NCBI GenBank assembly: GCA_002706335.1
Contig: PAKZ01000028.1
Coordinates: 1-64,000 of the forward strand
Reading direction: 5' to 3'
Length of the DNA stretch: 64,000 nucleotides
Source of the DNA: Ahrensia sp.
Lineage (GTDB): Bacteria > Pseudomonadota > Alphaproteobacteria > Rhizobiales > Rhizobiaceae
Part shown: positions 1 through 64,000 of the stretch, piece by piece
Position numbering within the stretch: the first letter of the stretch is position 1
Layout of the letters: every line of letters begins with the position of its first letter
The notes under the pieces: generated by a model
Told to the model about the DNA's origin: nothing
Databases searched by the model: none
The model's input: the letters and a program-made list of their open reading frames with translations, nothing else
Position numbers and translations under genes: made by a program

Positions 1-430
1 AGACAGAGCGATCCCCGACCGCCCGTCTTCCAGTTTGTTTGAGCTCACGGCAGTTCCCGCTGCGCGGGAACGCCTCCGCATGGGCCTCGCATAAGCTCGG
101 ACGGCCGGTCGGCCTTGCGGGCTTCGCCCGGGTTCTTTGAAGCCACGAAGATCGAGGTGTTGGCGCGGAGCGGGATGACGCGCGCCCACTCTCCACCTTG
201 TGGGGGAGAAAGCAAAAGCTTGGGTTTAGCGACAGCTAAGCCCTTAGCTTTCGCAAGAGGGGGGTCGCGATGTCAGCCATCGGGAAATACGGGCCACTGC
301 CCGGGTTCTTTGAAAGCCCGAAACCAAAGCGGAGGGCCTGAGCGAGGAGCTTGCCGCCGGACGAGTTCGTGCGTGACATTGCCGGCCTCCCGCTGGTAAA
401 CCCCGCCGGTCCAACAGGAAGACCCGCCGC
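1..430. other. gene-free 5' stretch with small repeats
   Basis: I see no supportable gene before the methyltransferase that starts at 431. The stretch holds a perfect hairpin (GTTCCCGC, TGC, GCGGGAAC at 53-71), a 16-base direct repeat (126-141 and 299-314), a near-perfect inverted repeat (222-230 with 235-243, one G-T pair) and a short stem of the CTCC...GGAG kind around 189-208, which resembles intergenic repeats common in alphaproteobacteria. Open frames here are Arg/Ser/Pro rich and look non-coding. If a gene lies upstream of the window, its 3' end is not visible. Confidence 0.6.
126..314. repeat. 16-base direct repeat pair, 173 bases apart
   Basis: The sequence GCCCGGGTTCTTTGAA occurs at 126-141 and again at 299-314, each followed by a similar AGC-rich tail. 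Between the copies lies the GGGTTTAGC/GCTAAGCCC near-palindrome. Only two copies were noticed in this window. Origin is unknown; it could be the remnant of a duplicated intergenic element. Confidence 0.5.
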
Positions 431-1093
431 ATGCAGCCATGGATCGAGCTCGACACCGCGACCGTTCCCGGAGACGGCCAGAAATTGCGGCTGATCCGGC
501 GCGGCGACGAATTCTCCATCATGACGGGACCGACCGCGCTTATGAACAGCCGCGTTTTCGGCTCGGAGGAAACCCTGGCGCGCCTCGCCCGCGAGCGGCT
601 CGAAGGGCGCAAGAGCCCGAAGATACTGATCGGCGGACTCGGCATGGGCTTCACCCTGCGCGCCGCGCTGGCGGAATTCGGCGGCGATGCCGCGATTACC
701 GTCTCCGAACTCGTCCCGGCGGTCGTCGTCTGGGCGCGCGGGCCGCTCGCCGGCCTCTTCGCGGGCAGCCTCGACGATCCGCGCGTCACCATCCATGAAG
801 GCGATGTGGCGCAGATGATCGCCGCGGGCGGATGGGACGCCATCCTGCTCGATGTTGACAACGGCCCCGAGGGCCTGACCCGGGACGAAAACGACAGTCT
901 CTACGGTTATGAAGGCCTTGCGGCGACCCGCAGCGCGCTGCGCCCCGGCGGCCTCTTCGCCGTCTGGTCGTCGCACCGCAGCCCGGATTTCACCCGGCGG
1001 CTCAAGGGGTCCGGCTTCAAGGTGGAGGAGGTCGCGGCGCGGGCGCGCGGCAAACGCGGCGCCCGTCACGTCATCTGGATCGGGACGAGGTAG
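431..1093 (+). CDS. spermidine-synthase-like methyltransferase
   Basis: A 220-residue protein of the spermine/spermidine synthase-like class I methyltransferase family. It has the Rossmann glycine motif ILIGGLGMGFTLRAAL at about 71-86, an acidic motif VSELVPAVVVWA that would hold the cofactor adenosyl group, and a DAILLDVDNGPEG segment near 135-147 matching the active-site strand of this fold. The N-terminal beta domain of true spermidine synthases is short. ATG 431 is preceded by AGGAAGA at about 8 bases. It stands alone, with a tiny membrane-protein gene convergent downstream. The substrate is not deducible; polyamine synthesis is possible, but the family contains many enzymes of unknown specificity. 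Confidence 0.8.
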   Translation: MQPWIELDTATVPGDGQKLRLIRRGDEFSIMTGPTALMNSRVFGSEETLARLARERLEGRKSPKILIGGLGMGFTLRAALAEFGGDAAITVSELVPAVVVWARGPLAGLFAGSLDDPRVTIHEGDVAQMIAAGGWDAILLDVDNGPEGLTRDENDSLYGYEGLAATRSALRPGGLFAVWSSHRSPDFTRRLKGSGFKVEEVAARARGKRGARHVIWIGTR

Positions 1094-1126
1094 CGCCTCC
1101 CTGCCGCCGCTCCTGGCGGGCGAAGC

Positions 1127-1276
1127 CTATGCGGCCGCAAGCGCGTGGCCGAGCCAATAGGCAAGGAAGAACAGGACAGCGGCGGTGCCCATGAACACCG
1201 CCAGATATTTCGGGCTGGGCTCTGTCGGATTGAGCGCCTCCCACATGGATGCGAGCGCTTCCTGCAAGGATCTCAT
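1127..1276 (-). CDS. 49-residue single-pass membrane protein
   Basis: Reading on the minus strand from ATG 1276 to TAG 1127 gives 49 residues: a polar N terminus (MRSLQEALASMWEAL, NPTEPSPKY) followed by one hydrophobic helix (about 25-47: LAVFMGTAAVLFFLAYWLG then HALAAA). An AAAGGTG Shine-Dalgarno lies about 6-7 bases upstream of the ATG. Composition and RBS support a real gene. It is isolated between the methyltransferase and the DUF2188-like gene. No function can be assigned. Confidence 0.6.
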   Translation of the reverse strand: MRSLQEALASMWEALNPTEPSPKYLAVFMGTAAVLFFLAYWLGHALAAA

Positions 1277-1411
1277 CGGATTCACCTTTGGGTTCGTTGC
1301 TGGATCATCCTTCCATCTTGTGCGCCGGCGCCCGGATGTCCAGTGGCGAACGGCGCGGAACGCTCGCCGCCGGCCCGCGTTGTTCCTTCACAAACACGAA
1401 AGGAGCGCAAA

Positions 1412-1669
1412 ATGACGAACCCGAATTACGAGATTGTCGAGCGCGAAGGCGGATTTGCGTGGAAGCTTGGCGACGCCTTTTCAGAAACCTATCCGACCCG
1501 GGACGCGGCTAGCGCCGCCGCCATCGAGGATTCCGCGAAGCGCCAGTCCGGCAAGGCCCGGACCAACGCGCAGGCCGATGGCGACGCACGCCGCTGGCAC
1601 GACGAGATGGCCGATAACGATACCGGTCACGAGACCGATATCATCAACAGTTCGGCGCACCGCTACTGA
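1412..1669 (+). CDS. small DUF2188-like protein
   Basis: An 85-residue soluble protein. The N-terminal part (YEIVEREGGFAWKLGDAFSE, then YPTRDAASAAAIEDSAKRQ) resembles DUF2188: a strand ending in a Trp, then a helix with an alternating Ala/Lys pattern. The C-terminal half is polar and probably disordered. ATG 1412 is chosen because AGGAGCG lies 6-11 bases before it; the frame stays open upstream but without codon character. The stop overlaps the 3' end of the convergent transporter gene by 7 bases. Function unknown. Confidence 0.65.
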   Translation: MTNPNYEIVEREGGFAWKLGDAFSETYPTRDAASAAAIEDSAKRQSGKARTNAQADGDARRWHDEMADNDTGHETDIINSSAHRY

Positions 1670-2553
1670 CGGTCGGGCTCGGCCCGGCTCTCGCGCCAGA
1701 CGATATAGACACCGCTGGCGATGATCACGGCGGCGCCGGCATAGGTCAGGAAATCGGGAATCTCGTTCCAGAAGATCCAGCCCATCAAGGTCGCCCAGAT
1801 CAGCGCGGTATAGTCGAACGGCGCGACCACGGCCGCGGGCGCGAAGCGAAAGGCCTGCGTCATCATCGTGATCCCGACCGTGCCGAACAGCGCGATCCCG
1901 GCGAAGAGCCACAGATCCTCCATGCGCACCGGCGTCCACACGAAAGGCATCGCCAGCGCGCTCAGCAACGCGCCCGCCCCGGTCAGATAGAGCATCAGCG
2001 TCCAGACCGACTCGCGCGGATCGACCCAGCGCGCGCTGATCATCAACGCCGCGTAGAGAAAGGCCGTCGCGACCGGAAAGAGCGACGCCGCCTGGAAGGT
2101 CGAACTGCCGGGCCTGACCACGATCAGCACGCCGGCAAAACCGATCAGCACCGCGGCCCAGCGCCGCCATCCGACCGGCTCTTTCAGGACAAGAGCTGAC
2201 AAGGCCGTGATAAACACTGGTGCGGCGAAGATCAGCACCGTCGCCTCGGCCAGGCCGAGATAGGAAAGCCCGGTGAAGAACAGTGTCGCCGCCCCTACCC
2301 AGATCGCGCCGCGCACCAGATGGGCCGTCGGCTTGTAGGTCCTCAGCGCATCACGCCCGCCCATCCTCCACGCAACCGCGACGGCGATCGGCAGGGCGAT
2401 CAGATTGCGCATGAACAGGATCTGGACAGGCGCATAGCCCGCCGTCAGCGTTTTCGCGAAGGCGTCGTTGATGCACAGGCTGAAGACCCCGATGATCATC
2501 AGACCGATTCCGGTAAAGGCCTGCGATCGTCGATTGTCCGGCGCCTTGAGCAT
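1663..2553 (-). CDS. EamA/DMT family transporter
   Basis: A 296-residue protein with about ten hydrophobic helices arranged as two EamA repeats, the architecture of drug/metabolite exporters such as RhaT, YdcZ and RarD relatives. The first repeat opens with GIGLMIIGVFSLCINDAFAKT; the second starts near FPVATAFLYAALMISARWVD. It is transcribed away from a 69-residue small gene and the LysR gene at 3125. By neighbourhood the LysR protein may control it, but the 69-residue gene lies between them on the same strand, so this is inference. Substrate unknown. Confidence 0.85.
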   Translation of the reverse strand: MLKAPDNRRSQAFTGIGLMIIGVFSLCINDAFAKTLTAGYAPVQILFMRNLIALPIAVAVAWRMGGRDALRTYKPTAHLVRGAIWVGAATLFFTGLSYLGLAEATVLIFAAPVFITALSALVLKEPVGWRRWAAVLIGFAGVLIVVRPGSSTFQAASLFPVATAFLYAALMISARWVDPRESVWTLMLYLTGAGALLSALAMPFVWTPVRMEDLWLFAGIALFGTVGITMMTQAFRFAPAAVVAPFDYTALIWATLMGWIFWNEIPDFLTYAGAAVIIASGVYIVWRESRAEPDRQ

Positions 2554-2813
2554 GTCCTGTCCCGTTTTCTTTCCGAGACTGAGGCCTTAGATCATCGCCA
2601 GCGCGCGGCACAAGCCCTGCGACGGCCTCTCCTGACACGCTGCGGCAGCGCGGCTGTCTGGCGCTTGACGCGCCATCGAGCGCTCCCCGGGCAATATACG
2701 GATGCCCGCAAAGTGTAACCGTTTCGCAGATGTCCCGGCGCTTCGGATTATGATATGGAGCCACATTGGCGGCTTCCTCTTGGGGTATAGGCAGCCAATC
2801 GCGGCGGCCAACC

Positions 2814-3023
2814 CTACCCAACCCCTGGCCGCCGCGCCAGGGTTGCGGCGCGATCCGCGCCGGTCCGACGGCTTTCGAAAAAGCCCGCAAACACCGTTCT
2901 AACCGCCATTCGGCGCTCAACGCCCGCCTTTTCCCGCGCGTCTTTTCTCAGCGCGTCCAGTTCGTCGTCCGTCAGCGCGGCCAGATCGCAGCCCGACGCG
3001 AAATACTTCCGGATCGTTTCCAT
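2814..3023 (-). CDS. small hypothetical protein, 69 residues
   Basis: The first ~45 residues (METIRKYFASGCDLAALTDD, ELDALRKDAREKAGVERR) look like a real helical soluble protein, with acidic and basic residues in amphipathic order. The last ~15 residues are Arg/Ala rich and less convincing. An AAGGGAT stretch lies about 12 bases before the ATG. It sits divergent from the LysR gene and upstream of the DMT transporter on the same strand, separated by about 260 bases. No family recognised. It may be a real orphan gene or a chance frame. Confidence 0.4.
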   Translation of the reverse strand: METIRKYFASGCDLAALTDDELDALRKDAREKAGVERRMAVRTVFAGFFESRRTGADRAATLARRPGVG

Positions 3024-3104
3024 GGCTTGTCATCCCTTGAACTCTCGACCTTGGGACTAACAGGATGGCGACATCAGAAAAAATGAATTATAGGGATATC
3101 TTCG

Positions 3105-3119
3105 ATCTCTAACAGAGAT
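3105..3119. promoter_or_regulatory. perfect inverted repeat before LysR start
   Basis: ATCTCT-AAC-AGAGAT is a perfect 6-bp inverted repeat with a 3-base spacer, ending 5 bases before the LysR start codon at 3125. LysR-type regulators bind interrupted dyads near their own promoter, usually with a T-N11-A core, and this dyad has the right size. Its position over the translation start region fits autorepression. The regulatory role is inferred. Confidence 0.45.
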
Positions 3120-3124
3120 ATAAA

Positions 3125-4054
3125 ATGGAACTCTCCGATCTGCATATATTCCGCACCGTCGCCCGCGAAGGCGGCGTCACCCGGGCTGCCGAAAAGCTGA
3201 ACCGCGTCCAGTCCAACGTGACCACGCGTGTGCGGCAATTGGAGGAAAAGCTTGGCGTCGATCTCTTCCTGCGGCAAGGCAGAGGCCTGATCCTGTCGCC
3301 GGCGGGCAAGACCCTGCTCGCCTATGCCAACCGCATGCTCGACCTCGCGGCGGAAGCCCGAAACGCGGTCACCGACCGGGCTCCCCGCGGTCTGCTGCGG
3401 ATCGGATCCATGGAAAGCGCCGCCGCCATTCGCCTGCCCACGGCGCTATCGGAATTCAATCGCCGCTTTCCGGACGTGACGGTCGAGCTGCGCACCGGCA
3501 ACACGCTGCAACTCGGTAACGCCCTGCTTTCCGGCGAAATCGATGCGGCCTTTGCCGGCGAGCCCCTGCCAGACGGCCCGTTCAACACTTTGACCGCCTA
3601 CATCGAGGATCTGGTCATCGTCACCGCCAAGACCGTGCCGCTAGACGGCCCTCCCGGCAGCCCGTCGCGCGTCATGCTCGCCTTCGAACATGGCTGCCCG
3701 CACCGCATGCGCCTGGAAGACTGGTTTGAAAGCCGAGGCATCATGGCCGAACGGATCGTCGAAATGGGCTCCTGGCACGCCATCCTGGGCTGCGCGGCGG
3801 TCGGCATGGGTGTCGCACTTCTGCCCCGCATCGTCGTCGAGACGATCCCTGATCGCGCCGCATTGCAAATCCATGATTTGCCCCCGAACAAGAACCGCGC
3901 CCGTACCCTGCTCGCATGGCGCAAGGGCATCACCTCGCCCAATGTCGAGGCCCTGGTTTCCCTCTATGAAGGCGGGACAGCCCCGACCCTGACGCCAAAC
4001 GCCCGTCCCGGCTTGCAAAGCCGCGCCGGAGAGGACACAACATCGAGGCTGTGA
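3125..4054 (+). CDS. LysR-family transcriptional regulator
   Basis: A 309-residue LysR regulator. Residues 1-60 are the winged helix-turn-helix (LHIFRTVAREGGVTRAAEKL then NRVQSNVTTRVRQLEEKLG), followed by the linker helix and a periplasmic-binding-like effector domain from about 90. The sequence pattern, especially GSMESAAAIRLP and FEHGCPHRMRLEDW, is like the PtrR/YneJ subgroup that controls putrescine-related genes, although subgroup assignment by eye is uncertain. The stop (TGA 4052-4054) overlaps the GTG start of the cyclotransferase gene, so these are cotranscribed. A palindrome at 3105-3119 may serve autoregulation. Confidence 0.88.
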   Translation: MELSDLHIFRTVAREGGVTRAAEKLNRVQSNVTTRVRQLEEKLGVDLFLRQGRGLILSPAGKTLLAYANRMLDLAAEARNAVTDRAPRGLLRIGSMESAAAIRLPTALSEFNRRFPDVTVELRTGNTLQLGNALLSGEIDAAFAGEPLPDGPFNTLTAYIEDLVIVTAKTVPLDGPPGSPSRVMLAFEHGCPHRMRLEDWFESRGIMAERIVEMGSWHAILGCAAVGMGVALLPRIVVETIPDRAALQIHDLPPNKNRARTLLAWRKGITSPNVEALVSLYEGGTAPTLTPNARPGLQSRAGEDTTSRL

Positions 4055-4785
4055 CTAAAGCCTCAGATCCCTTCATCCATCATCCGGTCCTGCGCGAGAG
4101 GATCGTCGAACCCGAAAAATCATCCTTCCGCACCTTCGAGCCTTCGGATCTCGACGAGGCGATGAGGGAGCTCGGCATGCCCGAGAACTGGCGTTATACG
4201 GACGAGCAGCGCGAAGCGCTACGCAAGGCAACGCTTGCCGGGCGGGAGGGCGAGGATCTCTGGGTCTTTGCCTATGGCTCGCTGATGTGGAACCCCGCTT
4301 TCCTCTTCGCGGAAGTCCGTCATGGCTGCATCGACGGTTATGCCCGTTCCTTTTGCCTCTACGATACGCGCGGCGGCAGGGGCACAAAGGAACAGCCAGG
4401 CCTGATGGCGGCGCTCGACAAGGGCGAACATTGCCATGGACTGGTCTTCCGCATCGCCGCCGATCTCGCCGAGGCAGAAAGCCGGATTCTGTTCAAGCGC
4501 GAGATGCTGATGGGCTCCTACGTGCCCGGCTTCGTCAGCTGCGATACCGGCCTTGGCAGCGTCGAGGCGCTGACCTTTGTGGCAAATCACGCAGCGCCGC
4601 ATATTCGCACCGACATCCCGTACGCCGACAAGGTCCGCTTCATCGCCACTGGCACGGGCCGGCTCGGCTCCAGTCGGGAATATCTGGAAAACCTCGCCGA
4701 TCAATTCGAGGCGTTGGGAATCGACGACCCGGAAGTATTCGGCCTGTTGAAGGATGTCCGCGCCTTTTCCGGGGCCGCCGACTGA
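4051..4785 (+). CDS. gamma-glutamylcyclotransferase (ChaC-like)
   Basis: A 244-residue protein of the ChaC branch of gamma-glutamylcyclotransferases, which cleave glutathione to 5-oxoproline and Cys-Gly. The substrate-binding loop VFAYGSLMWNP is at about 73-83, and the conserved segment ILFKREMLMGSYVP near 150 holds the predicted catalytic glutamate. An N-terminal extension of ~70 residues precedes the fold. The GTG start overlaps the LysR stop, and the TGA stop overlaps the ATG of the phosphatase gene, giving a three-gene translationally coupled unit. A second, distant cyclotransferase-like gene lies at 46639-47289. Confidence 0.85.
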   Translation: MTKASDPFIHHPVLRERIVEPEKSSFRTFEPSDLDEAMRELGMPENWRYTDEQREALRKATLAGREGEDLWVFAYGSLMWNPAFLFAEVRHGCIDGYARSFCLYDTRGGRGTKEQPGLMAALDKGEHCHGLVFRIAADLAEAESRILFKREMLMGSYVPGFVSCDTGLGSVEALTFVANHAAPHIRTDIPYADKVRFIATGTGRLGSSREYLENLADQFEALGIDDPEVFGLLKDVRAFSGAAD

Positions 4786-5540
4786 TGCCGCATCTCTACG
4801 CCATCGGCGATATCCATGGTCGCCGCGATCTGCTCGATCCGCTGCTCGACGCGATCGTCTGCGACGCAGGCGAGCACGGTGACGCGCCTCGCATCGTCTT
4901 TCTCGGCGATATCGTCGACCGGGGCCCGGAAAGCCGCCAGTCGCTAGACAGGGTGATCGCGACCCTGGAAGCCTTCCCGGGCTCCCGGCTGATCCTCGGT
5001 AATCACGAGGAATTCATGCTGCGTTTCATCGACGAGCCGGAGCGTCGCGACAGGATCGCGAAAACATGGTTTGCCAATGGCGGACTGGAAACGATCGCCT
5101 CATACGGTTTCGGAAAAAGCGACAACGTCGATGCCATCGCCGCGCGCATTGCCGAGGAGCGGGCTGCCCATATCGACGCCCTGCGCGCCGCCGACTGGAT
5201 GGTCGAGACCGAACGCTACTGTTTCGTCCATGGCGGCGTGGATCCGATGCTGCCGCTTGCCGACCAGGATCCGGAGACAACACGATGGATCCGGCACGAT
5301 TTTCTCGATTATTCCGACCCGCTGGAAAAGATCGTGATCCACGGCCATACCCCGACCGACGCGTCGCTGCCGGAAGTTCACGCCAACCGGATTGCCATCG
5401 ACACTGGCGCCTTCCGGAGCGGACACCTCACCTGCGCCATTCTGGACGAGACAGGCGAAACCCCGCCGCGTTTCCTGGCGACCGACGATCACGGCTCCGA
5501 AATTGCTGTCACTGCCGTCGATCCGCTGAACTGGCCATAG
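4785..5540 (+). CDS. PPP-family metallophosphoesterase
   Basis: A 251-residue serine/threonine-phosphatase-type metallophosphoesterase. All three signature motifs are present: GDIHG (8-12), GDIVDRG (about 43-49) and GNHE (about 73-76), plus metal-binding histidines in FVHGGV and IHGHTPT. The size is that of bacterial PrpA/ApaH-like PPP enzymes. The start at ATG 4785 overlaps the stop of the preceding ChaC-like gene by one base. A longer upstream frame exists but runs through the cyclotransferase gene. It may act on phosphoproteins or on dinucleoside polyphosphates; the sequence does not decide. Confidence 0.85.
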   Translation: MPHLYAIGDIHGRRDLLDPLLDAIVCDAGEHGDAPRIVFLGDIVDRGPESRQSLDRVIATLEAFPGSRLILGNHEEFMLRFIDEPERRDRIAKTWFANGGLETIASYGFGKSDNVDAIAARIAEERAAHIDALRAADWMVETERYCFVHGGVDPMLPLADQDPETTRWIRHDFLDYSDPLEKIVIHGHTPTDASLPEVHANRIAIDTGAFRSGHLTCAILDETGETPPRFLATDDHGSEIAVTAVDPLNWP

Positions 5541-5669
5541 GATCAGCTCACGGGCAAACGGGATGCAATAACCCGCCATGCGGCTTCCGCATGCCTGCCC
5601 TGCGCATTCTCCCTCTGCAAATTGGTGCGCTGCAGCATCATATTGCGGTCAAGCAAAGGAGAAAGAACA

Positions 5670-5834
5670 ATGGCAAGAAACCGTTTTGCACAAACACTCG
5701 GCCGGATCGCGAACAGGATCCAGGGCCCTTCGCTGCGTCAGGTGGAAGAGGATTACCTCTCCAAGTCGGTCTCGATTTACGATCTTGAGCGCCGCATGCA
5801 GGAAATAGAGCGCGGCAAGTTCCGCAGCTTCTGA
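5670..5834 (+). CDS. DUF3563-like small protein
   Basis: A 54-residue protein. The C-terminal segment EDYLSKSVSIYDLERRMQEI matches the pattern of DUF3563, in which a tyrosine-leucine motif, a short polar stretch and DLERR follow each other. The N terminus is basic. AAAGGAGAAAG at 5656-5665 gives a strong ribosome-binding site. It is monocistronic by spacing. The function of the family is unknown. Confidence 0.65.
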   Translation: MARNRFAQTLGRIANRIQGPSLRQVEEDYLSKSVSIYDLERRMQEIERGKFRSF

Positions 5835-5923
5835 TCTACGGACAGGCTGGCCCGCGAAAGACCTCCAGCGCGGGCCGCGCCTTCCCTCTTGCGTACACCA
5901 CAAATCGTGGCAGGCTTGCCGCC

Positions 5924-6343
5924 ATGTTGCGGTTCGCACTTCTTCTCATTCTTTTCATCCCCCCCGTAGCAATCTCGGAGCCGCTCGATCGATTCGCGGG
6001 CCGCTATCGCGGCTGCGCAGTTTCCGGAGGGGAATGGGTCCCGATCGAAACCACGCTCGCCGTTTCGGGCAATCGCCTGTCCGGTTCCTACATCTTCATC
6101 GAATCCTCCGGCCGCAACGTGAACGGCACCATCATTTTCGAAAGCCATGACGGCGGCGACAGCGTCACGCTGCAGTGGCGCGACCTCTATGGCGAAGGCT
6201 CCGCTGCCTTCGACTTCACCGCGGATGGCTCTCGTTTCGACGGTTACTGGGCAGCTGAATCAAGCGAAAGTCGCTTCGACTGGAACGGGGTGCGCATCGG
6301 AAGCGGCCGGACCATACCGGACTGCCGAACCCCGATCAGCTGA
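5924..6343 (+). CDS. secreted hypothetical protein
   Basis: A 139-residue protein with a clear signal peptide (MLRFALLLILFIPPVAISEP; cleavage likely after AIS). The mature part is rich in beta-strand alternation (YRGCAVSGGEWVPIETTLAV, LSGSYIFIESSGRNVNGTI), suggesting a small beta-barrel or lipocalin-like fold, and has two cysteines (in YRGCAV and PDCRTP) that could form a disulfide. Codon use agrees with neighbours. No family recognised. It resembles in general design the secreted protein at 15178-15705, but I see no convincing homology. Confidence 0.65.
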   Translation: MLRFALLLILFIPPVAISEPLDRFAGRYRGCAVSGGEWVPIETTLAVSGNRLSGSYIFIESSGRNVNGTIIFESHDGGDSVTLQWRDLYGEGSAAFDFTADGSRFDGYWAAESSESRFDWNGVRIGSGRTIPDCRTPIS

Positions 6344-6551
6344 GTGCAAATGCCGCGAACTGATCCGGAATTCTTAATTGCGCGTAAAGACAAACGGTGA
6401 GACGCTGCAAAGCGTCACGCAGACGTGAACGATTGTCGCTTGCGGGAACGACGCAAAAGATGGAGCGTCATCCCAGGGGTTCGTCAGGCGAAGGTTGTTG
6501 GATCGCGTCTGGCGTTGCCATAACGGACACCAGGCAAAGGAGATACCCGCC

Positions 6552-6737
6552 ATGTCCAGCCGTTCCTCCCTGATTCTCGATCTGGCCAGGGTCATGATCA
6601 AGCAGGCGAAGATGCTCAAAGCCCAGGGGTTGTTCGCGGAAGCCCGCGCAATCGCCAGCCGTGCTATTGAGCTCAACCACGTCGGACATGCCTCCCAACG
6701 GCTTCAGCCGGTTCCGGTCCGTATAAAGCGCCGCTGA
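6552..6737 (+). CDS. 61-residue helical protein, copy 1
   Basis: A small, basic, all-helical protein (MSSRSSLILDLARVMIKQAK, MLKAQGLFAEARAIASRAIE, LNHVGHASQR and a basic tail). The middle has the look of a half TPR motif (two short helices joined by a G turn, with the Ala-Glu-Ala pattern). ATG 6552 follows AAAGGAGAT at good spacing. The next gene, 6846-7031, encodes a homologous protein of exactly the same length. Function unknown; a small adaptor is conceivable. Confidence 0.6.
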   Translation: MSSRSSLILDLARVMIKQAKMLKAQGLFAEARAIASRAIELNHVGHASQRLQPVPVRIKRR

Positions 6738-6845
6738 CAAGTCCAGCCGCGCATTCCGTTGCGGCGTGCTACAAGTTTCGCGCAAGCATCGTATGGCTTG
6801 ATCTTCTAATAGCCCGAAATGCCTCGGGTGAAGAGAAGAAGAACC

Positions 6846-7031
6846 ATGATGGTCGAACAACAAAAGCTCGAGCGGATCGTCCTCGCGATCCATGATCAGG
6901 CAAGACTCCTTCGCCGCGCCGGCAAAACCGCCGAAGCAAGTGGGATGGAGCATCGGGCCGCCGAACTTCGCGCCCTTTGTGCCGCGCGCCTCTCATCCAA
7001 TCTCGTGGAATTCAGCCGCCAGGCGGCCTGA
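6846..7031 (+). CDS. 61-residue helical protein, copy 2
   Basis: Aligned without gaps to the 6552 gene product, residues 18-41 share Q18, A19, L22, G26, A29, E30, A31, R37, A38, E40 and L41, with conservative changes between. The sequence is MMVEQQKLERIVLAIHDQAR then LLRRAGKTAEASGMEHRAAE. It is less basic at the C terminus than copy 1. Two adjacent ATGs (6846, 6849) are possible starts; a GAAGAGAAGAA purine tract precedes. It is convergent with cckA (stop 7071). Function unknown. Confidence 0.55.
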   Translation: MMVEQQKLERIVLAIHDQARLLRRAGKTAEASGMEHRAAELRALCAARLSSNLVEFSRQAA

Positions 7032-7070
7032 CAGCTGGCAGCCTGAAACTACGGAAATGCGTCAACGTCG

Positions 7071-9629
7071 TTAGGCGTCGTCTTCAAGCATTTCCTTGAC
7101 CGTGGTCGCCAGCTGTTTCAGCGAGAACGGCTTCGGCAGGAAGCCGAATTTGGCGCCCTCCGGCAAGTTCTTCGCGAATGCGTCTTCGGCATAGCCGGAG
7201 ACGAAGATGAATTTGATATCGGGATAGGTCTTGCGCAGTTCCGTCAGCAATGTCGGCCCATCCATCTCCGGCATCACGACATCGGAAACGACGATGTCGA
7301 CCTTGCCGTCCAACTCCTCCAGCAGTTCCAGAGCCTCGACGCCGCTTGAAGCTTCGTGCACGGTATAACCACGCGATGTCAGCGCCCTGACGCCTCCCAT
7401 GCGAACCGCATCCTCGTCTTCGACCAGCAGCACGGTTGCCGTCCCGGACAGATCCCGCTTCTTTTCAACCTCCGGGGTTTCCGCCTTTATGAGAGGCACG
7501 TTGTTTTCGGAAGCGACATGGCGCGGCAGGAAGATGCGGAAGGTCGTTCCCTTTCCAACTTCAGAGTCGGCATAAATGTAGCCGCCGGTCTGCTTGATGA
7601 TGCCATAGCCCATCGAAAGGCCGAGGCCGGTGCCCTTGCCGACCTCCTTGGTCGTGAAGAAGGGCTCGAAGATCTTTTGCAGCACGTCCGGCGCGATGCC
7701 CGTACCGCTGTCCTCGACCTCGATCATCACGTAATCGCCCGGCTCGAGGCCGCGATAATCGAACGCCTCGCAGTCGCGCGCGCCCATATTGGCTGTACGA
7801 ATATGCAGATCGCCGCCTTCCGGCATCGCGTCGCGCGCATTGACCGCGAGATTCACGATCACCTGCTCGAACTGGCCAAGATCGGCCTTGACCGGCCACA
7901 GGTCGCGGCCATGCTCGACCTGCAAATTGATCGAATTGCCGACCAGTCGAGACAGCAACATGCGCAAATCCGCCAGCACATCGGTCAGCGCCAGCACTTC
8001 CGGGCGCAGCGTCTGCCGGCGGGAAAACGCCAGCAACTGACGCACCAGCGAGGCGGCGCGATTGGCGTTCTGCTTGATGTTCATGATGTCCGGGAAGGAC
8101 GGATCGGACGGACGATGGCTGGTCAGCAGCAAGTCGGACGCCATGATAATTGCGGTCAGGACGTTGTTGAAGTCGTGCGCGATGCCACCCGCGAGTTGCC
8201 CGACCGCCTGCATCTTCTGGCTCTGCGCCATCTGCGCCTCGAGCGCCTTCTGCTCGGTCGTATCCATGGCGTAGACGATGGCGGCTTCCTCGGTCGCCGG
8301 ACCGTCCGAATTGCCGCCATGTCCGGCGACTGCATTGACGAACACGCGCAGATGCCGCTCTTTTACGCCCGGATCGATCACCGTGTCGAACGGCTCGATC
8401 TTTGCCTGGTTCGCAGCGGCCGCAGCGAAAGCCTTGCGGAAACGGTCAATCGAGTCACCCTGGAGCAGCGTTTCGAACCGAACCTGGCCATCGGCGCCAT
8501 CGACATCCGTGATCGTTCCGAACAGGTTCATGAAGGGCGCATTTGTGCGCAGGATTCGTCCGTCCTTGTCGAGCGCGGCTATCGCCATTGGCGTGGAGTT
8601 GAAAAACCGCGTGAAACGGATTTCCGACCGACGCAGATCGTCAACGGTCTCCGTACCTTCCGAGCGATTCAGAACGATCGTCCGCGTCGACTCGACTTGC
8701 CCGTCCTTCTCCGCATGGACCCTGTGAATGATCTGCACCGGAATGCTGACACCGTCTGCACGCATCAGTTCAAGATCAAGGGACGTGGTCCGAACCGTGC
8801 CGGCCTCGGCCCGCACTGCCTGGATCATCGCCATGCCATCGCTGGCGACGATATCGGATACCGCGACAGAACCGGGAACGAAGGTCGTCAGATCGATCCC
8901 CAGCCAGCCCGCAAGCGTCGCATTGACATAATGGACCCGGCCAGCGGCGTCGGCGGAAAAGAAGCCGACCGGCGCCTGGTCCAGATAGTCGATCGCCTTC
9001 TGCAATTCCAGGAAGGTCTGTTCCTGGTCGTCGCGCTCGGCGGTAATGTCGGCGAGCCGCCAAACCCGGAGCGGCGTACCGCGCTTCTTCGGATTCAGGA
9101 GACGAACCGACGCGCGATACCAGCGCGCGCCATCTTCGTTCTCGCTAAGTCCTTCCTGCAAACGGAATTCCTCGTCGGCCTCGAGGCCGCGAATCAGGCT
9201 GTTAGCCAGCCGGTAGACTGCATTGGCCGCATCGTCATGGCGCGAAAGCACCGAATCGGGCGCTTGCAGATCCTCCGCGCCGGTGGCGCCGATCATCTCG
9301 CCATAGGCTTTGTTGGAATAAACGATCGAGCCCTTCTCGTTGAGAATGCAGACACCGTCCGCCATCGCATCTGCATAGGCGCGGCCAACATCCTCCGCCT
9401 GGTCGGACCGGGCGAACTCGACGAATCCGATTGCAGAAGCAAACAGGTAGAACACCCCGACCATCGCAAGGAGTCCGAGCATCACCAGGAGGAATGTCTC
9501 GTTGAGATTTTCGCGATAGAAGAACAGGAAGATCGCGGCTCCAAGGGAGGCGACGCCGAGGATCAGCAGCCGGACCGCAGCGCTCGGCCGGTTTCCCATG
9601 TCGCCAAGCGCCCTGTATTCATTCGCCAT
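7071..9629 (-). CDS. cckA: cell-cycle hybrid histidine kinase CckA
   Basis: Membrane hybrid kinase that phosphorylates CtrA and CpdR through the phosphotransferase ChpT in alphaproteobacteria. Two N-terminal transmembrane helices (about 18-38 and 44-65), three PAS-like regions, then HisKA with the phospho-accepting histidine in [11 protein letters not shown], an HATPase domain ([28 protein letters not shown]) and a C-terminal receiver with the phospho-acceptor Asp in [12 protein letters not shown] and Lys in LPKPFS. About 852 residues from ATG 9629; in-frame ATGs at 9653 and 9740 are alternatives, and none has an ideal ribosome-binding site. Family size and domain order fit rhizobial CckA. 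It is divergent from the FliO-like gene. Confidence 0.93.
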
Positions 9630-9812
9630 GGCGGATTTTCCGGCTTTGCCCATTTCCCTCAAGTCGCCGCATTGCCGCGTGATGATGGTTTGAATCACAA
9701 ACAAACCCGGGGTGAAAGCCCTGCAGTGGAAATTTGTCATTCCGCTTCGGCGTTGCTAACACCTTCGATGTGAAAGACCCGGGAATCATTCGGGACAGGG
9801 AAGAGGACAATC

Positions 9813-11207
9813 ATGAACGGATGGCTGACGCAGTTGTTCGGCGAGCAAGGCGCGACCTGGACGCTCTACATTCTGGGCGGAGCCGCAATCCTTGTCCTGG
9901 CCTGGGTGGCGTGGTTCTGGAACCGCCGCGTCGCCGGAGGCGTCTTCGTCGAGGGCGGACGCAACCGCAAGCACCGCCTTGCCGTGGTTGACGCTACTGC
10001 TGTCGACAGCAGCCGGCGCATCGTTCTGGTGCGACGCGACGATATCGAGCATCTCGTGATGATCGGCGGACAGAACGATTTCGTCATCGAAAGCAATATC
10101 GAGAGCACGCCTGCCGAAACAGCCCAGCGCGGCCAGCCCCGCGACCGTCGCGGTCGAGAAGCGCAGGCCGCGTCTCAGGGCCGCCGCCCGCTGCGTCGGG
10201 AGCCAACTCCCGCCCCGGCAAAGCCTGCTGCCCGCGACGAGGCCCCGCGTCCCACCGCTCCGGCCCCTACACCTCCGCCGCAACCGGCCGGCCGCGAAAC
10301 GGCCGCGCCTGAGGCACATCCCGCAACAGCGCCGATCGCGGCTGCTTCAGTCGCGGCGACGCCCGCCTTTTTGCGCCGTGTTCCTGAACCGGCGCCCGCC
10401 CTGCCGCAGTCCGAGCGCCCATCCCCTGCAATGCAGCCGACGGTTGAGCCCCTGCGCCCGGCAGCGCCTGAACGCGCGGAACCGGCCTTCTACGCCGAGG
10501 GAAGCGCCGTCGCGGCGCAACGGACAGAGCCTTTCGTTGAGCGCAATGAGCCGCTGGTTCAGGCACCGGAACCGCCGCAACCCCAGGCTGAGCCGGAACC
10601 GCTCCACCTGCGTGAAGAAGTGCCCTTGCAGGTCGCGGTACAAGAGTCCCGGCCGCCGCAACCCGGAGAACCGGTGAGAGCCGAAGCTACGGAACCGGTC
10701 GAGCGGGAGGAGGAGCAGGATGCGGTCGCGGAAGAAGCGTTCACGGCCCTCTTCGCGCGCGGTCAGGGAAACGGATCGACCTTCGCGGAACGGTTCATGT
10801 TTCACACCGCCAAAGCCGCCGAGGAACCGGTGACGGAGCAGGCACAGGAACCGGCGGCGGCGGTCGCTCCACCTGAACCGGCTGCCGCGTTCCACGAGCC
10901 GGAGCCCATCGAAATCGAGACCGACGAACAATCCTCAGGCACATTGACCGCGGAACACGCGCCCGAAGATCAGCAGCACGCCGAAGAGATGGAAGCAGCG
11001 GTCGAAACCGCGATTGCACAGGAGATGGAGCCCATCGCAGAGGTTGAGGAAACCACGCCGGAAACCTCCGAAACGGTTGACGGTGAAGGTGACCCGGAGA
11101 CCGCAGCGCAACAGGCTCCGGACAATGACGACGCAGAACGGCCGTCGGATACCCTTGAAGACGAAATGCATCGGCTTCTCGCTCAGTTGACGACCGGCAA
11201 GCGCTGA
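9813..11207 (+). CDS. FliO/MopB-like flagellar export protein with long acidic tail
   Basis: A 464-residue protein. Residues 1-~100 match the FliO pattern: a transmembrane helix (LYILGGAAILVLAWVAWFW) followed by a cytoplasmic beta domain (HRLAVVDATAVDSSRRIVLV, RRDDIEHLVMIGG). FliO helps assemble the FliP core of the flagellar type III export gate. The remaining ~360 residues are low-complexity Pro/Ala/Glu/Gln and probably disordered, unusually long for the family; near the end, LEDEMHRLLAQLTTGKR is a conserved-looking amphipathic tip. ATG 9813 follows GGAAGAGGACA. No other flagellar genes are in the window, so a flagellar role rests on the N-terminal domain alone. Confidence 0.65.
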   Translation: MNGWLTQLFGEQGATWTLYILGGAAILVLAWVAWFWNRRVAGGVFVEGGRNRKHRLAVVDATAVDSSRRIVLVRRDDIEHLVMIGGQNDFVIESNIESTPAETAQRGQPRDRRGREAQAASQGRRPLRREPTPAPAKPAARDEAPRPTAPAPTPPPQPAGRETAAPEAHPATAPIAAASVAATPAFLRRVPEPAPALPQSERPSPAMQPTVEPLRPAAPERAEPAFYAEGSAVAAQRTEPFVERNEPLVQAPEPPQPQAEPEPLHLREEVPLQVAVQESRPPQPGEPVRAEATEPVEREEEQDAVAEEAFTALFARGQGNGSTFAERFMFHTAKAAEEPVTEQAQEPAAAVAPPEPAAAFHEPEPIEIETDEQSSGTLTAEHAPEDQQHAEEMEAAVETAIAQEMEPIAEVEETTPETSETVDGEGDPETAAQQAPDNDDAERPSDTLEDEMHRLLAQLTTGKR

Positions 11208-11214
11208 AACGCAA

Positions 11215-11238
11215 AAAGGCGGGCCAAAGCCCGCCTTT
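11215..11238 (-). terminator. rho-independent terminator of dksA
   Basis: Perfect 10-bp stem (AAAGGCGGGC with GCCCGCCTTT) around a CAAA loop. On the minus strand it is followed by TTTTTGC, so it best serves dksA; it also lies just after the convergent FliO-like gene stop and may work both ways. Confidence 0.8.
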
Positions 11239-11265
11239 AATGAACTTCTGGGTGACACGTCTCGC

Positions 11266-11685
11266 TCAGTCGTCGCGATAGACCTTCTCGCGACGCTCGT
11301 GACGTTCCTGCGCCTCCAGCGACAAGGTCGCGATCGGGCGGGCATCGAGGCGCTTTACGCCGATCGGTTCGCCGGTCTCCTCGCAATAGCCATAGGTGCC
11401 TTCATCGATCCGCTGCAGTGCAAGATCGATCTTGTTGATGAGCTTGCGCTGCCGGTCACGCGCCCGCAACTCGATCGCCCGGTCCGTTTCCGAGGACGCA
11501 CGGTCCGCGAGATCGGGGTGATTTGAGCTGTAGGACTGCATGTGGTCGAGCGTCTCGCGCGCCTCGCGCAGGATATCGTTCTTCCAGGACAACAGTTTTT
11601 TTCGGAAATAGGCCCGCTGCCTATCATTCATGAAGGGCTCGTCTTCGGCCGGTATATAGTTATCAGGAACGTCTTTCGGTGCCAC
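11266..11685 (-). CDS. dksA: RNA polymerase-binding factor DksA
   Basis: A 139-residue DksA/TraR family protein that binds the RNA polymerase secondary channel and works with ppGpp. The long coiled coil spans about 20-100, with the tip region DLADRASSETDRAIEL carrying acidic residues. The C-terminal zinc-finger region reads YGYCEETGEPIGVKRLDARP and keeps only one of the four usual cysteines; single-Cys DksA proteins are known to be functional in alphaproteobacteria such as Rhodobacter. The C-terminal helix LSLEAQERHERREKVYRDD is typical. A bidirectional-looking terminator follows. Confidence 0.92.
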   Translation of the reverse strand: MAPKDVPDNYIPAEDEPFMNDRQRAYFRKKLLSWKNDILREARETLDHMQSYSSNHPDLADRASSETDRAIELRARDRQRKLINKIDLALQRIDEGTYGYCEETGEPIGVKRLDARPIATLSLEAQERHERREKVYRDD

Positions 11686-11940
11686 TGAATCACTCCCAGC
11701 ATGGTGCCTGTGGGCGCTCTATAATCACCTTGGGGAAAAGCGGCAAGCCAACTTTATCTCTATTCGCAACGAAGTGATCAAACCGTTGAAATCGCAGAAG
11801 ATGCGAATGCGAACCGATTGCGCGAAAATGGGCGGCATTGCCGTTGTCCGGGGCTTCGCCGACCTTCCACAAATGTATAATTTGCGCTCACCGGCGCGGC
11901 GGGGTAATCGCTTCGCATCGTGCTTCTCGGGAGTTACCAA

Positions 11941-12447
11941 TTGAGCCGACTTTTCTTGTTTCGCCATGGGAAAGCCGCTTGGGCGCAACCCGGAATGCGC
12001 GACTTCGATCGCAAGCTGGATGAAAGCGGCGTCGAGGAAGCGATCGGTATGGGCCGATTGATGGCGAAACATCAGCTGGTTCCCGACATTGTCATTTGCT
12101 CCACCGCCGTCCGCGCCGTCGAGACCCTGGACGCGCTCAATACCGCGCTGCACCTGGAAAACGTCGTCCGCTACGAGCAGAACCTCTATGCGACCGACGC
12201 ACCCGGCTATCTCGATATCGCCGCGGCGGCGGCGACCGATGGCGACGTTATGCTGGTCGGCCATAATCCCATGCTCGAGGATGCTGCCCTGGCCTTGGCG
12301 CAGGATGGCACGGAAGACGCCTTGGACGCGCTGCATATGGGGTTTCGGACCGCAGCATTGGCCGTCATTCGCTTCGATGGCCCCTCCTCCGACTTCGCCA
12401 CCAAGACCGGCTTTCTGGAACACTATCTGACCCCCGCGGACGCCTGA
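11941..12447 (+). CDS. SixA-type phosphohistidine phosphatase
   Basis: A 168-residue histidine-phosphatase-family protein. The catalytic RHG motif is in LFLFRHGKAAW and the second histidine in VMLVGHNPMLED, as in SixA, which dephosphorylates Hpt domains. The TTG at 11941 is preferred because GGGAG (11929-11933) lies seven bases upstream; a GTG at 11920 is possible but lacks a Shine-Dalgarno. It precedes the YcjX/YcjF pair by 78 bases on the same strand, so cotranscription is likely. With CckA and an orphan Hpt gene in the window, an Hpt target is plausible but not shown. Confidence 0.82.
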   Translation: MSRLFLFRHGKAAWAQPGMRDFDRKLDESGVEEAIGMGRLMAKHQLVPDIVICSTAVRAVETLDALNTALHLENVVRYEQNLYATDAPGYLDIAAAAATDGDVMLVGHNPMLEDAALALAQDGTEDALDALHMGFRTAALAVIRFDGPSSDFATKTGFLEHYLTPADA

Positions 12448-12525
12448 CGCGAAGACCGCCCTTTTGCGCAGGCCCGATCAATACCTATATCGGAACGGGA
12501 ACAGACGGCGCGGGACAGGAACAAC

Positions 12526-13980
12526 GTGGCAAGACTGGTATCGCTCGGCGATGAAGCCCTCATCGCCCTCGACACGATCGCCGGCAGGGCGGCCGGCGTC
12601 TTCGCGCCGAATTTGCGCATCGGAGTCACTGGCCTGTCGCGCGCTGGCAAGACCGTTTTCATTACCGCGCTGGTTCACAACCTGATCCATGGCGGCCGCC
12701 TGCCCCTCTTCGACCTCGCCCATTCCAAAAGGCTTTCGAAAGCCTATCTGGAGCCGCAACCCGACGACGGCGTGCCCCGTTTTGCCTATGAGAGCCATGT
12801 CCGCGACCTCGTGGAGAACCGCATCTGGCCTGACTCGACTCGCGCCATCTCGGAACTGCGCCTGACGGTCGAGTACGAGCCTTCGGATGGCTGGAACCGG
12901 TTCCTCGCCCGCAACCGCCTGCATATCGATATTGTCGACTACCCCGGCGAATGGCTGCTCGATTTGCCATTGCTGGCGAAGAGCTATACGGAGTTCTCCG
13001 CCGAGGCGATGGAACTCGCCAGCGCCGGCAGCCGCGCGGACCTGTCGAAGGATTTCTTCGCTCTGGCCAACGGCATCGATCCCAATTCGTCTGCCGACGA
13101 GACCATCGCTCAGGATCTTGCAGAGGCCTACAAGCATTACATGCTCGCCTGCCGCGACGACGGTCTCGCCTTGTCGACACTGCCGCCCGGCCGTTTTCTG
13201 ATGCCCGGCGATCTCGACGGATCGCCCGCCCTCACCTTCGCACCAATGCCCAACCTCGTTGAGAACCCGGCGAAAGGCTCGATGCAGGCGATGATGGAAA
13301 GGCGTTTCGAATCCTACAAGGCGCTTGTCGTCAAACCGTTCTTTCGCAATCACGTCGCCCGGCTCGACCGGCAGATCGTGCTGATCGACCCCATGCAAGC
13401 CATGAATGCCGGTGAGGAAGCTGTGCGCGACCTCGAACGGGCGCTGGGCGACATCCTTTCCTGCTTCCGTCCGGGCGGATCGAATTTCCTGACCGGTCTG
13501 TGGCAGCGGACCATCGACCGCATCCTCGTGGCGGCGACCAAAGCCGACCACCTCCACCACGAAGATCATGCGAGGATGGAGACGATCGTACGCCGCCTCG
13601 TACAACGCTCGATCGAAAAAGCGGGTCTGCGCGGCGCACGGGTCGAATCGCTCGCGCTCGCGGCCGTGCGCGCTACGCGAGAAGCGTCGGTGAAAGAGGG
13701 TAACGACCGGTTGCCCGTGATCGTCGGAACGCCGCTCTCCGGCGAAACCATCGGCGGGGACAGCTTCGACGGCGAAACAGAAACAGCCATATTTCCCGGA
13801 GACTTGCCGGACAATCCGGATTCGATCTTTGAAGAACCGCCAACGCCGGACGCCGCCAACCGGTTCGTTCGATTCCGTCCGCCGCGCCTCGAACGCGCCG
13901 CTGACGGCACAACATTGTCGCTGCCGCATATCCGCCTCGACAAGGCCCTGCAATTTTTGATCGGAGACCGCGTTTCATGA
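12526..13980 (+). CDS. YcjX family NTP-binding protein (DUF463)
   Basis: A 484-residue P-loop protein of the YcjX family, stress-associated GTPase-like proteins of unknown role. The Walker A region GVTGLSRAGKTVFITALVHN is at about 28-47, and IDIVDYPGEWLLDLPLL near 130 corresponds to Walker B/switch II. The last ~30 residues contain the family-typical RFRPPRLE segment. The start is GTG 12526. The TGA stop overlaps the ATG of the DUF697 gene (ATGA at 13977-13980), the same YcjX-YcjF pairing seen across proteobacteria. Confidence 0.9.
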   Translation: MARLVSLGDEALIALDTIAGRAAGVFAPNLRIGVTGLSRAGKTVFITALVHNLIHGGRLPLFDLAHSKRLSKAYLEPQPDDGVPRFAYESHVRDLVENRIWPDSTRAISELRLTVEYEPSDGWNRFLARNRLHIDIVDYPGEWLLDLPLLAKSYTEFSAEAMELASAGSRADLSKDFFALANGIDPNSSADETIAQDLAEAYKHYMLACRDDGLALSTLPPGRFLMPGDLDGSPALTFAPMPNLVENPAKGSMQAMMERRFESYKALVVKPFFRNHVARLDRQIVLIDPMQAMNAGEEAVRDLERALGDILSCFRPGGSNFLTGLWQRTIDRILVAATKADHLHHEDHARMETIVRRLVQRSIEKAGLRGARVESLALAAVRATREASVKEGNDRLPVIVGTPLSGETIGGDSFDGETETAIFPGDLPDNPDSIFEEPPTPDAANRFVRFRPPRLERAADGTTLSLPHIRLDKALQFLIGDRVS

Positions 13981-15065
13981 GCGACGATCCGACCCGCCGC
14001 AGACCGCGCGCCTTTTCCATCGAACCGGAGGCCTCGACCGCGGAGCAAGCTCCCCGGCAGGAGACCGCGCGGCGCAAACCGCGCGCCATCGCCCCCGGTC
14101 CGGCTCTGGAAATGGAAGCGGAAGACTATTTCGAGCGCGAGGAACTGACTGCTGACCGCGCCGTCATCGCGGAGGTGGAGCGACAAAGGCGCGGCCTGTC
14201 GCTCTCGTCGCTGGCATTCGGCGCGGCGGGGCTGTTCGTCAGCCTCGCACTCGGCTTGTGGATCGATTCGGGCGTCCGGGCCCTTTTCGATCGCAATGAA
14301 TGGCTGGGCTGGCTGGCGCTCGGCGTCGCAGCGCTTCTCGTCATTGCCGTTATCCTGATCGTTCTGCGCGAAATCGCCGCGATCCTGCGGCTGCGCTCCA
14401 TCGACCATATCCGCGCCGAACTGGCCGAAGCGCTGGCGAGCACGGATGACAGGCAATTGCAGAGCGCCACGCGCAAACTCCTTCATCACATGGCCTCTAA
14501 CCCGAAAAGTTCGGCGGGTCGTGCAGTACTGGCGAAACAGGAAGGCGAAATCGTCGACGCCGCCGATTACTATGCGCTCGCCGAACGTGAACTGTTCCGG
14601 TCCCTCGATCGCGATGCGTCCATACTCGTGATGGGCGCTTCGAAACGCGTCTCGGTCGTCACCGCGATCAGCCCACGCGCCTTCATGGACATACTGTATG
14701 TGCTCTATGAGAATTTCCGCCTGGTGCGCCGCCTTGCCGAACTCTATGGCGGACGCACAGGCACATTCGGCAATCTGGGCCTCTTGAGAAAAGTCCTCGG
14801 CCATTTGGCGATAACCGGTGTGGCGAGCGTTGGCGACGGCCTTGTTCAGCAGGTGATTGGCCACGGCGTCGCGTCGCATCTTTCGGCCCGATTCGGAGAA
14901 GGCGTACTCAACGGCCTGATGACCGCCCGCGTCGGCCTCGCCGCGATGGAGGTTTGCCGCCCTGCCCCCTTCCATGCGGTGCAGCGCCCCAAATTGTCGG
15001 CGATTCTGGCGACGCTGACCGCATCCAGGGACACCGCCGAGAATACGCCGTCCGACGCAACGTAA
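13977..15065 (+). CDS. YcjF-like membrane protein (TIGR01620/DUF697)
   Basis: A 362-residue protein with a polar, disordered N terminus (~70 residues), two adjacent transmembrane helices (LSSLAFGAAGLFVSLALGLW and WLALGVAALLVIAVILIVL, about 75-135) and a C-terminal DUF697 domain with the conserved stretch AISPRAFMDILYVLYENFRL. The family partners with YcjX, and the two genes overlap by four bases here. It is probably an inner-membrane component of the same complex. Cellular role unknown; the pair is heat- or stress-induced in enterobacteria. Confidence 0.88.
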   Translation: MSDDPTRRRPRAFSIEPEASTAEQAPRQETARRKPRAIAPGPALEMEAEDYFEREELTADRAVIAEVERQRRGLSLSSLAFGAAGLFVSLALGLWIDSGVRALFDRNEWLGWLALGVAALLVIAVILIVLREIAAILRLRSIDHIRAELAEALASTDDRQLQSATRKLLHHMASNPKSSAGRAVLAKQEGEIVDAADYYALAERELFRSLDRDASILVMGASKRVSVVTAISPRAFMDILYVLYENFRLVRRLAELYGGRTGTFGNLGLLRKVLGHLAITGVASVGDGLVQQVIGHGVASHLSARFGEGVLNGLMTARVGLAAMEVCRPAPFHAVQRPKLSAILATLTASRDTAENTPSDAT

Positions 15066-15177
15066 CATTTCGTGAGCGCGTGTATGCGTGCTATGGCGCG
15101 ATTTACAAAGTATGTGTTAACCATTCCGGCCAATGATGCGCTGACACCGCTCAGCCGACCACGAAAGCCGCTTTGCC

Positions 15178-15705
15178 ATGATTTTACGTTCGATGGCCGT
15201 TTCCGCCCTTGCGTTGATGCCCGTTGCCGCAACGGTTGCTCCCGCTGACGCAAACGATCGCGAGACCCGTTTCTTCTCCCAGATCGAGGGTAAATGGCGC
15301 GGCCCCGGCGAGATCGTCGCGGGCAAGTACAAGGGCACGAAATTCACCTGCGAATTTTTTGGCGAGACGCCGTCGAACAAGCTCGGCATGACGCTCGACG
15401 GCGGCTGCCGCGTCGGCCTCTTCTCTCAGAAGATGAAGGCGACTGTAAAGCGCGGCGGACGCGGCTATACGGGTCAGTTCCTCGACGGCGCCGACGGCGA
15501 AGGCCTCGACGTTATCGCTGGCTCCGTGACGCCCTCGCGCGCCGTGTTGACCCTGAAGCGCAAGCAACTCGACGGCGCCATGCTCGCTCGCCTTGCATCG
15601 AAAAACCAGCTCAACATCACGGTCTCGGTAACTGTCGGGGAAACGCTCGTTCCGGTGATCGGCATGAAACTCGACCGTGTTAACTCGCTCGCCGAGAATC
15701 GCTGA
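15178..15705 (+). CDS. secreted hypothetical protein
   Basis: A 175-residue protein with a signal peptide (MILRSMAVSALALMPVAATV, cleavage near APADA). The mature part begins with FFSQIEGKWRGPGEIVAGKY, a pattern seen in lipocalin-like or DUF1579-like periplasmic domains (a strand ending in KWRG, then charged strands). Two cysteines (FTCEFF, GGCRVG) could form a disulfide. Common in rhizobial genomes in my general knowledge, but I assign no function. Confidence 0.65.
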   Translation: MILRSMAVSALALMPVAATVAPADANDRETRFFSQIEGKWRGPGEIVAGKYKGTKFTCEFFGETPSNKLGMTLDGGCRVGLFSQKMKATVKRGGRGYTGQFLDGADGEGLDVIAGSVTPSRAVLTLKRKQLDGAMLARLASKNQLNITVSVTVGETLVPVIGMKLDRVNSLAENR

Positions 15706-15711
15706 CCGGCG

Positions 15712-16212
15712 TCACGCCGACAAGACCGCATCCGAAAGCTGCAGGCCTTCCTCCGCGAAGATTTCAGAATAAGAGCGAATCGTTCGGCCGGCGAGCATGA
15801 CGTCGCCGGCGATATCGGCCAGCGGCACCATCACGAAGGCGCGCTCGGCCATGCGCGGATGCGGAATAGTCAGATTGTCGAGTTCGACCGTACCGTCACC
15901 ATAAAGAAGAATGTCGATATCGAGCGTGCGCGGCCCCCAGCGCGTGTCCCGCACCCGACCGAGATCGCGTTCGGTCCGAAGCACAAGATCGAGAAGCTCC
16001 GGTGCGCTCAACTCCGTTTCGATTTCCGCACAGGCATTGAGAAACCAGTCCTGCTCGACAGGCCCCCATGGCGGTGTCCGGAACACCCGTGACACGGCGA
16101 CGACCTTGCAGGACGGGTCTTCACTAAGACGGTTGATAGCGGCCTGCATTGAGGCGGCGACATCTCCGACATTGCCGCCAAGCCCGAGATAGGCTGTGAC
16201 GCGATCAGCCAT
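15712..16212 (-). CDS. folK: HPPK, 6-hydroxymethyl-dihydropterin pyrophosphokinase
   Basis: A 166-residue HPPK that transfers pyrophosphate from ATP to 6-hydroxymethyl-7,8-dihydropterin in folate synthesis. It starts MADRVTAYLGLGGNVGD, the family's N-terminal LGxNxGD motif, and contains the HPPK signature GPRTLDIDILLYGD with metal-binding aspartates and the IPHPRM segment. ATG 16212 is chosen because it directly precedes the conserved core; it overlaps the folB stop by 8 bases, so translation is coupled. Order folP-folB-folK on one strand. Confidence 0.93.
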   Translation of the reverse strand: MADRVTAYLGLGGNVGDVAASMQAAINRLSEDPSCKVVAVSRVFRTPPWGPVEQDWFLNACAEIETELSAPELLDLVLRTERDLGRVRDTRWGPRTLDIDILLYGDGTVELDNLTIPHPRMAERAFVMVPLADIAGDVMLAGRTIRSYSEIFAEEGLQLSDAVLSA

Positions 16213-16576
16213 TTGAGCGGGCGTCGTGAACCACGCGGACCTCGACATAATCGAGTACGCCCGGAACCGGCGCATTCGGTTTGCGCACCGTAATGTCCGC
16301 CTTGCTGATCTGCGGAAAACGCCGGCACAACGCCTTGGCGATTTCCAGCGCGATCGCCTCGATCAGGAAACGGCGCTCGCCGGTGACGATCCGCTCGATC
16401 TCGAGGAAAGCAACGCCATAATCGACTGTGCCTTCAATGTCGTCCTTTTCCAGTGCGTCGCCCGGATCGACATCCAGCATAGCGTCGACATAGAAACGCT
16501 GTCCGAGAAATTCTTCCTGGTCGAAAACGCCGTGTCGCGCGAAGAACGCGCAATTCATCATGCGGATCTGGTACAT
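16205..16576 (-). CDS. folB: dihydroneopterin aldolase
   Basis: A 123-residue FolB, which splits 7,8-dihydroneopterin to the hydroxymethyl-pterin used by FolK. The start MYQIRMMNCAFFARHGVFDQ and EEFLGQRFYVDAML are the family hallmark (a glutamate after the xARHGV strand and a QRFxVD strand), and the substrate-binding glutamate is in FLIEAIALEIAKAL. It lies 21 bases after folP and overlaps folK. Confidence 0.93.
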   Translation of the reverse strand: MYQIRMMNCAFFARHGVFDQEEFLGQRFYVDAMLDVDPGDALEKDDIEGTVDYGVAFLEIERIVTGERRFLIEAIALEIAKALCRRFPQISKADITVRKPNAPVPGVLDYVEVRVVHDARSNG

Positions 16577-16597
16577 CGGGGGTCGGTATCCTTGATT

Positions 16598-17470
16598 TCA
16601 GCCCGTTATGTCGTTCCGTTCGGCGATCATAGCATCTGCGATCGCCATTGCATCGCGATTGACGGCGACATTGTGCACCCGGAATACGGCAGCGCCGGCT
16701 GCTCGCAAAAGCGCCGTCGTCGCCGAAGTGCCGATATCGCGGTCAGCGGCTTCCCGCCCTGTCGCATGACCGATGAACCGCTTCCGGCTCGTGCCGACCA
16801 GCAGCGGATAGCCCAACTTATGGAGCGCCTCGAACCGCGCCATCAGGGCGAAGTTCTCCCCCGCGTCCTTGGCGAAACCGAAGCCCGGATCGAGAACGAT
16901 CTGTGCATCCCTGACGCCTGCCCTTGCGGCGATTTCCAGAGATGTCTCCAGAAAGGCGAATTGATCGGCGATGACGTCGGCCAGTTTCTCGCGCTCGCGG
17001 CCCGTATGCATGATGCAGAGCCCTGCGCCTGTCGATGCGGCAACATTGGCGATATCCGGCTCGCGCTGCAGGCCCCACACATCATTGACGATATGTGCGC
17101 CCGCCTCCACCGCCTTCGCGGCGGTGTCGGCGCGATAGGTATCGACGGACAAAATAGTCTCCGGCAGCGCATCGAGCATGCCGCGCATGGCCGGCAGGAC
17201 ACGCCCCTGCTCGGTCGCGGCATCGACCGGATCCCCGCCCGGCCGCGTGCTTTCGCCGCCGATATCCAGGATCGCGGCCCCGTCGGCGGCTATCGCCCTG
17301 CCCCGCTCAACCGCCAGCTCGACCGATGTCAGCTGTCCGCCATCGGAAAAACTGTCCGGCGTAACATTGAGAACGCCCATCAGGACGCCCCTCGCGCCGA
17401 GTGCGAGATCGCGCCCATGCGCGAGCCGCCATCGACGTTCGACGAAAACGTCGGTTTCAAATTCGATCAT
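16598..17470 (-). CDS. folP: dihydropteroate synthase
   Basis: A 290-residue DHPS joining the pterin pyrophosphate to p-aminobenzoate; the target of sulfonamides. Both family signatures are present: LMGVLNVTPDSFSDGG near 30-45 and ILDIGGESTRPGGDPV near 65-80. Further pterin-site residues occur in SVDTYRADTAAKAVEAGAHI and the C-terminal FRVHNV strand. First gene of folP-folB-folK, 27 bases after the ferredoxin gene on the same strand. Confidence 0.94.
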   Translation of the reverse strand: MIEFETDVFVERRWRLAHGRDLALGARGVLMGVLNVTPDSFSDGGQLTSVELAVERGRAIAADGAAILDIGGESTRPGGDPVDAATEQGRVLPAMRGMLDALPETILSVDTYRADTAAKAVEAGAHIVNDVWGLQREPDIANVAASTGAGLCIMHTGREREKLADVIADQFAFLETSLEIAARAGVRDAQIVLDPGFGFAKDAGENFALMARFEALHKLGYPLLVGTSRKRFIGHATGREAADRDIGTSATTALLRAAGAAVFRVHNVAVNRDAMAIADAMIAERNDITG

Positions 17471-17487
17471 TGGGCTGTCTGACTGTT

Positions 17488-17869
<382 letters not shown>

Positions 17870-18050
17870 TTAACCGGAAGACCGGCAAAGTCAACCTGCC
17901 GGCGCCGCGAAAGCAGCCAAATCGGTACAAATGCGGCGAAAAACCGCCCCCGCCGGCCGGGTGGCCGGATCATTGGAACCGGTGTGCGAAAACAGCTTGC
18001 CGGCACGGGAAAAGCGCGCGCGGAAGCAGCCTGTCCCGGATCGAGGCTGG

Positions 18051-18422
18051 CTAGCGCAGCAGCGAGGCGATGTAGTCGCGGACGGTCCCGACTTCGCGAA
18101 GCAGCGCCGTGACGGGGGCCGGATTGTCCGGCTCCGTCTCGATTTGCAACGCATGATCGGCCAGACCGAACGCGCCGATGGCCCGCGCCGCACCCTTCAG
18201 CGTGTGCGCCTGTCGCTTGCGCTGCTCGTTGTCGGTCAGCGTGCGCAGATCGTCGCCGAGCATGGCTGCCTGCTTGGCGAAGAGCCGAAGCACCTCCTCC
18301 TCGAGCGCGCGATCGCCACCCGTCTGACGGGAGAGAAAAACGAGATCCACCGGCCTGTGGTCGCCCCGCAATTCGCAGGGGTTGTCCGGTGGGGCGAAGA
18401 TCGGAGCTGTGTTCATATCCAT
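18051..18422 (-). CDS. orphan Hpt-domain phosphotransfer protein
   Basis: A 123-residue protein that is essentially one Hpt four-helix domain. The phosphorylatable histidine is in RQAHTLKGAARAIGAFGLAD, matching the HxxKG consensus of Hpt proteins, and the flanking helices are complete. A ~25-residue tail precedes. It is not ChpT, which has a dimeric histidine-kinase-like fold. The divergent neighbour is the giant GPR-like gene, 300 bases away across a palindrome-rich region. Its kinase and response-regulator partners are not in the window unless CckA is one. Confidence 0.85.
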   Translation of the reverse strand: MDMNTAPIFAPPDNPCELRGDHRPVDLVFLSRQTGGDRALEEEVLRLFAKQAAMLGDDLRTLTDNEQRKRQAHTLKGAARAIGAFGLADHALQIETEPDNPAPVTALLREVGTVRDYIASLLR

Positions 18423-18469
18423 CCGTTCCCCAATTGACCCGCCGTCATGATGTCATCCAAAGATGGCCG

Positions 18470-18483
18470 GGAAGTTAACTTCC
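18470..18483. promoter_or_regulatory. 14-bp perfect palindrome GGAAGTTAACTTCC
   Basis: GGAAGTTAACTTCC is fully self-complementary. It lies 48 bases before the Hpt start codon on the minus strand, where an operator for a dimeric regulator would be expected. The binding protein is unknown. Confidence 0.45.
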
Positions 18484-18492
18484 AGCTTCCCC

Positions 18493-18501
18493 TTATCCAC
18501 A
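18493..18501 (+). promoter_or_regulatory. consensus DnaA box
   Basis: TTATCCACA is an exact match to the DnaA box consensus TTATNCACA. It lies between two palindromes in the shared promoter region. A replication origin is unlikely, because there is a single box and no origin-linked genes; a transcriptional DnaA site is the better reading. Confidence 0.45.
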
Positions 18502-18517
18502 GTCCCGGAGACAATTC

Positions 18518-18539
18518 TTAACGCATCATGTTGCGTTAA
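18518..18539. promoter_or_regulatory. 8-bp inverted repeat with TTAAC ends
   Basis: TTAACGCA and TGCGTTAA form a perfect inverted repeat around TCATGT. It lies about 185 bases before the GPR-like start codon, next to an A/T-rich run. The outer TTAA tetrads are 14 bases apart, twice the CtrA spacing. Likely an operator; the regulator is unknown. Confidence 0.45.
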
Positions 18540-18722
18540 CTTTATATTTAAACTTTTGCGGATTGCGGCAATCGCGAGTTCCAATTGCAAAACTGTCCCG
18601 TTACGATACGCCCATACGAGGCCGCATCACCATAGTTGCGCCCTCTTTTGGTGTGAGGGACGGGAATCCCGGATTTAACGACCGACGGCAAACGTCGGCT
18701 GTATTCTTGAGTGAGGCGCCAT

Positions 18723-21700
18723 ATGGCTGTGAATAAGAACGCTGCGAACCTTGATCGCGACATGGAAGCGGCGCTTGAAGAGGCACTGGAAGCGGGACTC
18801 GGCGACGATATAGAACTCGATGACGAGTTGTCGCTCGACGATTTCGAGAACCAGGTCCGCGCCGCGGCCGACGAACTCGCCGAGGAAAGCAAGGAATCTC
18901 CGGGGAAGTCCGCGAAAGCGGCCAAGGCCGACAGCAGCAAGGATGTCCGCAAGGACCCCGAGCCGCGCAAACAGCAGGCCCGCGCAGCCGCGCCGAAGCC
19001 GGCCGCACCGGCGAAGAAGCCCGCGGCCAGCGAGCCTAAGCGCCTCGTATCCTTCAGCCCCGCCAATGACGACGATACGCGCCGTGACTACGCGGCGATC
19101 ATTTCGCGCCTGCAGCGCGGGCAGACCGGCGGCCTGCCGATCGGTGCGATCGCGGCCAGCGTGGCATGGGTCATCGCCGGCTTGCTCCTCGCCCAGATCA
19201 CCTATGACAGAGGCATTGCGGCGATCCTGACGCCAAGCGGCCTGCGCGACACGCCCGGCGCAGTTGCGCTGTTGGTCAGCATCATCGTGCCCGTCTTCGC
19301 CTTCTTTGCGATCGCGGCTCTGATCCGCCGCAGCAACGAGATGCGCACAACCGCGCATTCGATGAGCGAAATCGCCCTCCGCCTCGCGGAACCGGAGAAC
19401 CTCGCCCAGGAACGCATCGTCACGGTCGGCCAGGCCGTGCGCCGCGAAGTCTCCGCCATGGGAGAAGGCATCGAGCGCACCATCGCTCGCGCAAGCGAGC
19501 TGGAAGCTCTGATGCAGTCGGAGGTTTCCGAACTCGAACGCGCTTACTCCGATAACGAGGCGCGCGTCCGCGCCCTCCTCACCGATCTTGGTAACGAGCG
19601 CGAAGGCATCGTCACTCACGCCGAACGTCTGCGGGCCTCGATCGCCGGCGCACACGAGCAGCTGCGTGACGAACTCACCGGTTCGGCCGATTTCATCCGC
19701 GATAACGTCCGCAATGCCTCAACGCAGTTGACCATGTCGCTGAACGAGGCCGGCCAGTCGCTGATCGGCCGCATGGAGCAGTCCTCCAAGGCGGTGAACG
19801 ACACGATCGCGTCGCGCCTCGACGAGGTTTCCAACCGCATCTCCAATTCCGGCGAAGCCTTCGCCAGCCTGATCGATATGCGCATCGCCAACCTTAGCGA
19901 ACAGACCGACGAAGCGAGCCGCCGTCTGGCCGAGTCGCTCGAGTCGCGCGCGACGAATCTGGTTTCGATGCTGACCGAGACGACCGGCAGCATGACCGGC
20001 GAGTTCGACCAGCGCATGGCGAGCCTGGAGGAAACCTTCAGTTCTCGCGGCAAGCATCTGCTGGAAGACTTCGAAACGCGCGTCCACGCGATCAACCACG
20101 GCACAGAGAAGCTCAATTCCGCGCTCGACGCCCGTGCCCGTCAGATCAACGAAACACTGCTTGAGCGCACCCGCGCGATTGCGGAAACCTATGCGCATGG
20201 CAATGCCCAGGCCGGTGTGATCGCCGACAAGGCGCGCCAGGCTTTCGCCGAACAGACCAACGCGATGGAAACCTCGCTTTCCGCGATCCTGGACGAGAAG
20301 TCGGCCGCTTTCACCGCCAAGCTGACCTCGATCTCCGATGGAACGGCTGAGGCGATCTCGGCGAAAACGGGCGATTTCCTCACCCGTCTCGACGAGAAGA
20401 CCACCGCGATCTACGGCGCCGTCGGTCACACGGCCGACAGACTCTCGGCCGCAGTCGATCAGGAAACCGGACGCATCAACGAGGCGCTCGACAGCCGCAC
20501 CCGCGCGCTCACGGACGAACTCGGCCGCAAGGTCGACGAATTCGGTACGACGCTTGACTCCCGCTCCGACGAGTTCGCCCGGACGGCAACCCAGTTCGGA
20601 CAGGCGTTCGACGCGCAGGCGGAACTGCTTATCGACCGCGTCGGCGGCTACTCGTCGCAGCTCACGAGCGCGCTGGACGAGAAGGCTCAGATGCTCAACT
20701 CCAGCGCATCCACCTTCCGCGAATCCATCGAGGCGCAGGTGGAATCTGTCGCCGCAAGGCTGCATGAACGCGCTGCCGAGTTCGAAGCGAATACCAGCCG
20801 CTTCGACCAGAACATCGTCAGCCTGACCGACAATCTGAACAACCGCCTGATGGAAGGCTCGGCACAGTTCGAGGCGAATGCCGCCCAACTGAACCAGAAT
20901 ATCGGTTCGCTGACGGAAAACCTCTCGGAGCGTCTGCACCAGCATTCCGCACTGTTCGAGGAACAGTCCTCGTCCTTTGGCGACCGCATCGGCACGCTGG
21001 CCGACCGGCTCGGCGAGCATTTGTCGCAAAACTCTGGACAGCTCGCCGCCACACTGGAAGAAAAGACGGCCTATCTGGATACGACGCTCAGCGAGCGCAC
21101 AAAGTTCCTCGAGGCCACCCTCACCGAACGCACGAACTTCCTCGACTCCTCGATCGGCGACAAGACGGCCTTCTTCGACTCCACGCTCGAGGAAAAGACC
21201 CAGCGCCTATCGGAATCGCTCATCCAGCGCTCGACCGCGCTTGTGGAGGACATCTCCGCCGCGAGCACCGCGCTGGAGAATGCGATGGGCGAAAGCAATG
21301 CGCGCCTCGAAGCCCTTCTCAGCGACAAGGCCGGCGGATTGCAGTCCGCGATCGAGGAGCGCACCAACTCCGCCATCGTCGCGCTGTCGCGCAGCACCGA
21401 AGCGCTGGAGAGCCTCTTCGACCAAAACACGGGCATCATCGACGAGCGCGCGGAAACGATGCGCAAGGCGCTGTCCCTCGGCATCGAGAATGTGCGCAAG
21501 ACGCTGGAAGACAGCGCCGGCCTCGTCGCACGCACGCTGCGTGACAGCGTCGCCGTTGCCCGCGTCGAGTTGGAAGAAGAAGCCACCCATGTCGGGGAGA
21601 CGATCAACACGCATGGCAAGGACTTCTCCGCGAAACTGGCGGAGCAGCTGGCTGCCAACCAGCAGCGTATCGCCGAGGAACTCGCGACCAACGAGAAGCG

Positions 21701-23642
21701 CCTCGCCGATCAGGCCGAGCTCATCCGCAGCCAGGCCGAGGAAATGCTGGCCTCCTTCGAATCCCGCGCCAACGCGGCGACCAGCAATGTCGGCGGTTCG
21801 ACCGAAGCGGCCATCGACGCCTTTGTCGAGCGCACGAGTGAGCTGTCGACCCTGCTATCCTCGCACACGCAGAGCCTGGAAGACCTCATCGAGAACTCGA
21901 CGCGTCCGCTGCTGGAGCGTCTCACCGACGACGGCAGCAAGCTGGCAGAACAGCTCGAACACGCAACCACAGCGGCAACCGAGCGCCTCAAGGCTGAGAA
22001 CACGGCCCTCATCACGGCCATCGCCCGCCGTACCGCAGACACTGTCTCGGCGGTCGAGGAAGCCCAGAGCGGCCTGACCGAAAGCGTCGACGACCTGATC
22101 AACCGCCTGTCCGCGTCGAACACGACGCTTGGCCAGCTGATCAGCGACGCCAAGAACAATCTTGGCCAGATCGACGAAAAGCTGCTCGAAACCACCTCGA
22201 ACTTCGCTGACAAGGCGCACCGCGCCGCCGACTCGATCGCCAATTCCGTCAGCGTTCTCGACGGCAACATGGTCAAGCTCGGCGATGTCTCCAACAAGAC
22301 GCTTGAGGAAGTCGCCTCCATCGCCGCTCGCTTCGAGGAGCATGGCAAGGTGCTTTCGACGGCATCGGATCTCCTCAACGAGGCAAAGACCGGCGTATCC
22401 GACAAGCTCGAAGAGCGCCACAGCGCGCTGGAGACCCTGTCAAGCGGGCTCGTCTCGAAATCGGAAGAGATCGAGAAGCTCATGCGTTCCTTCGAGTCGA
22501 TCGCGACCGAAGCGTTCAGCCAGGTCGAGGAGCGTACCCGCAAATCGGCGGACGAACTGTCGAATCGCCTGCGCGAAGCGGCGCAGGAGGCCGAGGGAAC
22601 CGCGCGTTCTTCTTCCGCGGCGATTTCCGAGAATGTCAGCGACATCGTCAATTCCGCGCTCAAGCGCTTCGAGGAAGCAACCGGCGAGATGCGCCGCGTC
22701 GCCTCCGACATGAGCAAGGAGCTCAATCAGACCCGCGAAGAAGTGCGCAAGGGCATTTTCGAGCTTCCTGAAGAAACCCGCGAATCGACCGGCGCAATGC
22801 GCCGCGCCGTCTCCGAGCAGATCAGCGCCCTGAAGGAACTCTCCCGCATTGTCGAAAGCTCCGGACGCGCCTTCGATATCGGCGGCGAGCGTCGTGCGGC
22901 GAAGCGCCCTTCCACGCCTGAGACCGCTCCGGTCAGCCCCACGGCTCCGGCAAGCACCGCGCCCGCACCTGCTCCGGCCCGCGAAGCGGCCGCCACAGCC
23001 GCAGCTACTGTCGCCGCGCCTGCTCCGCAGCAGCCGGCCGCTCCGCAGCGCCAGCAGCCCGCGACAGCCAAAGCGCAAGCGCCGAGCCAGGTTCCTTCAC
23101 AGCCGGCACTACGCGGCAGCCTCGGCGCCAATCCCGGCACGATGGCGGCACCCGCCCGCACAGCCCCGCAGGCCGAAGAAGCCAAGCCGGAAGGTCAGTC
23201 GGGTGGTTGGGTCAGTGATCTACTGCGCCGCGCCTCCAAGGAAGACGAGCCGGCTCCCCGCGCGCCGCAACGCGTCGACCAGCCGCGAGAGCCGCTACAT
23301 GCGGTCGAATCCCTCAACTCGCTGTCGGTGGACATCGCCCGCGCGATCGATCACGACGCCGCAATCGAATTGTGGGACCGCTACCGCAAGGGCGAGCGTA
23401 ATGTATTCACCCGTCGGCTCTACACGCTGAAGGGCCAGCAGACCTTCGACGAGATCAAGCGCAAATATGACAACGACTCCACGTTCCGCGCCTCTGTGGA
23501 CCGCTACGTCAGCGATTTCGAAAAGCTGCTGCGCGACATCGCCAAAAACGACCGCGACAACATCATGACGCAGACCTACCTCTCCTCGGATACCGGCAAG
23601 GTTTACACCATGCTGGCCCATGCGGCAGGCAAGCTGAAATAG
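18723..23642 (+). CDS. giant coiled-coil polar growth protein (GPR/RgsE-like)
   Basis: A 1,639-residue protein often annotated as kinesin-like or apolipoprotein-like. Known homologues are the growth-pole-ring protein of Agrobacterium and RgsE of Sinorhizobium, which form a ring at the growing pole. Order: acidic N terminus, Ala/Pro/Lys stretch, two transmembrane helices (about 143-163 and 180-201), ~1,150 residues of helical repeats, a Pro/Ala/Gln linker (about 1390-1500) and a conserved C-terminal domain (ARAIDHDAAIELWDRYRKGE, VFTRRLYTLKGQQTF). Three tandem 29-residue repeats (685-771) and five 11-residue repeats (777-831) are visible. ATG 18723 follows GAGG by six bases. Homology is by architecture; the known proteins are longer (~2,100 residues). 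Confidence 0.82.
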   Translation: MAVNKNAANLDRDMEAALEEALEAGLGDDIELDDELSLDDFENQVRAAADELAEESKESPGKSAKAAKADSSKDVRKDPEPRKQQARAAAPKPAAPAKKPAASEPKRLVSFSPANDDDTRRDYAAIISRLQRGQTGGLPIGAIAASVAWVIAGLLLAQITYDRGIAAILTPSGLRDTPGAVALLVSIIVPVFAFFAIAALIRRSNEMRTTAHSMSEIALRLAEPENLAQERIVTVGQAVRREVSAMGEGIERTIARASELEALMQSEVSELERAYSDNEARVRALLTDLGNEREGIVTHAERLRASIAGAHEQLRDELTGSADFIRDNVRNASTQLTMSLNEAGQSLIGRMEQSSKAVNDTIASRLDEVSNRISNSGEAFASLIDMRIANLSEQTDEASRRLAESLESRATNLVSMLTETTGSMTGEFDQRMASLEETFSSRGKHLLEDFETRVHAINHGTEKLNSALDARARQINETLLERTRAIAETYAHGNAQAGVIADKARQAFAEQTNAMETSLSAILDEKSAAFTAKLTSISDGTAEAISAKTGDFLTRLDEKTTAIYGAVGHTADRLSAAVDQETGRINEALDSRTRALTDELGRKVDEFGTTLDSRSDEFARTATQFGQAFDAQAELLIDRVGGYSSQLTSALDEKAQMLNSSASTFRESIEAQVESVAARLHERAAEFEANTSRFDQNIVSLTDNLNNRLMEGSAQFEANAAQLNQNIGSLTENLSERLHQHSALFEEQSSSFGDRIGTLADRLGEHLSQNSGQLAATLEEKTAYLDTTLSERTKFLEATLTERTNFLDSSIGDKTAFFDSTLEEKTQRLSESLIQRSTALVEDISAASTALENAMGESNARLEALLSDKAGGLQSAIEERTNSAIVALSRSTEALESLFDQNTGIIDERAETMRKALSLGIENVRKTLEDSAGLVARTLRDSVAVARVELEEEATHVGETINTHGKDFSAKLAEQLAANQQRIAEELATNEKRLADQAELIRSQAEEMLASFESRANAATSNVGGSTEAAIDAFVERTSELSTLLSSHTQSLEDLIENSTRPLLERLTDDGSKLAEQLEHATTAATERLKAENTALITAIARRTADTVSAVEEAQSGLTESVDDLINRLSASNTTLGQLISDAKNNLGQIDEKLLETTSNFADKAHRAADSIANSVSVLDGNMVKLGDVSNKTLEEVASIAARFEEHGKVLSTASDLLNEAKTGVSDKLEERHSALETLSSGLVSKSEEIEKLMRSFESIATEAFSQVEERTRKSADELSNRLREAAQEAEGTARSSSAAISENVSDIVNSALKRFEEATGEMRRVASDMSKELNQTREEVRKGIFELPEETRESTGAMRRAVSEQISALKELSRIVESSGRAFDIGGERRAAKRPSTPETAPVSPTAPASTAPAPAPAREAAATAAATVAAPAPQQPAAPQRQQPATAKAQAPSQVPSQPALRGSLGANPGTMAAPARTAPQAEEAKPEGQSGGWVSDLLRRASKEDEPAPRAPQRVDQPREPLHAVESLNSLSVDIARAIDHDAAIELWDRYRKGERNVFTRRLYTLKGQQTFDEIKRKYDNDSTFRASVDRYVSDFEKLLRDIAKNDRDNIMTQTYLSSDTGKVYTMLAHAAGKLK
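20775..21215 (+). repeat. in-frame tandem repeats (3 x 87 bp, 5 x 33 bp)
   Basis: Units of 87 bases start at 20775, 20862 and 20949; each encodes 29 residues of the form A-x-F-E ... L-T-x-N-L ... S. After 15 bases come five 33-base units (21051, 21084, 21117, 21150, 21183), each encoding T-L-x-E-(K/R)-T-x-(F/Y)-L-(D/E)-x. They are protein-level repeats; the DNA copies have diverged. Confidence 0.75.
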
Positions 23643-23669
23643 TCGCCGCTGTCAGATTGCGACAAGTTG

Positions 23670-23703
23670 AAACCGCCGGATCCGAAAGGCCCGGCGGTTT
23701 TTT
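23670..23703 (+). terminator. rho-independent terminator of the GPR-like gene
   Basis: A 10-bp stem (AAACCGCCGG with CCGGCGGTTT), an 11-base loop and six T residues (23698-23703), 28 bases after the stop codon. A strong intrinsic terminator. Confidence 0.88.
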
Positions 23704-23722
23704 CATGGCCGTTTGAGAAGAA

Positions 23723-24316
23723 TCAGAGCCGGGCTGTGGCCCAGGAAACGATGTCGCGCGCGACATTTTCGAAGGCCGCGTCGATAGCAGCAACAAGGGC
23801 CGCATTGTCGGAGCCGGCCGCCACGGCACGCTCCTCGAAAACACGCTCGCTCGCCACGACGCCATTGCGGTCGTTGAGGATCTTCACCGCGATGGCGACA
23901 TGCGCCGTATTGCTCGGCGCCTCGATCCCGAACGAGCGGATTTCCGTTACGATCTGGTAGTCGATCGCCAGTCCCTGCCCCGGCAGTCCAACACCAGTGA
24001 AACGATCGGAATTCTGAAAGGCCTGCGCCAGGCGCATCTGGACAACACGCGGAAGCCGGTCGCTCCACTGCGACTTGCCGAGATATTGGATGGTCAGCGG
24101 ATCGGTCTGCACGACGATGTTCTGCGAATCGAGCGCCTTCAGCGCCTGCGGCTCGGCAATCAGGACCTGCGTGCCACGGCGAACTGGCCGTGTGTCACTG
24201 ATTCTCGGCACGCCGAGTTCATAGGTGTCATCGGTCGGCATCATGCCGCCGATTGCCCCGCAACCAACCAGCGAAAGCGGCAAAACGGCGATTTGTGCGG
24301 CGCGCAGGAGTTTCAT
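23723..24316 (-). CDS. PqiC/DUF330-like transport lipoprotein
   Basis: A ~197-residue lipoprotein. The signal peptide MKLLRAAQIAVLPLSLVGCG ends in a lipobox (LVGC), so the protein would be anchored at Cys 19. The body matches ABC-type transport auxiliary components (PqiC/DUF330): YELGVPRISDTRPVRRGTQV, LIAEPQALKALDSQNIVV and LPRVVQMRLAQAFQNSDRF. These outer-membrane lipoproteins pair with MCE-domain proteins. It is the last gene of the mlaEFD-like operon, 91 bases after the MCE gene. An upstream in-frame ATG (24349) would put extra charged residues before the signal peptide and is less likely. Confidence 0.85.
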   Translation of the reverse strand: MKLLRAAQIAVLPLSLVGCGAIGGMMPTDDTYELGVPRISDTRPVRRGTQVLIAEPQALKALDSQNIVVQTDPLTIQYLGKSQWSDRLPRVVQMRLAQAFQNSDRFTGVGLPGQGLAIDYQIVTEIRSFGIEAPSNTAHVAIAVKILNDRNGVVASERVFEERAVAAGSDNAALVAAIDAAFENVARDIVSWATARL

Positions 24317-24407
24317 ATTTTCTCGCCAAACCCGGAACTGCATTCGCAAAACAACCGGCGTCCCAATTCCCTAACGGTCTCGTTTTCATAGCGTTCCGTC
24401 ACTGGTG

Positions 24408-25781
24408 TCAACGCCTCTGCCGGCCGTTATAGGTTTTCACGTCACCTTCTCCGCCGAATATCAGGCGTTGCGGATTGCGCTCCAGATCCGTGATCGCACG
24501 TTCAATGCGATTGACCGAGCGCCGCGTCTCGTTGATGAGCGCCGTCGCATCCGCAAGGCCGCGGTCCGAGAAACGCTCCAGCCCGTCCGAGACCGTGTTG
24601 ATCCGCGCATTCAGAGTCTCGGCTGTCTTGCGGAAGGCTTCCAGCGTCTTGCGTGTCTCGGCCATCAGCGACTCGCCCTCGTCCGAGCCAAGCAAGCCGT
24701 CCGCCTTGGCGAGAATGCCGTCGATACGCACCGATGCCGCGTTGAGCCTTTCTGCGAGCTGCTGCGTGTTGCTGATGATACCCTGGATATCCTCACCACG
24801 CTCGCCGAGGCCTTGAGTGAGCTTCTCCACCTCGGCCAGCGACGCCTGGGCCGACTTTCCCGCATTCGCGATGTCCTCGACGGCTGCAGTGATCTGCTCC
24901 GGCGGAACAGCATCCAGCACCTTGTCGAGACGGTCGAACGTATCCCCCAGTCGCCCGCCGATGCCTTGCAGGTCAGTCGCGACGGACTGGACCTTGCCGA
25001 CGACGTCCTCGAACTGGTTCGAAACCTTGTTCAGATTGCCTGTGAACCCGTCGACATTGTCGACGATGGAGGCGACTTTGTCGGGATCGACCGCCTTGAG
25101 CAGGCCTTCAATGCTCTTCAGCGCCGTATCCAGCTTGCCGGACACGTCGGCCAACGCCTGCCCGACGCCGCCAACACCTTCGAGGAAATTGTCGATCTGA
25201 TCGGAATTCTTCGCCAGCGCATCGCTGAAGGTCGCGGCATTCTCCAGCGTCGTGTTGAGCGGCTCGCGGATGTCGTCAACGGCGGTCTCAAGCGTACTGA
25301 GAATGCGGTCGGCCCGGTTGAAGATATCCTGCGCGGTGGCAAGCAGGTCATTGATAGACGACGGGTCGGCCTTGACCGTCGGTATCTTGCCTTGCTGCTC
25401 GGCCAGATCGAAAATGCTGGGCTCGTTCGGATCACCGCCCTGAAATTCGATAAAAGCAATGCCGGTGAGGCCCGTGGAGCCGAGTTGCGCCTTGGTGGAT
25501 CGCGAAATCGGCAGATCGCCGCTGACGACGGTCCGCGCGATGACGAGCCGCGGGTTGGCCTCATCGAAGCTCAGACCGGTGACCTTGCCGACATCGATAC
25601 CGTTGAATTTCACGAGGCTGCCAACACCAAGCCCCGTCACCGAACCCTCGATGACGACATCGAGGCGCGACGTCTGGCCGCCCGTATCGACACGCGCAAC
25701 CCAGTAGACGATCGCGAAACCCGCGAGGAAGACGAGGAGCGTGAAAGCGCCGACGGTAACGTAATTGGCTTTGGTTTCCAT
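24408..25781 (-). CDS. MCE-domain phospholipid-binding protein (MlaD-like)
   Basis: A 457-residue MlaD-family protein: one N-terminal transmembrane helix (VTVGAFTLLVFLAGFAIVYWV), one MCE domain (about 40-120, with GLGVGSLVKFNGIDVGKV and GLTGIAFIEFQGG), and a long helical C-terminal region of Asp/Leu-rich repeats typical of alphaproteobacterial members. It would sit in the periplasm as a ring carrying phospholipids between membranes. It starts 3 bases after the ATPase stop. Confidence 0.92.
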   Translation of the reverse strand: METKANYVTVGAFTLLVFLAGFAIVYWVARVDTGGQTSRLDVVIEGSVTGLGVGSLVKFNGIDVGKVTGLSFDEANPRLVIARTVVSGDLPISRSTKAQLGSTGLTGIAFIEFQGGDPNEPSIFDLAEQQGKIPTVKADPSSINDLLATAQDIFNRADRILSTLETAVDDIREPLNTTLENAATFSDALAKNSDQIDNFLEGVGGVGQALADVSGKLDTALKSIEGLLKAVDPDKVASIVDNVDGFTGNLNKVSNQFEDVVGKVQSVATDLQGIGGRLGDTFDRLDKVLDAVPPEQITAAVEDIANAGKSAQASLAEVEKLTQGLGERGEDIQGIISNTQQLAERLNAASVRIDGILAKADGLLGSDEGESLMAETRKTLEAFRKTAETLNARINTVSDGLERFSDRGLADATALINETRRSVNRIERAITDLERNPQRLIFGGEGDVKTYNGRQRR

Positions 25782-25784
25782 CGA

Positions 25785-26582
25785 TCAGCCCCCTGCCCCG
25801 GCCGCGGTATTTTGATCGGGCATAACAATCTGCCGGGCCCTTTTGCCACGGAAATAGGACTTGACCCACGGGTCCTCGTTTTTCAGCATGTCTTTGATCG
25901 TGCCCACAACCAGTACCCTTTTCTCGCCCAGCACCGCTATCCGGTCCGCGACCGTAAACAGGCTGTCGAGATCATGCGTCACCATATAGACGGTCAAACC
26001 CAGCGTGTCGCGCAGCTTGGCTATCAGTTCATCGAATTCCGCCGCGCCGATCGGGTCCAATCCGGACGTCGGCTCGTCGAGGAAGACGATATCCGGATCG
26101 AGCGCCAGCGCCCGCGCCAGCGCCGCCCGCTTGATCATACCGCCGGACAGTTCCGAGGGGTATTTTTTCGCCGCATTGGGCGACAGTCCGACCAGCTCCA
26201 TCTTCAAAAGCGCAAGTTCGTCCATCAGTGTTTTCGGCAAGGACAGATATTCGCGCATCGGAACCTGGATGTTCTCCAGCACGGTCAGGGATGAAAACAG
26301 CGCGCCGTGCTGGAACAGCACCCCCATGCGCATGTCCACCTGGATCCTTTCCTCTTCGTTGACTTTGTCCAGATCACGACCGAGCACGGCAATTGTGCCG
26401 TCCTGCTTCCGGTTGAGCCCGAGAATCGTGCGCAACAGCACAGATTTTCCGGTGCCGGACGCACCGACGAAACCGAGGATCTCGCCGCGATAGACGTCGA
26501 GATCGAGATCATGCAGGACCACGTGCCGGCCAAATTGCACATGGATATCGCGAACGCGTATGATCGGATCCGTCTCGCTCAT
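25785..26582 (-). CDS. ABC transporter ATPase (MlaF-like)
   Basis: A 265-residue ATP-binding subunit. Walker A GASGTGKSVLLRTILG (about 37-52), ABC signature LSGGMIKRAALARALALDPD and Walker B IVFLDEPTSGLDP are all intact. It energises the lipid-transport permease encoded just upstream, whose TGA overlaps this ATG by one base. Its length and the PSELSGGM context match MlaF proteins. Confidence 0.93.
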   Translation of the reverse strand: MSETDPIIRVRDIHVQFGRHVVLHDLDLDVYRGEILGFVGASGTGKSVLLRTILGLNRKQDGTIAVLGRDLDKVNEEERIQVDMRMGVLFQHGALFSSLTVLENIQVPMREYLSLPKTLMDELALLKMELVGLSPNAAKKYPSELSGGMIKRAALARALALDPDIVFLDEPTSGLDPIGAAEFDELIAKLRDTLGLTVYMVTHDLDSLFTVADRIAVLGEKRVLVVGTIKDMLKNEDPWVKSYFRGKRARQIVMPDQNTAAGAGG

Positions 26583-27766
26583 CAGAAGTCGATCGCCGCA
26601 TAGAATATCGCGAAAACACCATCGACGACGATCACCACGAAGATCGATTTGACCACGGAAGCTGTTACCCGCTCACCCAGCGATTCGGCGGAGCCGCCGA
26701 CCTTCATGCCCTCCACCGAGGCGATGATGCCGATGATGAAGGCCATGAATGGCGCCTTGATGAACCCGGCAAACACCGTCGTCAGGTCGATCGCGTCGCG
26801 TACGCGCGTGATGAAGGCGTCAGGCGAAATCCCGGAATAGGCCTTTGCCACGAACATCGCCCCGCCGAGCGCGGCAATATCCGAAATCACCGTCAGGAGC
26901 GGCAATGCGATGCCGAGGGCGACAAGACGCGGAAATACCAGCACGCCGACCGGGTTGAGGCCGATCACCGTCAGCGCATCGATCTCCTCGCGCATCTTCA
27001 TCGAGCCGATCTCGGCGGTAATCGCGCTTCCGGACCGGCCGGCGATCATGATCGCCGTCAACAGCACACCGATTTCCCGCAACACCAGAATGCCGACAAG
27101 GTCGACGACGAAGATCTCGGCGCCGAAATAGCGCAGCTGAAACGCGCCCTGCTGGGCGATGATGGCGCCGATGATCGTCGACATCAGCGCGATAATCGGA
27201 ATGGCACGCACACCGGTGCGATCGATCTGGTTCACGACTGCCGCCATGCTCAGCCCGCTGCCATGGCCAAGCTTCATTTGCGACCCGCGTACGGCTGCGC
27301 CGACCATGTGAAGCGCCATCACCATGTCGTCGCGGAAATCGTAAACGGCCTTGCCGATGCCAATCAGCAGGCGCGTGACCAGCGAATCTCGGCTTTCTTC
27401 AGAATCCTTGTCCGCGAGGTCTTCCATCGCCATGCGCACTGCATCCAGCAGTACCTCGTGCGCCGGGCGGATGCCGTCGAGCGACGCCGACCCGCCCTTT
27501 TCTCCGACCTGTTTGACCAAGCGGTAGATCAGCCACGCCCCGGCTGTATCGAGATAGGTGATCTGCGACAGGTCGAGCGACACATTCGTCCCACCCGCCT
27601 CGCGTTCGAACCGCCGCATCTCCGCGTCGATGCCGGAAATCGTATGCGTCGCCCAAGGCCCTGACAGCGTCAGCCGCAAGCGGCCTTCGTCGCTTACGGA
27701 CTGTACAGCAGGTAGCTGCGGCGACGCGGTGTCTCCGTCGATTTCCATATGAAACGTATCGCCCAT
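26582..27766 (-). CDS. STAS-MlaE fusion permease
   Basis: A 394-residue protein (from ATG 27766; ATG 27748 is also possible). Residues ~10-110 look like a STAS/MlaB domain (LTLSGPWATHTISGIDAEMR, VSLDLSQITYLDTAGAWLIY); then comes the MlaE permease with its conserved region LVGILVLREIGVLLTAIMIA, GRSGSAITAEIGSMKMREEI and DALTVIGLNPV. In E. coli MlaB is a separate protein. A TATAAT hexamer (27781-27776 on the minus strand) would start transcription within about three bases of ATG 27766, so either a leaderless message or use of ATG 27748 is likely. First gene of the operon. Confidence 0.9.
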   Translation of the reverse strand: MGDTFHMEIDGDTASPQLPAVQSVSDEGRLRLTLSGPWATHTISGIDAEMRRFEREAGGTNVSLDLSQITYLDTAGAWLIYRLVKQVGEKGGSASLDGIRPAHEVLLDAVRMAMEDLADKDSEESRDSLVTRLLIGIGKAVYDFRDDMVMALHMVGAAVRGSQMKLGHGSGLSMAAVVNQIDRTGVRAIPIIALMSTIIGAIIAQQGAFQLRYFGAEIFVVDLVGILVLREIGVLLTAIMIAGRSGSAITAEIGSMKMREEIDALTVIGLNPVGVLVFPRLVALGIALPLLTVISDIAALGGAMFVAKAYSGISPDAFITRVRDAIDLTTVFAGFIKAPFMAFIIGIIASVEGMKVGGSAESLGERVTASVVKSIFVVIVVDGVFAIFYAAIDF

Positions 27767-27859
27767 CGGCGTAGTATTATAGATGGATGCCGGACAAGTC
27801 TGCGGCGTACGGGTCACATCAACGGAAATAACGCAGCATTTCCAGGGAACAGGAAAATC

Positions 27860-28852
27860 ATGGAGTTTGTCGATTGCCGTGTCGAAACCTGGGTCGAGCG
27901 TTTTCCGATCAACGGCAAGTTCCGAATCTCGCGGGCAAGCAAGACCGAAGCCGAAGTGGTGGTCTGCCAGATCACATCCGGCGAGTTCAGGGGTCTCGGC
28001 GAATGCGTTCCCTATTCCCATTATGGCGAAACGGTCGAATCGGTTCTTGAAGCCATCCGGGAGACCGCCGAAGGCCTCGGCGACCGGATAACGCATGATA
28101 GCCTGCTGGAATCTCTTTCCCCGGGCGCAGCGCGCAACGCGCTCGATTGCGCCTTGTGGGACCTGCGAGCCAAGACGACCGGTCGCCACGCCCATCTCCT
28201 CGCCTGCCACCAGCCGCCGCGCCCGGTCGAAACCGCTTTCACGATTTCGCTCGATCATCTTGACGCCATGGCCGACGCTGCCCGAGCAGCGTCACGCAGG
28301 CCGCTGTTGAAGATCAAGCTCGGCGGCGAGCACGACATATCGATCATGCACGCCATCGCGGCGGCGGCACCGAGAAGCCGCATCATCGCCGACGCCAATG
28401 AGGGGTGGACCCCGGAAAACCTGCCAGAGCTTATGCGAGAGGCCGCCCGCGTTCACATCGCCATGATCGAACAACCTCTCCCGGCCGGCCAGGATGAAAT
28501 CCTGGCGAGCATGCCCCATCCTGTACCGATATGCGCGGACGAGAGCGCGCATGTTGCGAGCGATCTCGAAAAGCTCGGCGATCGCTATGATGCTATCAAT
28601 ATAAAGCTCGACAAGTCCGGAGGGCTGACGGAAGCTCTTCGCATGCGAGACCGGGCGCGAGATCTCGGCTTTGGCGTGATGGTCGGCTGCATGGTCGGCA
28701 CATCACTCGCCATGGCGCCGGCCGTGCTGCTCGCGCAGGATGCCGACTATGTCGATCTCGACGGTCCGCTGCTGCTCGCCCGCGACCGTTCGCCCGGGCT
28801 CGACTATGCCGGCAGCATCGTTTCTCCGCCGCGCGCCGATCTCTGGGGTTGA
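27860..28852 (+). CDS. dipeptide epimerase / DgcA-type racemase
   Basis: A 330-residue enolase-superfamily enzyme of the L-Ala-D/L-Glu epimerase group. It keeps the KxK base (LLKIKLGG), metal ligands in IIADANEGW, IEQPLP and ICADES, and the second base in AINIKLDKSGGL. The N-terminal capping domain (1-120) is complete. DgcA, in this group, racemises N-acyl-glutamate during D-Glu catabolism; without the partner DgcN nearby, peptidoglycan dipeptide recycling is equally possible. ATG 27860 follows AGGAAAA. It is divergent from the Mla operon by 93 bases. Confidence 0.85.
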   Translation: MEFVDCRVETWVERFPINGKFRISRASKTEAEVVVCQITSGEFRGLGECVPYSHYGETVESVLEAIRETAEGLGDRITHDSLLESLSPGAARNALDCALWDLRAKTTGRHAHLLACHQPPRPVETAFTISLDHLDAMADAARAASRRPLLKIKLGGEHDISIMHAIAAAAPRSRIIADANEGWTPENLPELMREAARVHIAMIEQPLPAGQDEILASMPHPVPICADESAHVASDLEKLGDRYDAINIKLDKSGGLTEALRMRDRARDLGFGVMVGCMVGTSLAMAPAVLLAQDADYVDLDGPLLLARDRSPGLDYAGSIVSPPRADLWG

Positions 28853-28934
28853 AAACGCACGTAAAATCACCCGTTCAATGGACTTTCGGCGCGAAGGATC
28901 GCGCCCTATAAGAGTCGAAAAAGGGAGCCATCGA

Positions 28935-29711
28935 ATGGATCTGGGTCTGAAAGGCCGAAAGGCAATCGTCTGCGCATCAAGCCGCGGTCTCGGTCGCGGT
29001 TGCGCCATCGCTCTTGCGGACGAAGGCGTCGATCTCGTCATCAATGGCCGCAATCCCGAGGCAACCAACACCACGGCGGAAGAATTGCGAGCCCGAGGCG
29101 TCGCCGTCACGGTTGTCCTCGGCGACGTCTCAGACCCCGCGATTCAGGAAGAACTGGTCTCCGCCTGCCCGTCGCCCGATATCCTGGTCAACAACAATGC
29201 CGGCCCCCCGCTGCGCGACTTCCGCGAACTGGACCGCGAAGCCATCCTCGCCGGCGTCACCCAGAACATGGCGACCCCGATCGAGATGATCCAGAAGGTG
29301 ATCGACGGCATGTCGGATCGCGGTTTCGGCCGCATCGTCAACATCACCTCCATGTCGGTCTACCAGCCGATCCTCGGCCTCGATCTGTCGTCAGGCGCGC
29401 GCGCCGGCCTGACCTCGTTCCTGGCCGGCATCGCCCGCTCGGTCGCTGGCAAGAACGTCACCATCAACAATATCCTGCCGGGCAAGTTCGACACCGACCG
29501 GATCAACGCGAACTTCGAGTTCGCCGCCAGGAAAAGCGGCAAAACCATCGATGAAATCCGCGAGACCCAGTCGAAGGCGATTCCCGCCGGCCGGCTTGGC
29601 TCCCCGGACGAGTTCGGCCGCACCTGCGCCTTCCTCTGCTCAGTCCATGCCGGCTATTTCACCGGCCAGAACGTTAAGCTCGACGGCGGGCTTTTCCCGA
29701 GCGCATTCTAA
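28935..29711 (+). CDS. SDR-family protein lacking the YxxxK active site
   Basis: A 258-residue short-chain dehydrogenase fold. The cofactor loop is IVCASSRGLGRGCAIAL (an AS replaces the usual TG), and the NNNAG and INNILPGKFDTD motifs are present. The catalytic Ser is in NITSMSV, but at the tyrosine and lysine positions the sequence reads LSSGARAGL (Tyr to Ser, Lys to Arg). It may be a non-catalytic or altered enzyme. The C terminus ends in the usual DGG. It follows the epimerase by 82 bases on the same strand. ATG 28935 follows AAGGGAG. Confidence 0.8.
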   Translation: MDLGLKGRKAIVCASSRGLGRGCAIALADEGVDLVINGRNPEATNTTAEELRARGVAVTVVLGDVSDPAIQEELVSACPSPDILVNNNAGPPLRDFRELDREAILAGVTQNMATPIEMIQKVIDGMSDRGFGRIVNITSMSVYQPILGLDLSSGARAGLTSFLAGIARSVAGKNVTINNILPGKFDTDRINANFEFAARKSGKTIDEIRETQSKAIPAGRLGSPDEFGRTCAFLCSVHAGYFTGQNVKLDGGLFPSAF

Positions 29712-29749
29712 CAGGACCGGTCGCGAAAGACCCTGGAAAGATAAAAAAT

Positions 29750-32080
29750 ATGCAGCAGGAAGAGACACCGCATAAGGCCGGCGCAACGACCCCCAGCCTT
29801 GAGGACGCCGCCCTTTTCTTTCACCAGTATCCGCGCCCCGGCAAGCTGGAGATCCAGGCGACCAAACCGCTCGGCAACCAGCGCGATCTCGCGCTCGCCT
29901 ATTCGCCTGGCGTCGCCGCGCCTTGCCTCGCTATCGCGGAGGATCCAGGAAAGGCCGCCGATTACACGGCACGGGCAAATCTCGTCGCGGTAATCTCAAA
30001 CGGCACGGCCGTGCTCGGCCTCGGCAATATCGGCCCCCTCGCCTCCAAGCCGGTGATGGAAGGCAAGGCCGTCCTGTTCAAGAAATTCGCCGCCATCGAC
30101 GTCTTCGACATCGAGATGGACGCGCCCGATATCGACACGATGGTCCGAGTCGTCTCGGCGCTGGAACCGACCTTCGGCGGGATCAACCTCGAAGACATCA
30201 AGGCGCCTGAATGCTTCGAGGTCGAGGCGCAATTGCGCGAGAAGATGAACATCCCCGTCTTTCACGACGACCAGCACGGCACGGCGATCATCGTCGCGGC
30301 GGCGATCCTGAACGGGCTGGAACTGGCGGGAAAGCCAATCGGAGAGGCAAAGATCGTCACGTCGGGCGCCGGCGCAGCCGCGCTCGCCTGCCTCAACCTG
30401 CTGGTTTCGCTTGGCGCGAAGCGCGAGAACATCTGGGTGAACGACATCGAGGGCCTCGTCTATGAGGGCCGCGAAAAGCTGATGGACCGCTGGAAGTCGG
30501 TCTATGCGCAGAAAACCGACAAGCGAAAACTGACCGACGTCATCCCGGGCGCGGACGTGTTCCTCGGCCTGTCGGCGGCCGGCGTATTGAAGCCGGAATG
30601 CCTGAAAGAAATGGCCGAGAAGCCGCTCATCATGGCCTTGGCGAACCCTGTGCCGGAAATCATGCCGGACGTGGCGCGCGAAGCGCGGCCGGACGCGATG
30701 ATCTGCACCGGGCGAAGCGATTTCCCCAATCAGGTCAACAACGTATTGTGCTTTCCCTACATCTTCCGGGGCGCGCTGGACGCGGGCGCGACGACGATCA
30801 ACGAGGAAATGAAAGCCGCCGCCGTCCGCGCCATCGCGCAACTCGCCCGCGAGGAGCCGTCGGATGTCGCGGCCCGCGCCTATTCCGGCGACACGCCCGT
30901 CTTCGGGCCGGACTACCTGATCCCCTCGCCCTTCGATCCGCGTTTGATCCTTCGCATTGCCCCGGCGGTTGCAAAGGCCGCGCAGGACAGCGGCGTCGCG
31001 CTGCGCCCGATTGAGGATATGAACGCTTATGTCGACAGGCTGAACCGTTTCGTCTTCCGCTCCGGCCTCGTTATGAAGCCGGTCTTTGCCGCCGCGCAAT
31101 CGGCGGCCAGCAAACGCGTCGTCTATGCCGACGGTGAGGACGAGCGCGTGCTGCGCGCGGCACAGGTCGTGCTTGAAGACCGTCTCGCCCAACCGATCCT
31201 GATTGGCCGGCCCGAGGTGGTGGAAACGCGGCTGAAGCGCTTCGGCCTCAAGATCAAGCCCGGCGTGGACTTCGAACTGATCAATCCCGAGAACGACCCG
31301 CGCTATCGCGATTATGTCGATCATCTCGTCAAGGTGGTTGGCCGACGCGGCGTGACGCCGGACGCGGCCCGCCTTCTGGTACGCACGAACTCGACCGTCA
31401 TCGCGGCAATTGCTCTGGAGCGCGGCGAAGCTGATGCGATGATCTGCGGCCTTGAAGGCCGTTACGAGCGGCATTTGCGCCATGTTCGCCTTATCGTCGG
31501 CACGGAGCCGGGAACGCGGGACCTCTCGGCGCTTTCGATGCTGATTTCGCAGCGCGGCGTGACTTTCTTCACCGACACCTACGTCACCGAGGAACCATGT
31601 GCCGAGGAATTGGCCGAAATGACCATCCTGGCCGCGCGCGAGATCGTCCGGTTCGGTATCGAACCAAAGGCTGCGCTGCTCTCCTTTTCCAATTTCGGCT
31701 CCCGCGACGCCGCTTCCTCGCAAAAGATGCGCGAAGCGACCGCGATCCTGCACAGTAAAGCGCCCGGTCTGTGCGCCGATGGCGAGATGCATGCGGATTC
31801 TGCGCTCGACCAGAAATTGCGCGACCGTGTCTATCCCGATTCGGTGCTGACCGGCGAAGCGAACCTGCTCGTCTTCCCGAATCTCGACGCGGCCAACATC
31901 ACAATGAACGCCGTAAAGATCATGTCCGACGCACTGCATGTCGGTCCGATCCTGCTCGGCACCGCCAAGCCGGCGCATATCCTGACGCCTTCTGTGACAT
32001 CGCGCGGCGTGGTCAACATGACCGCGATCTCGGTGGTCGAAGCCACTCAGCGCGAAACTGCCGCTGTCGCGGCCGAGTGA
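29750..32080 (+). CDS. maeB: NADP malic enzyme with phosphotransacetylase-like domain
   Basis: A 776-residue MaeB. Residues ~15-430 are malic enzyme: [57 protein letters not shown] and the nucleotide-binding [12 protein letters not shown]. Residues ~440-776 are a phosphotransacetylase-like domain, which in rhizobial enzymes has regulatory acetyl-CoA binding rather than transferase activity. It converts malate to pyruvate, important for C4-dicarboxylate growth and gluconeogenesis. Length is typical. Transcribed with the SDR gene, 38 bases apart, but possibly with its own promoter. Confidence 0.94.
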
Positions 32081-32215
32081 TCGGCCCCGCCTGTTAGGCG
32101 CCTGTTAAGCTTGAAATCAGCGGCCGTTGGAAAAAACCGGCTCACTTAACCGGCCGTGCCACATTTGCGCTGTAGGATGCGGACTGAAGGGACTCCTCCT
32201 GGGGAGTGGAAGAAG

Positions 32216-33415
32216 GTGACGGGAAAGCCCCGCTACGACCGGTTTCGGATCAATCTCGTGCGCGTGCGGAAACTGGCCGTATCCGCCGCTGCTATTTTTT
32301 TGCTTACCGCAGCCGGGGCGGAGGCCGATATTTGCGACGATCTGCGCGCCCAGTTGCGCGAGGCCAGCGCAATCGGACCGGGCACGTCCGCGCAGGCCCG
32401 GCGTTACGCAGAGGCTGCGACGAGACAGATCGAGGAAATCCAAAAGACCCGGGCAATGCAGCAGCGGCGCGGCTGCTTCGCCAACGCCACCGCGGAGTGT
32501 CAATCGCTCTACCGCACAATCCAGGAAATGAACGCCAATCTCGACGCGCTCGAACGCCAGCGCGATCGCCTGTCCGGCGGCCGCAACGCCGCCCGGATCC
32601 GCGCCATTGGAACCCGGCTGGGAAACAATGGCTGCAATGCGCCGCAGCGCGTCGCCAGAACCGAACCGCATTCGGTCACGGTAATCCCGGAAGCGGCCGA
32701 TCGCTCACCCCGAAAATCGCGCATCATCGTGCGCGAGGGTATCGGCCGGCAGCGACTGTATAACCCGAATGTCGAGGGCGATGCCGCCATGATGACGCCG
32801 GCGGACCCGGTCGATACCGACAAAATCACCATCCCCTACATGGCGGGCACATTCCGCACGCTTTGCGTACGGACCTGCGACGGATACTACTTCCCGATTT
32901 CGTTCTCGACCGGCTTCGATTTCCTGAAGCGCGATGCCGAAACCTGCGAATCCATGTGTCCGGGTACAGAAGCAAAGCTCTTTTTCCATCGGGTGCCAGA
33001 CCAGGAAAGCGAAGCGATGATCTCGCTGCAGGGCCAGCCCTACACGGCCCTTCCGCAGGCGTTCCTTTACCGCAAGCTCGATCCGGCCCAGGCAGATCCG
33101 TCCTGCACCTGCCAGGCGCAGCCGTCTACGGCGCGACTTGAACCTGACGCGGGCGGAGCGCCTGATCTGACCGCTGTGCCGGAGACGGAAGAAAAGCCGG
33201 AAGTCGCAGCGACTCCCGAAGATTCGACCGGTACCGGCAGCGCACCGCAAGCGACGATGTCCGAACCGGATATGGACTCGGCAGACCTGGCGAGCGATAT
33301 GACCGAGGAAGAAGCCGACGGCTCCCGCAAGATCAGGGTCGTCGGCCCAGAATTTCTTCCCGCCCCAGAAGAGGCAATAGATCTGCAATCTCGGGACCGG
33401 ACGACCGACCGGTAA
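32216..33415 (+). CDS. DUF2865 secreted protein
   Basis: About 399 residues from GTG 32216. A basic N-terminal stretch precedes the signal helix ([18 protein letters not shown]). The mature part has a coiled-coil stretch ([20 protein letters not shown]) and then the DUF2865 core: [20 protein letters not shown] followed by cysteines in ETCESMCPG, a pattern seen in rhizobial proteins. The C-terminal third is acidic and disordered. Starts at 32156 and 32177 lack a Shine-Dalgarno; an internal GTG closer to the signal helix is also possible. The last 83 bases overlap gltX on the other strand. Confidence 0.75.
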
Positions 33416-34712
33416 GCGCGATACGAAGCGGCATGAAAAGCGCCCGACCCTTGCGCCCGGTTGCCGATTTCACTGCCGAGGTCCACTCCCCCCAGGTCGC
33501 CTCGCCGACCTCGCCGTCGGGCAACAGATCGAACGCTTCACGAGCATAGGCGAGATCGTCCCCCTCGAGCACGGCGTCCGTCGCCGGCGCCTGCGTAACG
33601 ATCGCCCACCAGTCAGCAGCATCCTCGACCTTCTCGACATTGGCGCGAATAACCGTCCAGAAGCCTTCGGCGCGGGGATCGCCCGTATCGACTCCGACCG
33701 CCGCGAGACGTGCGGCCACAGTCTCGAAAGGCAATTGATGGACGATCTGACGGTTGAGCACATCCAGTTCGGCGGGATCGAACTTCGCCGCGGATTTCGA
33801 GCTCGACGAAGGATCGAAGCTTTCAGCCATCACCTCCAGCGAAGGCGCGGCCGCAACCGCTTCAGAGGTGCCGATCAGCACCGCCAGCGAGACCACAGCC
33901 ATGGATTCGTATCCGGCTTTGTGCAGCGCCTTGATCGACAGCGCGCCGGAGCGTTTCGACAAGCCCTCGCCCGTGGTCGTTGTCAGCAGGTTGTGATGTC
34001 CGAAGGCAGGTGCCTCCGAGCCCAGCGCCCGGAACAAGGCGATCTGCGCGCCCGTATTCGTCACATGGTCGTCCCCCCGAATGACATGGGTGACACCGAG
34101 GTCGATGTCATCGACTACGGAGGGCAACGTATAGAGATAACTGCCGTCCTCACGGACCAGCACCGGATCGGACATGGACGCAAGATCGACCGTCTGCGGC
34201 CCGCGCACGACATCGTCCCAATGGATCTCGGTTCGCTGCGTCTCGAAGGGATCGTTGGCGAAATTCGGCAGCAGGAAACGCCAATGCGGCTTGCGGCCCT
34301 CGGCTTCGAAGGCGGTCTTTTCCTCATCGGCAAGCTTCAGCGCCTCACGGCCATAGACCGGTGGCAGCCTGCGCGACAGCCGGATCTTGCGGCGGCGCTC
34401 CAGCTCCTCTGCCGTCTCGTAGCAGGGATAGAGCAAACCGGATTGCTTCAGCTTCTCAGCCGCCGCGTCATGCGCCGCGCCGCGCTTCGACTGGTATTCG
34501 ACCCGATGAGGTCGAACGCCGAGCCAGTCCAGGTCGGCGGCGATCTGGTCGGCATATTCCTGCTTTGAGCGCGCCACATCCGTGTCGTCGAAACGCAGGA
34601 TGAAGCTGCCCCCATGTTTCAGCGCATAGAGCCAGTTGAACAAGGCGGTGCGCACATTGCCGATATGGATATTGCCGGTGGGCGACGGCGCGAAGCGAAC
34701 GGTGACGGACAT
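33333..34712 (-). CDS. gltX: glutamyl-tRNA synthetase
   Basis: A 459-residue class I synthetase charging tRNA-Glu. It begins with [20 protein letters not shown] (HIGH motif) and carries the KMSKS-type motif [10 protein letters not shown] at about 245-254. The anticodon-binding helical domains follow. Rhizobia often have two GltX paralogues; which one this is cannot be told. Its 3' end runs 83 bases into the convergent DUF2865 gene. Confidence 0.93.
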
Positions 34713-34769
34713 GGATAAGGTTCAGTCTCGATGGAGTGTTACGCGGCAGCGGTTACCCCTCGCCCGGCC

Positions 34770-36005
34770 TCATTGCAAGGCTTCGGCACCGTCAGATGCA
34801 TCACGCGCGGCCAGCTGCCGGGAAACGGCGAAGAGCACAATGCTGGCGGCAATACAATAGAGCCCCATGACGAAGATCTGCCCGGGATAGGGTACGCCCA
34901 GATCGATCAGCCACCCGGTCAGCCCCGGTCCGAGCGCCGTCATGAACACCATGACCGCCACGATGAAGGAGCGGATGGAGCCGAGATGCGCCGTACCATA
35001 GACCTCGGGCCAGACCGATCCGAAGAGCGTGGTCGAAAACCCGTAGGAAACGCCGAGCAGCCCCATGAAGACGAATGGCGCCCAGACTGCGCTCGAAATG
35101 GAAAGAACGAAACACGCGACCGACAGCGGGGCCAGAAAGATCGGCAACAGGCGCACGGAGGAAAAACGGTCGACCAGCCCGCCGCAGACAAGCGAGAAGA
35201 TCACCGTCATCGAAGACATGACGACAAAGGATGCCGCGAAAGTCTCGGGCTCCCAGCCCCGCAGTTCAACCAGATAAATCTGGTGAAAGAAGATGGTGGT
35301 GCCGATAAAGGGCGGCGCGAGGACGCCGGTCAGCAGCAGGTAGAAGGCCGGATCGCGCAGCACCTCGCCTCGCGTCCAGTTGCGTACCGCTGGCGCATCC
35401 TTGCGGGTCACCGTACTCTGCGGCTCACGTTCGACGCGCATCAGAAGATAGATCGCAGGCAGGGCGACCAGCAGCATCACCGCCGCGGCGACAAGCCAGG
35501 AATTGCGCCAACCGATAGCGCCGGCGAGAGAGACGAAGGCGAGCGGATACAGCGCTTCACCGAAATTGATCCCGATCGCCGAGACCGATACGGCGCGGCC
35601 ACGCTGCGCGGCAAACCATTTGCCCATCGCCGTCATGGCGATATGCGTCATCATCCCCTGCCCGAACAGGCGCAGCCCGTAGATCGTGACGACCAGCAGG
35701 ACAAGAACATGCGACCATGCCATCAGCATGCAGGCAAGCGCCAGCATCGGCGCAGTCAGAAGGACGACGCGGGAGACGCTGAAATAATCGACGATCTTGC
35801 CGAGTTGCGGCAAGGTCAGCGCGCTCGCCAGCGTCGCCCCCATATAGATCGCGCCGAACTCGCCATTGCTCAATCCGTATTCGCTCCGGATGCCACCGGC
35901 CGACAGCGCGATAAAGAAGGTCTGCCCATAGGCGGAGAAGAAGGTCAGCAGAAAGCCGCCCGCGATCCAGCGGGCATTCTCGGCCAGAAATCGGATGAAC
36001 GGCAT
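34770..36005 (-). CDS. MFS transporter, copy 1
   Basis: A 411-residue protein with about twelve transmembrane helices in MFS order. It starts MPFIRFLAENARWIAGGFLL and has the MFS loop signature in GKIVDYFSVSRVVL. The N terminus is strikingly like the MFS gene at 38538-39782 (both read F-L-x-E-N-A-R-W-x-A-G-G-F-L-L-T-F-F). Family resembles monocarboxylate-type or OFA-like MFS proteins; the substrate is not deducible. Longer frames upstream (to 36137) lack coding character before this methionine. Confidence 0.85.
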   Translation of the reverse strand: MPFIRFLAENARWIAGGFLLTFFSAYGQTFFIALSAGGIRSEYGLSNGEFGAIYMGATLASALTLPQLGKIVDYFSVSRVVLLTAPMLALACMLMAWSHVLVLLVVTIYGLRLFGQGMMTHIAMTAMGKWFAAQRGRAVSVSAIGINFGEALYPLAFVSLAGAIGWRNSWLVAAAVMLLVALPAIYLLMRVEREPQSTVTRKDAPAVRNWTRGEVLRDPAFYLLLTGVLAPPFIGTTIFFHQIYLVELRGWEPETFAASFVVMSSMTVIFSLVCGGLVDRFSSVRLLPIFLAPLSVACFVLSISSAVWAPFVFMGLLGVSYGFSTTLFGSVWPEVYGTAHLGSIRSFIVAVMVFMTALGPGLTGWLIDLGVPYPGQIFVMGLYCIAASIVLFAVSRQLAARDASDGAEALQ

Positions 36006-36219
36006 GTCGGCGTCCGTAAATTCAAAAAGACCGGTAATCCGGTTGCCGCACAGGCGGCGGGGAATATCGGTGAAGGGAAAAAGCGAGCAATCGCAATCGA
36101 TGCCAGGAGCTTGATCACAAACACGGCAGCGATGCAATCGACCGCACCGAAATCAGACCGCGGATAAACCCAAAGGAGAGTTCACGGCCAGCTTGCAAAC
36201 GCCTAGATTGGCCCGCGAA

Positions 36220-36948
36220 ATGCAGCTCGAACACAAACACACAGCCGAGGCGATCCGTCTTCGCCTCGCGAATGGCCACAAACCCAATTACCTGCGCGAT
36301 TGGGTCTATGGCGGCATCGACGGCGCCGTGACCACCTTCGCCATCGTCGCGGGGGTGGTCGGCGCCTCGCTGTCGGCGCATGTCGTCATCATTCTGGGCC
36401 TTGCCAACCTCTTCGCCGACGGCCTGTCCATGGCCGCCAGCAACTATTCGGGCACCAAGACGGAGGTCGACGACCGTGACCGCCTGAGGGAAATGGAGAT
36501 CCGCCACATCTCGCTCGATCCCGAAGGCGAACGAGAGGAAATCCGCCAGATCATGGCGATGAAGGGCCTCTCGGGCGAAACGCTGGAGCGCACGGTCGAG
36601 GCGATCACGTCTGACCGCGAGCGCTGGATTACCATGATGCTGACCGAGGAACACGGTCAGGCGATCATCTTGCGCGACCCGATGACCTCCGCCCTATCCA
36701 CCTTCGCCGCATTCCTGATCTGCGGCGCGGTGCCGCTTCTGCCCTATGTGCTCATGCCGGCGGACCAGGCGATGCCCGTAGCGCTGACGCTCACGTCGGC
36801 CGTGTTCTTCGCCATCGGCTCGATGAAGAGCCGCTGGGCGGTCACGCCCTGGTGGAAATCGGGGATAGAGACTCTCGCGATCGGACTCGCGGCCGCCGGC
36901 GCCGCCTTCCTGATCGGATACCTGCTGCGAGACTGGGCGGCGGCTTAG
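36220..36948 (+). CDS. VIT1/CCC1-family metal transporter
   Basis: A 242-residue membrane protein of the VIT1/CCC1 family, iron or manganese exporters. It has the family pattern [40 protein letters not shown] with intramembrane acidic residues, a cytoplasmic metal-binding helical stretch ([25 protein letters not shown]), and three C-terminal helices. ATG 36220 has no strong Shine-Dalgarno; TTG 36193, preceded by AAAGGAGAG at 14 bases, is an alternative. It is divergent from the MFS copy 1 gene, convergent with the cyclase. Confidence 0.85.
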
Positions 36949-36958
36949 GATTGGATCC

Positions 36959-38437
36959 CTAAGCGCGAAGTCGTTCGCTCACCGGCTTTTCTCCGTCGTC
37001 GCCAATCGTGGTCCGGCCGCGTCCCTCGCCCTTCGAGCGATAGAGAAACCGATCGGCAGCCGTGATGACCTCGCGCGCCGCCTGCCCGTCGCGCGGCCAG
37101 ATCGCGATACCCACGCTGGCTCCGATCTTCAGATTATGGCCGTGATAGGACACCGGCTCGGAAGCATCCGCGACAAGGCTGTCGCCAAGCCATTGCAGGT
37201 GATCGCCGTCGACCTGTTTCGTCACCGCCGCGATGAACTCGTCGCCACCGATCCGCGCCACAATACCCCGGTCGCCAATACGACCTTGGAACCGTTGCGC
37301 GACAGCCCGCAGAACGGCGTCGCCGGCATGGTGGCCGAACGTGTCATTGACTTCCTTGAAGCGGTCGAGGTCGATGCAGATAATCGCGACCGGATCGCTC
37401 CGGCCAATCAGTTTTTCGAGTGCCTGGTCGAACTGGTGGCGGTTGGGCAGTCCGGTCAACGCATCATGCGCCGCCATGTGGCGGTTACGCTCCTCGCTCT
37501 CGGCAAGGGCCCGCAAGGCGCGTCCATGCCGCGTCACGATATAGAAAAGCACCGCGCAGATCAGCGCGCAAAGGCCGATCGCGATCGGCGCTACCGCGCG
37601 GATGATCGCGGGACGTGGCGCGTGCGGGTGCCATCGGAAAGCAAGTTCGGGAGCCTCACCGTCGTTCGGCAGCACGATATGCGAAATCGGCAGCTCCGAC
37701 GGCACGAACGGGACGACGTCCGGAGCCGACAACCCCAACCGATGGCCAAGTTCCGAGATCGCCTGCCGTGTCAGCGGCTTGAAGGCGATGAAAACGGTGT
37801 CTTCGCCGTCCTTGATCGCGAAATCCTCGGTCTCCGGCACGATGACCTGCGCGATCGCGATACCCGGCATCCCGTCCCATGTCCGGATCGCCGTCGCCTG
37901 TAACCCGCGCACCACGTCGACATTTCCCGCCGGAATGAGAAAGCCCTTTCCTGCCCGCACGCGCTTGGCTTCGAAATGTCGGCGCGCTGAGGAGGTCAGA
38001 TCGGCATTGGCTTCGACAATTGAGAGTTTTCCGGGATTGCGCAGGATCTGGTCGCCGATGACCGCGACACCGGCCTTTCCGTCGGGTGCAACGGTAAAGG
38101 CCCACTCGTAGCCGAGCCCATCGATCATCCAGTCGGCGATCTGCTCCTGCACGAAGTCCATGTTCTCGCCGCCCTTGGCCGCCAACGCCTCGACGGCTGC
38201 GTCCCAGAAGGCGATCTCGGAATGCTCGCTGATCGCTTGCTGGGTCATCCTGTCGAACTCGAGGCTCGTTGACCGCATGTCTGCATCGAGCGCGAACTTG
38301 TCCGCCTCGCGTGTCGAAAACTGAATGACGATCGCAATCGTCGCCAGGAATGCAATGACCATGGCGCCCGCCGCCAGATAAACCCGTCGGGCAACCCCTG
38401 TTCTCGCAGCCGCCAGCGACAAATCGAATGAAGCCAT
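36959..38437 (-). CDS. membrane diguanylate cyclase (CHASE4-GGDEF)
   Basis: A 492-residue sensor cyclase that would make c-di-GMP. Transmembrane helices at about 18-42 and 280-302 enclose a CHASE4-like periplasmic sensor (STSLEFDRMTQQAISEHSEI and later GYEWAFTVAPDG). The cyclase domain (about 325-480) has DALTGLPNRHQFD and an intact GGDEF (RIGGDEFIAAV). The inhibitory I-site RxxD five residues before GGDEF is absent (the residues are GDRG). It sits between the VIT1-like gene and the second MFS gene. The signal is unknown. Confidence 0.88.
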   Translation of the reverse strand: MASFDLSLAAARTGVARRVYLAAGAMVIAFLATIAIVIQFSTREADKFALDADMRSTSLEFDRMTQQAISEHSEIAFWDAAVEALAAKGGENMDFVQEQIADWMIDGLGYEWAFTVAPDGKAGVAVIGDQILRNPGKLSIVEANADLTSSARRHFEAKRVRAGKGFLIPAGNVDVVRGLQATAIRTWDGMPGIAIAQVIVPETEDFAIKDGEDTVFIAFKPLTRQAISELGHRLGLSAPDVVPFVPSELPISHIVLPNDGEAPELAFRWHPHAPRPAIIRAVAPIAIGLCALICAVLFYIVTRHGRALRALAESEERNRHMAAHDALTGLPNRHQFDQALEKLIGRSDPVAIICIDLDRFKEVNDTFGHHAGDAVLRAVAQRFQGRIGDRGIVARIGGDEFIAAVTKQVDGDHLQWLGDSLVADASEPVSYHGHNLKIGASVGIAIWPRDGQAAREVITAADRFLYRSKGEGRGRTTIGDDGEKPVSERLRA

Positions 38438-38537
38438 GCCGTAGCCCCCTGTTTGCGCCGGACCATAGCCGAAAGAACTGAACAGACGATTGACCGGGGC
38501 AATGCATCTGCGGCCGCCTCAATTTAATGCAGCTATT

Positions 38538-39782
38538 TCAAGGGACTGCGACTTGAACCGGAATCGATTTGCGAACAGCCGCCCTTTTCCGCGCGACCGG
38601 TTCGGCGAAAAGCACGAGCACCGCGGCGACTGCCGCATAGCCCGCCATCGTCTGGATCATCACTGGTAGCGAAACGCCGGCATCAATCAGCCAGCCGCTC
38701 AGCCCCGGCCCGATTGCCGAGGCGAAGACCATGATCGCGGTTACAAGCGATTTGACGGCGCCAAGATGCCGCGTGCCGTACAATTCCGGCCAGATCGCGC
38801 CGAGTACGACGGAATAGACGCCGAACGCCACGCCCATGCCCGCCATGAAGACCAGGATCGCGACGGTCGAAGAAATCGTGCCAAGCGCCAGCGTGGCGAC
38901 GGCCATGGCGGCAAGCATGACCGGCAGCATGACGGTGGAATGGAAACGATCGGTCACAAACCCCGTCGCGAATGTCGCAGCCACGGCGAAAACAGACAAT
39001 ACCGGGGTCGATCCGGCGAACTGCGCCAGCGACCAGCCGCGCAACTCGGTAAGATAGACCTGGTGAAAGAACACCGTCGTCCCGATCAGAGACGGCGCGA
39101 TCAGGCCCGGCAGCAACAGCCAGAACAACGGATCCCGAAGCATTTCGCCGGACGCCCATTGCCGCCCTTCGTCGCGATAGCCCGCTTCGGCGGCGGACTG
39201 TTCGCGCGGCTTCCGCGTCAACAGGAAAACCGCAGGCAACACGATCAGAATGAAGAAGACAGCATTGATCATCCATGCGCCGCGCCATCCCGCAAAGGCG
39301 GCGAACGCCACGAAGCTGATCGGCATGACGCTCTCGGCGAACTGGTGGCCGAGCGCCGCGGTCGACATCGCCTTGCCGCGGTTAAGCGAGAACCATCGGC
39401 CCATGGCCGTCATGGCCGTCTGGTTCATCAGCCCCTGTCCGAACATTCGCAGCCCGGCGATCGCGATGAAGACGATGGCGGCCGACCACGCATTGGCGAG
39501 CAGCAGCATGCACGCTCCGAGACCGAGAATAACCAGCGCGGCATAACGTTCGATCGGCATCCTGTCCGCGAGCCGACCCGCGAACGGGATTGTCGCTGCG
39601 CTCGCCAGTGTGGCGAACATGTAGAGACCGCCGAATTCGCCGTGACTGAGCGCCAGATCCTCGCGGATACCGCCACTGGACAGCGCTACATAAAAATTCT
39701 GACCGTAACTCGCGAAAAACGTCAGCAGGAATCCGCCGGCCAGCCAGCGCGCGTTTTCGCGCAGGAAGGGAAAAAAGCTCAT
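38538..39782 (-). CDS. MFS transporter, copy 2
   Basis: A 414-residue, twelve-helix MFS protein starting MSFFPFLRENARWLAGGFLL. It is clearly paralogous to the MFS gene at 34770-36005: both have Y-G-Q-x-F, S-x-G-G-I-R, L-S-x-G-E-F-G and ATLASA at the same positions, and both share L-R-D-P-x-F-x-L-L-L in the middle loop. The longer upstream frame (to 39911) overlaps nadE and lacks coding character. Substrate unknown. Confidence 0.85.
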   Translation of the reverse strand: MSFFPFLRENARWLAGGFLLTFFASYGQNFYVALSSGGIREDLALSHGEFGGLYMFATLASAATIPFAGRLADRMPIERYAALVILGLGACMLLLANAWSAAIVFIAIAGLRMFGQGLMNQTAMTAMGRWFSLNRGKAMSTAALGHQFAESVMPISFVAFAAFAGWRGAWMINAVFFILIVLPAVFLLTRKPREQSAAEAGYRDEGRQWASGEMLRDPLFWLLLPGLIAPSLIGTTVFFHQVYLTELRGWSLAQFAGSTPVLSVFAVAATFATGFVTDRFHSTVMLPVMLAAMAVATLALGTISSTVAILVFMAGMGVAFGVYSVVLGAIWPELYGTRHLGAVKSLVTAIMVFASAIGPGLSGWLIDAGVSLPVMIQTMAGYAAVAAVLVLFAEPVARKRAAVRKSIPVQVAVP

Positions 39783-39858
39783 TGTCGACTGATCGCAGAA
39801 GCGAAACGATTTCTCAAATCGAAAACAGGGATGAGATTGCGGAACGGTCCGCGCTTCT

Positions 39859-41532
39859 TCACGTCCTGTCGCGAAACCGGTTGGTGATCGGATAGCGCCG
39901 GTCGCGACCAAAATTCTTACGGGTGATCTTCACACCCGGCGCCGACTGCCGACGCTTGTATTCGGCGATGTAGAGCAGGTGTTCGATCCGGTGGACGAGT
40001 TCGCGGTCATGGCCGCGCGCGACGATGTCGTCGACGGCCATCTCGTGTTCGACGAGGCTTTCCAGAATATCGTCGAGTACCGGATAAGGCGGCAGCGAAT
40101 CCTGGTCGGTCTGGTCGGGCCGAAGCTCGGCCGACGGTTCCTTGTCGATGATGTTCTGCGGAATGACCAAGCCGGTCGGACCGAGCGCGCCAGGCGGCGT
40201 GTGTGCGTTGCGCCAGCGCGCCAGCGCATAGACCTGCATCTTGTAAAGGTCCTTGATCGGGTTGAACCCCCCGTTCATGTCGCCGTAGAGCGTCGCATAG
40301 CCGACGCTCATCTCCGACTTGTTGCCGGTCGTTACCACCATCGAGCCAAACTTGTTGGAGACCGCCATCAGGATGGTGCCACGCGTTCGGCTTTGCAGGT
40401 TTTCTTCGGTGACGCCGCTCTCGGTGCCCTCAAACAGGCTCGACAGCGCGCTCATGAACCCTTCGACAGGTTCCCTGATCGGCACGACATCGTAACGGCA
40501 GCCGAGCATCTTGGCGCAGATCTCCGCATCGGCCAGCGATTCCGAGGACGTGTATTTGTAGGGCAGCATAATGGCGTGCAGGCGCTCCTCGCCCAGCGCA
40601 TCGACAGCAAGCGCGGCGCATATCGCGGAATCTATGCCGCCCGAAAGGCCCAGTACCACGCTCTTGAAACCGTTCTTGTTGACGTAATCGCGAAGCCCCA
40701 GCATGCACGCGCGGTAATCCGCCTCCTCGCCCTCAGGGATCCGTGACATCGGCCCCTCGTCGCAGAACCAGCCTTCCTCCCCGCGCCGCCATGTCGTGAC
40801 GATGACCTGATCCTCGAACTGGCTCATCTGGAAGGCGAGTTTGCGGTCCGCGTTGAAGGCAAAGGATGCGCCGTCGAAGACCAGTTCGTCCTGCCCGCCA
40901 AGCTGGTTGGCGTAGAGAACCGGCAAATCGCTCTCAATCACCTGCCGGATGACCACCTGATGGCGAACATCGATTTTGCCGCGATAATAGGGCGATCCGT
41001 TGGGGACCAGCAGGATCTCCGCGCCGCTCTCGGCCAACGTCTCGCAAACACCGAGATCGCCCCAGATATCTTCACAGACCGGAATCCCGAGGCGAATGCC
41101 ACGAAAATCCACCGGGCCCGGCATCGGACCTTCGTGGAAAACACGCTTTTCGTCGAATTCACCGTAATTCGGCAGATCGACCTTGTGGCGCTCCGCCGTG
41201 ACCTTGCCGCCGTCGAGTACCATCACCGAATTGTGTCGCAATGCGCCGCGCGCCAGAGGTACGCCGATCACGACCCCCGGGCCGCCATCGGCGGTATCTT
41301 CGGCAAACTCCCGCACCGCCCTCTCGCAGGCCGCCAGGAAGGCCGGCTTCATCACGAGATCTTCGGGCGGATAGCCGGAGATGAACAGTTCGGTGAACAG
41401 AACGAGATCGGCACGATGCCGCGCCGCATCGGCGCGGGCTTCACGCGCCTTGGCGAGATTGCCGGCAATATCGCCGACGGTCGGGTTCAATTGCGCAACG
41501 GCTATGCGCAGAACATCGGGGGCTTGGCTCAT
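39859..41532 (-). CDS. nadE: glutamine-dependent NAD synthetase
   Basis: A 557-residue enzyme with an N-terminal nitrilase-type glutaminase (catalytic Glu in FTELFISGYPPEDL, Lys in AERHKVDLPNYGEF, Cys in GIPVCEDIWGDLG) and a C-terminal NAD synthetase with the P-loop VLGLSGGIDSAICAALAVD. It makes NAD from deamido-NAD, ATP and glutamine. Length fits the bacterial two-domain form. Monocistronic, 76 bases upstream (in sequence order after) of MFS copy 2. Confidence 0.94.
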   Translation of the reverse strand: MSQAPDVLRIAVAQLNPTVGDIAGNLAKAREARADAARHRADLVLFTELFISGYPPEDLVMKPAFLAACERAVREFAEDTADGGPGVVIGVPLARGALRHNSVMVLDGGKVTAERHKVDLPNYGEFDEKRVFHEGPMPGPVDFRGIRLGIPVCEDIWGDLGVCETLAESGAEILLVPNGSPYYRGKIDVRHQVVIRQVIESDLPVLYANQLGGQDELVFDGASFAFNADRKLAFQMSQFEDQVIVTTWRRGEEGWFCDEGPMSRIPEGEEADYRACMLGLRDYVNKNGFKSVVLGLSGGIDSAICAALAVDALGEERLHAIMLPYKYTSSESLADAEICAKMLGCRYDVVPIREPVEGFMSALSSLFEGTESGVTEENLQSRTRGTILMAVSNKFGSMVVTTGNKSEMSVGYATLYGDMNGGFNPIKDLYKMQVYALARWRNAHTPPGALGPTGLVIPQNIIDKEPSAELRPDQTDQDSLPPYPVLDDILESLVEHEMAVDDIVARGHDRELVHRIEHLLYIAEYKRRQSAPGVKITRKNFGRDRRYPITNRFRDRT

Positions 41533-41627
41533 GCGCGAGCATTAGCCCGCAAAACTATCAAGGGCAATCGGGGAGAACGCGCCGGCGCGGATCGTTACGC
41601 GATCCGCCGCCGGCGACAAATTATGCC

Positions 41628-41870
41628 TTAGCGGCCGCCGCGCTGCGCAGGGCGCTTGCGACCCGGCAGCAGGCCTTCGCGCTGCGCCAGCTTACGTGCG
41701 GCCTTGCGGTTGCGGCGCACAGCCTCGCCCTTTTCGCGGGCGCGCTTCTCGGACGGCTTTTCGTAGGCCCGGCGCGACTTCATCTCACGGAAAAGACCTT
41801 CGCGCTGCATTTTCTTCTTCAGGACCCGAAGGGCCTGGTCGACGTTGTTGTCTCTGACGAGAACTTGCAA
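41628..41870 (-). CDS. rpsU: 30S ribosomal protein S21
   Basis: Eighty residues from a TTG start: the conserved rhizobial N terminus is (M)[20 protein letters not shown], followed by [20 protein letters not shown] and a long Arg/Lys tail. The TTG at 41870 is preferred because AGGAAG stands immediately upstream at proper spacing; the ATG at 41882 would add MRKP and has no Shine-Dalgarno. S21 sits near the 30S platform and the anti-Shine-Dalgarno. Confidence 0.9.
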
Positions 41871-42380
41871 TGGCTTCCTCATTCGGTTCGTGTTCTGGCG
41901 CCGCATTCGGAGCGACGCCGGGAAATCGCGGCCAACCGCGAAAAGGCGGCATGGAAAGGCAACGATGAAATCGCCGGATAGGACGATGCGCGCAGAGCGC
42001 TCCGTTGCACGCAGGTTGCGGGCCGGCGCCAGCCGGTTCGCGGATACAAAGGCCGAAAGAAGTGTAGCTCTTCGACGCATCGCGCAACGTCCGGTTCAGC
42101 GCGGGTGCCAAACCGGTTAGTGTGCATATAACGACGTTGCTCCCGAATTGCCACGCCCAATGGCAAAAAAGCAGGATGCACTATCGTCACGGAATTCATC
42201 TCCTCCTTTCGAAATATTCTGGCAGGCGCCGGCTTGCTGTTCGCGTTAGCCCGCATGTCGTCTTTTGTTCAAATTGCAAATCCGCCTCCGAATCGAACTG
42301 TTGCTCAGCGGTCTATTTCTCCTTGCCGGCTCCCTCATTTTCGCAAACTGTGTCTTTGGATGGAGACCAGGCAGGCAAAG
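41871..42380. other. 510-base stretch without a supported gene
   Basis: Between rpsU (minus) and the acylphosphatase gene (plus), I see no convincing coding region. A minus-strand frame from 42199, preceded by AAAGGAGGAG, begins plausibly (MNSVTIVHPAFLPLGVAI) but becomes Arg/Ser-rich. The area should contain the rpsU promoter and a long 5' leader. No strong hairpin or riboswitch was recognised. Confidence 0.5.
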
Positions 42381-42665
42381 ATGAACGATCCGCGGAAAAC
42401 AGTCCTCGCCCGCATCACCGGCCGGGTGCAGGGCGTTTCGTTCAGGGCATGGACACGGTCGGCAGCGATGAAACTCGATCTGTCGGGATGGGTGCGCAAT
42501 GAGACCGACGGGTCCGTAACCGCCCTTCTGTCAGGACCGCCCAGCACAGTGGACCGCATGGTCGAATTGCTGTGGCAAGGTTCGCCGCATTCCAGCGTCA
42601 ACGAAGTGAAAATCACGCAGAAAGAGGCGGACGGCGCGACCGGATCATTTAAAATTATTCAATGA
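42381..42665 (+). CDS. acylphosphatase
   Basis: A 94-residue acylphosphatase that hydrolyses acyl phosphates such as acetyl phosphate. The catalytic loop ITGRVQGVSFRAWTRSAA contains the conserved Arg (in SFRAW), and the catalytic Asn is in LSGWVRNETDGSV. ATG 42381 is chosen because it starts just before the core; ATG 42360 is possible. It precedes the BLUF gene by 127 bases on the same strand. Confidence 0.9.
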   Translation: MNDPRKTVLARITGRVQGVSFRAWTRSAAMKLDLSGWVRNETDGSVTALLSGPPSTVDRMVELLWQGSPHSSVNEVKITQKEADGATGSFKIIQ

Positions 42666-42792
42666 ACGCAACGCTTTGTGACGGCAGCTGCAATTGATCG
42701 TAATAATATCACTCGATGTGTCATATTTTATCGACGAGGCGGCCTCTACGTTCCATGATGGCTGCGAAGGGACCCAATACGGAGCACACGCC

Positions 42793-43122
42793 ATGTACAG
42801 GCTATTTTATATGAGCACGGCGCGGCGCGATCTCGAGAAGGCGGAAGTCAACCGAATGCTCGCAGCCGCCGCCTTGAAGAATTCGCTCATGGGTATCACC
42901 GGAGCCATCGGTTATGACGGCGAGCGGTTCGCCCAGATCCTCGAAGGCGACAAGAACGACGTCACCGGTCTCATGGAAACGATCAGGGCGGACAATCGCC
43001 ACTCGGGCATTGTCATCATCGCGGAGAAAACCGTCGAACGCCGCATCTACGAAGGATGGGGCATGAAGCACATGGACAGCCTGATTTTCGACGATTTCGA
43101 AAGCGCAATGGCCGATGCCTGA
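42793..43122 (+). CDS. short BLUF blue-light photoreceptor
   Basis: A 109-residue single-domain BLUF protein, which binds FAD and senses blue light. Aligned to AppA by eye, all key residues are present: Tyr in RLFYMSTA, Asn in LKNSLMGITGAI, Gln in RFAQILEG, and Trp/Met in EGWGMKH. No output domain is attached, so it would act through a partner. Start ATG 42793, preceded by CGGAG. The stop is two bases from the convergent hemerythrin-like gene. Confidence 0.88.
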   Translation: MYRLFYMSTARRDLEKAEVNRMLAAAALKNSLMGITGAIGYDGERFAQILEGDKNDVTGLMETIRADNRHSGIVIIAEKTVERRIYEGWGMKHMDSLIFDDFESAMADA

Positions 43123-43124
43123 AC

Positions 43125-43715
43125 CTACATAAGTCCGAGCGTGTCCTCACCGCGATCGAGGATAACCGGAATGATCAGATCCTCCTCGTCTTCCAGATGG
43201 CGCAGCAGCATCGCGACGAGATCTTCCGTGTCGCCCGAGTAAGCGTCGGCGGCAAATCGCGCCGCATCGCGCCCCTCTCCCAGCTTTCCCAGGAATTCAT
43301 TGGCGCCCTGCGCATTGCGCTCCAGCGCGTCGTGAATGACGTGGTGATCGTTGTCGAGAAGATCGAAACCGCGCTTAAGCCCGGTTTCCGCCTGCACGAA
43401 GACGGGGAAATAATGCAGGTCCTCGATCTGATGGTGTCCATGCAATTGCTGCAGGAAAAACCGCAATCGCGGCACAAAGAACTGGGCGAAGGGCTGGGCT
43501 TCAAGCTGCCCTTCCCTGTACTGCGCGACGGATTGCGTGAGCATGCCCCCAATATCGCGAAACATGTCGTGACGCTGCAGCCAGAACTGCGCCATGCCGC
43601 CAAGATTGGCGTGCGTTTGCCAATCGTCACGCGGGTAGCGCTCGAACAGATAACGTAAGTCGGCCGGCAGCGTATCACGCCGTCCGAGGGTAAGTTCGGG
43701 AGAGATGTCGGTCAT
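43125..43715 (-). CDS. hemerythrin HHE-domain protein
   Basis: A 196-residue protein with a four-helix hemerythrin-like domain. Possible di-iron ligands lie in QQLHGHHQIEDLHYFP, DLLDNDHHVIHDALE and LRHLEDEEDLIIP. The N-terminal ~50 residues are extra. Such proteins sense or buffer oxygen, nitric oxide or iron. It is convergent with the BLUF gene, with no spacer, and divergent from no gene closer than the dioxygenase at 43756. Confidence 0.82.
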   Translation of the reverse strand: MTDISPELTLGRRDTLPADLRYLFERYPRDDWQTHANLGGMAQFWLQRHDMFRDIGGMLTQSVAQYREGQLEAQPFAQFFVPRLRFFLQQLHGHHQIEDLHYFPVFVQAETGLKRGFDLLDNDHHVIHDALERNAQGANEFLGKLGEGRDAARFAADAYSGDTEDLVAMLLRHLEDEEDLIIPVILDRGEDTLGLM

Positions 43716-43755
43716 TGCGCCAATGTGTCTTTTCCGCGCGCCGCTTCAAGAGCGA

Positions 43756-44553
43756 CTAGTGAAAGAACCAGGAATCCCAGGCAAAAAAGCCATATTGGCG
43801 CGAATGGTGGGCGCGCTCCGGTTTGGGTGCATCTCCTGCCGCGCCATAAGCGAAGAACAGCGGCAACAGGTGTTCGTCCGTTGGATGATTGTCAGCGATA
43901 AACGGCGCGCGCTCCCGCCAATCCAGAATTGCCTCGCGATCGCCCTTTTCGAACTGTTCCGCAAGCCATTCCGTGAAAGCTTCGATCTTGTGTGGTAGTT
44001 CGGGATCGGGATCCTTCCCGTAACGCATGGACGCAAAAATGGCGCGCAGATTATGGGTGATGTGGCCTGATCCGATCAGAAGGATTCCCTCTTCGCGCAA
44101 CGATGCGAGAGCCTTTCCAAGCGCATAATGGTAAGCGGCATCGCGGTTCGGATCGATGGACACCTGCACAACCGGGATGTCTGCATCCGGCCATGCCAGG
44201 ATCATCGGGTTCCAGGCACCATGGTCATAGCCGCGTTCAGGCGCGATACGCGGGTTTAGGCCGGCATCGGCCAGCATATGCGCGATCCGCATGGCGAGTT
44301 CCGGTTCTCCGGGCGCCGCATAGACCATCTCATAAAGCTCCTGCGAGAAGCCTCCGAAATCATAAATCATGGCTGGATGCGGATCGGTGACAACGACCGG
44401 ACCATCAGTCTCGAAATGCGCGGATACCATCACGATTGCTTTGGGCTTGGGCAGGAGCGAGCCAAGGCTCTTGAGAAAGTCACGCGCTTCCGATGGTTCG
44501 ATAACGACGTTCGGTCCGCCATGGGACACGAAAACACTGGGCATGGTCGTCAT
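43756..44553 (-). CDS. DODA-type extradiol dioxygenase family protein
   Basis: A 265-residue protein of the 4,5-DOPA dioxygenase/LigB family (YgiD-like). Metal-binding His residues fit VFVSHGGPN, VMVSAHFETDG and GYDHGAWNP, with the acid/base His in GSGHITHNL. Such enzymes use Fe(II) or Zn(II); natural substrates in bacteria are mostly unknown. ATG 44553 follows AAAGGAG by seven bases. Confidence 0.88.
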   Translation of the reverse strand: MTTMPSVFVSHGGPNVVIEPSEARDFLKSLGSLLPKPKAIVMVSAHFETDGPVVVTDPHPAMIYDFGGFSQELYEMVYAAPGEPELAMRIAHMLADAGLNPRIAPERGYDHGAWNPMILAWPDADIPVVQVSIDPNRDAAYHYALGKALASLREEGILLIGSGHITHNLRAIFASMRYGKDPDPELPHKIEAFTEWLAEQFEKGDREAILDWRERAPFIADNHPTDEHLLPLFFAYGAAGDAPKPERAHHSRQYGFFAWDSWFFH

Positions 44554-44644
44554 GATGACTCTCCTTTGCACAGCAGATAATACGAAACGACCGAGGGAAC
44601 GAGTAGACAGATAAAGACGTTGCGTTCAACAAATTGAAACAGTC

Positions 44645-45034
44645 TTATCGCTGCGCAAATTGCGGCAATCCATCGGCGATTTCATAATAGTCGCCCTTGT
44701 CGGCAACGTGAATATGATGGCCCGAGCGGAGCCCCGACGGTTTTTGGAATGAACCGGCCATGATCGAGGTTGCACCGCTTCCATTTGCCTTCCAGAACAG
44801 ATGCGATCCGCAAGTCTTGCAGAATCCGCGCATGGCTGTTTCGGAGGCAGCATACCAGGACAGATTTTGCGCGCCGGAGACCGATAGCTGATCATCTCCA
44901 CACGCCGTCGCTGCAACGATGTGGCCGCTTTGCTTGCGACATTGGCCACAATGGCAATAAATCACCTCGCGCACCGGGCCAGTCACTGCGAAGGTGACCG
45001 CGCCGCAGTGGCATTGGCCATTCCTGTTTTCCAT
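44645..45034 (-). CDS. GFA-family zinc protein
   Basis: A 129-residue protein of the glutathione-dependent formaldehyde-activating (GFA/CENP-V) family. Zinc cysteines occur in GQCHCGAVTF, YCHCGQCRKQSG and GFCKTCGSHLFW, the family arrangement. Activity on S-hydroxymethylglutathione is established only for some members. ATG 45034 follows AGGAG by six bases. A terminator-like hairpin lies upstream between it and the DAHP synthase gene. Confidence 0.9.
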   Translation of the reverse strand: MENRNGQCHCGAVTFAVTGPVREVIYCHCGQCRKQSGHIVAATACGDDQLSVSGAQNLSWYAASETAMRGFCKTCGSHLFWKANGSGATSIMAGSFQKPSGLRSGHHIHVADKGDYYEIADGLPQFAQR

Positions 45035-45057
45035 ATCGGTCTCCTGCAAAAGCAAAC

Positions 45058-45080
45058 GGGGGCGATCATGGATCGCCCCC
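45058..45080 (-). terminator. terminator-like hairpin after the DAHP synthase gene
   Basis: A perfect 10-bp stem (GGGGGCGATC with GATCGCCCCC) around ATG. On the minus strand it is followed by GTTTGCTTTTGC, a modest U tract. It lies 42 bases after the DAHP synthase stop and 24 bases before the GFA start. Confidence 0.7.
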
Positions 45081-45122
45081 GCCGATTTGGGTAGCTGATT
45101 TGCGACTAGGTAACGGCCGGGA

Positions 45123-46505
45123 TCAGGCGTTGATCGCGAGTTTGTTCTCGCCCTTGCCGTTGCGACCGGCCTTCAGATTCTCTGCGATCAGGAAAGCCAG
45201 TTCCAGCGCCTGATCCGCGTTGAGACGCGGATCGCAATGCGTGTGATACCGATCCTGCAATTCATCCGCAGAGACCGCACGCGCACCGCCGGTGCATTCG
45301 GTAACGTTCTTGCCCGTCATCTCGACATGGATGCCGCCCGGATAGGTGCCCTCGGCACGGTGGACATCGAAGAAGCTCTCCACTTCCGAAAGCACGCGCT
45401 CGAAAGGCCGCGTCTTGTAACCATTGGCCGTGATCGTGTTGCCGTGCATCGGATCGCAAGACCAGACGACTTTCTTGCCTTCGCGCTCGACCGCACGGAT
45501 CAGGCGCGGAAGATGCTCCTCGACCTTGTCGTGACCGAAACGGGCGATCAGCGTCAGCCGGCCCGGCTCGTTGGTCGGATTGAGAATGTCGATCAGATTG
45601 ACCAGATCGTCTGCCTGCAGCGACGGGCCGCATTTGAGCCCGATCGGATTCTTGATGCCGCGGCAAAACTCGACATGGGCATGATCGGCCTGGCGGGTGC
45701 GGTCGCCGATCCAGATCATGTGGCCGGACGTGGCGTACCAGTCGCCAGAAGTGGAATCGACGCGCGTCAGCGCCTCCTCGTAGCCCAGCAGCAGCGCTTC
45801 ATGGCTCGTGTAGAAATCAGTCTCGCGCAACCGCGCGTAGCTGTCGGAGGTGATCCCGATGGAGCGCATGAAGTCCATCGTTTCGGAGATGCGGTCGGCA
45901 AGCGCCTCGTAACGTTCGCCCTGCGGGCTGTCGCCGACAAAACCCATCATCCACTGATGCACGTTTTCCAGGTTGGCAAAGCCGCCCTGAGCGAAAGCGC
46001 GCAGGAGGTTGAGCGTCGCCGCCGACTGCCGATAGGCCATCTCCTGGCGGTTCGGATCGGGAATGCGCGATTCCGGCGTGAAGTCGATACCGTTGATGAT
46101 GTCGCCGCGATAGGAGGGCAGTTCCGTTCCGTCCTGCTTCTCGAAATCGGAGGAGCGCGGCTTCGCGAACTGGCCGGCAATGCGCCCGACCTTGACGACC
46201 GGCTTGGAGCCACCGAAGGTCAGAACGACCGCCATCTGCAGGAAGACGCGGAAAAAGTCGCGGATATTGTCAGCCCCGTGCTCAGCAAAGCTCTCGGCGC
46301 AGTCGCCGCCCTGGAGCAGAAAACTCCGGCCCTCGCAGACTTCGGCGAGCTGTTTCTTGAGCAGACGCGCCTCACCTGCAAAAACCAGCGGCGGATAAGT
46401 CCGCAGACGAGCCTCGACGTCCTCAAGGACTTTCTGGTCCGGATAGGCCGGTACCTGCAGGATTGGCTTGGCTCTCCAGCTGTCAGGTGTCCACGTCTGT
46501 GCCAT
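45123..46505 (-). CDS. class II DAHP synthase
   Basis: A 460-residue plant-type (AroA-II) 3-deoxy-D-arabino-heptulosonate 7-phosphate synthase, first step of the shikimate pathway. Signature stretches include [54 protein letters not shown] and [14 protein letters not shown] 46505 ([10 protein letters not shown]) is the family start; an upstream ATG at 46520 is possible. No other shikimate genes are adjacent. Confidence 0.93.
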
Positions 46506-46638
46506 CGTACTTACTCGCATTTGCAATTCGGCTTCGAAAAACGGCGGGGCACTCAATCAATGGAGCCCGGGCCGCCGCGCTCCTATAAGGTAAAGCGCCC
46601 CTTGATGCCAGCCTGTAATCGACGCGGATATGACCCGG

Positions 46639-47289
46639 TCAAGCCATTTCGCGGTATTTCACGCCGTTAGCGGCGAGCGTTTCGTCGAACAATTGCGCCT
46701 CTTCGTCACGCAATGCGACAGAACGCATATAGCGCGGTTCGTGCCGGTCCCGGATTATCGGCGTATGATCGAAGGCGTGCGTGTCGGCGATGAAGCGCCT
46801 TACTTCATCTTCGCCGTATTCGAGAAGATACCCCTGCAGAACGGCATCAAGATAGCTTTGCAGGATGGCGTGATCGGTGCCCGGCGCCACTTCCGGCTTA
46901 CCCTCATAGATGAAAACCGGAACCTCCATCGACATCTCGACCGGTAGCACGATCGCCCCCGCTTCAACGGTGCGCCGATGATAATTGAATTCCCGCTCAT
47001 CCAGCGCGCCAAGGTTCTCGATACGGTCGAACACGAGAAGTCCCGGCAGTTCGTGGTCCGGATCGCTTTCCGCCTTGACGCTGAGAAGCGAGATCGGGCT
47101 GTCGCCATGTTGCGGCCGACCTTGCCAATGGCGGCGCCAGCCTCGAACCTTGGCCCTGACGGCTCCGTAGATCTCGGTGCGGTGCGTATCGCGGTTCACC
47201 AGCGAGCCATAGCCGAAATAGGCGAATAGATCGCCTTTCTGCGCGGCCAGAAATATCGTGTCGAGTTGTTCCGGGGTCATTAAATCCAT
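46639..47289 (-). CDS. gamma-glutamylcyclotransferase-like protein
   Basis: A 216-residue GGCT-like fold. The substrate-binding loop FAYFGYGSLVNRDT is at about 21-34 and GLLVFDRIENLGALDEREF holds a candidate catalytic acid. It is only distantly related to the ChaC-like protein at 4051. The C-terminal region is longer than in small GGCT proteins. It lies just 3' of the glutathione reductase gene on the same strand, with 66 bases between, suggesting a role in gamma-glutamyl or glutathione turnover. Confidence 0.75.
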   Translation of the reverse strand: MDLMTPEQLDTIFLAAQKGDLFAYFGYGSLVNRDTHRTEIYGAVRAKVRGWRRHWQGRPQHGDSPISLLSVKAESDPDHELPGLLVFDRIENLGALDEREFNYHRRTVEAGAIVLPVEMSMEVPVFIYEGKPEVAPGTDHAILQSYLDAVLQGYLLEYGEDEVRRFIADTHAFDHTPIIRDRHEPRYMRSVALRDEEAQLFDETLAANGVKYREMA

Positions 47290-47355
47290 GTCTTGGGGCT
47301 ATTTCCTATTTCCCCAGACATAGGATGGACATCGCGTCACATTCAAGGGAGCGGG

Positions 47356-48747
47356 TCAGTCGACCCGCGCGCCGTTCTTCACGATGTATGTCGGCTTGTA
47401 CATGGTCACAAGCTCCTCGGCAGCAGTCGGATGCACCGCCATCGTCGCGTCGAAATCGTCCTTGGTGCAACGCGCCTTCAGCGAAATACCCAGTAGTTGC
47501 GACATCTCGCCTGCTCCGGGCCCAATGATATGTGCGCCGACAACCACCCGGCTTGCCGCATCAACGATCAGCTTCATCAGCATCTTCTCATCGCGCCCCG
47601 GCAGAATGTTGTGCATTGGACGGAAACTGGCGCGGTAGACTTCCAGTTCCTCGTATTTTTCGGCGGCCTGATGCTCGGTTAGCCCGACCGTTCCGATTTC
47701 CGGCTGCGAGAAGACGGCGGTCGGGATCGTTTTATAATCCGGTTCGGTCGGGTTGTCCTTGAAGGCGGTTTCGAGGAAACACATGGCTTCGTGGATGGCG
47801 ACCGGTGTCAGTTGCACGCGGTTCGTCACATCACCGACCGCCCAGACATTGTCGACATTGGTGCGCGAATAGGCATCGACCTTGATCGCGCCGCGCTGAT
47901 CTGTGTCGACACCGGCGCGATCGAGCCCCAGCCCGTTGGTATTGGGCTCCCGGCCAATCGCCAGCATGACCTGATCGACCACGAGCGTTTCGCCGTCTGT
48001 AAGACGGCCTTCAAGACGCCCGTCGTCCCGTTTCGACACTTTCTCGAGTATCTGATGACAAACAATCCTGATGCCTTTAGCGATCATCGTTTCTTGTAGG
48101 TGATCGCGCAGGTCGTCGTCGAACCCGCCGAGAATTTTCACGCCGCGATAAACCAGCGTCGTGTCGACGCCGAGCCCGTGGAAGATATTAGCGAACTCGA
48201 CTGCGATATACCCACCGCCCTCGATGACGATGGCCTTCGGCAACTCGTCCAAATGAAAGGCGCCGTTGGAGGTTATGCAGTATTCATGGCCGGGAAGCGC
48301 GTCGTGAAGCTTCGGACGCCCGCCGACCGCGATCAAGATATGATCTGCAGTGACTGTCTCTCCTGTTGCTTCGAGCAACACCTCATGGCGAGAAACGAGA
48401 CGCGCCCGGGTCTCGTGGATCGTCACGCCGGCATTTTCCAGTCCCTTGCGGTAAAGCCCTTCCAGGCGCGCGATTTCCTGATCCTTGGCGGCGATCAGCG
48501 CAGGCCAGTCAAAAGCGGTCTCGCCGACCGTCCAGCCATAGCCCGGCGCATCCTCGAAATGCTCGGAATATTGAGAGGCATAGACGAACAATTTTTTCGG
48601 AACGCAGCCACGAATAACGCAGGTGCCGCCCATACGGTATTCCTCCGCAATCCCGACGCGCTTGCCGAGGCCACCGGCGAGCCGCGCGGCGCGCACACCG
48701 CCCGATCCGCCGCCAATGACAAAGAGATCGTAGTCGTACTGCGTCAT
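47356..48747 (-). CDS. gor: glutathione-disulfide reductase
   Basis: A 463-residue flavoprotein that regenerates reduced glutathione with NADPH. FAD motif VIGGGSGGVRAARLA at the N terminus; redox disulfide in GGTCVIRGCVPKKL; NADPH-binding domain (VIEGGGYIAVEFANIF); C-terminal active-site His in AVHPTAAEELVTM. The short form of CVxxGCVPKK with Arg is common in rhizobia. It precedes the GGCT-like gene. Confidence 0.93.
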   Translation of the reverse strand: MTQYDYDLFVIGGGSGGVRAARLAGGLGKRVGIAEEYRMGGTCVIRGCVPKKLFVYASQYSEHFEDAPGYGWTVGETAFDWPALIAAKDQEIARLEGLYRKGLENAGVTIHETRARLVSRHEVLLEATGETVTADHILIAVGGRPKLHDALPGHEYCITSNGAFHLDELPKAIVIEGGGYIAVEFANIFHGLGVDTTLVYRGVKILGGFDDDLRDHLQETMIAKGIRIVCHQILEKVSKRDDGRLEGRLTDGETLVVDQVMLAIGREPNTNGLGLDRAGVDTDQRGAIKVDAYSRTNVDNVWAVGDVTNRVQLTPVAIHEAMCFLETAFKDNPTEPDYKTIPTAVFSQPEIGTVGLTEHQAAEKYEELEVYRASFRPMHNILPGRDEKMLMKLIVDAASRVVVGAHIIGPGAGEMSQLLGISLKARCTKDDFDATMAVHPTAAEELVTMYKPTYIVKNGARVD

Positions 48748-48824
48748 CGAGACACTCCGCTGCGCGGCCTGGCCGCATTGCTAGAAAAAAACTGATCGGA
48801 TCAAGGGTTGCTGGAAAACAACAA

Positions 48825-48850
48825 AAGGCCCGGCAATTCAACCGGGCCTT
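48825..48850 (-). terminator. terminator of the DUF2059 gene
   Basis: A 9-bp stem (AAGGCCCGG with CCGGGCCTT) with an 8-base loop. On the minus strand it is followed by TTGTTGTTTTCC, and it begins 24 bases after the DUF2059 stop codon. Confidence 0.8.
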
Positions 48851-48873
48851 CGCATTTCGGCAAGCGGCTGATC

Positions 48874-49422
48874 TCAGTTGCCGCCTGTCTGCGCGTCGCC
48901 GCCCTCCGGGTTATTGGCGCGCAAGCCTTGCTCGTTGAGAGCCTTCGAGACATTTTCCAGAAGGTCGCGCTCGATGCCTGCAGACCAGATGCGGGCTGCC
49001 TTGTCGATTTCACGCGTCGCGATCGGCCCGGTGGACAGGAGCTTCTTGCCTGCCTCCGTGGTATAGAACGCGGTAATAGCTTTCAGCTCGTCTTCTGAGA
49101 AGGCCGAGGCATAGACGCGCGCCGCTTCGTTTTCGAGGTCGGCGCGGCGCGACACCAGTGCAAAGGCCTGCTCGTCGACAACCTGAGAGATTTCTGCTTC
49201 GAGATCGATATTGTTTGCGATCAGCCGTGCCTTCAGCGACTCGGCGGCAGCCGGCAGAATGTTGTCGTAAACATCGGTCGCCTTGATCGCCGAAAGCGCG
49301 GCGCGGGCTGCGGCGAAATGCGACTCGGAGATATCCTGCGCCATCGCCGCGGACGAGACCGCACAAGCGAGCGCAAATCCGGCAACCATGCCGCGGGCAG
49401 TTTTGGCTAGCTGAAAATTCAT
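48874..49422 (-). CDS. DUF2059 secreted protein
   Basis: A 182-residue exported protein: signal peptide MNFQLAKTARGMVAGFALAC ending near AMAQ, then a helical DUF2059 domain recognisable by SAFSEDELKAITAFYTTEAG followed by KKLLSTGP. Such periplasmic proteins are frequent in alphaproteobacteria; the function is unknown. It lies just downstream of rpiA on the same strand (66 bases). Confidence 0.85.
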   Translation of the reverse strand: MNFQLAKTARGMVAGFALACAVSSAAMAQDISESHFAAARAALSAIKATDVYDNILPAAAESLKARLIANNIDLEAEISQVVDEQAFALVSRRADLENEAARVYASAFSEDELKAITAFYTTEAGKKLLSTGPIATREIDKAARIWSAGIERDLLENVSKALNEQGLRANNPEGGDAQTGGN

Positions 49423-49488
49423 GACTTCAATCAACTCCGATTCCCTGGAAGGTTCGTTTCCTCAAATTCCACGCGCGGCGCAGTGTTA

Positions 49489-50187
49489 TCACCCCCGCGC
49501 CGGCAACTCCCGAATGCCACCGCTTCCCGCCACGACCGCGAGTGACGCCATTCCGATGAACATGCCGTGCTCAACGACACCCGGTATCGCATGAAGCGCG
49601 TCGGACAAAGCCTTTGGGTTCGAAATGTGGCCGAAAGATGCGTCGAGAATGTAATGCCCCCCGTCAGTTTCGAATGCCTCCCCGCTGCGCACTCTAAGGC
49701 GCAGCTCGCCCGAATAGCCCAGATCGCGATAAGCGCCCTGTACATGCAGTCGCGTCGCCTCGAGACCGAAGGGATTGACCTCGATCGGAAGCGCAAAGCC
49801 ACCGAGCGAGTCGACGAGCTTGCTCTCGTCGGCGATCACGATCATCTTCGCGGATGCGTATGCAACGATCTTTTCGCGCAGCAGTGCCCCGCCACCACCT
49901 TTTGTCAGGTTTAACGCCGGATCGATTTCGTCCGCTCCGTCGATGCACAAATCCAGCTCCGGCTCTTCATTCAGTGAAGTCAGCGGAACCCCAAGTTCGA
50001 GGCAAAGCCGCGCCGTGCGCTCTGACGTGGGCACGCCGAGTACGCGCATGCCATCCCCGACCTTTTCGGCCAGCAAGTGAACAAATGCCTCGGCCGTGCT
50101 GCCAGTGCCTATGCCGAGCTTCATGCCGTCTTCGACATGAGCGAGCGCAGCGCGCGCCGCGGCGGTTTTCAGTTCGTCCTGAGACAT
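49489..50187 (-). CDS. rpiA: ribose-5-phosphate isomerase A
   Basis: A 232-residue RpiA interconverting ribose 5-phosphate and ribulose 5-phosphate. Conserved elements are [50 protein letters not shown] and the C-terminal FIGMAS. ATG 50187 ([15 protein letters not shown]) is the family start, although no good Shine-Dalgarno precedes it; a longer frame upstream has no coding character. Divergent from gph by 153 bases. Confidence 0.92.
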
Positions 50188-50340
50188 TAAGTGAGTACGA
50201 CCCCGTTTTTGGGGTTCGGTTATCACGCCGTCGCCGCCGAGCCAACCGACAATCCGCCCTCGGCGGTTTGATGCACATTGCTTTGCACGCGATTGACCAC
50301 TAACCGAAGCGGATCGTCCGAAACGGAAACGTGAGCCTAC

Positions 50341-51045
50341 ATGAAACCGCCGATCATCGTCTTCGACCTCGACGGAACGCTTGTCGACACTGCCCCGGAC
50401 CTGCTTACCAGCATGAACCACGCCTTGTCGCATGTCGGCCTCGGCCCGATCGCAGATGACGGCTTTCGCAAACATGTGGGTTTTGGCGCGCGTATCATGC
50501 TCGAACGGGCTTATGAAGAATCCGGCCATGCCCACCCTGGCAAGGAAACGCTCGATGAATTGATGCGCCGCTTTCTTGCCTACTATGAAGATACGATGCC
50601 GGGCGCGTCGCGCCCTTACGACCACGTGCTGGAGGCGATCGCCGCTTTGGAAGCGGAGGGTTATATCGCCGCTGTCTGCACGAACAAACTCGAAGCCTAC
50701 GCCACGCGCCTGTTGAAGGCGCTAGGAATCGACGGCATTTTCAAGGCGATATGCGGTCAGGATACCTTCCCGGTTCGCAAGCCCGACCCCGCCCATCTGA
50801 CCGGCACCATAGACATGGCCGGAGGCGATCCGCGGCGCGCGATCATGGTCGGCGATAGTGAAACCGACATCCTCACGGCAAAGTCGGCTTCCATTCCTGT
50901 CGTTGCTGTCGATTTCGGCTACACGGATCGCCATGTCAGCGAATTCGGTCCGGACGCGGTAATTTCAGACTATCGCGCACTCGACCTTGCGTTGGCGCGG
51001 AAACTTCACCGCGCAGGAAAATCCGGCCCGGTTTTTCAACGCTAA
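50341..51045 (+). CDS. gph: phosphoglycolate phosphatase
   Basis: A 234-residue HAD phosphatase. Motif I is [14 protein letters not shown] (nucleophile Asp), motif [14 protein letters not shown], motif III KPDP, and motif [17 protein letters not shown]. It removes phosphoglycolate formed by DNA repair or Rubisco-like side reactions. The assignment to Gph rather than another HAD phosphatase rests on overall pattern and pairing with rpiA. Confidence 0.87.
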
Positions 51046-51367
51046 AAACGCGAACGCGATATTTACCTAACGTCACCGCATCGCTAGAACGGTCGAAAGG
51101 CCGCCAGTGGCGCACTGTCGAAGTCACTAAATCTTCGCGCTTGCGAGCGGAGCACATGCAACTCTAACGAGCGAAATTTCGAATTCAGCCTGTCATTTCT
51201 CAGGATGGAACCCGCCTTGCCAACCTACTAAAACGAGGCAATGCAATTGTGTCGCGGCGAATATCACGCCGAGAGATAATTTCCGTCCTTTTGCGTTGAG
51301 CTTTAGCGACAACGCGACCCGGAACATCGGCGAAACGCCGCAAGAATAAGAACAAAGACGAGACGAA
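51046..51367. other. 322-base gene-free spacer before the sulfotransferase operon
   Basis: No gene is supported here. It has lower GC than the flanking genes and a 10-bp palindrome CGAAATTTCG (51172-51181). It should hold the promoter of the sulfotransferase operon, but I cannot point to clear -35/-10 boxes. Confidence 0.5.
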
Positions 51368-52156
51368 ATGATCCTGTCTCACGATTACCGGTTCATTTTT
51401 GTAAAACCCAAGAAAGTCGCCGGCACGAGTCTGGAAATTCTGCTCTCCCAACTTTGCGGTGCGCACGACATCATCACACCAATCGCAAAGATAGACGAGG
51501 CCACGAGATCCCGTCTCGGCTTTCCGGGGCCCCAGAACTATCGGAAACGGTTGCGAGAAGCCAGTTTCGACGACTGGCGCAGGCTGATCCTGCGACAAAA
51601 AACGCCGTTGCGGTTCTACAACCACATCCCGGCGACTGAGATCAAAAAGAGCGTCGGCGATGAAATCTGGAACTCATATCTGACGATCTCGATCGTCCGA
51701 AATCCGTTCGATTATGCGATCAGTCGGTACTACTGGAAACGCAAATCCGGCAATGAGCAGGATTTCACCAGCTTCCTGCGTGCGAACCCGCAATGCCTCA
51801 CTGAAAACCGGCGCATCACCGATATCGACGGACGATGCGAGATCGATTTCATGGTTCGCTACGAAAACTTGCAGGCCGATTTGACCCAGCTTTCGGAGCG
51901 GCTCGGCCTGGACAAGAACCTCGGCACGGAAAGCTCTATGGTCACAGCCAAGTCCGGAGTTCGACCAGTCTCCGCAACCATGTCCCGGATGTACAGCAGC
52001 CATCCGGAGGCATTGGATATCGTCAGGGACCGCTGCCGTCATGATATCGAACGATACGGTTATGACCTGCCGTCCATTGACGTCGAAACGCTGGCGGTCA
52101 CTCCCGGCCCGAACCCGGCTCCGGATTCCCCGAATACCGTGGGCCGGAAAGCATGA
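51368..52156 (+). CDS. sulfotransferase-family protein
   Basis: A 262-residue protein with a sulfotransferase fold. The PAPS 5'-phosphosulfate loop reads FVKPKKVAGTSLEILL (8-25), and the 3'-phosphate motif is TISIVRNPFDYAISRYYWKR (about 105-125), as in carbohydrate sulfotransferases. It would transfer sulfate from PAPS to a hydroxyl group. GAGACGAA precedes the ATG. Its stop overlaps the next gene's start (ATGA), so these are one operon. Codon use is somewhat less GC-rich than in the housekeeping genes nearby, suggesting horizontal transfer. Acceptor unknown. Confidence 0.8.
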   Translation: MILSHDYRFIFVKPKKVAGTSLEILLSQLCGAHDIITPIAKIDEATRSRLGFPGPQNYRKRLREASFDDWRRLILRQKTPLRFYNHIPATEIKKSVGDEIWNSYLTISIVRNPFDYAISRYYWKRKSGNEQDFTSFLRANPQCLTENRRITDIDGRCEIDFMVRYENLQADLTQLSERLGLDKNLGTESSMVTAKSGVRPVSATMSRMYSSHPEALDIVRDRCRHDIERYGYDLPSIDVETLAVTPGPNPAPDSPNTVGRKA

Positions 52157-53667
52157 CGATCCTTATTTGCTACGGGTGCCGGAAATCCGGCAGTACCCTT
52201 GCGTATGAATTGACTTCGGAGCTGCTCAGGCGCACAGGCCACCCGCAAGATCGCTTGCCGGGCGATATTCTCGATCTGCGGCACACGGTCAATTTCGTAA
52301 GCCGCGAGACCGGCCTGTCGATGGACCTCTTGAAACGGATCGAAGCGGTTACGCCGCCGAACCGGATAATAGCGCTCAAAACACACCTCTCGCCTCCGCC
52401 GGACGTTCTCGATTACATAAAAGAGGGTCACGCCTTCGCCCAGGCGATCTTCCGCGATCCGCGCGACAACGTCCTGTCACTCCGTGACGCCGGCAGGAAA
52501 GCTAGGAAACGCGGCGAGCAATCCTTTCGCATGATACACGGCGTGCTTGATGCAATCGCTTCATGCGAAGAGGGCCTCGCGGATTTCGGAGTATGGGCCG
52601 GAATACCCCAGACGCTTGTTGCCGATTACGACGAGGTCGCATTCAGCAGCCGCCAGTTTCTAGCGCGGGTTGCCGATCAGATCGGCCTTGAACTTGAGTC
52701 CGATCAGTTGCTCCTCAACATCGAGCAAAAGGTGAAGAATGAGCGGTTCACGCAACACAACAAGGGAATCGCCGCTCGCCACCGGGACGAGCTGAGCGTT
52801 CGGCAATATGTGGCGCTCACCCGCCGCTTCGCGGGGTTCCTGACCGCCCATTTGCCACACAGACTCGACGCATTCGATCTGGCGACCTTGGCCGACGTTG
52901 ACGGAACGCAAGAAGCGAGCCGGTCGGACCGCGACTTGGAAGCCATCTTCCCTCCAAATTTCGAACCCGACGGCAACTCCCGGACGAGAGTCAAGAAAAC
53001 CTTTGTGGTCCTCGGATGTCCTCGCGGAGGAACGAGCCTGATTGCAGGCGCGCTCTATCATTGTGGAATCTCGATGGGCAACTTCCGCACCGGCCAGTAC
53101 GAGGATCCGGATTTCAAACTTCGCCCCGAGCGGGCCAGAAGTGCGAGGCGCCTGCTTCCTCCGAGGATACGGGTCCGGAACAGCATACACGAGTACTGGG
53201 GTTGGAAGGTGCCAAATGCGATTTATTACATCGGCCGCATCCGGAAGCATCTGGTGAACCCGCAATACCTCTTCGTCTATCGCGATCCCGAAGCAGTCGC
53301 CCGGTCATCAGCGCGCCATGACGGGATCAATTGGGACGCGAACAGAGAAAGATTGCTCCGCGACGCCAAACGGCACAGGGAAAAGCTCCAGGCATTTGAG
53401 AGGCTCTTGGGGCACAACGGCAACGTGCATGTCTTTCGCCACGAAGACATCCATGGCGATCCCGAGGCGTTCATCGACCGCCTTTTCGAAATAGTCTCTC
53501 CGCTGAAACCGTCTCGCGCGGATATCCGCCGCTTTATCAACCGGGAGGGTGGTTACAGAGCACCGGAAACGCTACCATTCGTCGATTATCAGGCTGCGCC
53601 CCCACCACGCCTTCTTGACCGCGCCCGCAGCAGACTCCGTGCCATCCGCAAGTCACGATGGCGTTGA
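52153..53667 (+). CDS. two-domain sulfotransferase-like protein
   Basis: A 504-residue protein with two sulfotransferase-like halves. N-terminal half: ICYGCRKSGSTLAYELTSEL (PAPS loop) and AIFRDPRDNVLSLRDAG. C-terminal half (from ~275): FVVLGCPRGGTSLIAGALYH and LFVYRDPEAVARSSARHDG. Both have the loop and the R-D-P motif, so both might bind PAPS. The start overlaps the previous stop by four bases; the stop overlaps the glycosyltransferase start by ten. No signal peptide or transmembrane helix is visible, so it acts in the cytoplasm. Confidence 0.78.
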   Translation: MTILICYGCRKSGSTLAYELTSELLRRTGHPQDRLPGDILDLRHTVNFVSRETGLSMDLLKRIEAVTPPNRIIALKTHLSPPPDVLDYIKEGHAFAQAIFRDPRDNVLSLRDAGRKARKRGEQSFRMIHGVLDAIASCEEGLADFGVWAGIPQTLVADYDEVAFSSRQFLARVADQIGLELESDQLLLNIEQKVKNERFTQHNKGIAARHRDELSVRQYVALTRRFAGFLTAHLPHRLDAFDLATLADVDGTQEASRSDRDLEAIFPPNFEPDGNSRTRVKKTFVVLGCPRGGTSLIAGALYHCGISMGNFRTGQYEDPDFKLRPERARSARRLLPPRIRVRNSIHEYWGWKVPNAIYYIGRIRKHLVNPQYLFVYRDPEAVARSSARHDGINWDANRERLLRDAKRHREKLQAFERLLGHNGNVHVFRHEDIHGDPEAFIDRLFEIVSPLKPSRADIRRFINREGGYRAPETLPFVDYQAAPPPRLLDRARSRLRAIRKSRWR

Positions 53668-55091
53668 TACCGAACAGTTCCGCCGGCCAGGAGCCGGCTC
53701 CGACAAAGCCCTCCCCAGGAGTTCGACGCTTGCCCGAAATATTTTTTGACGTCAGCGAACTATTCTACAGTTCGAAGCTCAAATACTATGGCATCGCGAA
53801 GGTTGTGAGTGAGACGGCCTATGAGATAAGCCTTGTAAGGCCGGATGTGAGGTTCGTGATCTTCTCGCCCGCCCATCGAAGGTTCTTCGAAGTGTCGCCG
53901 CTGATCGGTGAGGAATCGGAAAACAAGGTCTTCGACCCGAACATACCTGAAAAAGCCGTCCCGATCTGGATGCGGCATACTTACCATGAAAGTCATTTGG
54001 CGCGGGATGCGGGCATCCTGTTCGCCAAGCCGGTCATAAAGGCCATAAATCTCTCGCGGTGGCGAAACGCGGCGGGTTTCGTGCGGGAGGTCGACCTGAA
54101 TGGAGGTGTCCTAATCGCAATGGGTCGCCCCAAACTGATGTTCGACTACATTCAGGATCTCAGGCGGGAGCGCAATTCCGTTCGCTTCTTTCCGCTCCTG
54201 CACGACCTTATCCCGCTACACGATTTCAATGCGAAAAAGACCTACTCGATGCCGCGCAATTTCCTGCACGACAATATCGGTGTCATTGAATTCGCATCAG
54301 GATTGCTGGCAAATTCGCACTTCACCTGCGGCGATCTGCAGGATTTTTCCAGGCGGGGCATCCTGCCGCCGCTGCCTCCGATCACCGCCGTGCCGCTTGT
54401 TCACGAGCACCGCGATATCGGGGACAAGCCAAGTGTCGAACCGCCGAGCGAGCCATATCTGCTCTGCGTGGGCGGGCTTCTGGGCAGGAAGAACCTCGAA
54501 GCAGTTTTCAACGCCATGCGTCTTCGCGTCGAGCAGGGAAAGCCGGTTCCAGCCCTCGTACTCGCCGGCGCACACCGAGACAGCATCGCGAAGGCGCTGG
54601 GGCGAACAGATTATCGGGCAATTGCAGACAAGGTCGTTTTCATTGCCAATCCCGGCCAGACGGATCTCGCGCGCTTGTATCGCGAAGCACTGGCGCTTGT
54701 GATTCCCAGCCGCATGGAAGGCTGGGGCCTCCCCGCCGGAGAGGCTTTTTGGCACGGCACGCCGGTTATCTCGTCGTCAGCGCCCGCGCTCATGGAAGTA
54801 TGCGGCGATCTCGGCATGTATTTCGATCCCGACGATCCCGGCAATCTGGCTGGCCACATAGACCGGTTGATGCATGACCAGGACTATCGGGCCGAGCTGG
54901 TATCGAAGATAAAGGCTGCCCGGAACACCCTGCGCACCTGGAACAACTTCGCTCGCGAGACGCTGGACGCTGTCGAACGCATGCTGGCGTCCGAGCGGTC
55001 GGAATACAACGCACCGGCGACGATTAACGCGACAAGGCGAAGCCGCTCGGACAAGCCGGAATCCCCGGCCGACAGTTCCGGTTCTGCATAG
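53658..55091 (+). CDS. GT4-family glycosyltransferase
   Basis: A 477-residue glycosyltransferase of the GT-B fold, family 4. The C-terminal nucleotide-sugar domain has LLCVGGLLGRKNLEAVFNAM and GWGLPAGEAFWHGTPVISSS, with the E-x7-E pattern typical of GT4. The N-terminal part is IFFDVSELFYSSKLKYYGIA, like enzymes making capsule, O-antigen or exopolysaccharide. It starts ten bases before the end of the two-domain sulfotransferase, so the trio is translationally coupled. The donor sugar is not deducible. The C-terminal ~35 residues are polar and may be non-essential. Confidence 0.85.
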   Translation: MALIPNSSAGQEPAPTKPSPGVRRLPEIFFDVSELFYSSKLKYYGIAKVVSETAYEISLVRPDVRFVIFSPAHRRFFEVSPLIGEESENKVFDPNIPEKAVPIWMRHTYHESHLARDAGILFAKPVIKAINLSRWRNAAGFVREVDLNGGVLIAMGRPKLMFDYIQDLRRERNSVRFFPLLHDLIPLHDFNAKKTYSMPRNFLHDNIGVIEFASGLLANSHFTCGDLQDFSRRGILPPLPPITAVPLVHEHRDIGDKPSVEPPSEPYLLCVGGLLGRKNLEAVFNAMRLRVEQGKPVPALVLAGAHRDSIAKALGRTDYRAIADKVVFIANPGQTDLARLYREALALVIPSRMEGWGLPAGEAFWHGTPVISSSAPALMEVCGDLGMYFDPDDPGNLAGHIDRLMHDQDYRAELVSKIKAARNTLRTWNNFARETLDAVERMLASERSEYNAPATINATRRSRSDKPESPADSSGSA

Positions 55092-55126
55092 GCTAGCGAC
55101 ATTTCTGCCGCGCGTGGCGGGACTGG

Positions 55127-55156
55127 TTGACTTTGCTGAGAAGCGCAGACTATATC
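55127..55156 (+). promoter_or_regulatory. tRNA-Val promoter
   Basis: TTGACT (55127-55132) and TATATC (55151-55156) are separated by 18 bases, giving a good sigma70-type promoter. Initiation would fall near 55163, leaving a leader of about 14 bases before the tRNA. Confidence 0.65.
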
Positions 55157-55176
55157 CGCGCTTCCACGCGAGGTTC

Positions 55177-55251
55177 GGGCGATTAGCTCAGCGGGAGAGC
55201 ACTGCCTTCACACGGCAGGGGTCACTGGTTCAATCCCAGTATCGCCCACCA
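55177..55251 (+). tRNA. tRNA-Val (anticodon CAC)
   Basis: A 75-base cloverleaf: acceptor GGGCGAT/ATCGCCC, D arm GCTC...GAGC, anticodon arm CTGCC-TTCACAC-GGCAG with CAC as the anticodon (GTG valine codons), TPsiC arm ACTGG-TTCAATC-CCAGT, discriminator A and an encoded CCA. All stems are perfect. Preceded by a clear promoter. Confidence 0.96.
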
Positions 55252-55449
55252 TCAACATTCCGAGTTCTTTCAATCCCGCCTCTTTCATCCGAGATGCTTG
55301 TGCGTGCTTTGCTCTGTTAACGGGAGCCGAAAGTTCGCGCCCCGTCAAATTCCCTTTGTTCATCTTCCCCAACGGCAGGAAACCTGCTGTTATCCCTAGT
55401 TTATTTGAGTTGCTGCGGCGCAATACGATTTAACGAAGTAGCGATGGTT

Positions 55450-55477
55450 CCCCTGTATTGTCTCGATGATACAGGGG
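55450..55477 (+). promoter_or_regulatory. hairpin sequestering the Shine-Dalgarno of the Amt fusion
   Basis: CCCCTGTAT (55450-55458) and ATACAGGGG (55469-55477) form a perfect 9-bp stem around a 10-base loop. The 3' arm contains AGGGG, the likely Shine-Dalgarno of ATG 55487, eight bases before the start. The loop carries another in-frame ATG (55466). After the hairpin comes ACTTTTC, so an attenuator is also possible. Effect inferred. Confidence 0.5.
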
Positions 55478-55486
55478 ACTTTTCTC

Positions 55487-58400
55487 ATGCCGCTGCTATT
55501 TCGAGCGCTGACTGCAATTCTTATCGTGTTGGCCGTCGAAGGGCCTGCCAACGCGGCGGAACTCTCCATCGCCGACATTACGGCGCGGCTTGATTCCACC
55601 TGGATCCTCGTCGCGGCCGGTCTCGTCCTTCTGATGCAGATCGGCTTCCTGCTGCTCGAAGCAGGCTCTGTGCGGACAAAGAACGCGGTCAACGTAGCGC
55701 AGAAAAACCTGCTCGACTTCGCTTTTGCCGTACTCGCCTTCTGCACCGTTGGCTTCATGATCGGTTTCGCGCCGTCGTCAGCATCCTTGCCGGTCGGCTT
55801 CGATACGAACCTCCTGTTTCTCAACAACATTACTACGCATGACGCTATTTTCTTCATTTTTCAGGTGATGTTCTGCGGCACGGCCGCGACCATCATTTCC
55901 GGCGCCGTCGCGGAACGCATGAAGTTGAGCGCTTATGTCGTTTTGAGCGTCCTGACCGCCGCAATCATCTACCCCGTTTTCGTCCAATGGGCCTGGGGCG
56001 CAGTCCGCGGCGACAACGCCGGCGCCTGGCTCGCCAATATGGGGTTTGTCGACTTCGCCGGCTCCACGGTTGTGCACGGAACCGGCGGATGGATTGCGCT
56101 TGCAGCCTGCCTCATACTCAAACCTCGCGATGGACGGTTTGACAAAGACGGACGGCCGGTGCGCTTCACCGGCCATAGTCCGGTCCTGACGGCTGCCGGA
56201 ACGCTTCTGCTATTCGTCGGCTGGATCGGCTTCAATGGCGGCTCAACCCTCTCTGCAAGGCCCGAGGTCGCTTTCATCGTTCTTCACACGGTCCTCGCGG
56301 GCGCCGCCGGCGGCGGTGTCGCATATGCATGGTTCCATTTCCGCGAGGGCTCAGCCTATCCGGAACGCGCCACCAACGGCATGATTGGCGGCCTCGTCGC
56401 GATCACGGCCGGCTGCCATCTCGTCGATCCCTGGGCAGCCATCGTGATTGGAACTTGCGGCGGTTTGATCACCACTTGGGCCAACACGATCCTTGAAACG
56501 CGCTTCCGCGTCGACGACGCGGTCGGTGCCGTCGGAGCCCATGCATTTGCCGGTGTTTTCGGAACCCTCGCGCTTGCGTTTATGGCGCCCGCATCCGTTC
56601 TGCCGGCCGGTTCTCATTTCGCCCAGTTCGAGATCCAGTTGACCGGCGTCGCGGTAAACTTCGCATGGGCCTTCGGCACCGGCTTAGTGATGGTGATGGT
56701 CCTCAACAAACTGACCGGTGTGCGCGTCGACCGAGATACCGAAATTCGCGGTCTCAATATCGGCGAACACGCCGCGTTGATCGGCACCGCCCACGTCGAA
56801 GAGGCCATGCGCTCGCTGATCAGGGGCGATGCCGACCTATCGGTCAGACTGGAATCTCGACAGGGAGACGATGCCGAGGAGCTCGCCGTCGCTTTCAACG
56901 ATCTTATGGACAATCTCGAAAAGACCGAGGGGCAGCGCTGGCGCGATACGGAACTGCGCAGAACGGCTGAGGAGGCCAATCGCCTCGCCGCCTTTGCCGA
57001 CGCAACCTTCGAGGCGATCGTACTTGCCAGCGAATACCGCGTAATCGACGCCAATTCCGCTGCGGAAAAACTGTTCGGCTTCCCCGCCCACGAATTACGA
57101 GGCCGAACGGTCAAGTCGCTTTTTCCGGCCAACGATTGGCCGGGGGCAGTGTCCCATCTGAAGGAAGACGCCGAACGGCCAGCGGAATCGGGCATCCAGC
57201 CATCGGCTGGCGATCGCGTACCGGTGGAATTCCGGTGCCGAAGCATCGAGTATTCCGGCAACAAGACGCAGGTTTTGGCATTCGCCGACCTGAGGGAACG
57301 CAAGAAGGCGGAAGCGCGGATCTATCATCTCGCCATGCACGACCCGCTGACTGACTTGCCGAACCGATCCCACTTCAATCAGCGCCTGCGCGAACTCCTG
57401 GACCACCTGTCGCCGGAATCCGCGTCCACCGCGCTGCTCCTGATCGATCTCGACCAATTCAAAAACATCAATGACCTGCACGGCCATCCGTCCGGCGATG
57501 CGGTGATCACGGCGGTCGCCGAAAGGTTGCGCAGCGTCGCCGGTCCGGGCGATTGCGTCGCACGCCTCGGCGGCGATGAATTCGCCTTCGTTCAGGCAAG
57601 CATCGACTTCCCGAACCAGGCCGCCGATCTTGCACACCGTCTGCTTTACGCGATTTCCGAACCGGTGCTCTTGCCGACTGGCGACACGATCCGCCCCGGC
57701 GCCTCGATTGGCGTCGCCATCGCGCCCCGCGACGCAAGCGACGCGGAGACACTGTTCCAGCACTGCGACGTCAGTCTCTATGCGGCCAAGAACAACGGCC
57801 GCAACACCTACGCGGTCTACGAACCGGGCATGGGAGAGGAACTGCGCAACCGGCAGAAGCTGGAGGAAGACCTGAAAACAGCGGTCACAGAAGAACAGTT
57901 CGAACTGTATTTCCAGCCGCGCCTCGACGTCGCGTCCCGTTCGATCATCGGTTACGAGGCGCTTCTGCGTTGGGACCACCCGGTTACGGGCCGTATCTCG
58001 CCGGCGGAATTCATTCCGGTCGCCGAGCAATCGAACATCATCGTCAGCCTCGGTGAATGGGCGCTTCACAAGGCCTGCGAAACCGCGGTCGAACATCTGG
58101 GTGACGCACGTATCAGCGTCAATGTCAGCCCGCGCCAGTTCCGCGGCAAGGGTTTCGCAGATACGGTTCGGCGCGTTCTCGAGAACACCGGCCTGGAACC
58201 CTCTCGGCTCGAACTCGAAGTTACGGAAAGTCTGTTCATCGACAATGCGGACAAGGCGGTAGCCCTGTTGACCGAACTGAAATCGCTCGGCGTTCAGGTA
58301 GCGCTCGACGATTTCGGCTCCGGCTATTCGTCCTTGAGTTATGTGAACCGCTTTCCATTCGACACGATCAAGATCGACCAGTCCTTCATTCGCGAGATGA

Positions 58401-58726
58401 ACGAGGCATCGAACGCCCTCCATATCATCGACACCATCCTTCGGCTCTCGGCAGGTCTCGGCATATCGGTCGTCGCCGAGGGCGTCGAAACAGCGGAACA
58501 ACTGCAGCGCCTGGTGACCATGGGTTGCTCGGAAATCCAGGGTTTCCTGGTCGCCTACCCCCTGCCCGTGTCCAGCCTGGCGCGCGAGGTACCGCCCCAG
58601 GTGATGGAAATCCTCGAAAACGCCATGCAGCGCCAGGGACCCAGAGCCAACACGCTCGGTGAGATTGGTACGCTGATGCGCGATGCGGTCCGCGAAAAGC
58701 CGGCGCCGGGCAAGCAATCGGCCTAG
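55487..58726 (+). CDS. ammonium transporter fused to HAMP-PAS-GGDEF-EAL
   Basis: A 1,079-residue fusion. Signal peptide (1-25), Amt domain (~25-420), HAMP-like stretch (~430-485), PAS (~510-630), GGDEF (motif at ~694) and EAL (~823 onward). The Amt pore is intact by motif: FFIFQVMFCGTAATI, YPVFVQWAWG, the twin histidines in STVVHGTGG and GAHAFAGVFGT. The cyclase keeps RLGGDEFAF but no I-site; the phosphodiesterase keeps EALLRW, NVSPRQF, LDDFGSGYSSL and VAEGVET. It would couple external ammonium to c-di-GMP. ATG 55487 is preferred, with AGGGGA eight bases before. Alternatively, one catalytic domain may be silent. Confidence 0.92.
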   Translation: MPLLFRALTAILIVLAVEGPANAAELSIADITARLDSTWILVAAGLVLLMQIGFLLLEAGSVRTKNAVNVAQKNLLDFAFAVLAFCTVGFMIGFAPSSASLPVGFDTNLLFLNNITTHDAIFFIFQVMFCGTAATIISGAVAERMKLSAYVVLSVLTAAIIYPVFVQWAWGAVRGDNAGAWLANMGFVDFAGSTVVHGTGGWIALAACLILKPRDGRFDKDGRPVRFTGHSPVLTAAGTLLLFVGWIGFNGGSTLSARPEVAFIVLHTVLAGAAGGGVAYAWFHFREGSAYPERATNGMIGGLVAITAGCHLVDPWAAIVIGTCGGLITTWANTILETRFRVDDAVGAVGAHAFAGVFGTLALAFMAPASVLPAGSHFAQFEIQLTGVAVNFAWAFGTGLVMVMVLNKLTGVRVDRDTEIRGLNIGEHAALIGTAHVEEAMRSLIRGDADLSVRLESRQGDDAEELAVAFNDLMDNLEKTEGQRWRDTELRRTAEEANRLAAFADATFEAIVLASEYRVIDANSAAEKLFGFPAHELRGRTVKSLFPANDWPGAVSHLKEDAERPAESGIQPSAGDRVPVEFRCRSIEYSGNKTQVLAFADLRERKKAEARIYHLAMHDPLTDLPNRSHFNQRLRELLDHLSPESASTALLLIDLDQFKNINDLHGHPSGDAVITAVAERLRSVAGPGDCVARLGGDEFAFVQASIDFPNQAADLAHRLLYAISEPVLLPTGDTIRPGASIGVAIAPRDASDAETLFQHCDVSLYAAKNNGRNTYAVYEPGMGEELRNRQKLEEDLKTAVTEEQFELYFQPRLDVASRSIIGYEALLRWDHPVTGRISPAEFIPVAEQSNIIVSLGEWALHKACETAVEHLGDARISVNVSPRQFRGKGFADTVRRVLENTGLEPSRLELEVTESLFIDNADKAVALLTELKSLGVQVALDDFGSGYSSLSYVNRFPFDTIKIDQSFIREMNEASNALHIIDTILRLSAGLGISVVAEGVETAEQLQRLVTMGCSEIQGFLVAYPLPVSSLAREVPPQVMEILENAMQRQGPRANTLGEIGTLMRDAVREKPAPGKQSA

Positions 58727-58762
58727 GGTCAGAATTCGCGCCGAAGCGCTAGCCACAGAAAG

Positions 58763-58783
58763 AAATCTCAAATATAGAGATTT
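58763..58783. promoter_or_regulatory. 7-bp inverted repeat before the IclR gene
   Basis: AAATCTC (58763-58769) and GAGATTT (58777-58783) flank AAATATA, a perfect 7-bp dyad. It is about 90 bases before the IclR start codon and could be an IclR operator. The end of the Amt fusion lies 36 bases upstream, so it could also serve as a weak terminator. Confidence 0.4.
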
Positions 58784-58830
58784 CCGTCTGCACCTTGTAT
58801 GACAGATCGGGTGCTGGACGGGAGGAAATA

Positions 58831-58869
58831 ATGCGCTGCAACCGCGAAAGCGGACGAGACCGGACCTGA
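58831..58869 (+). CDS. 12-codon leader ORF in frame with the IclR gene
   Basis: ATG 58831 follows GGGAGGAAATA, the best Shine-Dalgarno near the IclR gene. It encodes MRCNRESGRDRT and stops at TGA 58867-58869, three bases before the IclR ATG at 58873, in the same frame. The IclR ATG itself has no good ribosome-binding site. It could be a coupling leader peptide, or the original start cut by a nonsense codon. Confidence 0.4.
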   Translation: MRCNRESGRDRT

Positions 58870-58872
58870 CCC

Positions 58873-59652
58873 ATGGCCGTCCGCAATAGCCTCGAACGTG
58901 TTATCGCGTTGCTGGACCTGTTCAGCGAAGAGCGCCTTGAATGGTCTCCGGACGAAATGATGGATGAGCTCGGCTATAGCCGTCCGACGCTCTATCGCTA
59001 TCTGAAAACGCTGAAGGAAGCCGGTTTCCTGACGTCGATGCCGTCAGGCGGGTTCACGCTCGGCCCGCGTGTTGTCGAGATGGATTTCCTGATGCGCCGA
59101 TCGGATAGGCTCGTCGCCCATGCACAGCCGCATCTGGAAATGATCACCGCAGCGGCCCCATGCACCGCGCTGGTCGTGCGCTGGTACGGGCACAAGCTGC
59201 TCTGCGTTGCTTCGGAGTGCTCATCGCCCGATGCGCAGACGAGCTATCCGCGCGGGCGCCCCATGCCGCTGGCCCGAGGAGCGGTCTCCCGCGCGATCAT
59301 CGCTTTTCTGCCACGCCGCAAGCTCCTGCCTATTGTAACCGCCAACCTGGATGGATTGCGGAATGCCGGGCTCGGCGAGGATCTGGACGCCGTGCTCGAC
59401 GTTTTTCGCGAGGTAAGGCGGGCCGGCTATGCCGTGGCTCATGGCGAAGTCACTCCCGGAGTCATCGGCGTCGCCGCACCGATCTTCGACGGCGGCAGCG
59501 GTCCGATTGCCGCCCTTGGCGTTACGACCCCGGCCAACGCGGCGGAACGTCTGGATGCAGCCAAAATGGGGGAGATCGTTTCCCGATCCGCGGCTGAAAT
59601 CAGCGGACACCTTCATCGCGACCGCATCTTCGGAACCGTCGACACGGAATGA
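58873..59652 (+). CDS. IclR-family transcriptional regulator
   Basis: A 259-residue IclR protein. The N-terminal winged helix (ERVIALLDLFSEERLEWSPD, DELGYSRPTLYRYLKTLKEA) is followed by the GAF-like effector domain with TALVVRWYGHKLLCVASE, PRGRPMPLARGAVSRAII and the C-terminal VGVAAPIF-type strand. It lies 39 bases before the amidohydrolase gene in the same direction and most likely controls this catabolic cluster. Confidence 0.9.
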   Translation: MAVRNSLERVIALLDLFSEERLEWSPDEMMDELGYSRPTLYRYLKTLKEAGFLTSMPSGGFTLGPRVVEMDFLMRRSDRLVAHAQPHLEMITAAAPCTALVVRWYGHKLLCVASECSSPDAQTSYPRGRPMPLARGAVSRAIIAFLPRRKLLPIVTANLDGLRNAGLGEDLDAVLDVFREVRRAGYAVAHGEVTPGVIGVAAPIFDGGSGPIAALGVTTPANAAERLDAAKMGEIVSRSAAEISGHLHRDRIFGTVDTE

Positions 59653-59691
59653 CGACCGGGAAATCAGAAACATTCACCCAGGGAGCACACC

Positions 59692-60714
59692 ATGAAAAAG
59701 ATCGACATCTTCAACCACATCTGGCCGAAGCCGTTTCACGACGCGCTGATCGATCTCATCGGATCGACCTCCGATATAACGCGCCGCTCCGAAGCCGTTC
59801 CGATGATGACCGATCTCGACCGTCGGTTCGAGGTAATGGATATGTTCGGGCCGGATTACTGCCAGGTGCTGTCACTGGCCTCGCCGCCGTTGGAACACGT
59901 AACGGATGCACCCCAGGCGCTGGAACTGTCGCGAATAGGCACGGACGCCATGGCGGACCTGTGCGCCAAATATCCCGAGCGCTTTCCGGCCTTTATCTCG
60001 ACCGCGGTCATGACCGATCCTGCCGGAGCCATCGCGGAAGCGCGCCGCGCCATCGAGGAAGCCGGCGCGGCCGGCATCCAGATCTTCACCAACGTCAAGG
60101 GCAAACCGCTCGACGCACCCGAATTCTCGGACTTCTTCGCCTATCTCGGCGAAGCCGGAAAGCCGGTCTGGATGCATCCGGCCCGCGGCGCGAACTTCCC
60201 CGACTATCTGTCGGAGACGCGCTCGGAATATGAAATCTGGTGGACCTTCGGATGGCCATACGAGACTTCGGCGGCGATGGCGCGCATGGTCTTCTCGGGC
60301 TTTTTCGACAAATATCCCGGCCTGAAGGTCATTACCCACCACGCCGGCGGCATGGTGCCGTTTTTCGAAGGGCGCGTCGGGCCCGGCTGGGACCAGATGG
60401 GGGCACGAACAACCGATCGCGATCTCGCCGCGGTGCGCAAGGCGCTGAAACGACCGCATCTCGACTATTTCAAGGATTTCTACGCGGACACAGCCTCCTT
60501 CGGCTCCCGCAAGGCGATTGAACACGCGATCGAGTTCTTCGGAGAGGACCATGTCCTGTTCGCCTCGGATGCGCCGTTCGACCCGGAAGCCGGACCAATG
60601 TACATCCGGGAAACGATCCGCATCATCGAGGAAATGGACATTTCCGAGGAACTGCGCCGCAAGATCTTCCAGGGCAATGCGGTCAAGCTGCTCGGTCTCG
60701 ATTTGAAGGGCTGA
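59692..60714 (+). CDS. ACMSD-type amidohydrolase
   Basis: A 340-residue amidohydrolase-2 family protein, most like 2-amino-3-carboxymuconate-6-semialdehyde decarboxylase relatives. Metal-site candidates are IDIFNHIWP (only one of the usual two His), VWMHPARG, VITHHAGGMVPFF and LFASDAPFDPEAG. The Phe at the first His position is unusual. It is 8 bases before the monooxygenase gene. A decarboxylase or hydrolase in aromatic degradation is likely, but the substrate is unknown. Confidence 0.83.
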   Translation: MKKIDIFNHIWPKPFHDALIDLIGSTSDITRRSEAVPMMTDLDRRFEVMDMFGPDYCQVLSLASPPLEHVTDAPQALELSRIGTDAMADLCAKYPERFPAFISTAVMTDPAGAIAEARRAIEEAGAAGIQIFTNVKGKPLDAPEFSDFFAYLGEAGKPVWMHPARGANFPDYLSETRSEYEIWWTFGWPYETSAAMARMVFSGFFDKYPGLKVITHHAGGMVPFFEGRVGPGWDQMGARTTDRDLAAVRKALKRPHLDYFKDFYADTASFGSRKAIEHAIEFFGEDHVLFASDAPFDPEAGPMYIRETIRIIEEMDISEELRRKIFQGNAVKLLGLDLKG

Positions 60715-60722
60715 CCGATCCG

Positions 60723-62309
60723 ATGAGCAAATTCGATACCGATGTCGTCATCGTTGGCGGCGGACCGGTCGGCATGGGCCTTGCGATCGAGCTCGGCCAG
60801 CGCGGCGTGCCGGTCACCGTCGTGGAGCGATACGAGAAGCCGCAACCCATCCCCAAGGGGCAGAACCTCAACCAGCGCACGATGGAGCATTTCCATTTCT
60901 GGAATGCGGAAAAGGAGTTGCGCGCCGCGCGCACCGTCCCGCCGGAATACGGTATCGGCGGCCTCACCGCCTACAGGACACTGCTTGGCGAATACCACTA
61001 CGACTGGCTGAAGCGCGAACTCGTCCGGCCCTATTATTTCACCGACAACGAGCGCCTGCCCCAATACGCCACCGAGGAAGTTCTGCGCGCGCGCGCAGCG
61101 CAGATCCCGGCGATTGATATCGTCTATGGCTGGTCCGGCGAAACGGTGCAGCAGGACTCTGACGGCGTCACCGTGACCATTGTCGAGCGGAATGGACCGG
61201 CGCGGCGAAGCCTGCGTGCGAAATATGCCGTAGGCTGCGATGGCAGTCATTCGGCAATTCGCGAGGCGGCGGGCATATCACAAACCCGGCGCGACCACGA
61301 CAAGCTGATGGTCCTGCTCGTCTTCCGATCGAAAAAACTTCACGACTACCTGAAGCGCTATCCCGGCAAATCCTTCTACAACGTCCTGCATCCCGAATTG
61401 AAAGGATACTGGCTGTTCTTCGGCCGCGTCGATCTCGGTTCGACATTCTTCTTCCACGCCCCAGTACCGGTGGGAACGACGAAAGACAATTTCGATTTCA
61501 CCGCCTATCTGCACCGCGCCGCAGGTGCGGAATTTCCGGTCGAATTCGAGCATATCGGCTTCTGGGACCTGCGCATCGCGGTCGCCGACGAATACCGCAA
61601 GGGACGGGTCTTCATTGCCGGCGACGCGGCCCACAGTCATCCGCCCTATGGCGGCTTCGGCGTGAACAACGGATTCGAGGACGCCCGGAACCTCGGCTGG
61701 AAACTTGCAGCCGCTTTGCAGGGCTGGGGCGGCGAGACGCTGCTCGACAGCTACGACCTCGAACGCCGTCCTGTCTTTGAGTCCACTGCATCCGACTTCA
61801 TCGAGAATTTCATCGAGGAAGACCGTGCCTTTCTCGAAACCCATGACCCCGAAAAGGACCGCGAAGCCTTCGAGACCGAATGGAAGAAACGCGAGCTGGG
61901 CGCGGCGGAAGTGCAGTCCTACGAACCGAACTACGAGGGCTCGCCTGTCGTCTACGGCCCAACCGGCGGCGTGAGTGGCGCGGTTGGAAAGCACGAATTC
62001 ACGGCCCGGCCGGGCCATCACCTCGCGCCACAGGACCTTTCTACGGGCAACAAACTCCATGAGGAATTCGGTGCTGGCTTCACGCTGATTGCCCTGGACC
62101 CGGAAGACAATGCGGTGACACGCTTCCGGACGGCCGCGGCCGAGCTCGGCGTTCCGCTTACCGTCATAGACGACAGCTATGCGGGCGGACGCGAGAGGCT
62201 GCAGGCACGGCTGATCCTCATACGTCCGGACCAGTTCGTCGCCTGGGCCGCAGAGACGCCCCCCGTGGACGCCAAGGCGGTACTCAAACGCGCCGCCGGT
62301 TTACCCTAG
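60723..62309 (+). CDS. FAD-dependent aromatic monooxygenase
   Basis: A 528-residue class A flavin monooxygenase (PheA/MhpA/TfdB type). It has the FAD motif VVIVGGGPVGMGLAIELG, the NADPH-sensing CDGSHSAIREAAG, and GRVFIAGDAAHSHPPYGG with GVNNGFEDARNLGWKL. The C-terminal ~110 residues form the thioredoxin-like tail of phenol-hydroxylase-type enzymes. It hydroxylates an aromatic ring with NAD(P)H and oxygen. Its stop overlaps the convergent SDR stop by four bases. Confidence 0.9.
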   Translation: MSKFDTDVVIVGGGPVGMGLAIELGQRGVPVTVVERYEKPQPIPKGQNLNQRTMEHFHFWNAEKELRAARTVPPEYGIGGLTAYRTLLGEYHYDWLKRELVRPYYFTDNERLPQYATEEVLRARAAQIPAIDIVYGWSGETVQQDSDGVTVTIVERNGPARRSLRAKYAVGCDGSHSAIREAAGISQTRRDHDKLMVLLVFRSKKLHDYLKRYPGKSFYNVLHPELKGYWLFFGRVDLGSTFFFHAPVPVGTTKDNFDFTAYLHRAAGAEFPVEFEHIGFWDLRIAVADEYRKGRVFIAGDAAHSHPPYGGFGVNNGFEDARNLGWKLAAALQGWGGETLLDSYDLERRPVFESTASDFIENFIEEDRAFLETHDPEKDREAFETEWKKRELGAAEVQSYEPNYEGSPVVYGPTGGVSGAVGKHEFTARPGHHLAPQDLSTGNKLHEEFGAGFTLIALDPEDNAVTRFRTAAAELGVPLTVIDDSYAGGRERLQARLILIRPDQFVAWAAETPPVDAKAVLKRAAGLP

Positions 62310-63079
62310 TGAGCGAGCCCGATTGCATCGGCGGCAAGCAGCGCAGTCGTCCCGCCATCGACGGGCATGTCGACACCCTTGATCCAGCTACTCTGGGGCG
62401 AGGCGAGGAAGGCGACGACCTCCGCCACCTCTTCCGGTCTTCCGGACCGTCGAGTGCGCGCCATCATCTTCGTGGCGCGGTCACCAAAGGCGATCACGAA
62501 ATCGTCGAGAATGCGGGTCTCGACCGCCGCCGGGCTGACCGTATTGATGCGGATATCGCGCGCGATAAGCGGCTCGACCTGGGATATCGACCAGACGATC
62601 ACGGCTTCCTTCGACAAATCGTAGGAACGCACGGGATCAATGCCCTGTTTCGCTATGAAGTCGGGCAAGGCATCGTTGCCCGGCAGGGCAAGCAGCGCCT
62701 TGACCTGCTCGATGTTCTCCCGCCAACGCGATCCTGCCTTCGAGGCAAGGCTGACGATGGACGCGCCGTCCTTCAGTTTCGGCAACATCGCCTTCGTCAT
62801 GGCGATAAGCCCGAACGTGTTCACGGCCAGAACCTTAGCCTCGAGACCAGGCCTCGGCGGCAGACCCGCGCAATTGACAAGCACATCGAACGGGCCGTCT
62901 GCCTTGGCGGCAGCGGCGGAGATGGCATCTGGTTCGGACATATCGACCTGAATCCAGCGATCGACATGTGCCGCCGGCTCCTCGATGTCGAAAGCGGTAA
63001 TGAAAGCGCCCTGCCCCTTCAACCTCGCCGCCGAGGCCGCACCTATTCCATGCGCCGCACCCGTCATCGCAACATGCAT
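62306..63079 (-). CDS. short-chain dehydrogenase/reductase
   Basis: A 257-residue classical SDR. TGAAHGIGAASAARL at the N terminus binds NAD(P)H, VNCAG is present, the catalytic Ser is in SIVSLASKAG, and YDLSKEAVIVW gives the Tyr/Lys pair. The long insert between Ser and Tyr resembles 3-alpha-hydroxysteroid-type SDRs. It is convergent with the monooxygenase gene and divergent from the exporter gene. Confidence 0.9.
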   Translation of the reverse strand: MHVAMTGAAHGIGAASAARLKGQGAFITAFDIEEPAAHVDRWIQVDMSEPDAISAAAAKADGPFDVLVNCAGLPPRPGLEAKVLAVNTFGLIAMTKAMLPKLKDGASIVSLASKAGSRWRENIEQVKALLALPGNDALPDFIAKQGIDPVRSYDLSKEAVIVWSISQVEPLIARDIRINTVSPAAVETRILDDFVIAFGDRATKMMARTRRSGRPEEVAEVVAFLASPQSSWIKGVDMPVDGGTTALLAADAIGLAH

Positions 63080-63203
63080 ATTGTATCCTCCCAGTGTTCA
63101 CCCCGACCCTCCGCCGGATTGATTATGCGGCAATCAGCAAGCACGCCCGGCCGGAATTTTCCAGCCCTTCGTAAAAAATCTCACTATTCGGGAATTTTGA
63201 CAA

Positions 63204-63947
63204 TTGAGCTTTGAACTCGAACTTTTCCTCGCGGCGCTCGCGCTGGCCGGGGGCGGCATACTCAAGGGGGCGATCGGGGCGGGCGCTCCGGTTCTCGCCA
63301 TCCCTGCCCTGTCACTGATCTTCGACGTTCGCTATGCCGTCGCCGTCCTCGTCATTCCCAACCTGATCACCAATCTCTCCCAGTGGTGGCAATACCGCGA
63401 CAAGATGCTGCCGCATGCCTTCACCGCATTGTTCGCCGCCGGCGGCGCACTCGGAGCATTGGCGGGCTCGTTCATGCTCGCTTTCATCCCTCCGGATATC
63501 CTGCTGACCGTCGTCGGCCTCGTGGTGGTCTTGTATATCGCTTTCCGGCTGATCCGCGCCGACTGGGTTCTCTCCTATTCGCGCGGATTGTTTCTTGCCG
63601 GGCCGGCCGGTTTTGCCGGCGGCTTACTGCAGGGCGCAGCCGGCCTTTCCGCTCCGGTTTCAATGACCTTCATGAGCGCTATGAAGCTGGAACGACCGAC
63701 ATTCATCGCGACGATCTCGGTTTTCTTCATGCTGATGTCAATCATTCAGGGGCCAACTCTGGCCGGCCTCGGGCTCCTCTCCTGGACAATCCTGCTCCAT
63801 GGCATGGCGGCGCTCGCCTTGATGCTTGGATTCATGCCGGTCGGCGCCTGGTTGGCGCGCCGTGTCCGTCGCGAAACGTTCGACAAGCTGATACTCGTTC
63901 TGCTTGGCGCGATCGCGGCGAAAATCCTGGTGACGGCGTTTCTCTAA
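63204..63947 (+). CDS. TauE/SafE (TSUP) family exporter
   Basis: A 247-residue membrane protein with about eight helices and the TSUP pattern GGILKGAIGAGAPVLAIPAL in the N-terminal half and GLLQGAAGLSAPVSMTFMSA in the second, which form the two repeats. TauE/SafE proteins export sulfite, sulfoacetate or related anions. The start is TTG 63204, with GGGAA before it. It lies 124 bases from the divergent SDR, and may belong to the same catabolic region. Confidence 0.87.
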   Translation: MSFELELFLAALALAGGGILKGAIGAGAPVLAIPALSLIFDVRYAVAVLVIPNLITNLSQWWQYRDKMLPHAFTALFAAGGALGALAGSFMLAFIPPDILLTVVGLVVVLYIAFRLIRADWVLSYSRGLFLAGPAGFAGGLLQGAAGLSAPVSMTFMSAMKLERPTFIATISVFFMLMSIIQGPTLAGLGLLSWTILLHGMAALALMLGFMPVGAWLARRVRRETFDKLILVLLGAIAAKILVTAFL

Positions 63948-64000
63948 AGGGCTCGTGTATGCATTCTGAGAAACATTGAAATGTCGCGACAATCCGACGC

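Follow-up and report, generated by a model that had tools for sequence, protein, structure and literature searches.

Can an ammonium transporter fold that is joined in a single chain to GGDEF and EAL domains act as a receptor for ammonium rather than as a route for its uptake? The question is raised by a gene of Ahrensia sp. found in the first 64,000 nucleotides of contig PAKZ01000028.1 (assembly GCA_002706335.1), a stretch referred to here in its entirety as the window. The earlier note on this DNA had read the gene as an ammonium transporter fused to HAMP, PAS, GGDEF and EAL domains, and had proposed that external ammonium sensed by the Amt pore sets the level of c-di-GMP. Our analysis of the sequence indicates that the encoded protein is likely a membrane ammonium receptor, not primarily a transporter, that would control c-di-GMP. 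The features on which this reading draws are as follows.

55466..58726, + strand: whole gene, Amt - HAMP-like - PAS - GGDEF - EAL, 1086 amino acids in one open reading frame
55601..56773, + strand: Amt domain, residues 46-436 (Pfam Ammonium_transp, PF00909, 338.8 bits against a cut-off of 23.2)
55637..55717, + strand: codons of Q58, E65, N81 and D84 (Ks-Amt5 Q24, E31, N47 and D50), from alignment to 6eu6
55889..55900, + strand: codons of T142 (Ks-Amt5 T109) and S145 (Ks-Amt5 T112), from alignment to Ks-Amt5
56756..56758, + strand: N431, within the C-terminal motif of the Amt domain (GLN, where eight unfused Amts have GLD)
56774..56974, + strand: HAMP-like linker and long signalling helix, residues 437-503 (sub-threshold Pfam HAMP match, predicted layout)
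57014..57301, + strand: PAS domain, residues 517-612 (Pfam PAS_4, fold match to PAS structures)
57332..57805, + strand: GGDEF domain, residues 623-780 (Pfam, 141.9 bits; RLGGDEF motif; no I-site arginine)
57866..58561, + strand: EAL domain, residues 801-1032 (Pfam, 239.8 bits; catalytic positions intact)

The fusion gene is conserved

Four Pfam families matched the 1086-residue protein above their curated cut-offs, Ammonium_transp, PAS_4, GGDEF and EAL, and together with checks of individual residues these matches bear out the earlier description of the four domains as lying in one frame with intact motifs. The frame given earlier is also correct, but its start at 55487 is a second in-frame ATG of an open reading frame that itself begins at 55466. 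A search across genomes matched the protein encoded by 55466-58726 over essentially its full length in 33 of the 297 genomes of its family, its own included. Two of the genome searches scored two candidates per genome, and the full-length counts from those searches are lower bounds. The fusion is kept across genera, which excludes an assembly artefact or a chance fusion; the Amt - HAMP-like - PAS - GGDEF - EAL gene is genuine and well conserved. Among the matches listed in a plasmid search, which ran to at most 5000 records, no record had one place covering 80% of the protein. Residue conservation is given below for an alignment of 29 orthologues, made up of the window protein and 28 of the 34 other matches from the family-genome search; it omits one match cut by a contig end (L006) and five that lacked a locus.

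The Amt domain carries residues of a probable buried ammonium site

The N-terminal part of the protein has the Amt/Rh ammonium transporter fold by its Pfam match, and in a search of its own genome this Amt domain scored 342.3 bits. In an AlphaFold2 model the predicted domain superposed on 6eu6 at 1.7 A over 397 columns and on 8qj3 at 1.8 A over 398 columns. A helix at residues 4-24, ahead of the Amt domain, appeared signal-like by eye. Residues used for transport are intact, these being the Phe gate (F136 and F256), W175, S260 and the twin His (H204 and H359). The two pore histidines had been noticed earlier, and they are invariant in all 29 orthologues; since they are common to transporters, they are uninformative on sensing. 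Better evidence comes from a separate buried site that is absent from canonical transporters, and thus the earlier proposal of ammonium sensing by the Amt domain is retained, but not the assignment of that role to the pore.

The ligands of the buried two-NH4+ site of Ks-Amt5 are given in passages of PMC5764959. Six of the seven are kept in the window protein, five of them identical and one with S145 replacing T112, and Q58, E65, N81 and D84 are invariant in the 29 orthologues. The seventh, T51 of Ks-Amt5, corresponds to F at position 85, so that the site reads QENDFTS. We compared Amts fused to a C-terminal extension with unfused Amts at these positions. Fused rows, when defined by a match reaching the end of the query and a tail no shorter than 140 residues, numbered 132, of which 127 carried the five-residue signature (Q-E-N-D-T) and the other five were gapped at site columns. 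For a recount, rows were required to be complete at the seven site columns (6 of 199 were gapped there) and the match-end condition was dropped, giving 128 fused and 65 short-tail rows. All 128 complete fused Amts have the Q-E-N-D-T core; it was found in 5 of the 65 short-tail rows, and in 2 of 62 complete unfused rows once L207, L096 and L239 had been set aside as broken or contig-cut. The 128 include the window's own gene (L002), a row counted as fused by frame length whose Amt match ends early (L205), and a row with a 143-residue tail in which no Pfam domain was found (L104). Both sets include close relatives, and representatives below 60% identity give the non-redundant count of 40 of 40 fused against 2 of 15 unfused. 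Two apparently unfused Amts, L193 and L206, carry the sensor-site core. Eight long-frame Amts that might have served as fused proteins lacking the signature proved to owe their length to upstream frames, with tails of just 2-17 residues, and are not fused.

A potential concern with this comparison is the origin of the sequences. Most of the fused set was gathered by searching with the window protein or its alignment, and it therefore samples that protein's own clade and holds close relatives; the unfused set included 30 sequences taken from the best Pfam-profile matches and 20 picked by hand, and neither set is a random sample. When the 393 Amt columns were ranked by the difference between fused and unfused proteins, N431 was the most fusion-specific and positions 142, 58 and 84 took ranks 3, 4 and 5, with 12 of 200,000 random draws of seven columns ranking as low as all seven ligand positions jointly. 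These values, from the run that includes both site-bearing unfused rows, are the ones to use; without those rows the ranks were 2, 3 and 5 and the draws numbered 5. Position 85 (Ks-Amt5 T51) is variable in the same set and serves as an internal control. Three of the ligands, E65, N81 and S145, are present in roughly half of the unfused representatives as well (0.47-0.53), so that the site is fusion-specific only in part.

In a tree of 67 rows, hand-chosen from 191, the fused Amts all fell to the same side of a single branch (99/94), an arrangement found in 98% of bootstrap trees. With histidine kinase (HK), MCP and GGDEF-EAL labels taken from a probe search, the GGDEF-EAL output showed at least four gains or losses on strongly supported branches, indicating that its pairing with Amt has been made or lost repeatedly. 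More generally, the outputs on fused Amts changed repeatedly among GGDEF-EAL, histidine kinase, chemoreceptor and SpoIIE phosphatase; by Pfam, 20 other fused Amts carried MCP (17), HK (1), SpoIIE (1) or no output domain (1). It is likely that one old Amt branch is a general ammonium receptor in which a single buried site was kept while the output was repeatedly exchanged, and that the window protein is a member.

The linker and the c-di-GMP domains

The HAMP domain of the earlier domain order fared unevenly. Its profile (PF00672) scored 18.3 bits, below the cut-off of 25, and matched 12 of 29 orthologues at E<=0.1; it exceeded the cut-off in 5 of 20 related fused Amts. Structure prediction of the Amt-HAMP junction, suggested previously as a check, gave helices at 442-453 and 471-503 with a connector between them, a HAMP-like two-helix layout predicted at low confidence (block pLDDT about 51-76). 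For a separate model of residues 437-614 the best PDB match by Foldseek was a WalK model (181 columns). The PAS_4 match covers residues 518-612 at 30.1 bits, above its curated cut-off.

Pfam confirmed the GGDEF and EAL domains in all 29 aligned orthologues. The GGDEF motif is intact in the window protein, its first G being A in one orthologue (G702 in 28/29), and every EAL position checked is the same in all 29 apart from A832 (28/29). Given the roles that we take the checked GGDEF A-site and EAL catalytic residues to have, both catalytic sites look competent. The earlier description of a cyclase lacking the I-site holds for the window protein, in which GPGD stands without the arginine, but not as a family feature, since RxxD is kept in 3 of 29 orthologues; loss of the I-site is thus ruled out as a defining trait of the family. 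The best fold match to the whole model, by Foldseek, was the GGDEF-EAL protein PA0575 (PDB 5m3c; 43% identity over 416 columns), presumably a phosphodiesterase. Thirteen of the 43 alphaproteobacterial orthologues, though not the gene of the window, are directly followed by a VUPS-GGDEF diguanylate cyclase gene, which might conceivably supply the opposite activity. On the basis of the PA0575 match and this adjoining cyclase gene, our guess is that a net phosphodiesterase with a GTP-binding GGDEF domain is somewhat likelier than a net cyclase.

Genomic context

Among the 14 largest neighbour clusters of the 43 orthologue loci and the window, none contains a window neighbour. As the earlier note had observed, no P-II gene (glnK) adjoins the fusion gene, which in this respect differs from an AmtB-GlnK uptake system; the three P-II genes of the genome are all on other contigs. 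The genome also has two unfused amt genes with a P-II gene about 150 and 210 bases upstream, respectively, and these pairs could cover transport. No nitrogen-type (sigma-54) promoter site of at least 9 of 11 was found upstream of the fusion gene, the best being 8 of 11 at 55373, a level reached 76 times in the window. Such a site occurred in 1 of 43 orthologue upstream regions against 3.3% of random stretches, a rate not above random that gives no support for a nitrogen-type promoter.

Proposed signalling model and alternatives

We propose that the Amt domain would bind external NH4+ at the buried site formed by Q58, E65, N81, D84, T142 and S145, as for Ks-Amt5, and that occupancy of the site would shift the cytosolic end of the domain. 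The HAMP-like coiled coil and PAS domain would relay this shift to the GGDEF-EAL pair, and bulk uptake of ammonium would fall to the two P-II-amt pairs that the genome carries elsewhere. The sensor-type binding residues, the likeness to Ks-Amt5 and Sd-Amt1, and the repeated joining of the same Amt lineage to outputs all favor the sensor role inferred earlier. Overall, there is good support for an Amt domain that senses ammonium and is coupled to c-di-GMP turnover, with the points on the pore and the I-site revised; a dependence of c-di-GMP on ammonium, and the motile or sessile outcome put forward in the earlier note, are predictions of this reading. GGDEF and EAL enzymes work as dimers, and an Amt trimer driving them presents a symmetry mismatch that speaks against the receptor model and for which we offer no explanation.

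The protein could instead be a true transceptor, transporting as well as signaling, with flux rather than buried-site occupancy driving the c-di-GMP enzymes. The transport residues are all kept, the FFWSHH pattern, made up of the Phe gate, selectivity filter and twin His, is seen in 123 of the 132 fused rows, some of the other nine being gapped, and of the pore-blocking residues of Ks-Amt5 (F27, Y30, F34) the window protein shares one as F61 and differs at L64 and S68. Retention of six of the seven sensor-site ligands argues the other way, Ks-Amt5 with that site being reported as inefficient in moving NH4+ (PMC5764959); the two unfused, P-II-paired amt genes can also serve uptake. We consider a transceptor rather unlikely, though a serious candidate.

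Two other readings place the input elsewhere. That the Amt domain is a mere membrane anchor and the PAS domain the real sensor strikes us as improbable: a domain that served only for anchoring would have no need to retain six ion ligands together with the gate and the twin His, 18 of the 20 related fused Amts have an MCP or HK output without a Pfam PAS at E<=0.01, and mean column identity is 57% in the HAMP-PAS stretch versus 63% for the whole protein. In its favor, the PAS domain is often the site of signal input in PAS-GGDEF-EAL proteins, and the PAS profile matched all 29 orthologues scanned. Amt proteins are known partners of P-II, and a membrane-tethered switch set by docking of GlnK would respond to intracellular nitrogen status, not external ammonium. 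The genome has its three P-II genes, and for Azospirillum brasilense passages of PMC7646526 report that P-II controls c-di-GMP and list GGDEF among the recurring domains of GlnZ targets. There is, however, no adjacent P-II gene, the Amt C-terminal motif is GLN versus GLD in unfused Amts, and it runs straight into the HAMP-like helices, so that little room should be left on the face where P-II docks; we regard this reading as very improbable. The buried-site receptor is the reading we prefer. If it is true, an 11-helix transporter fold would serve as a plug-in ligand-binding domain that can be recognized by sequence alone, through five residues. This protein would link, within a single chain, a nutrient signal of central importance, ammonium, and a central switch between motile and settled life, c-di-GMP. 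With the five-residue signature, Amts that sense ammonium could be told from those that transport it on the basis of sequence data, and the signature also points to a predicted group of chemoreceptors built on Amt.

Comparison with known systems

The Amt-GGDEF/EAL architecture has already been described. The earlier note had held that many identical described homologues would count against it, and this is partly the case: according to passages of PMC8467165, from 2021, AmtE of Azoarcus olearius BH72 is an Amt-GGDEF/EAL protein, called a likely transceptor, whose expression is raised 36-fold under N2 fixation. AmtE resembles the window protein in its N-terminal Amt and its GGDEF/EAL domains, a likeness drawn from description only, and belongs to another lineage. 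Nothing on the Amt-GGDEF-EAL architecture was found in PMC2907700, PMC12918730, PMC2330054, PMC6978683 or PMC1183210. What is added here are the Ks-Amt5-type ligands in an Amt-GGDEF-EAL protein, the five-residue contrast between fused and unfused Amts, and the tree with repeated change of output.

AmtB-GlnK pairs share with the window protein the Amt fold, Phe gate and twin His, whereas the window protein has C-terminal outputs and sensor-site residues and lacks the adjacent P-II gene. PA0575 of Pseudomonas aeruginosa is a different protein, its likeness lying within the GGDEF-EAL tandem. Sd-Amt1 of Shewanella denitrificans, whose PDB entries (8qj3, 8qj4, 8qpf) present it as a receptor in its OFF and ON states, is an Amt fused to GGDEF with the same QENDFTS site; unlike in the window protein, no EAL was matched in its chain, and its place in the tree is a different one, next to Amt-GGDEF-EAL proteins including that of Marinomonas. 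Ks-Amt5 of Kuenenia stuttgartiensis (PDB 6eu6), described in PMC5764959 as an Amt receptor with a buried two-ammonium site, has a histidine kinase output without HAMP or PAS, and differs at ligand T51 and at two of three pore-blocking residues. Like the Ks-Amt5 type of sensor Amt, the window protein combines buried-site ligands with a signaling output in the same chain (GGDEF-EAL, residues 623-1032), and it belongs to a known kind of ammonium sensor.

Domain Organization and Conservation of the Fusion Protein

A single open frame on the + strand (55466–58726; 1086 codons) encodes the fusion; the start at 55487 proposed in an earlier note is a second in-frame ATG, seven codons 3' of 55466. Four domains scored over the Pfam cut-off:

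Residues 46–436, Ammonium_transp (338.8 bits)
Residues 518–612, PAS
Residues 623–780, GGDEF
Residues 801–1032, EAL

These four domains were assigned correctly in the earlier note, but the HAMP domain that it placed after the Amt gave only a weak Pfam match (18.3 bits against a cut-off of 25), with matches at E<=0.1 in 12 of 29 orthologues. An AlphaFold2 model of the whole protein (mean pLDDT 82.4) placed the Amt helices, two helices (442–453 and 471–503), PAS, GGDEF and EAL in that order, the two helices being parted by a connector in a part of low model confidence. When the HAMP-PAS part was modelled separately (mean pLDDT 72.6, low over the HAMP part), the top match was a WalK model over 181 columns, followed by PAS structures. 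We call the linker HAMP-like because of the weak Pfam match, the predicted two-helix layout and the match to the WalK model.

Essentially full-length matches occur in 33 of 297 genomes of the same family, and in other genera. Of 35 family matches at E<=1e-150, 33 were essentially full length; these include the genome of origin, and the rest of the 33 share 41–77% identity. Wider samples gave lower bounds of 2 full-length matches among 385 genomes at class level and 7 among 398 at phylum level, with the own genome counted. Scanning named genomes yielded 80 loci; the match extends to residue 1032 or further in 59 of them (one, L096, split over two frames). Alphaproteobacteria with such loci include Roseibium, Rhizobium, Neorhizobium, Jiella, Stappia, Novosphingobium and Henriciella; outside this class they occur in Marinomonas, Granulosicoccus and Desulfopila. 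An assembly error or a chance joining can be excluded as the origin of the fusion. In Vibrio sp. THAF191d (NZ_CP046066.1:1774227-1776077), residues 45–786 were matched in two pieces at one place, the pattern expected of an Amt-GGDEF protein; two further records are similar.

Both enzymes appear competent from their residues, for which the catalytic roles are those we presume. In a 29-member family alignment the GGDEF motif, K775 and the positions tested around D661–D678 are invariant save for one G702 to A change, as are EAL positions E831, N886, E916, E918, E921, D948, D949, K969, E1005 and Q1025. The inhibitory I-site is missing, as had been noted, GPGD standing in its place; it is present in 3 of the 29 members.

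A Sensor-Type Site in the Amt Domain

The Amt-histidine kinase Ks-Amt5 of Kuenenia stuttgartiensis is described, in excerpted text, as having a buried site for two ammonium ions that is formed by Q24, E31, N47, D50, T51, T109 and T112 and reported missing from uptake Amts (PMC5764959), and as translocating ammonium inefficiently (PMC5764959; PMC8534201, also excerpted). Alignment to the Ks-Amt5 chain placed Q58, E65, N81, D84, F85, T142 and S145 at the ligand positions; a separate multiple alignment gave identical columns and recovered the published Ks-Amt5 residues correctly. The resulting site, QENDFTS, is identical to that of Sd-Amt1, an Amt-GGDEF protein of Shewanella denitrificans.

Among rows complete at the seven site columns (three broken or contig-cut unfused rows were set aside), all 128 fused Amts have the sensor core Q-E-N-D-T, against 2 of 62 unfused ones; among representatives below 60% identity the counts are 40/40 versus 2/15. 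The nearest unfused Amts mostly read AENLxSS (one in the own genome among them) or HEIDFAS, and canonical unfused Amts have a site like TYxxxAV. The second of the own genome's unfused Amts (L003, C31:176447-177604) has only part of the site (AENLYSS), which puts it, judged by these residues, between the transporter and the sensor type. An unfused 433-aa Amt with the full core (L193/L234; genome G346, contig 158) lies near frames that by eye resemble a CRP-type regulator, a ferredoxin and a hybrid-cluster protein.

We ranked 393 Amt columns by the difference, fused versus unfused, in frequency of the commonest fused residue. Site columns 142, 58 and 84 ranked 3, 4 and 5, and columns 81, 145, 65 and 85 ranked 35, 43, 55 and 203; 12 of 200,000 random seven-column draws ranked as low. 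These data indicate strong sensor specificity for three of the ligands; another three also occur in some relatives, and one is not retained. Rank 1 fell to N431 in the cytosolic C-terminal motif of the Amt, GLN in place of the GLD of eight unfused Amts compared with it:

56756–56758, + strand, codon of N431 (motif GLN), the most fusion-specific of the 393 columns

The pore, which the earlier note had read as the ammonium sensor, provides no evidence of sensing because its residues are common to sensors and transporters.

Repeated Pairing with Signaling Outputs

A careful tree was built from 67 Amt domains that we selected out of 191; all its fused Amts fall on the same side of one branch (support 99/94; 98% of bootstrap trees). 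Five output changes each were counted for GGDEF-EAL, MCP and histidine kinase, at least 4, 3 and 4 of them, respectively, on strongly supported branches, and on this tree the outputs do not share one common history. A FastTree of all 191 rows is largely consistent with this: a clade of 130 rows (support 1.0) contains the 129 fused rows and unfused L193; L206, the other unfused row with the sensor site, lies outside. The alphaproteobacterial GGDEF-EAL group (69 rows) has weak support there (0.33); its 15 sampled rows have 100/99 in the careful tree. The strongest argument that the Amt part would act as receptor is this repeated pairing of one Amt branch with signaling outputs.

Pfam outputs in 20 further fused proteins were MCP (17), histidine kinase (1), PAS-SpoIIE (1) and none (1). 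The Amt-MCP proteins (L090–L095, L097, L098, L100–L103, L105–L108 and L110, in named genomes) are candidate ammonium chemoreceptors; 16 of 17 are complete at the site, all 16 have the sensor core, and their hosts include Alphaproteobacteria and Halalkalibacter, among others. Among the literature matches listed, no title indicated a paper dedicated to Amt-chemoreceptors, and the excerpted texts of PMC6978683, PMC1183210, PMC5764959, PMC8534201 and PMC2907700 do not mention them. In the PAS-SpoIIE protein (L113:5959-8487, Roseofilum acuticapitatum), the partners of the sensor-type Amt are a PAS and a phosphatase domain of the SpoIIE type.

Genomic Surroundings

A tRNA gene lies just upstream of the fusion gene:

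55177–55251, tRNA-Val, anticodon cac

Upstream of it, frames at 51368–55091 resemble by eye sulfotransferases and a glycosyltransferase, possibly surface-polysaccharide genes. Downstream (58873–63947), frames that by eye look like an IclR regulator, amidohydrolase, FAD monooxygenase, short-chain dehydrogenase and TSUP-like permease likely form a catabolic cluster with no relation to the fusion gene. We looked for a nitrogen-type promoter of the fusion gene and found none. The 14 largest neighbor clusters, from 43 orthologue loci and the window, contain no window gene.

In 13 of the 43 orthologue loci, all Rhizobium, Neorhizobium or Allorhizobium records (L039, L044, L045, L048, L049, L052, L054, L056, L058, L069, L070, L074 and L075), a same-strand frame with a VUPS membrane sensor lies immediately 3' of the Amt-GGDEF-EAL gene; all 9 of these frames scanned had VUPS and GGDEF by Pfam. 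No such frame lies 3' of the fusion gene in the window. The adjoining frame is possibly a cyclase opposing the fusion, which would fit, weakly, a fusion protein that chiefly degrades c-di-GMP. Two other amt genes lie on another contig of the own genome, each shortly 3' of a P-II gene, consistent with a split of uptake versus sensing.

Proposed Mechanism and Comparison with Known Systems

We propose that ammonium would bind at the buried Amt site, that the signal would pass via the C-terminal motif and then the HAMP-like/PAS coiled coil, and that net c-di-GMP would change as the outcome. Enzymes of the GGDEF/EAL kind usually pair as dimers, whereas the Amt part is presumed to be a trimer.

The PDB entries of Sd-Amt1 (8qj3, 8qj4, 8qpf) label it a receptor and cover its OFF and ON states; among the matches listed for its PDB codes and for the species name in the openly licensed literature, none was a paper on this protein. 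The main text of a 2023 review of prokaryotic Amts does not contain 'ggdef', 'cyclic' or 'diguanylate'. The addition here, which may already be published, is that the Ks-Amt5 site is tied to the whole fused branch. According to excerpted text, AmtE of Azoarcus olearius, induced 36-fold under N2 fixation, is a likely transceptor in which an ammonium transporter is joined to GGDEF/EAL domains as in the window protein (PMC8467165). The layout was thus already in print, and described homologues, which the earlier note held would, if many and identical, count against its proposal, do exist to that extent. Given the precedents of AmtE and Sd-Amt1, the Amt-GGDEF-EAL architecture is already known, and the window protein is a new member of it.
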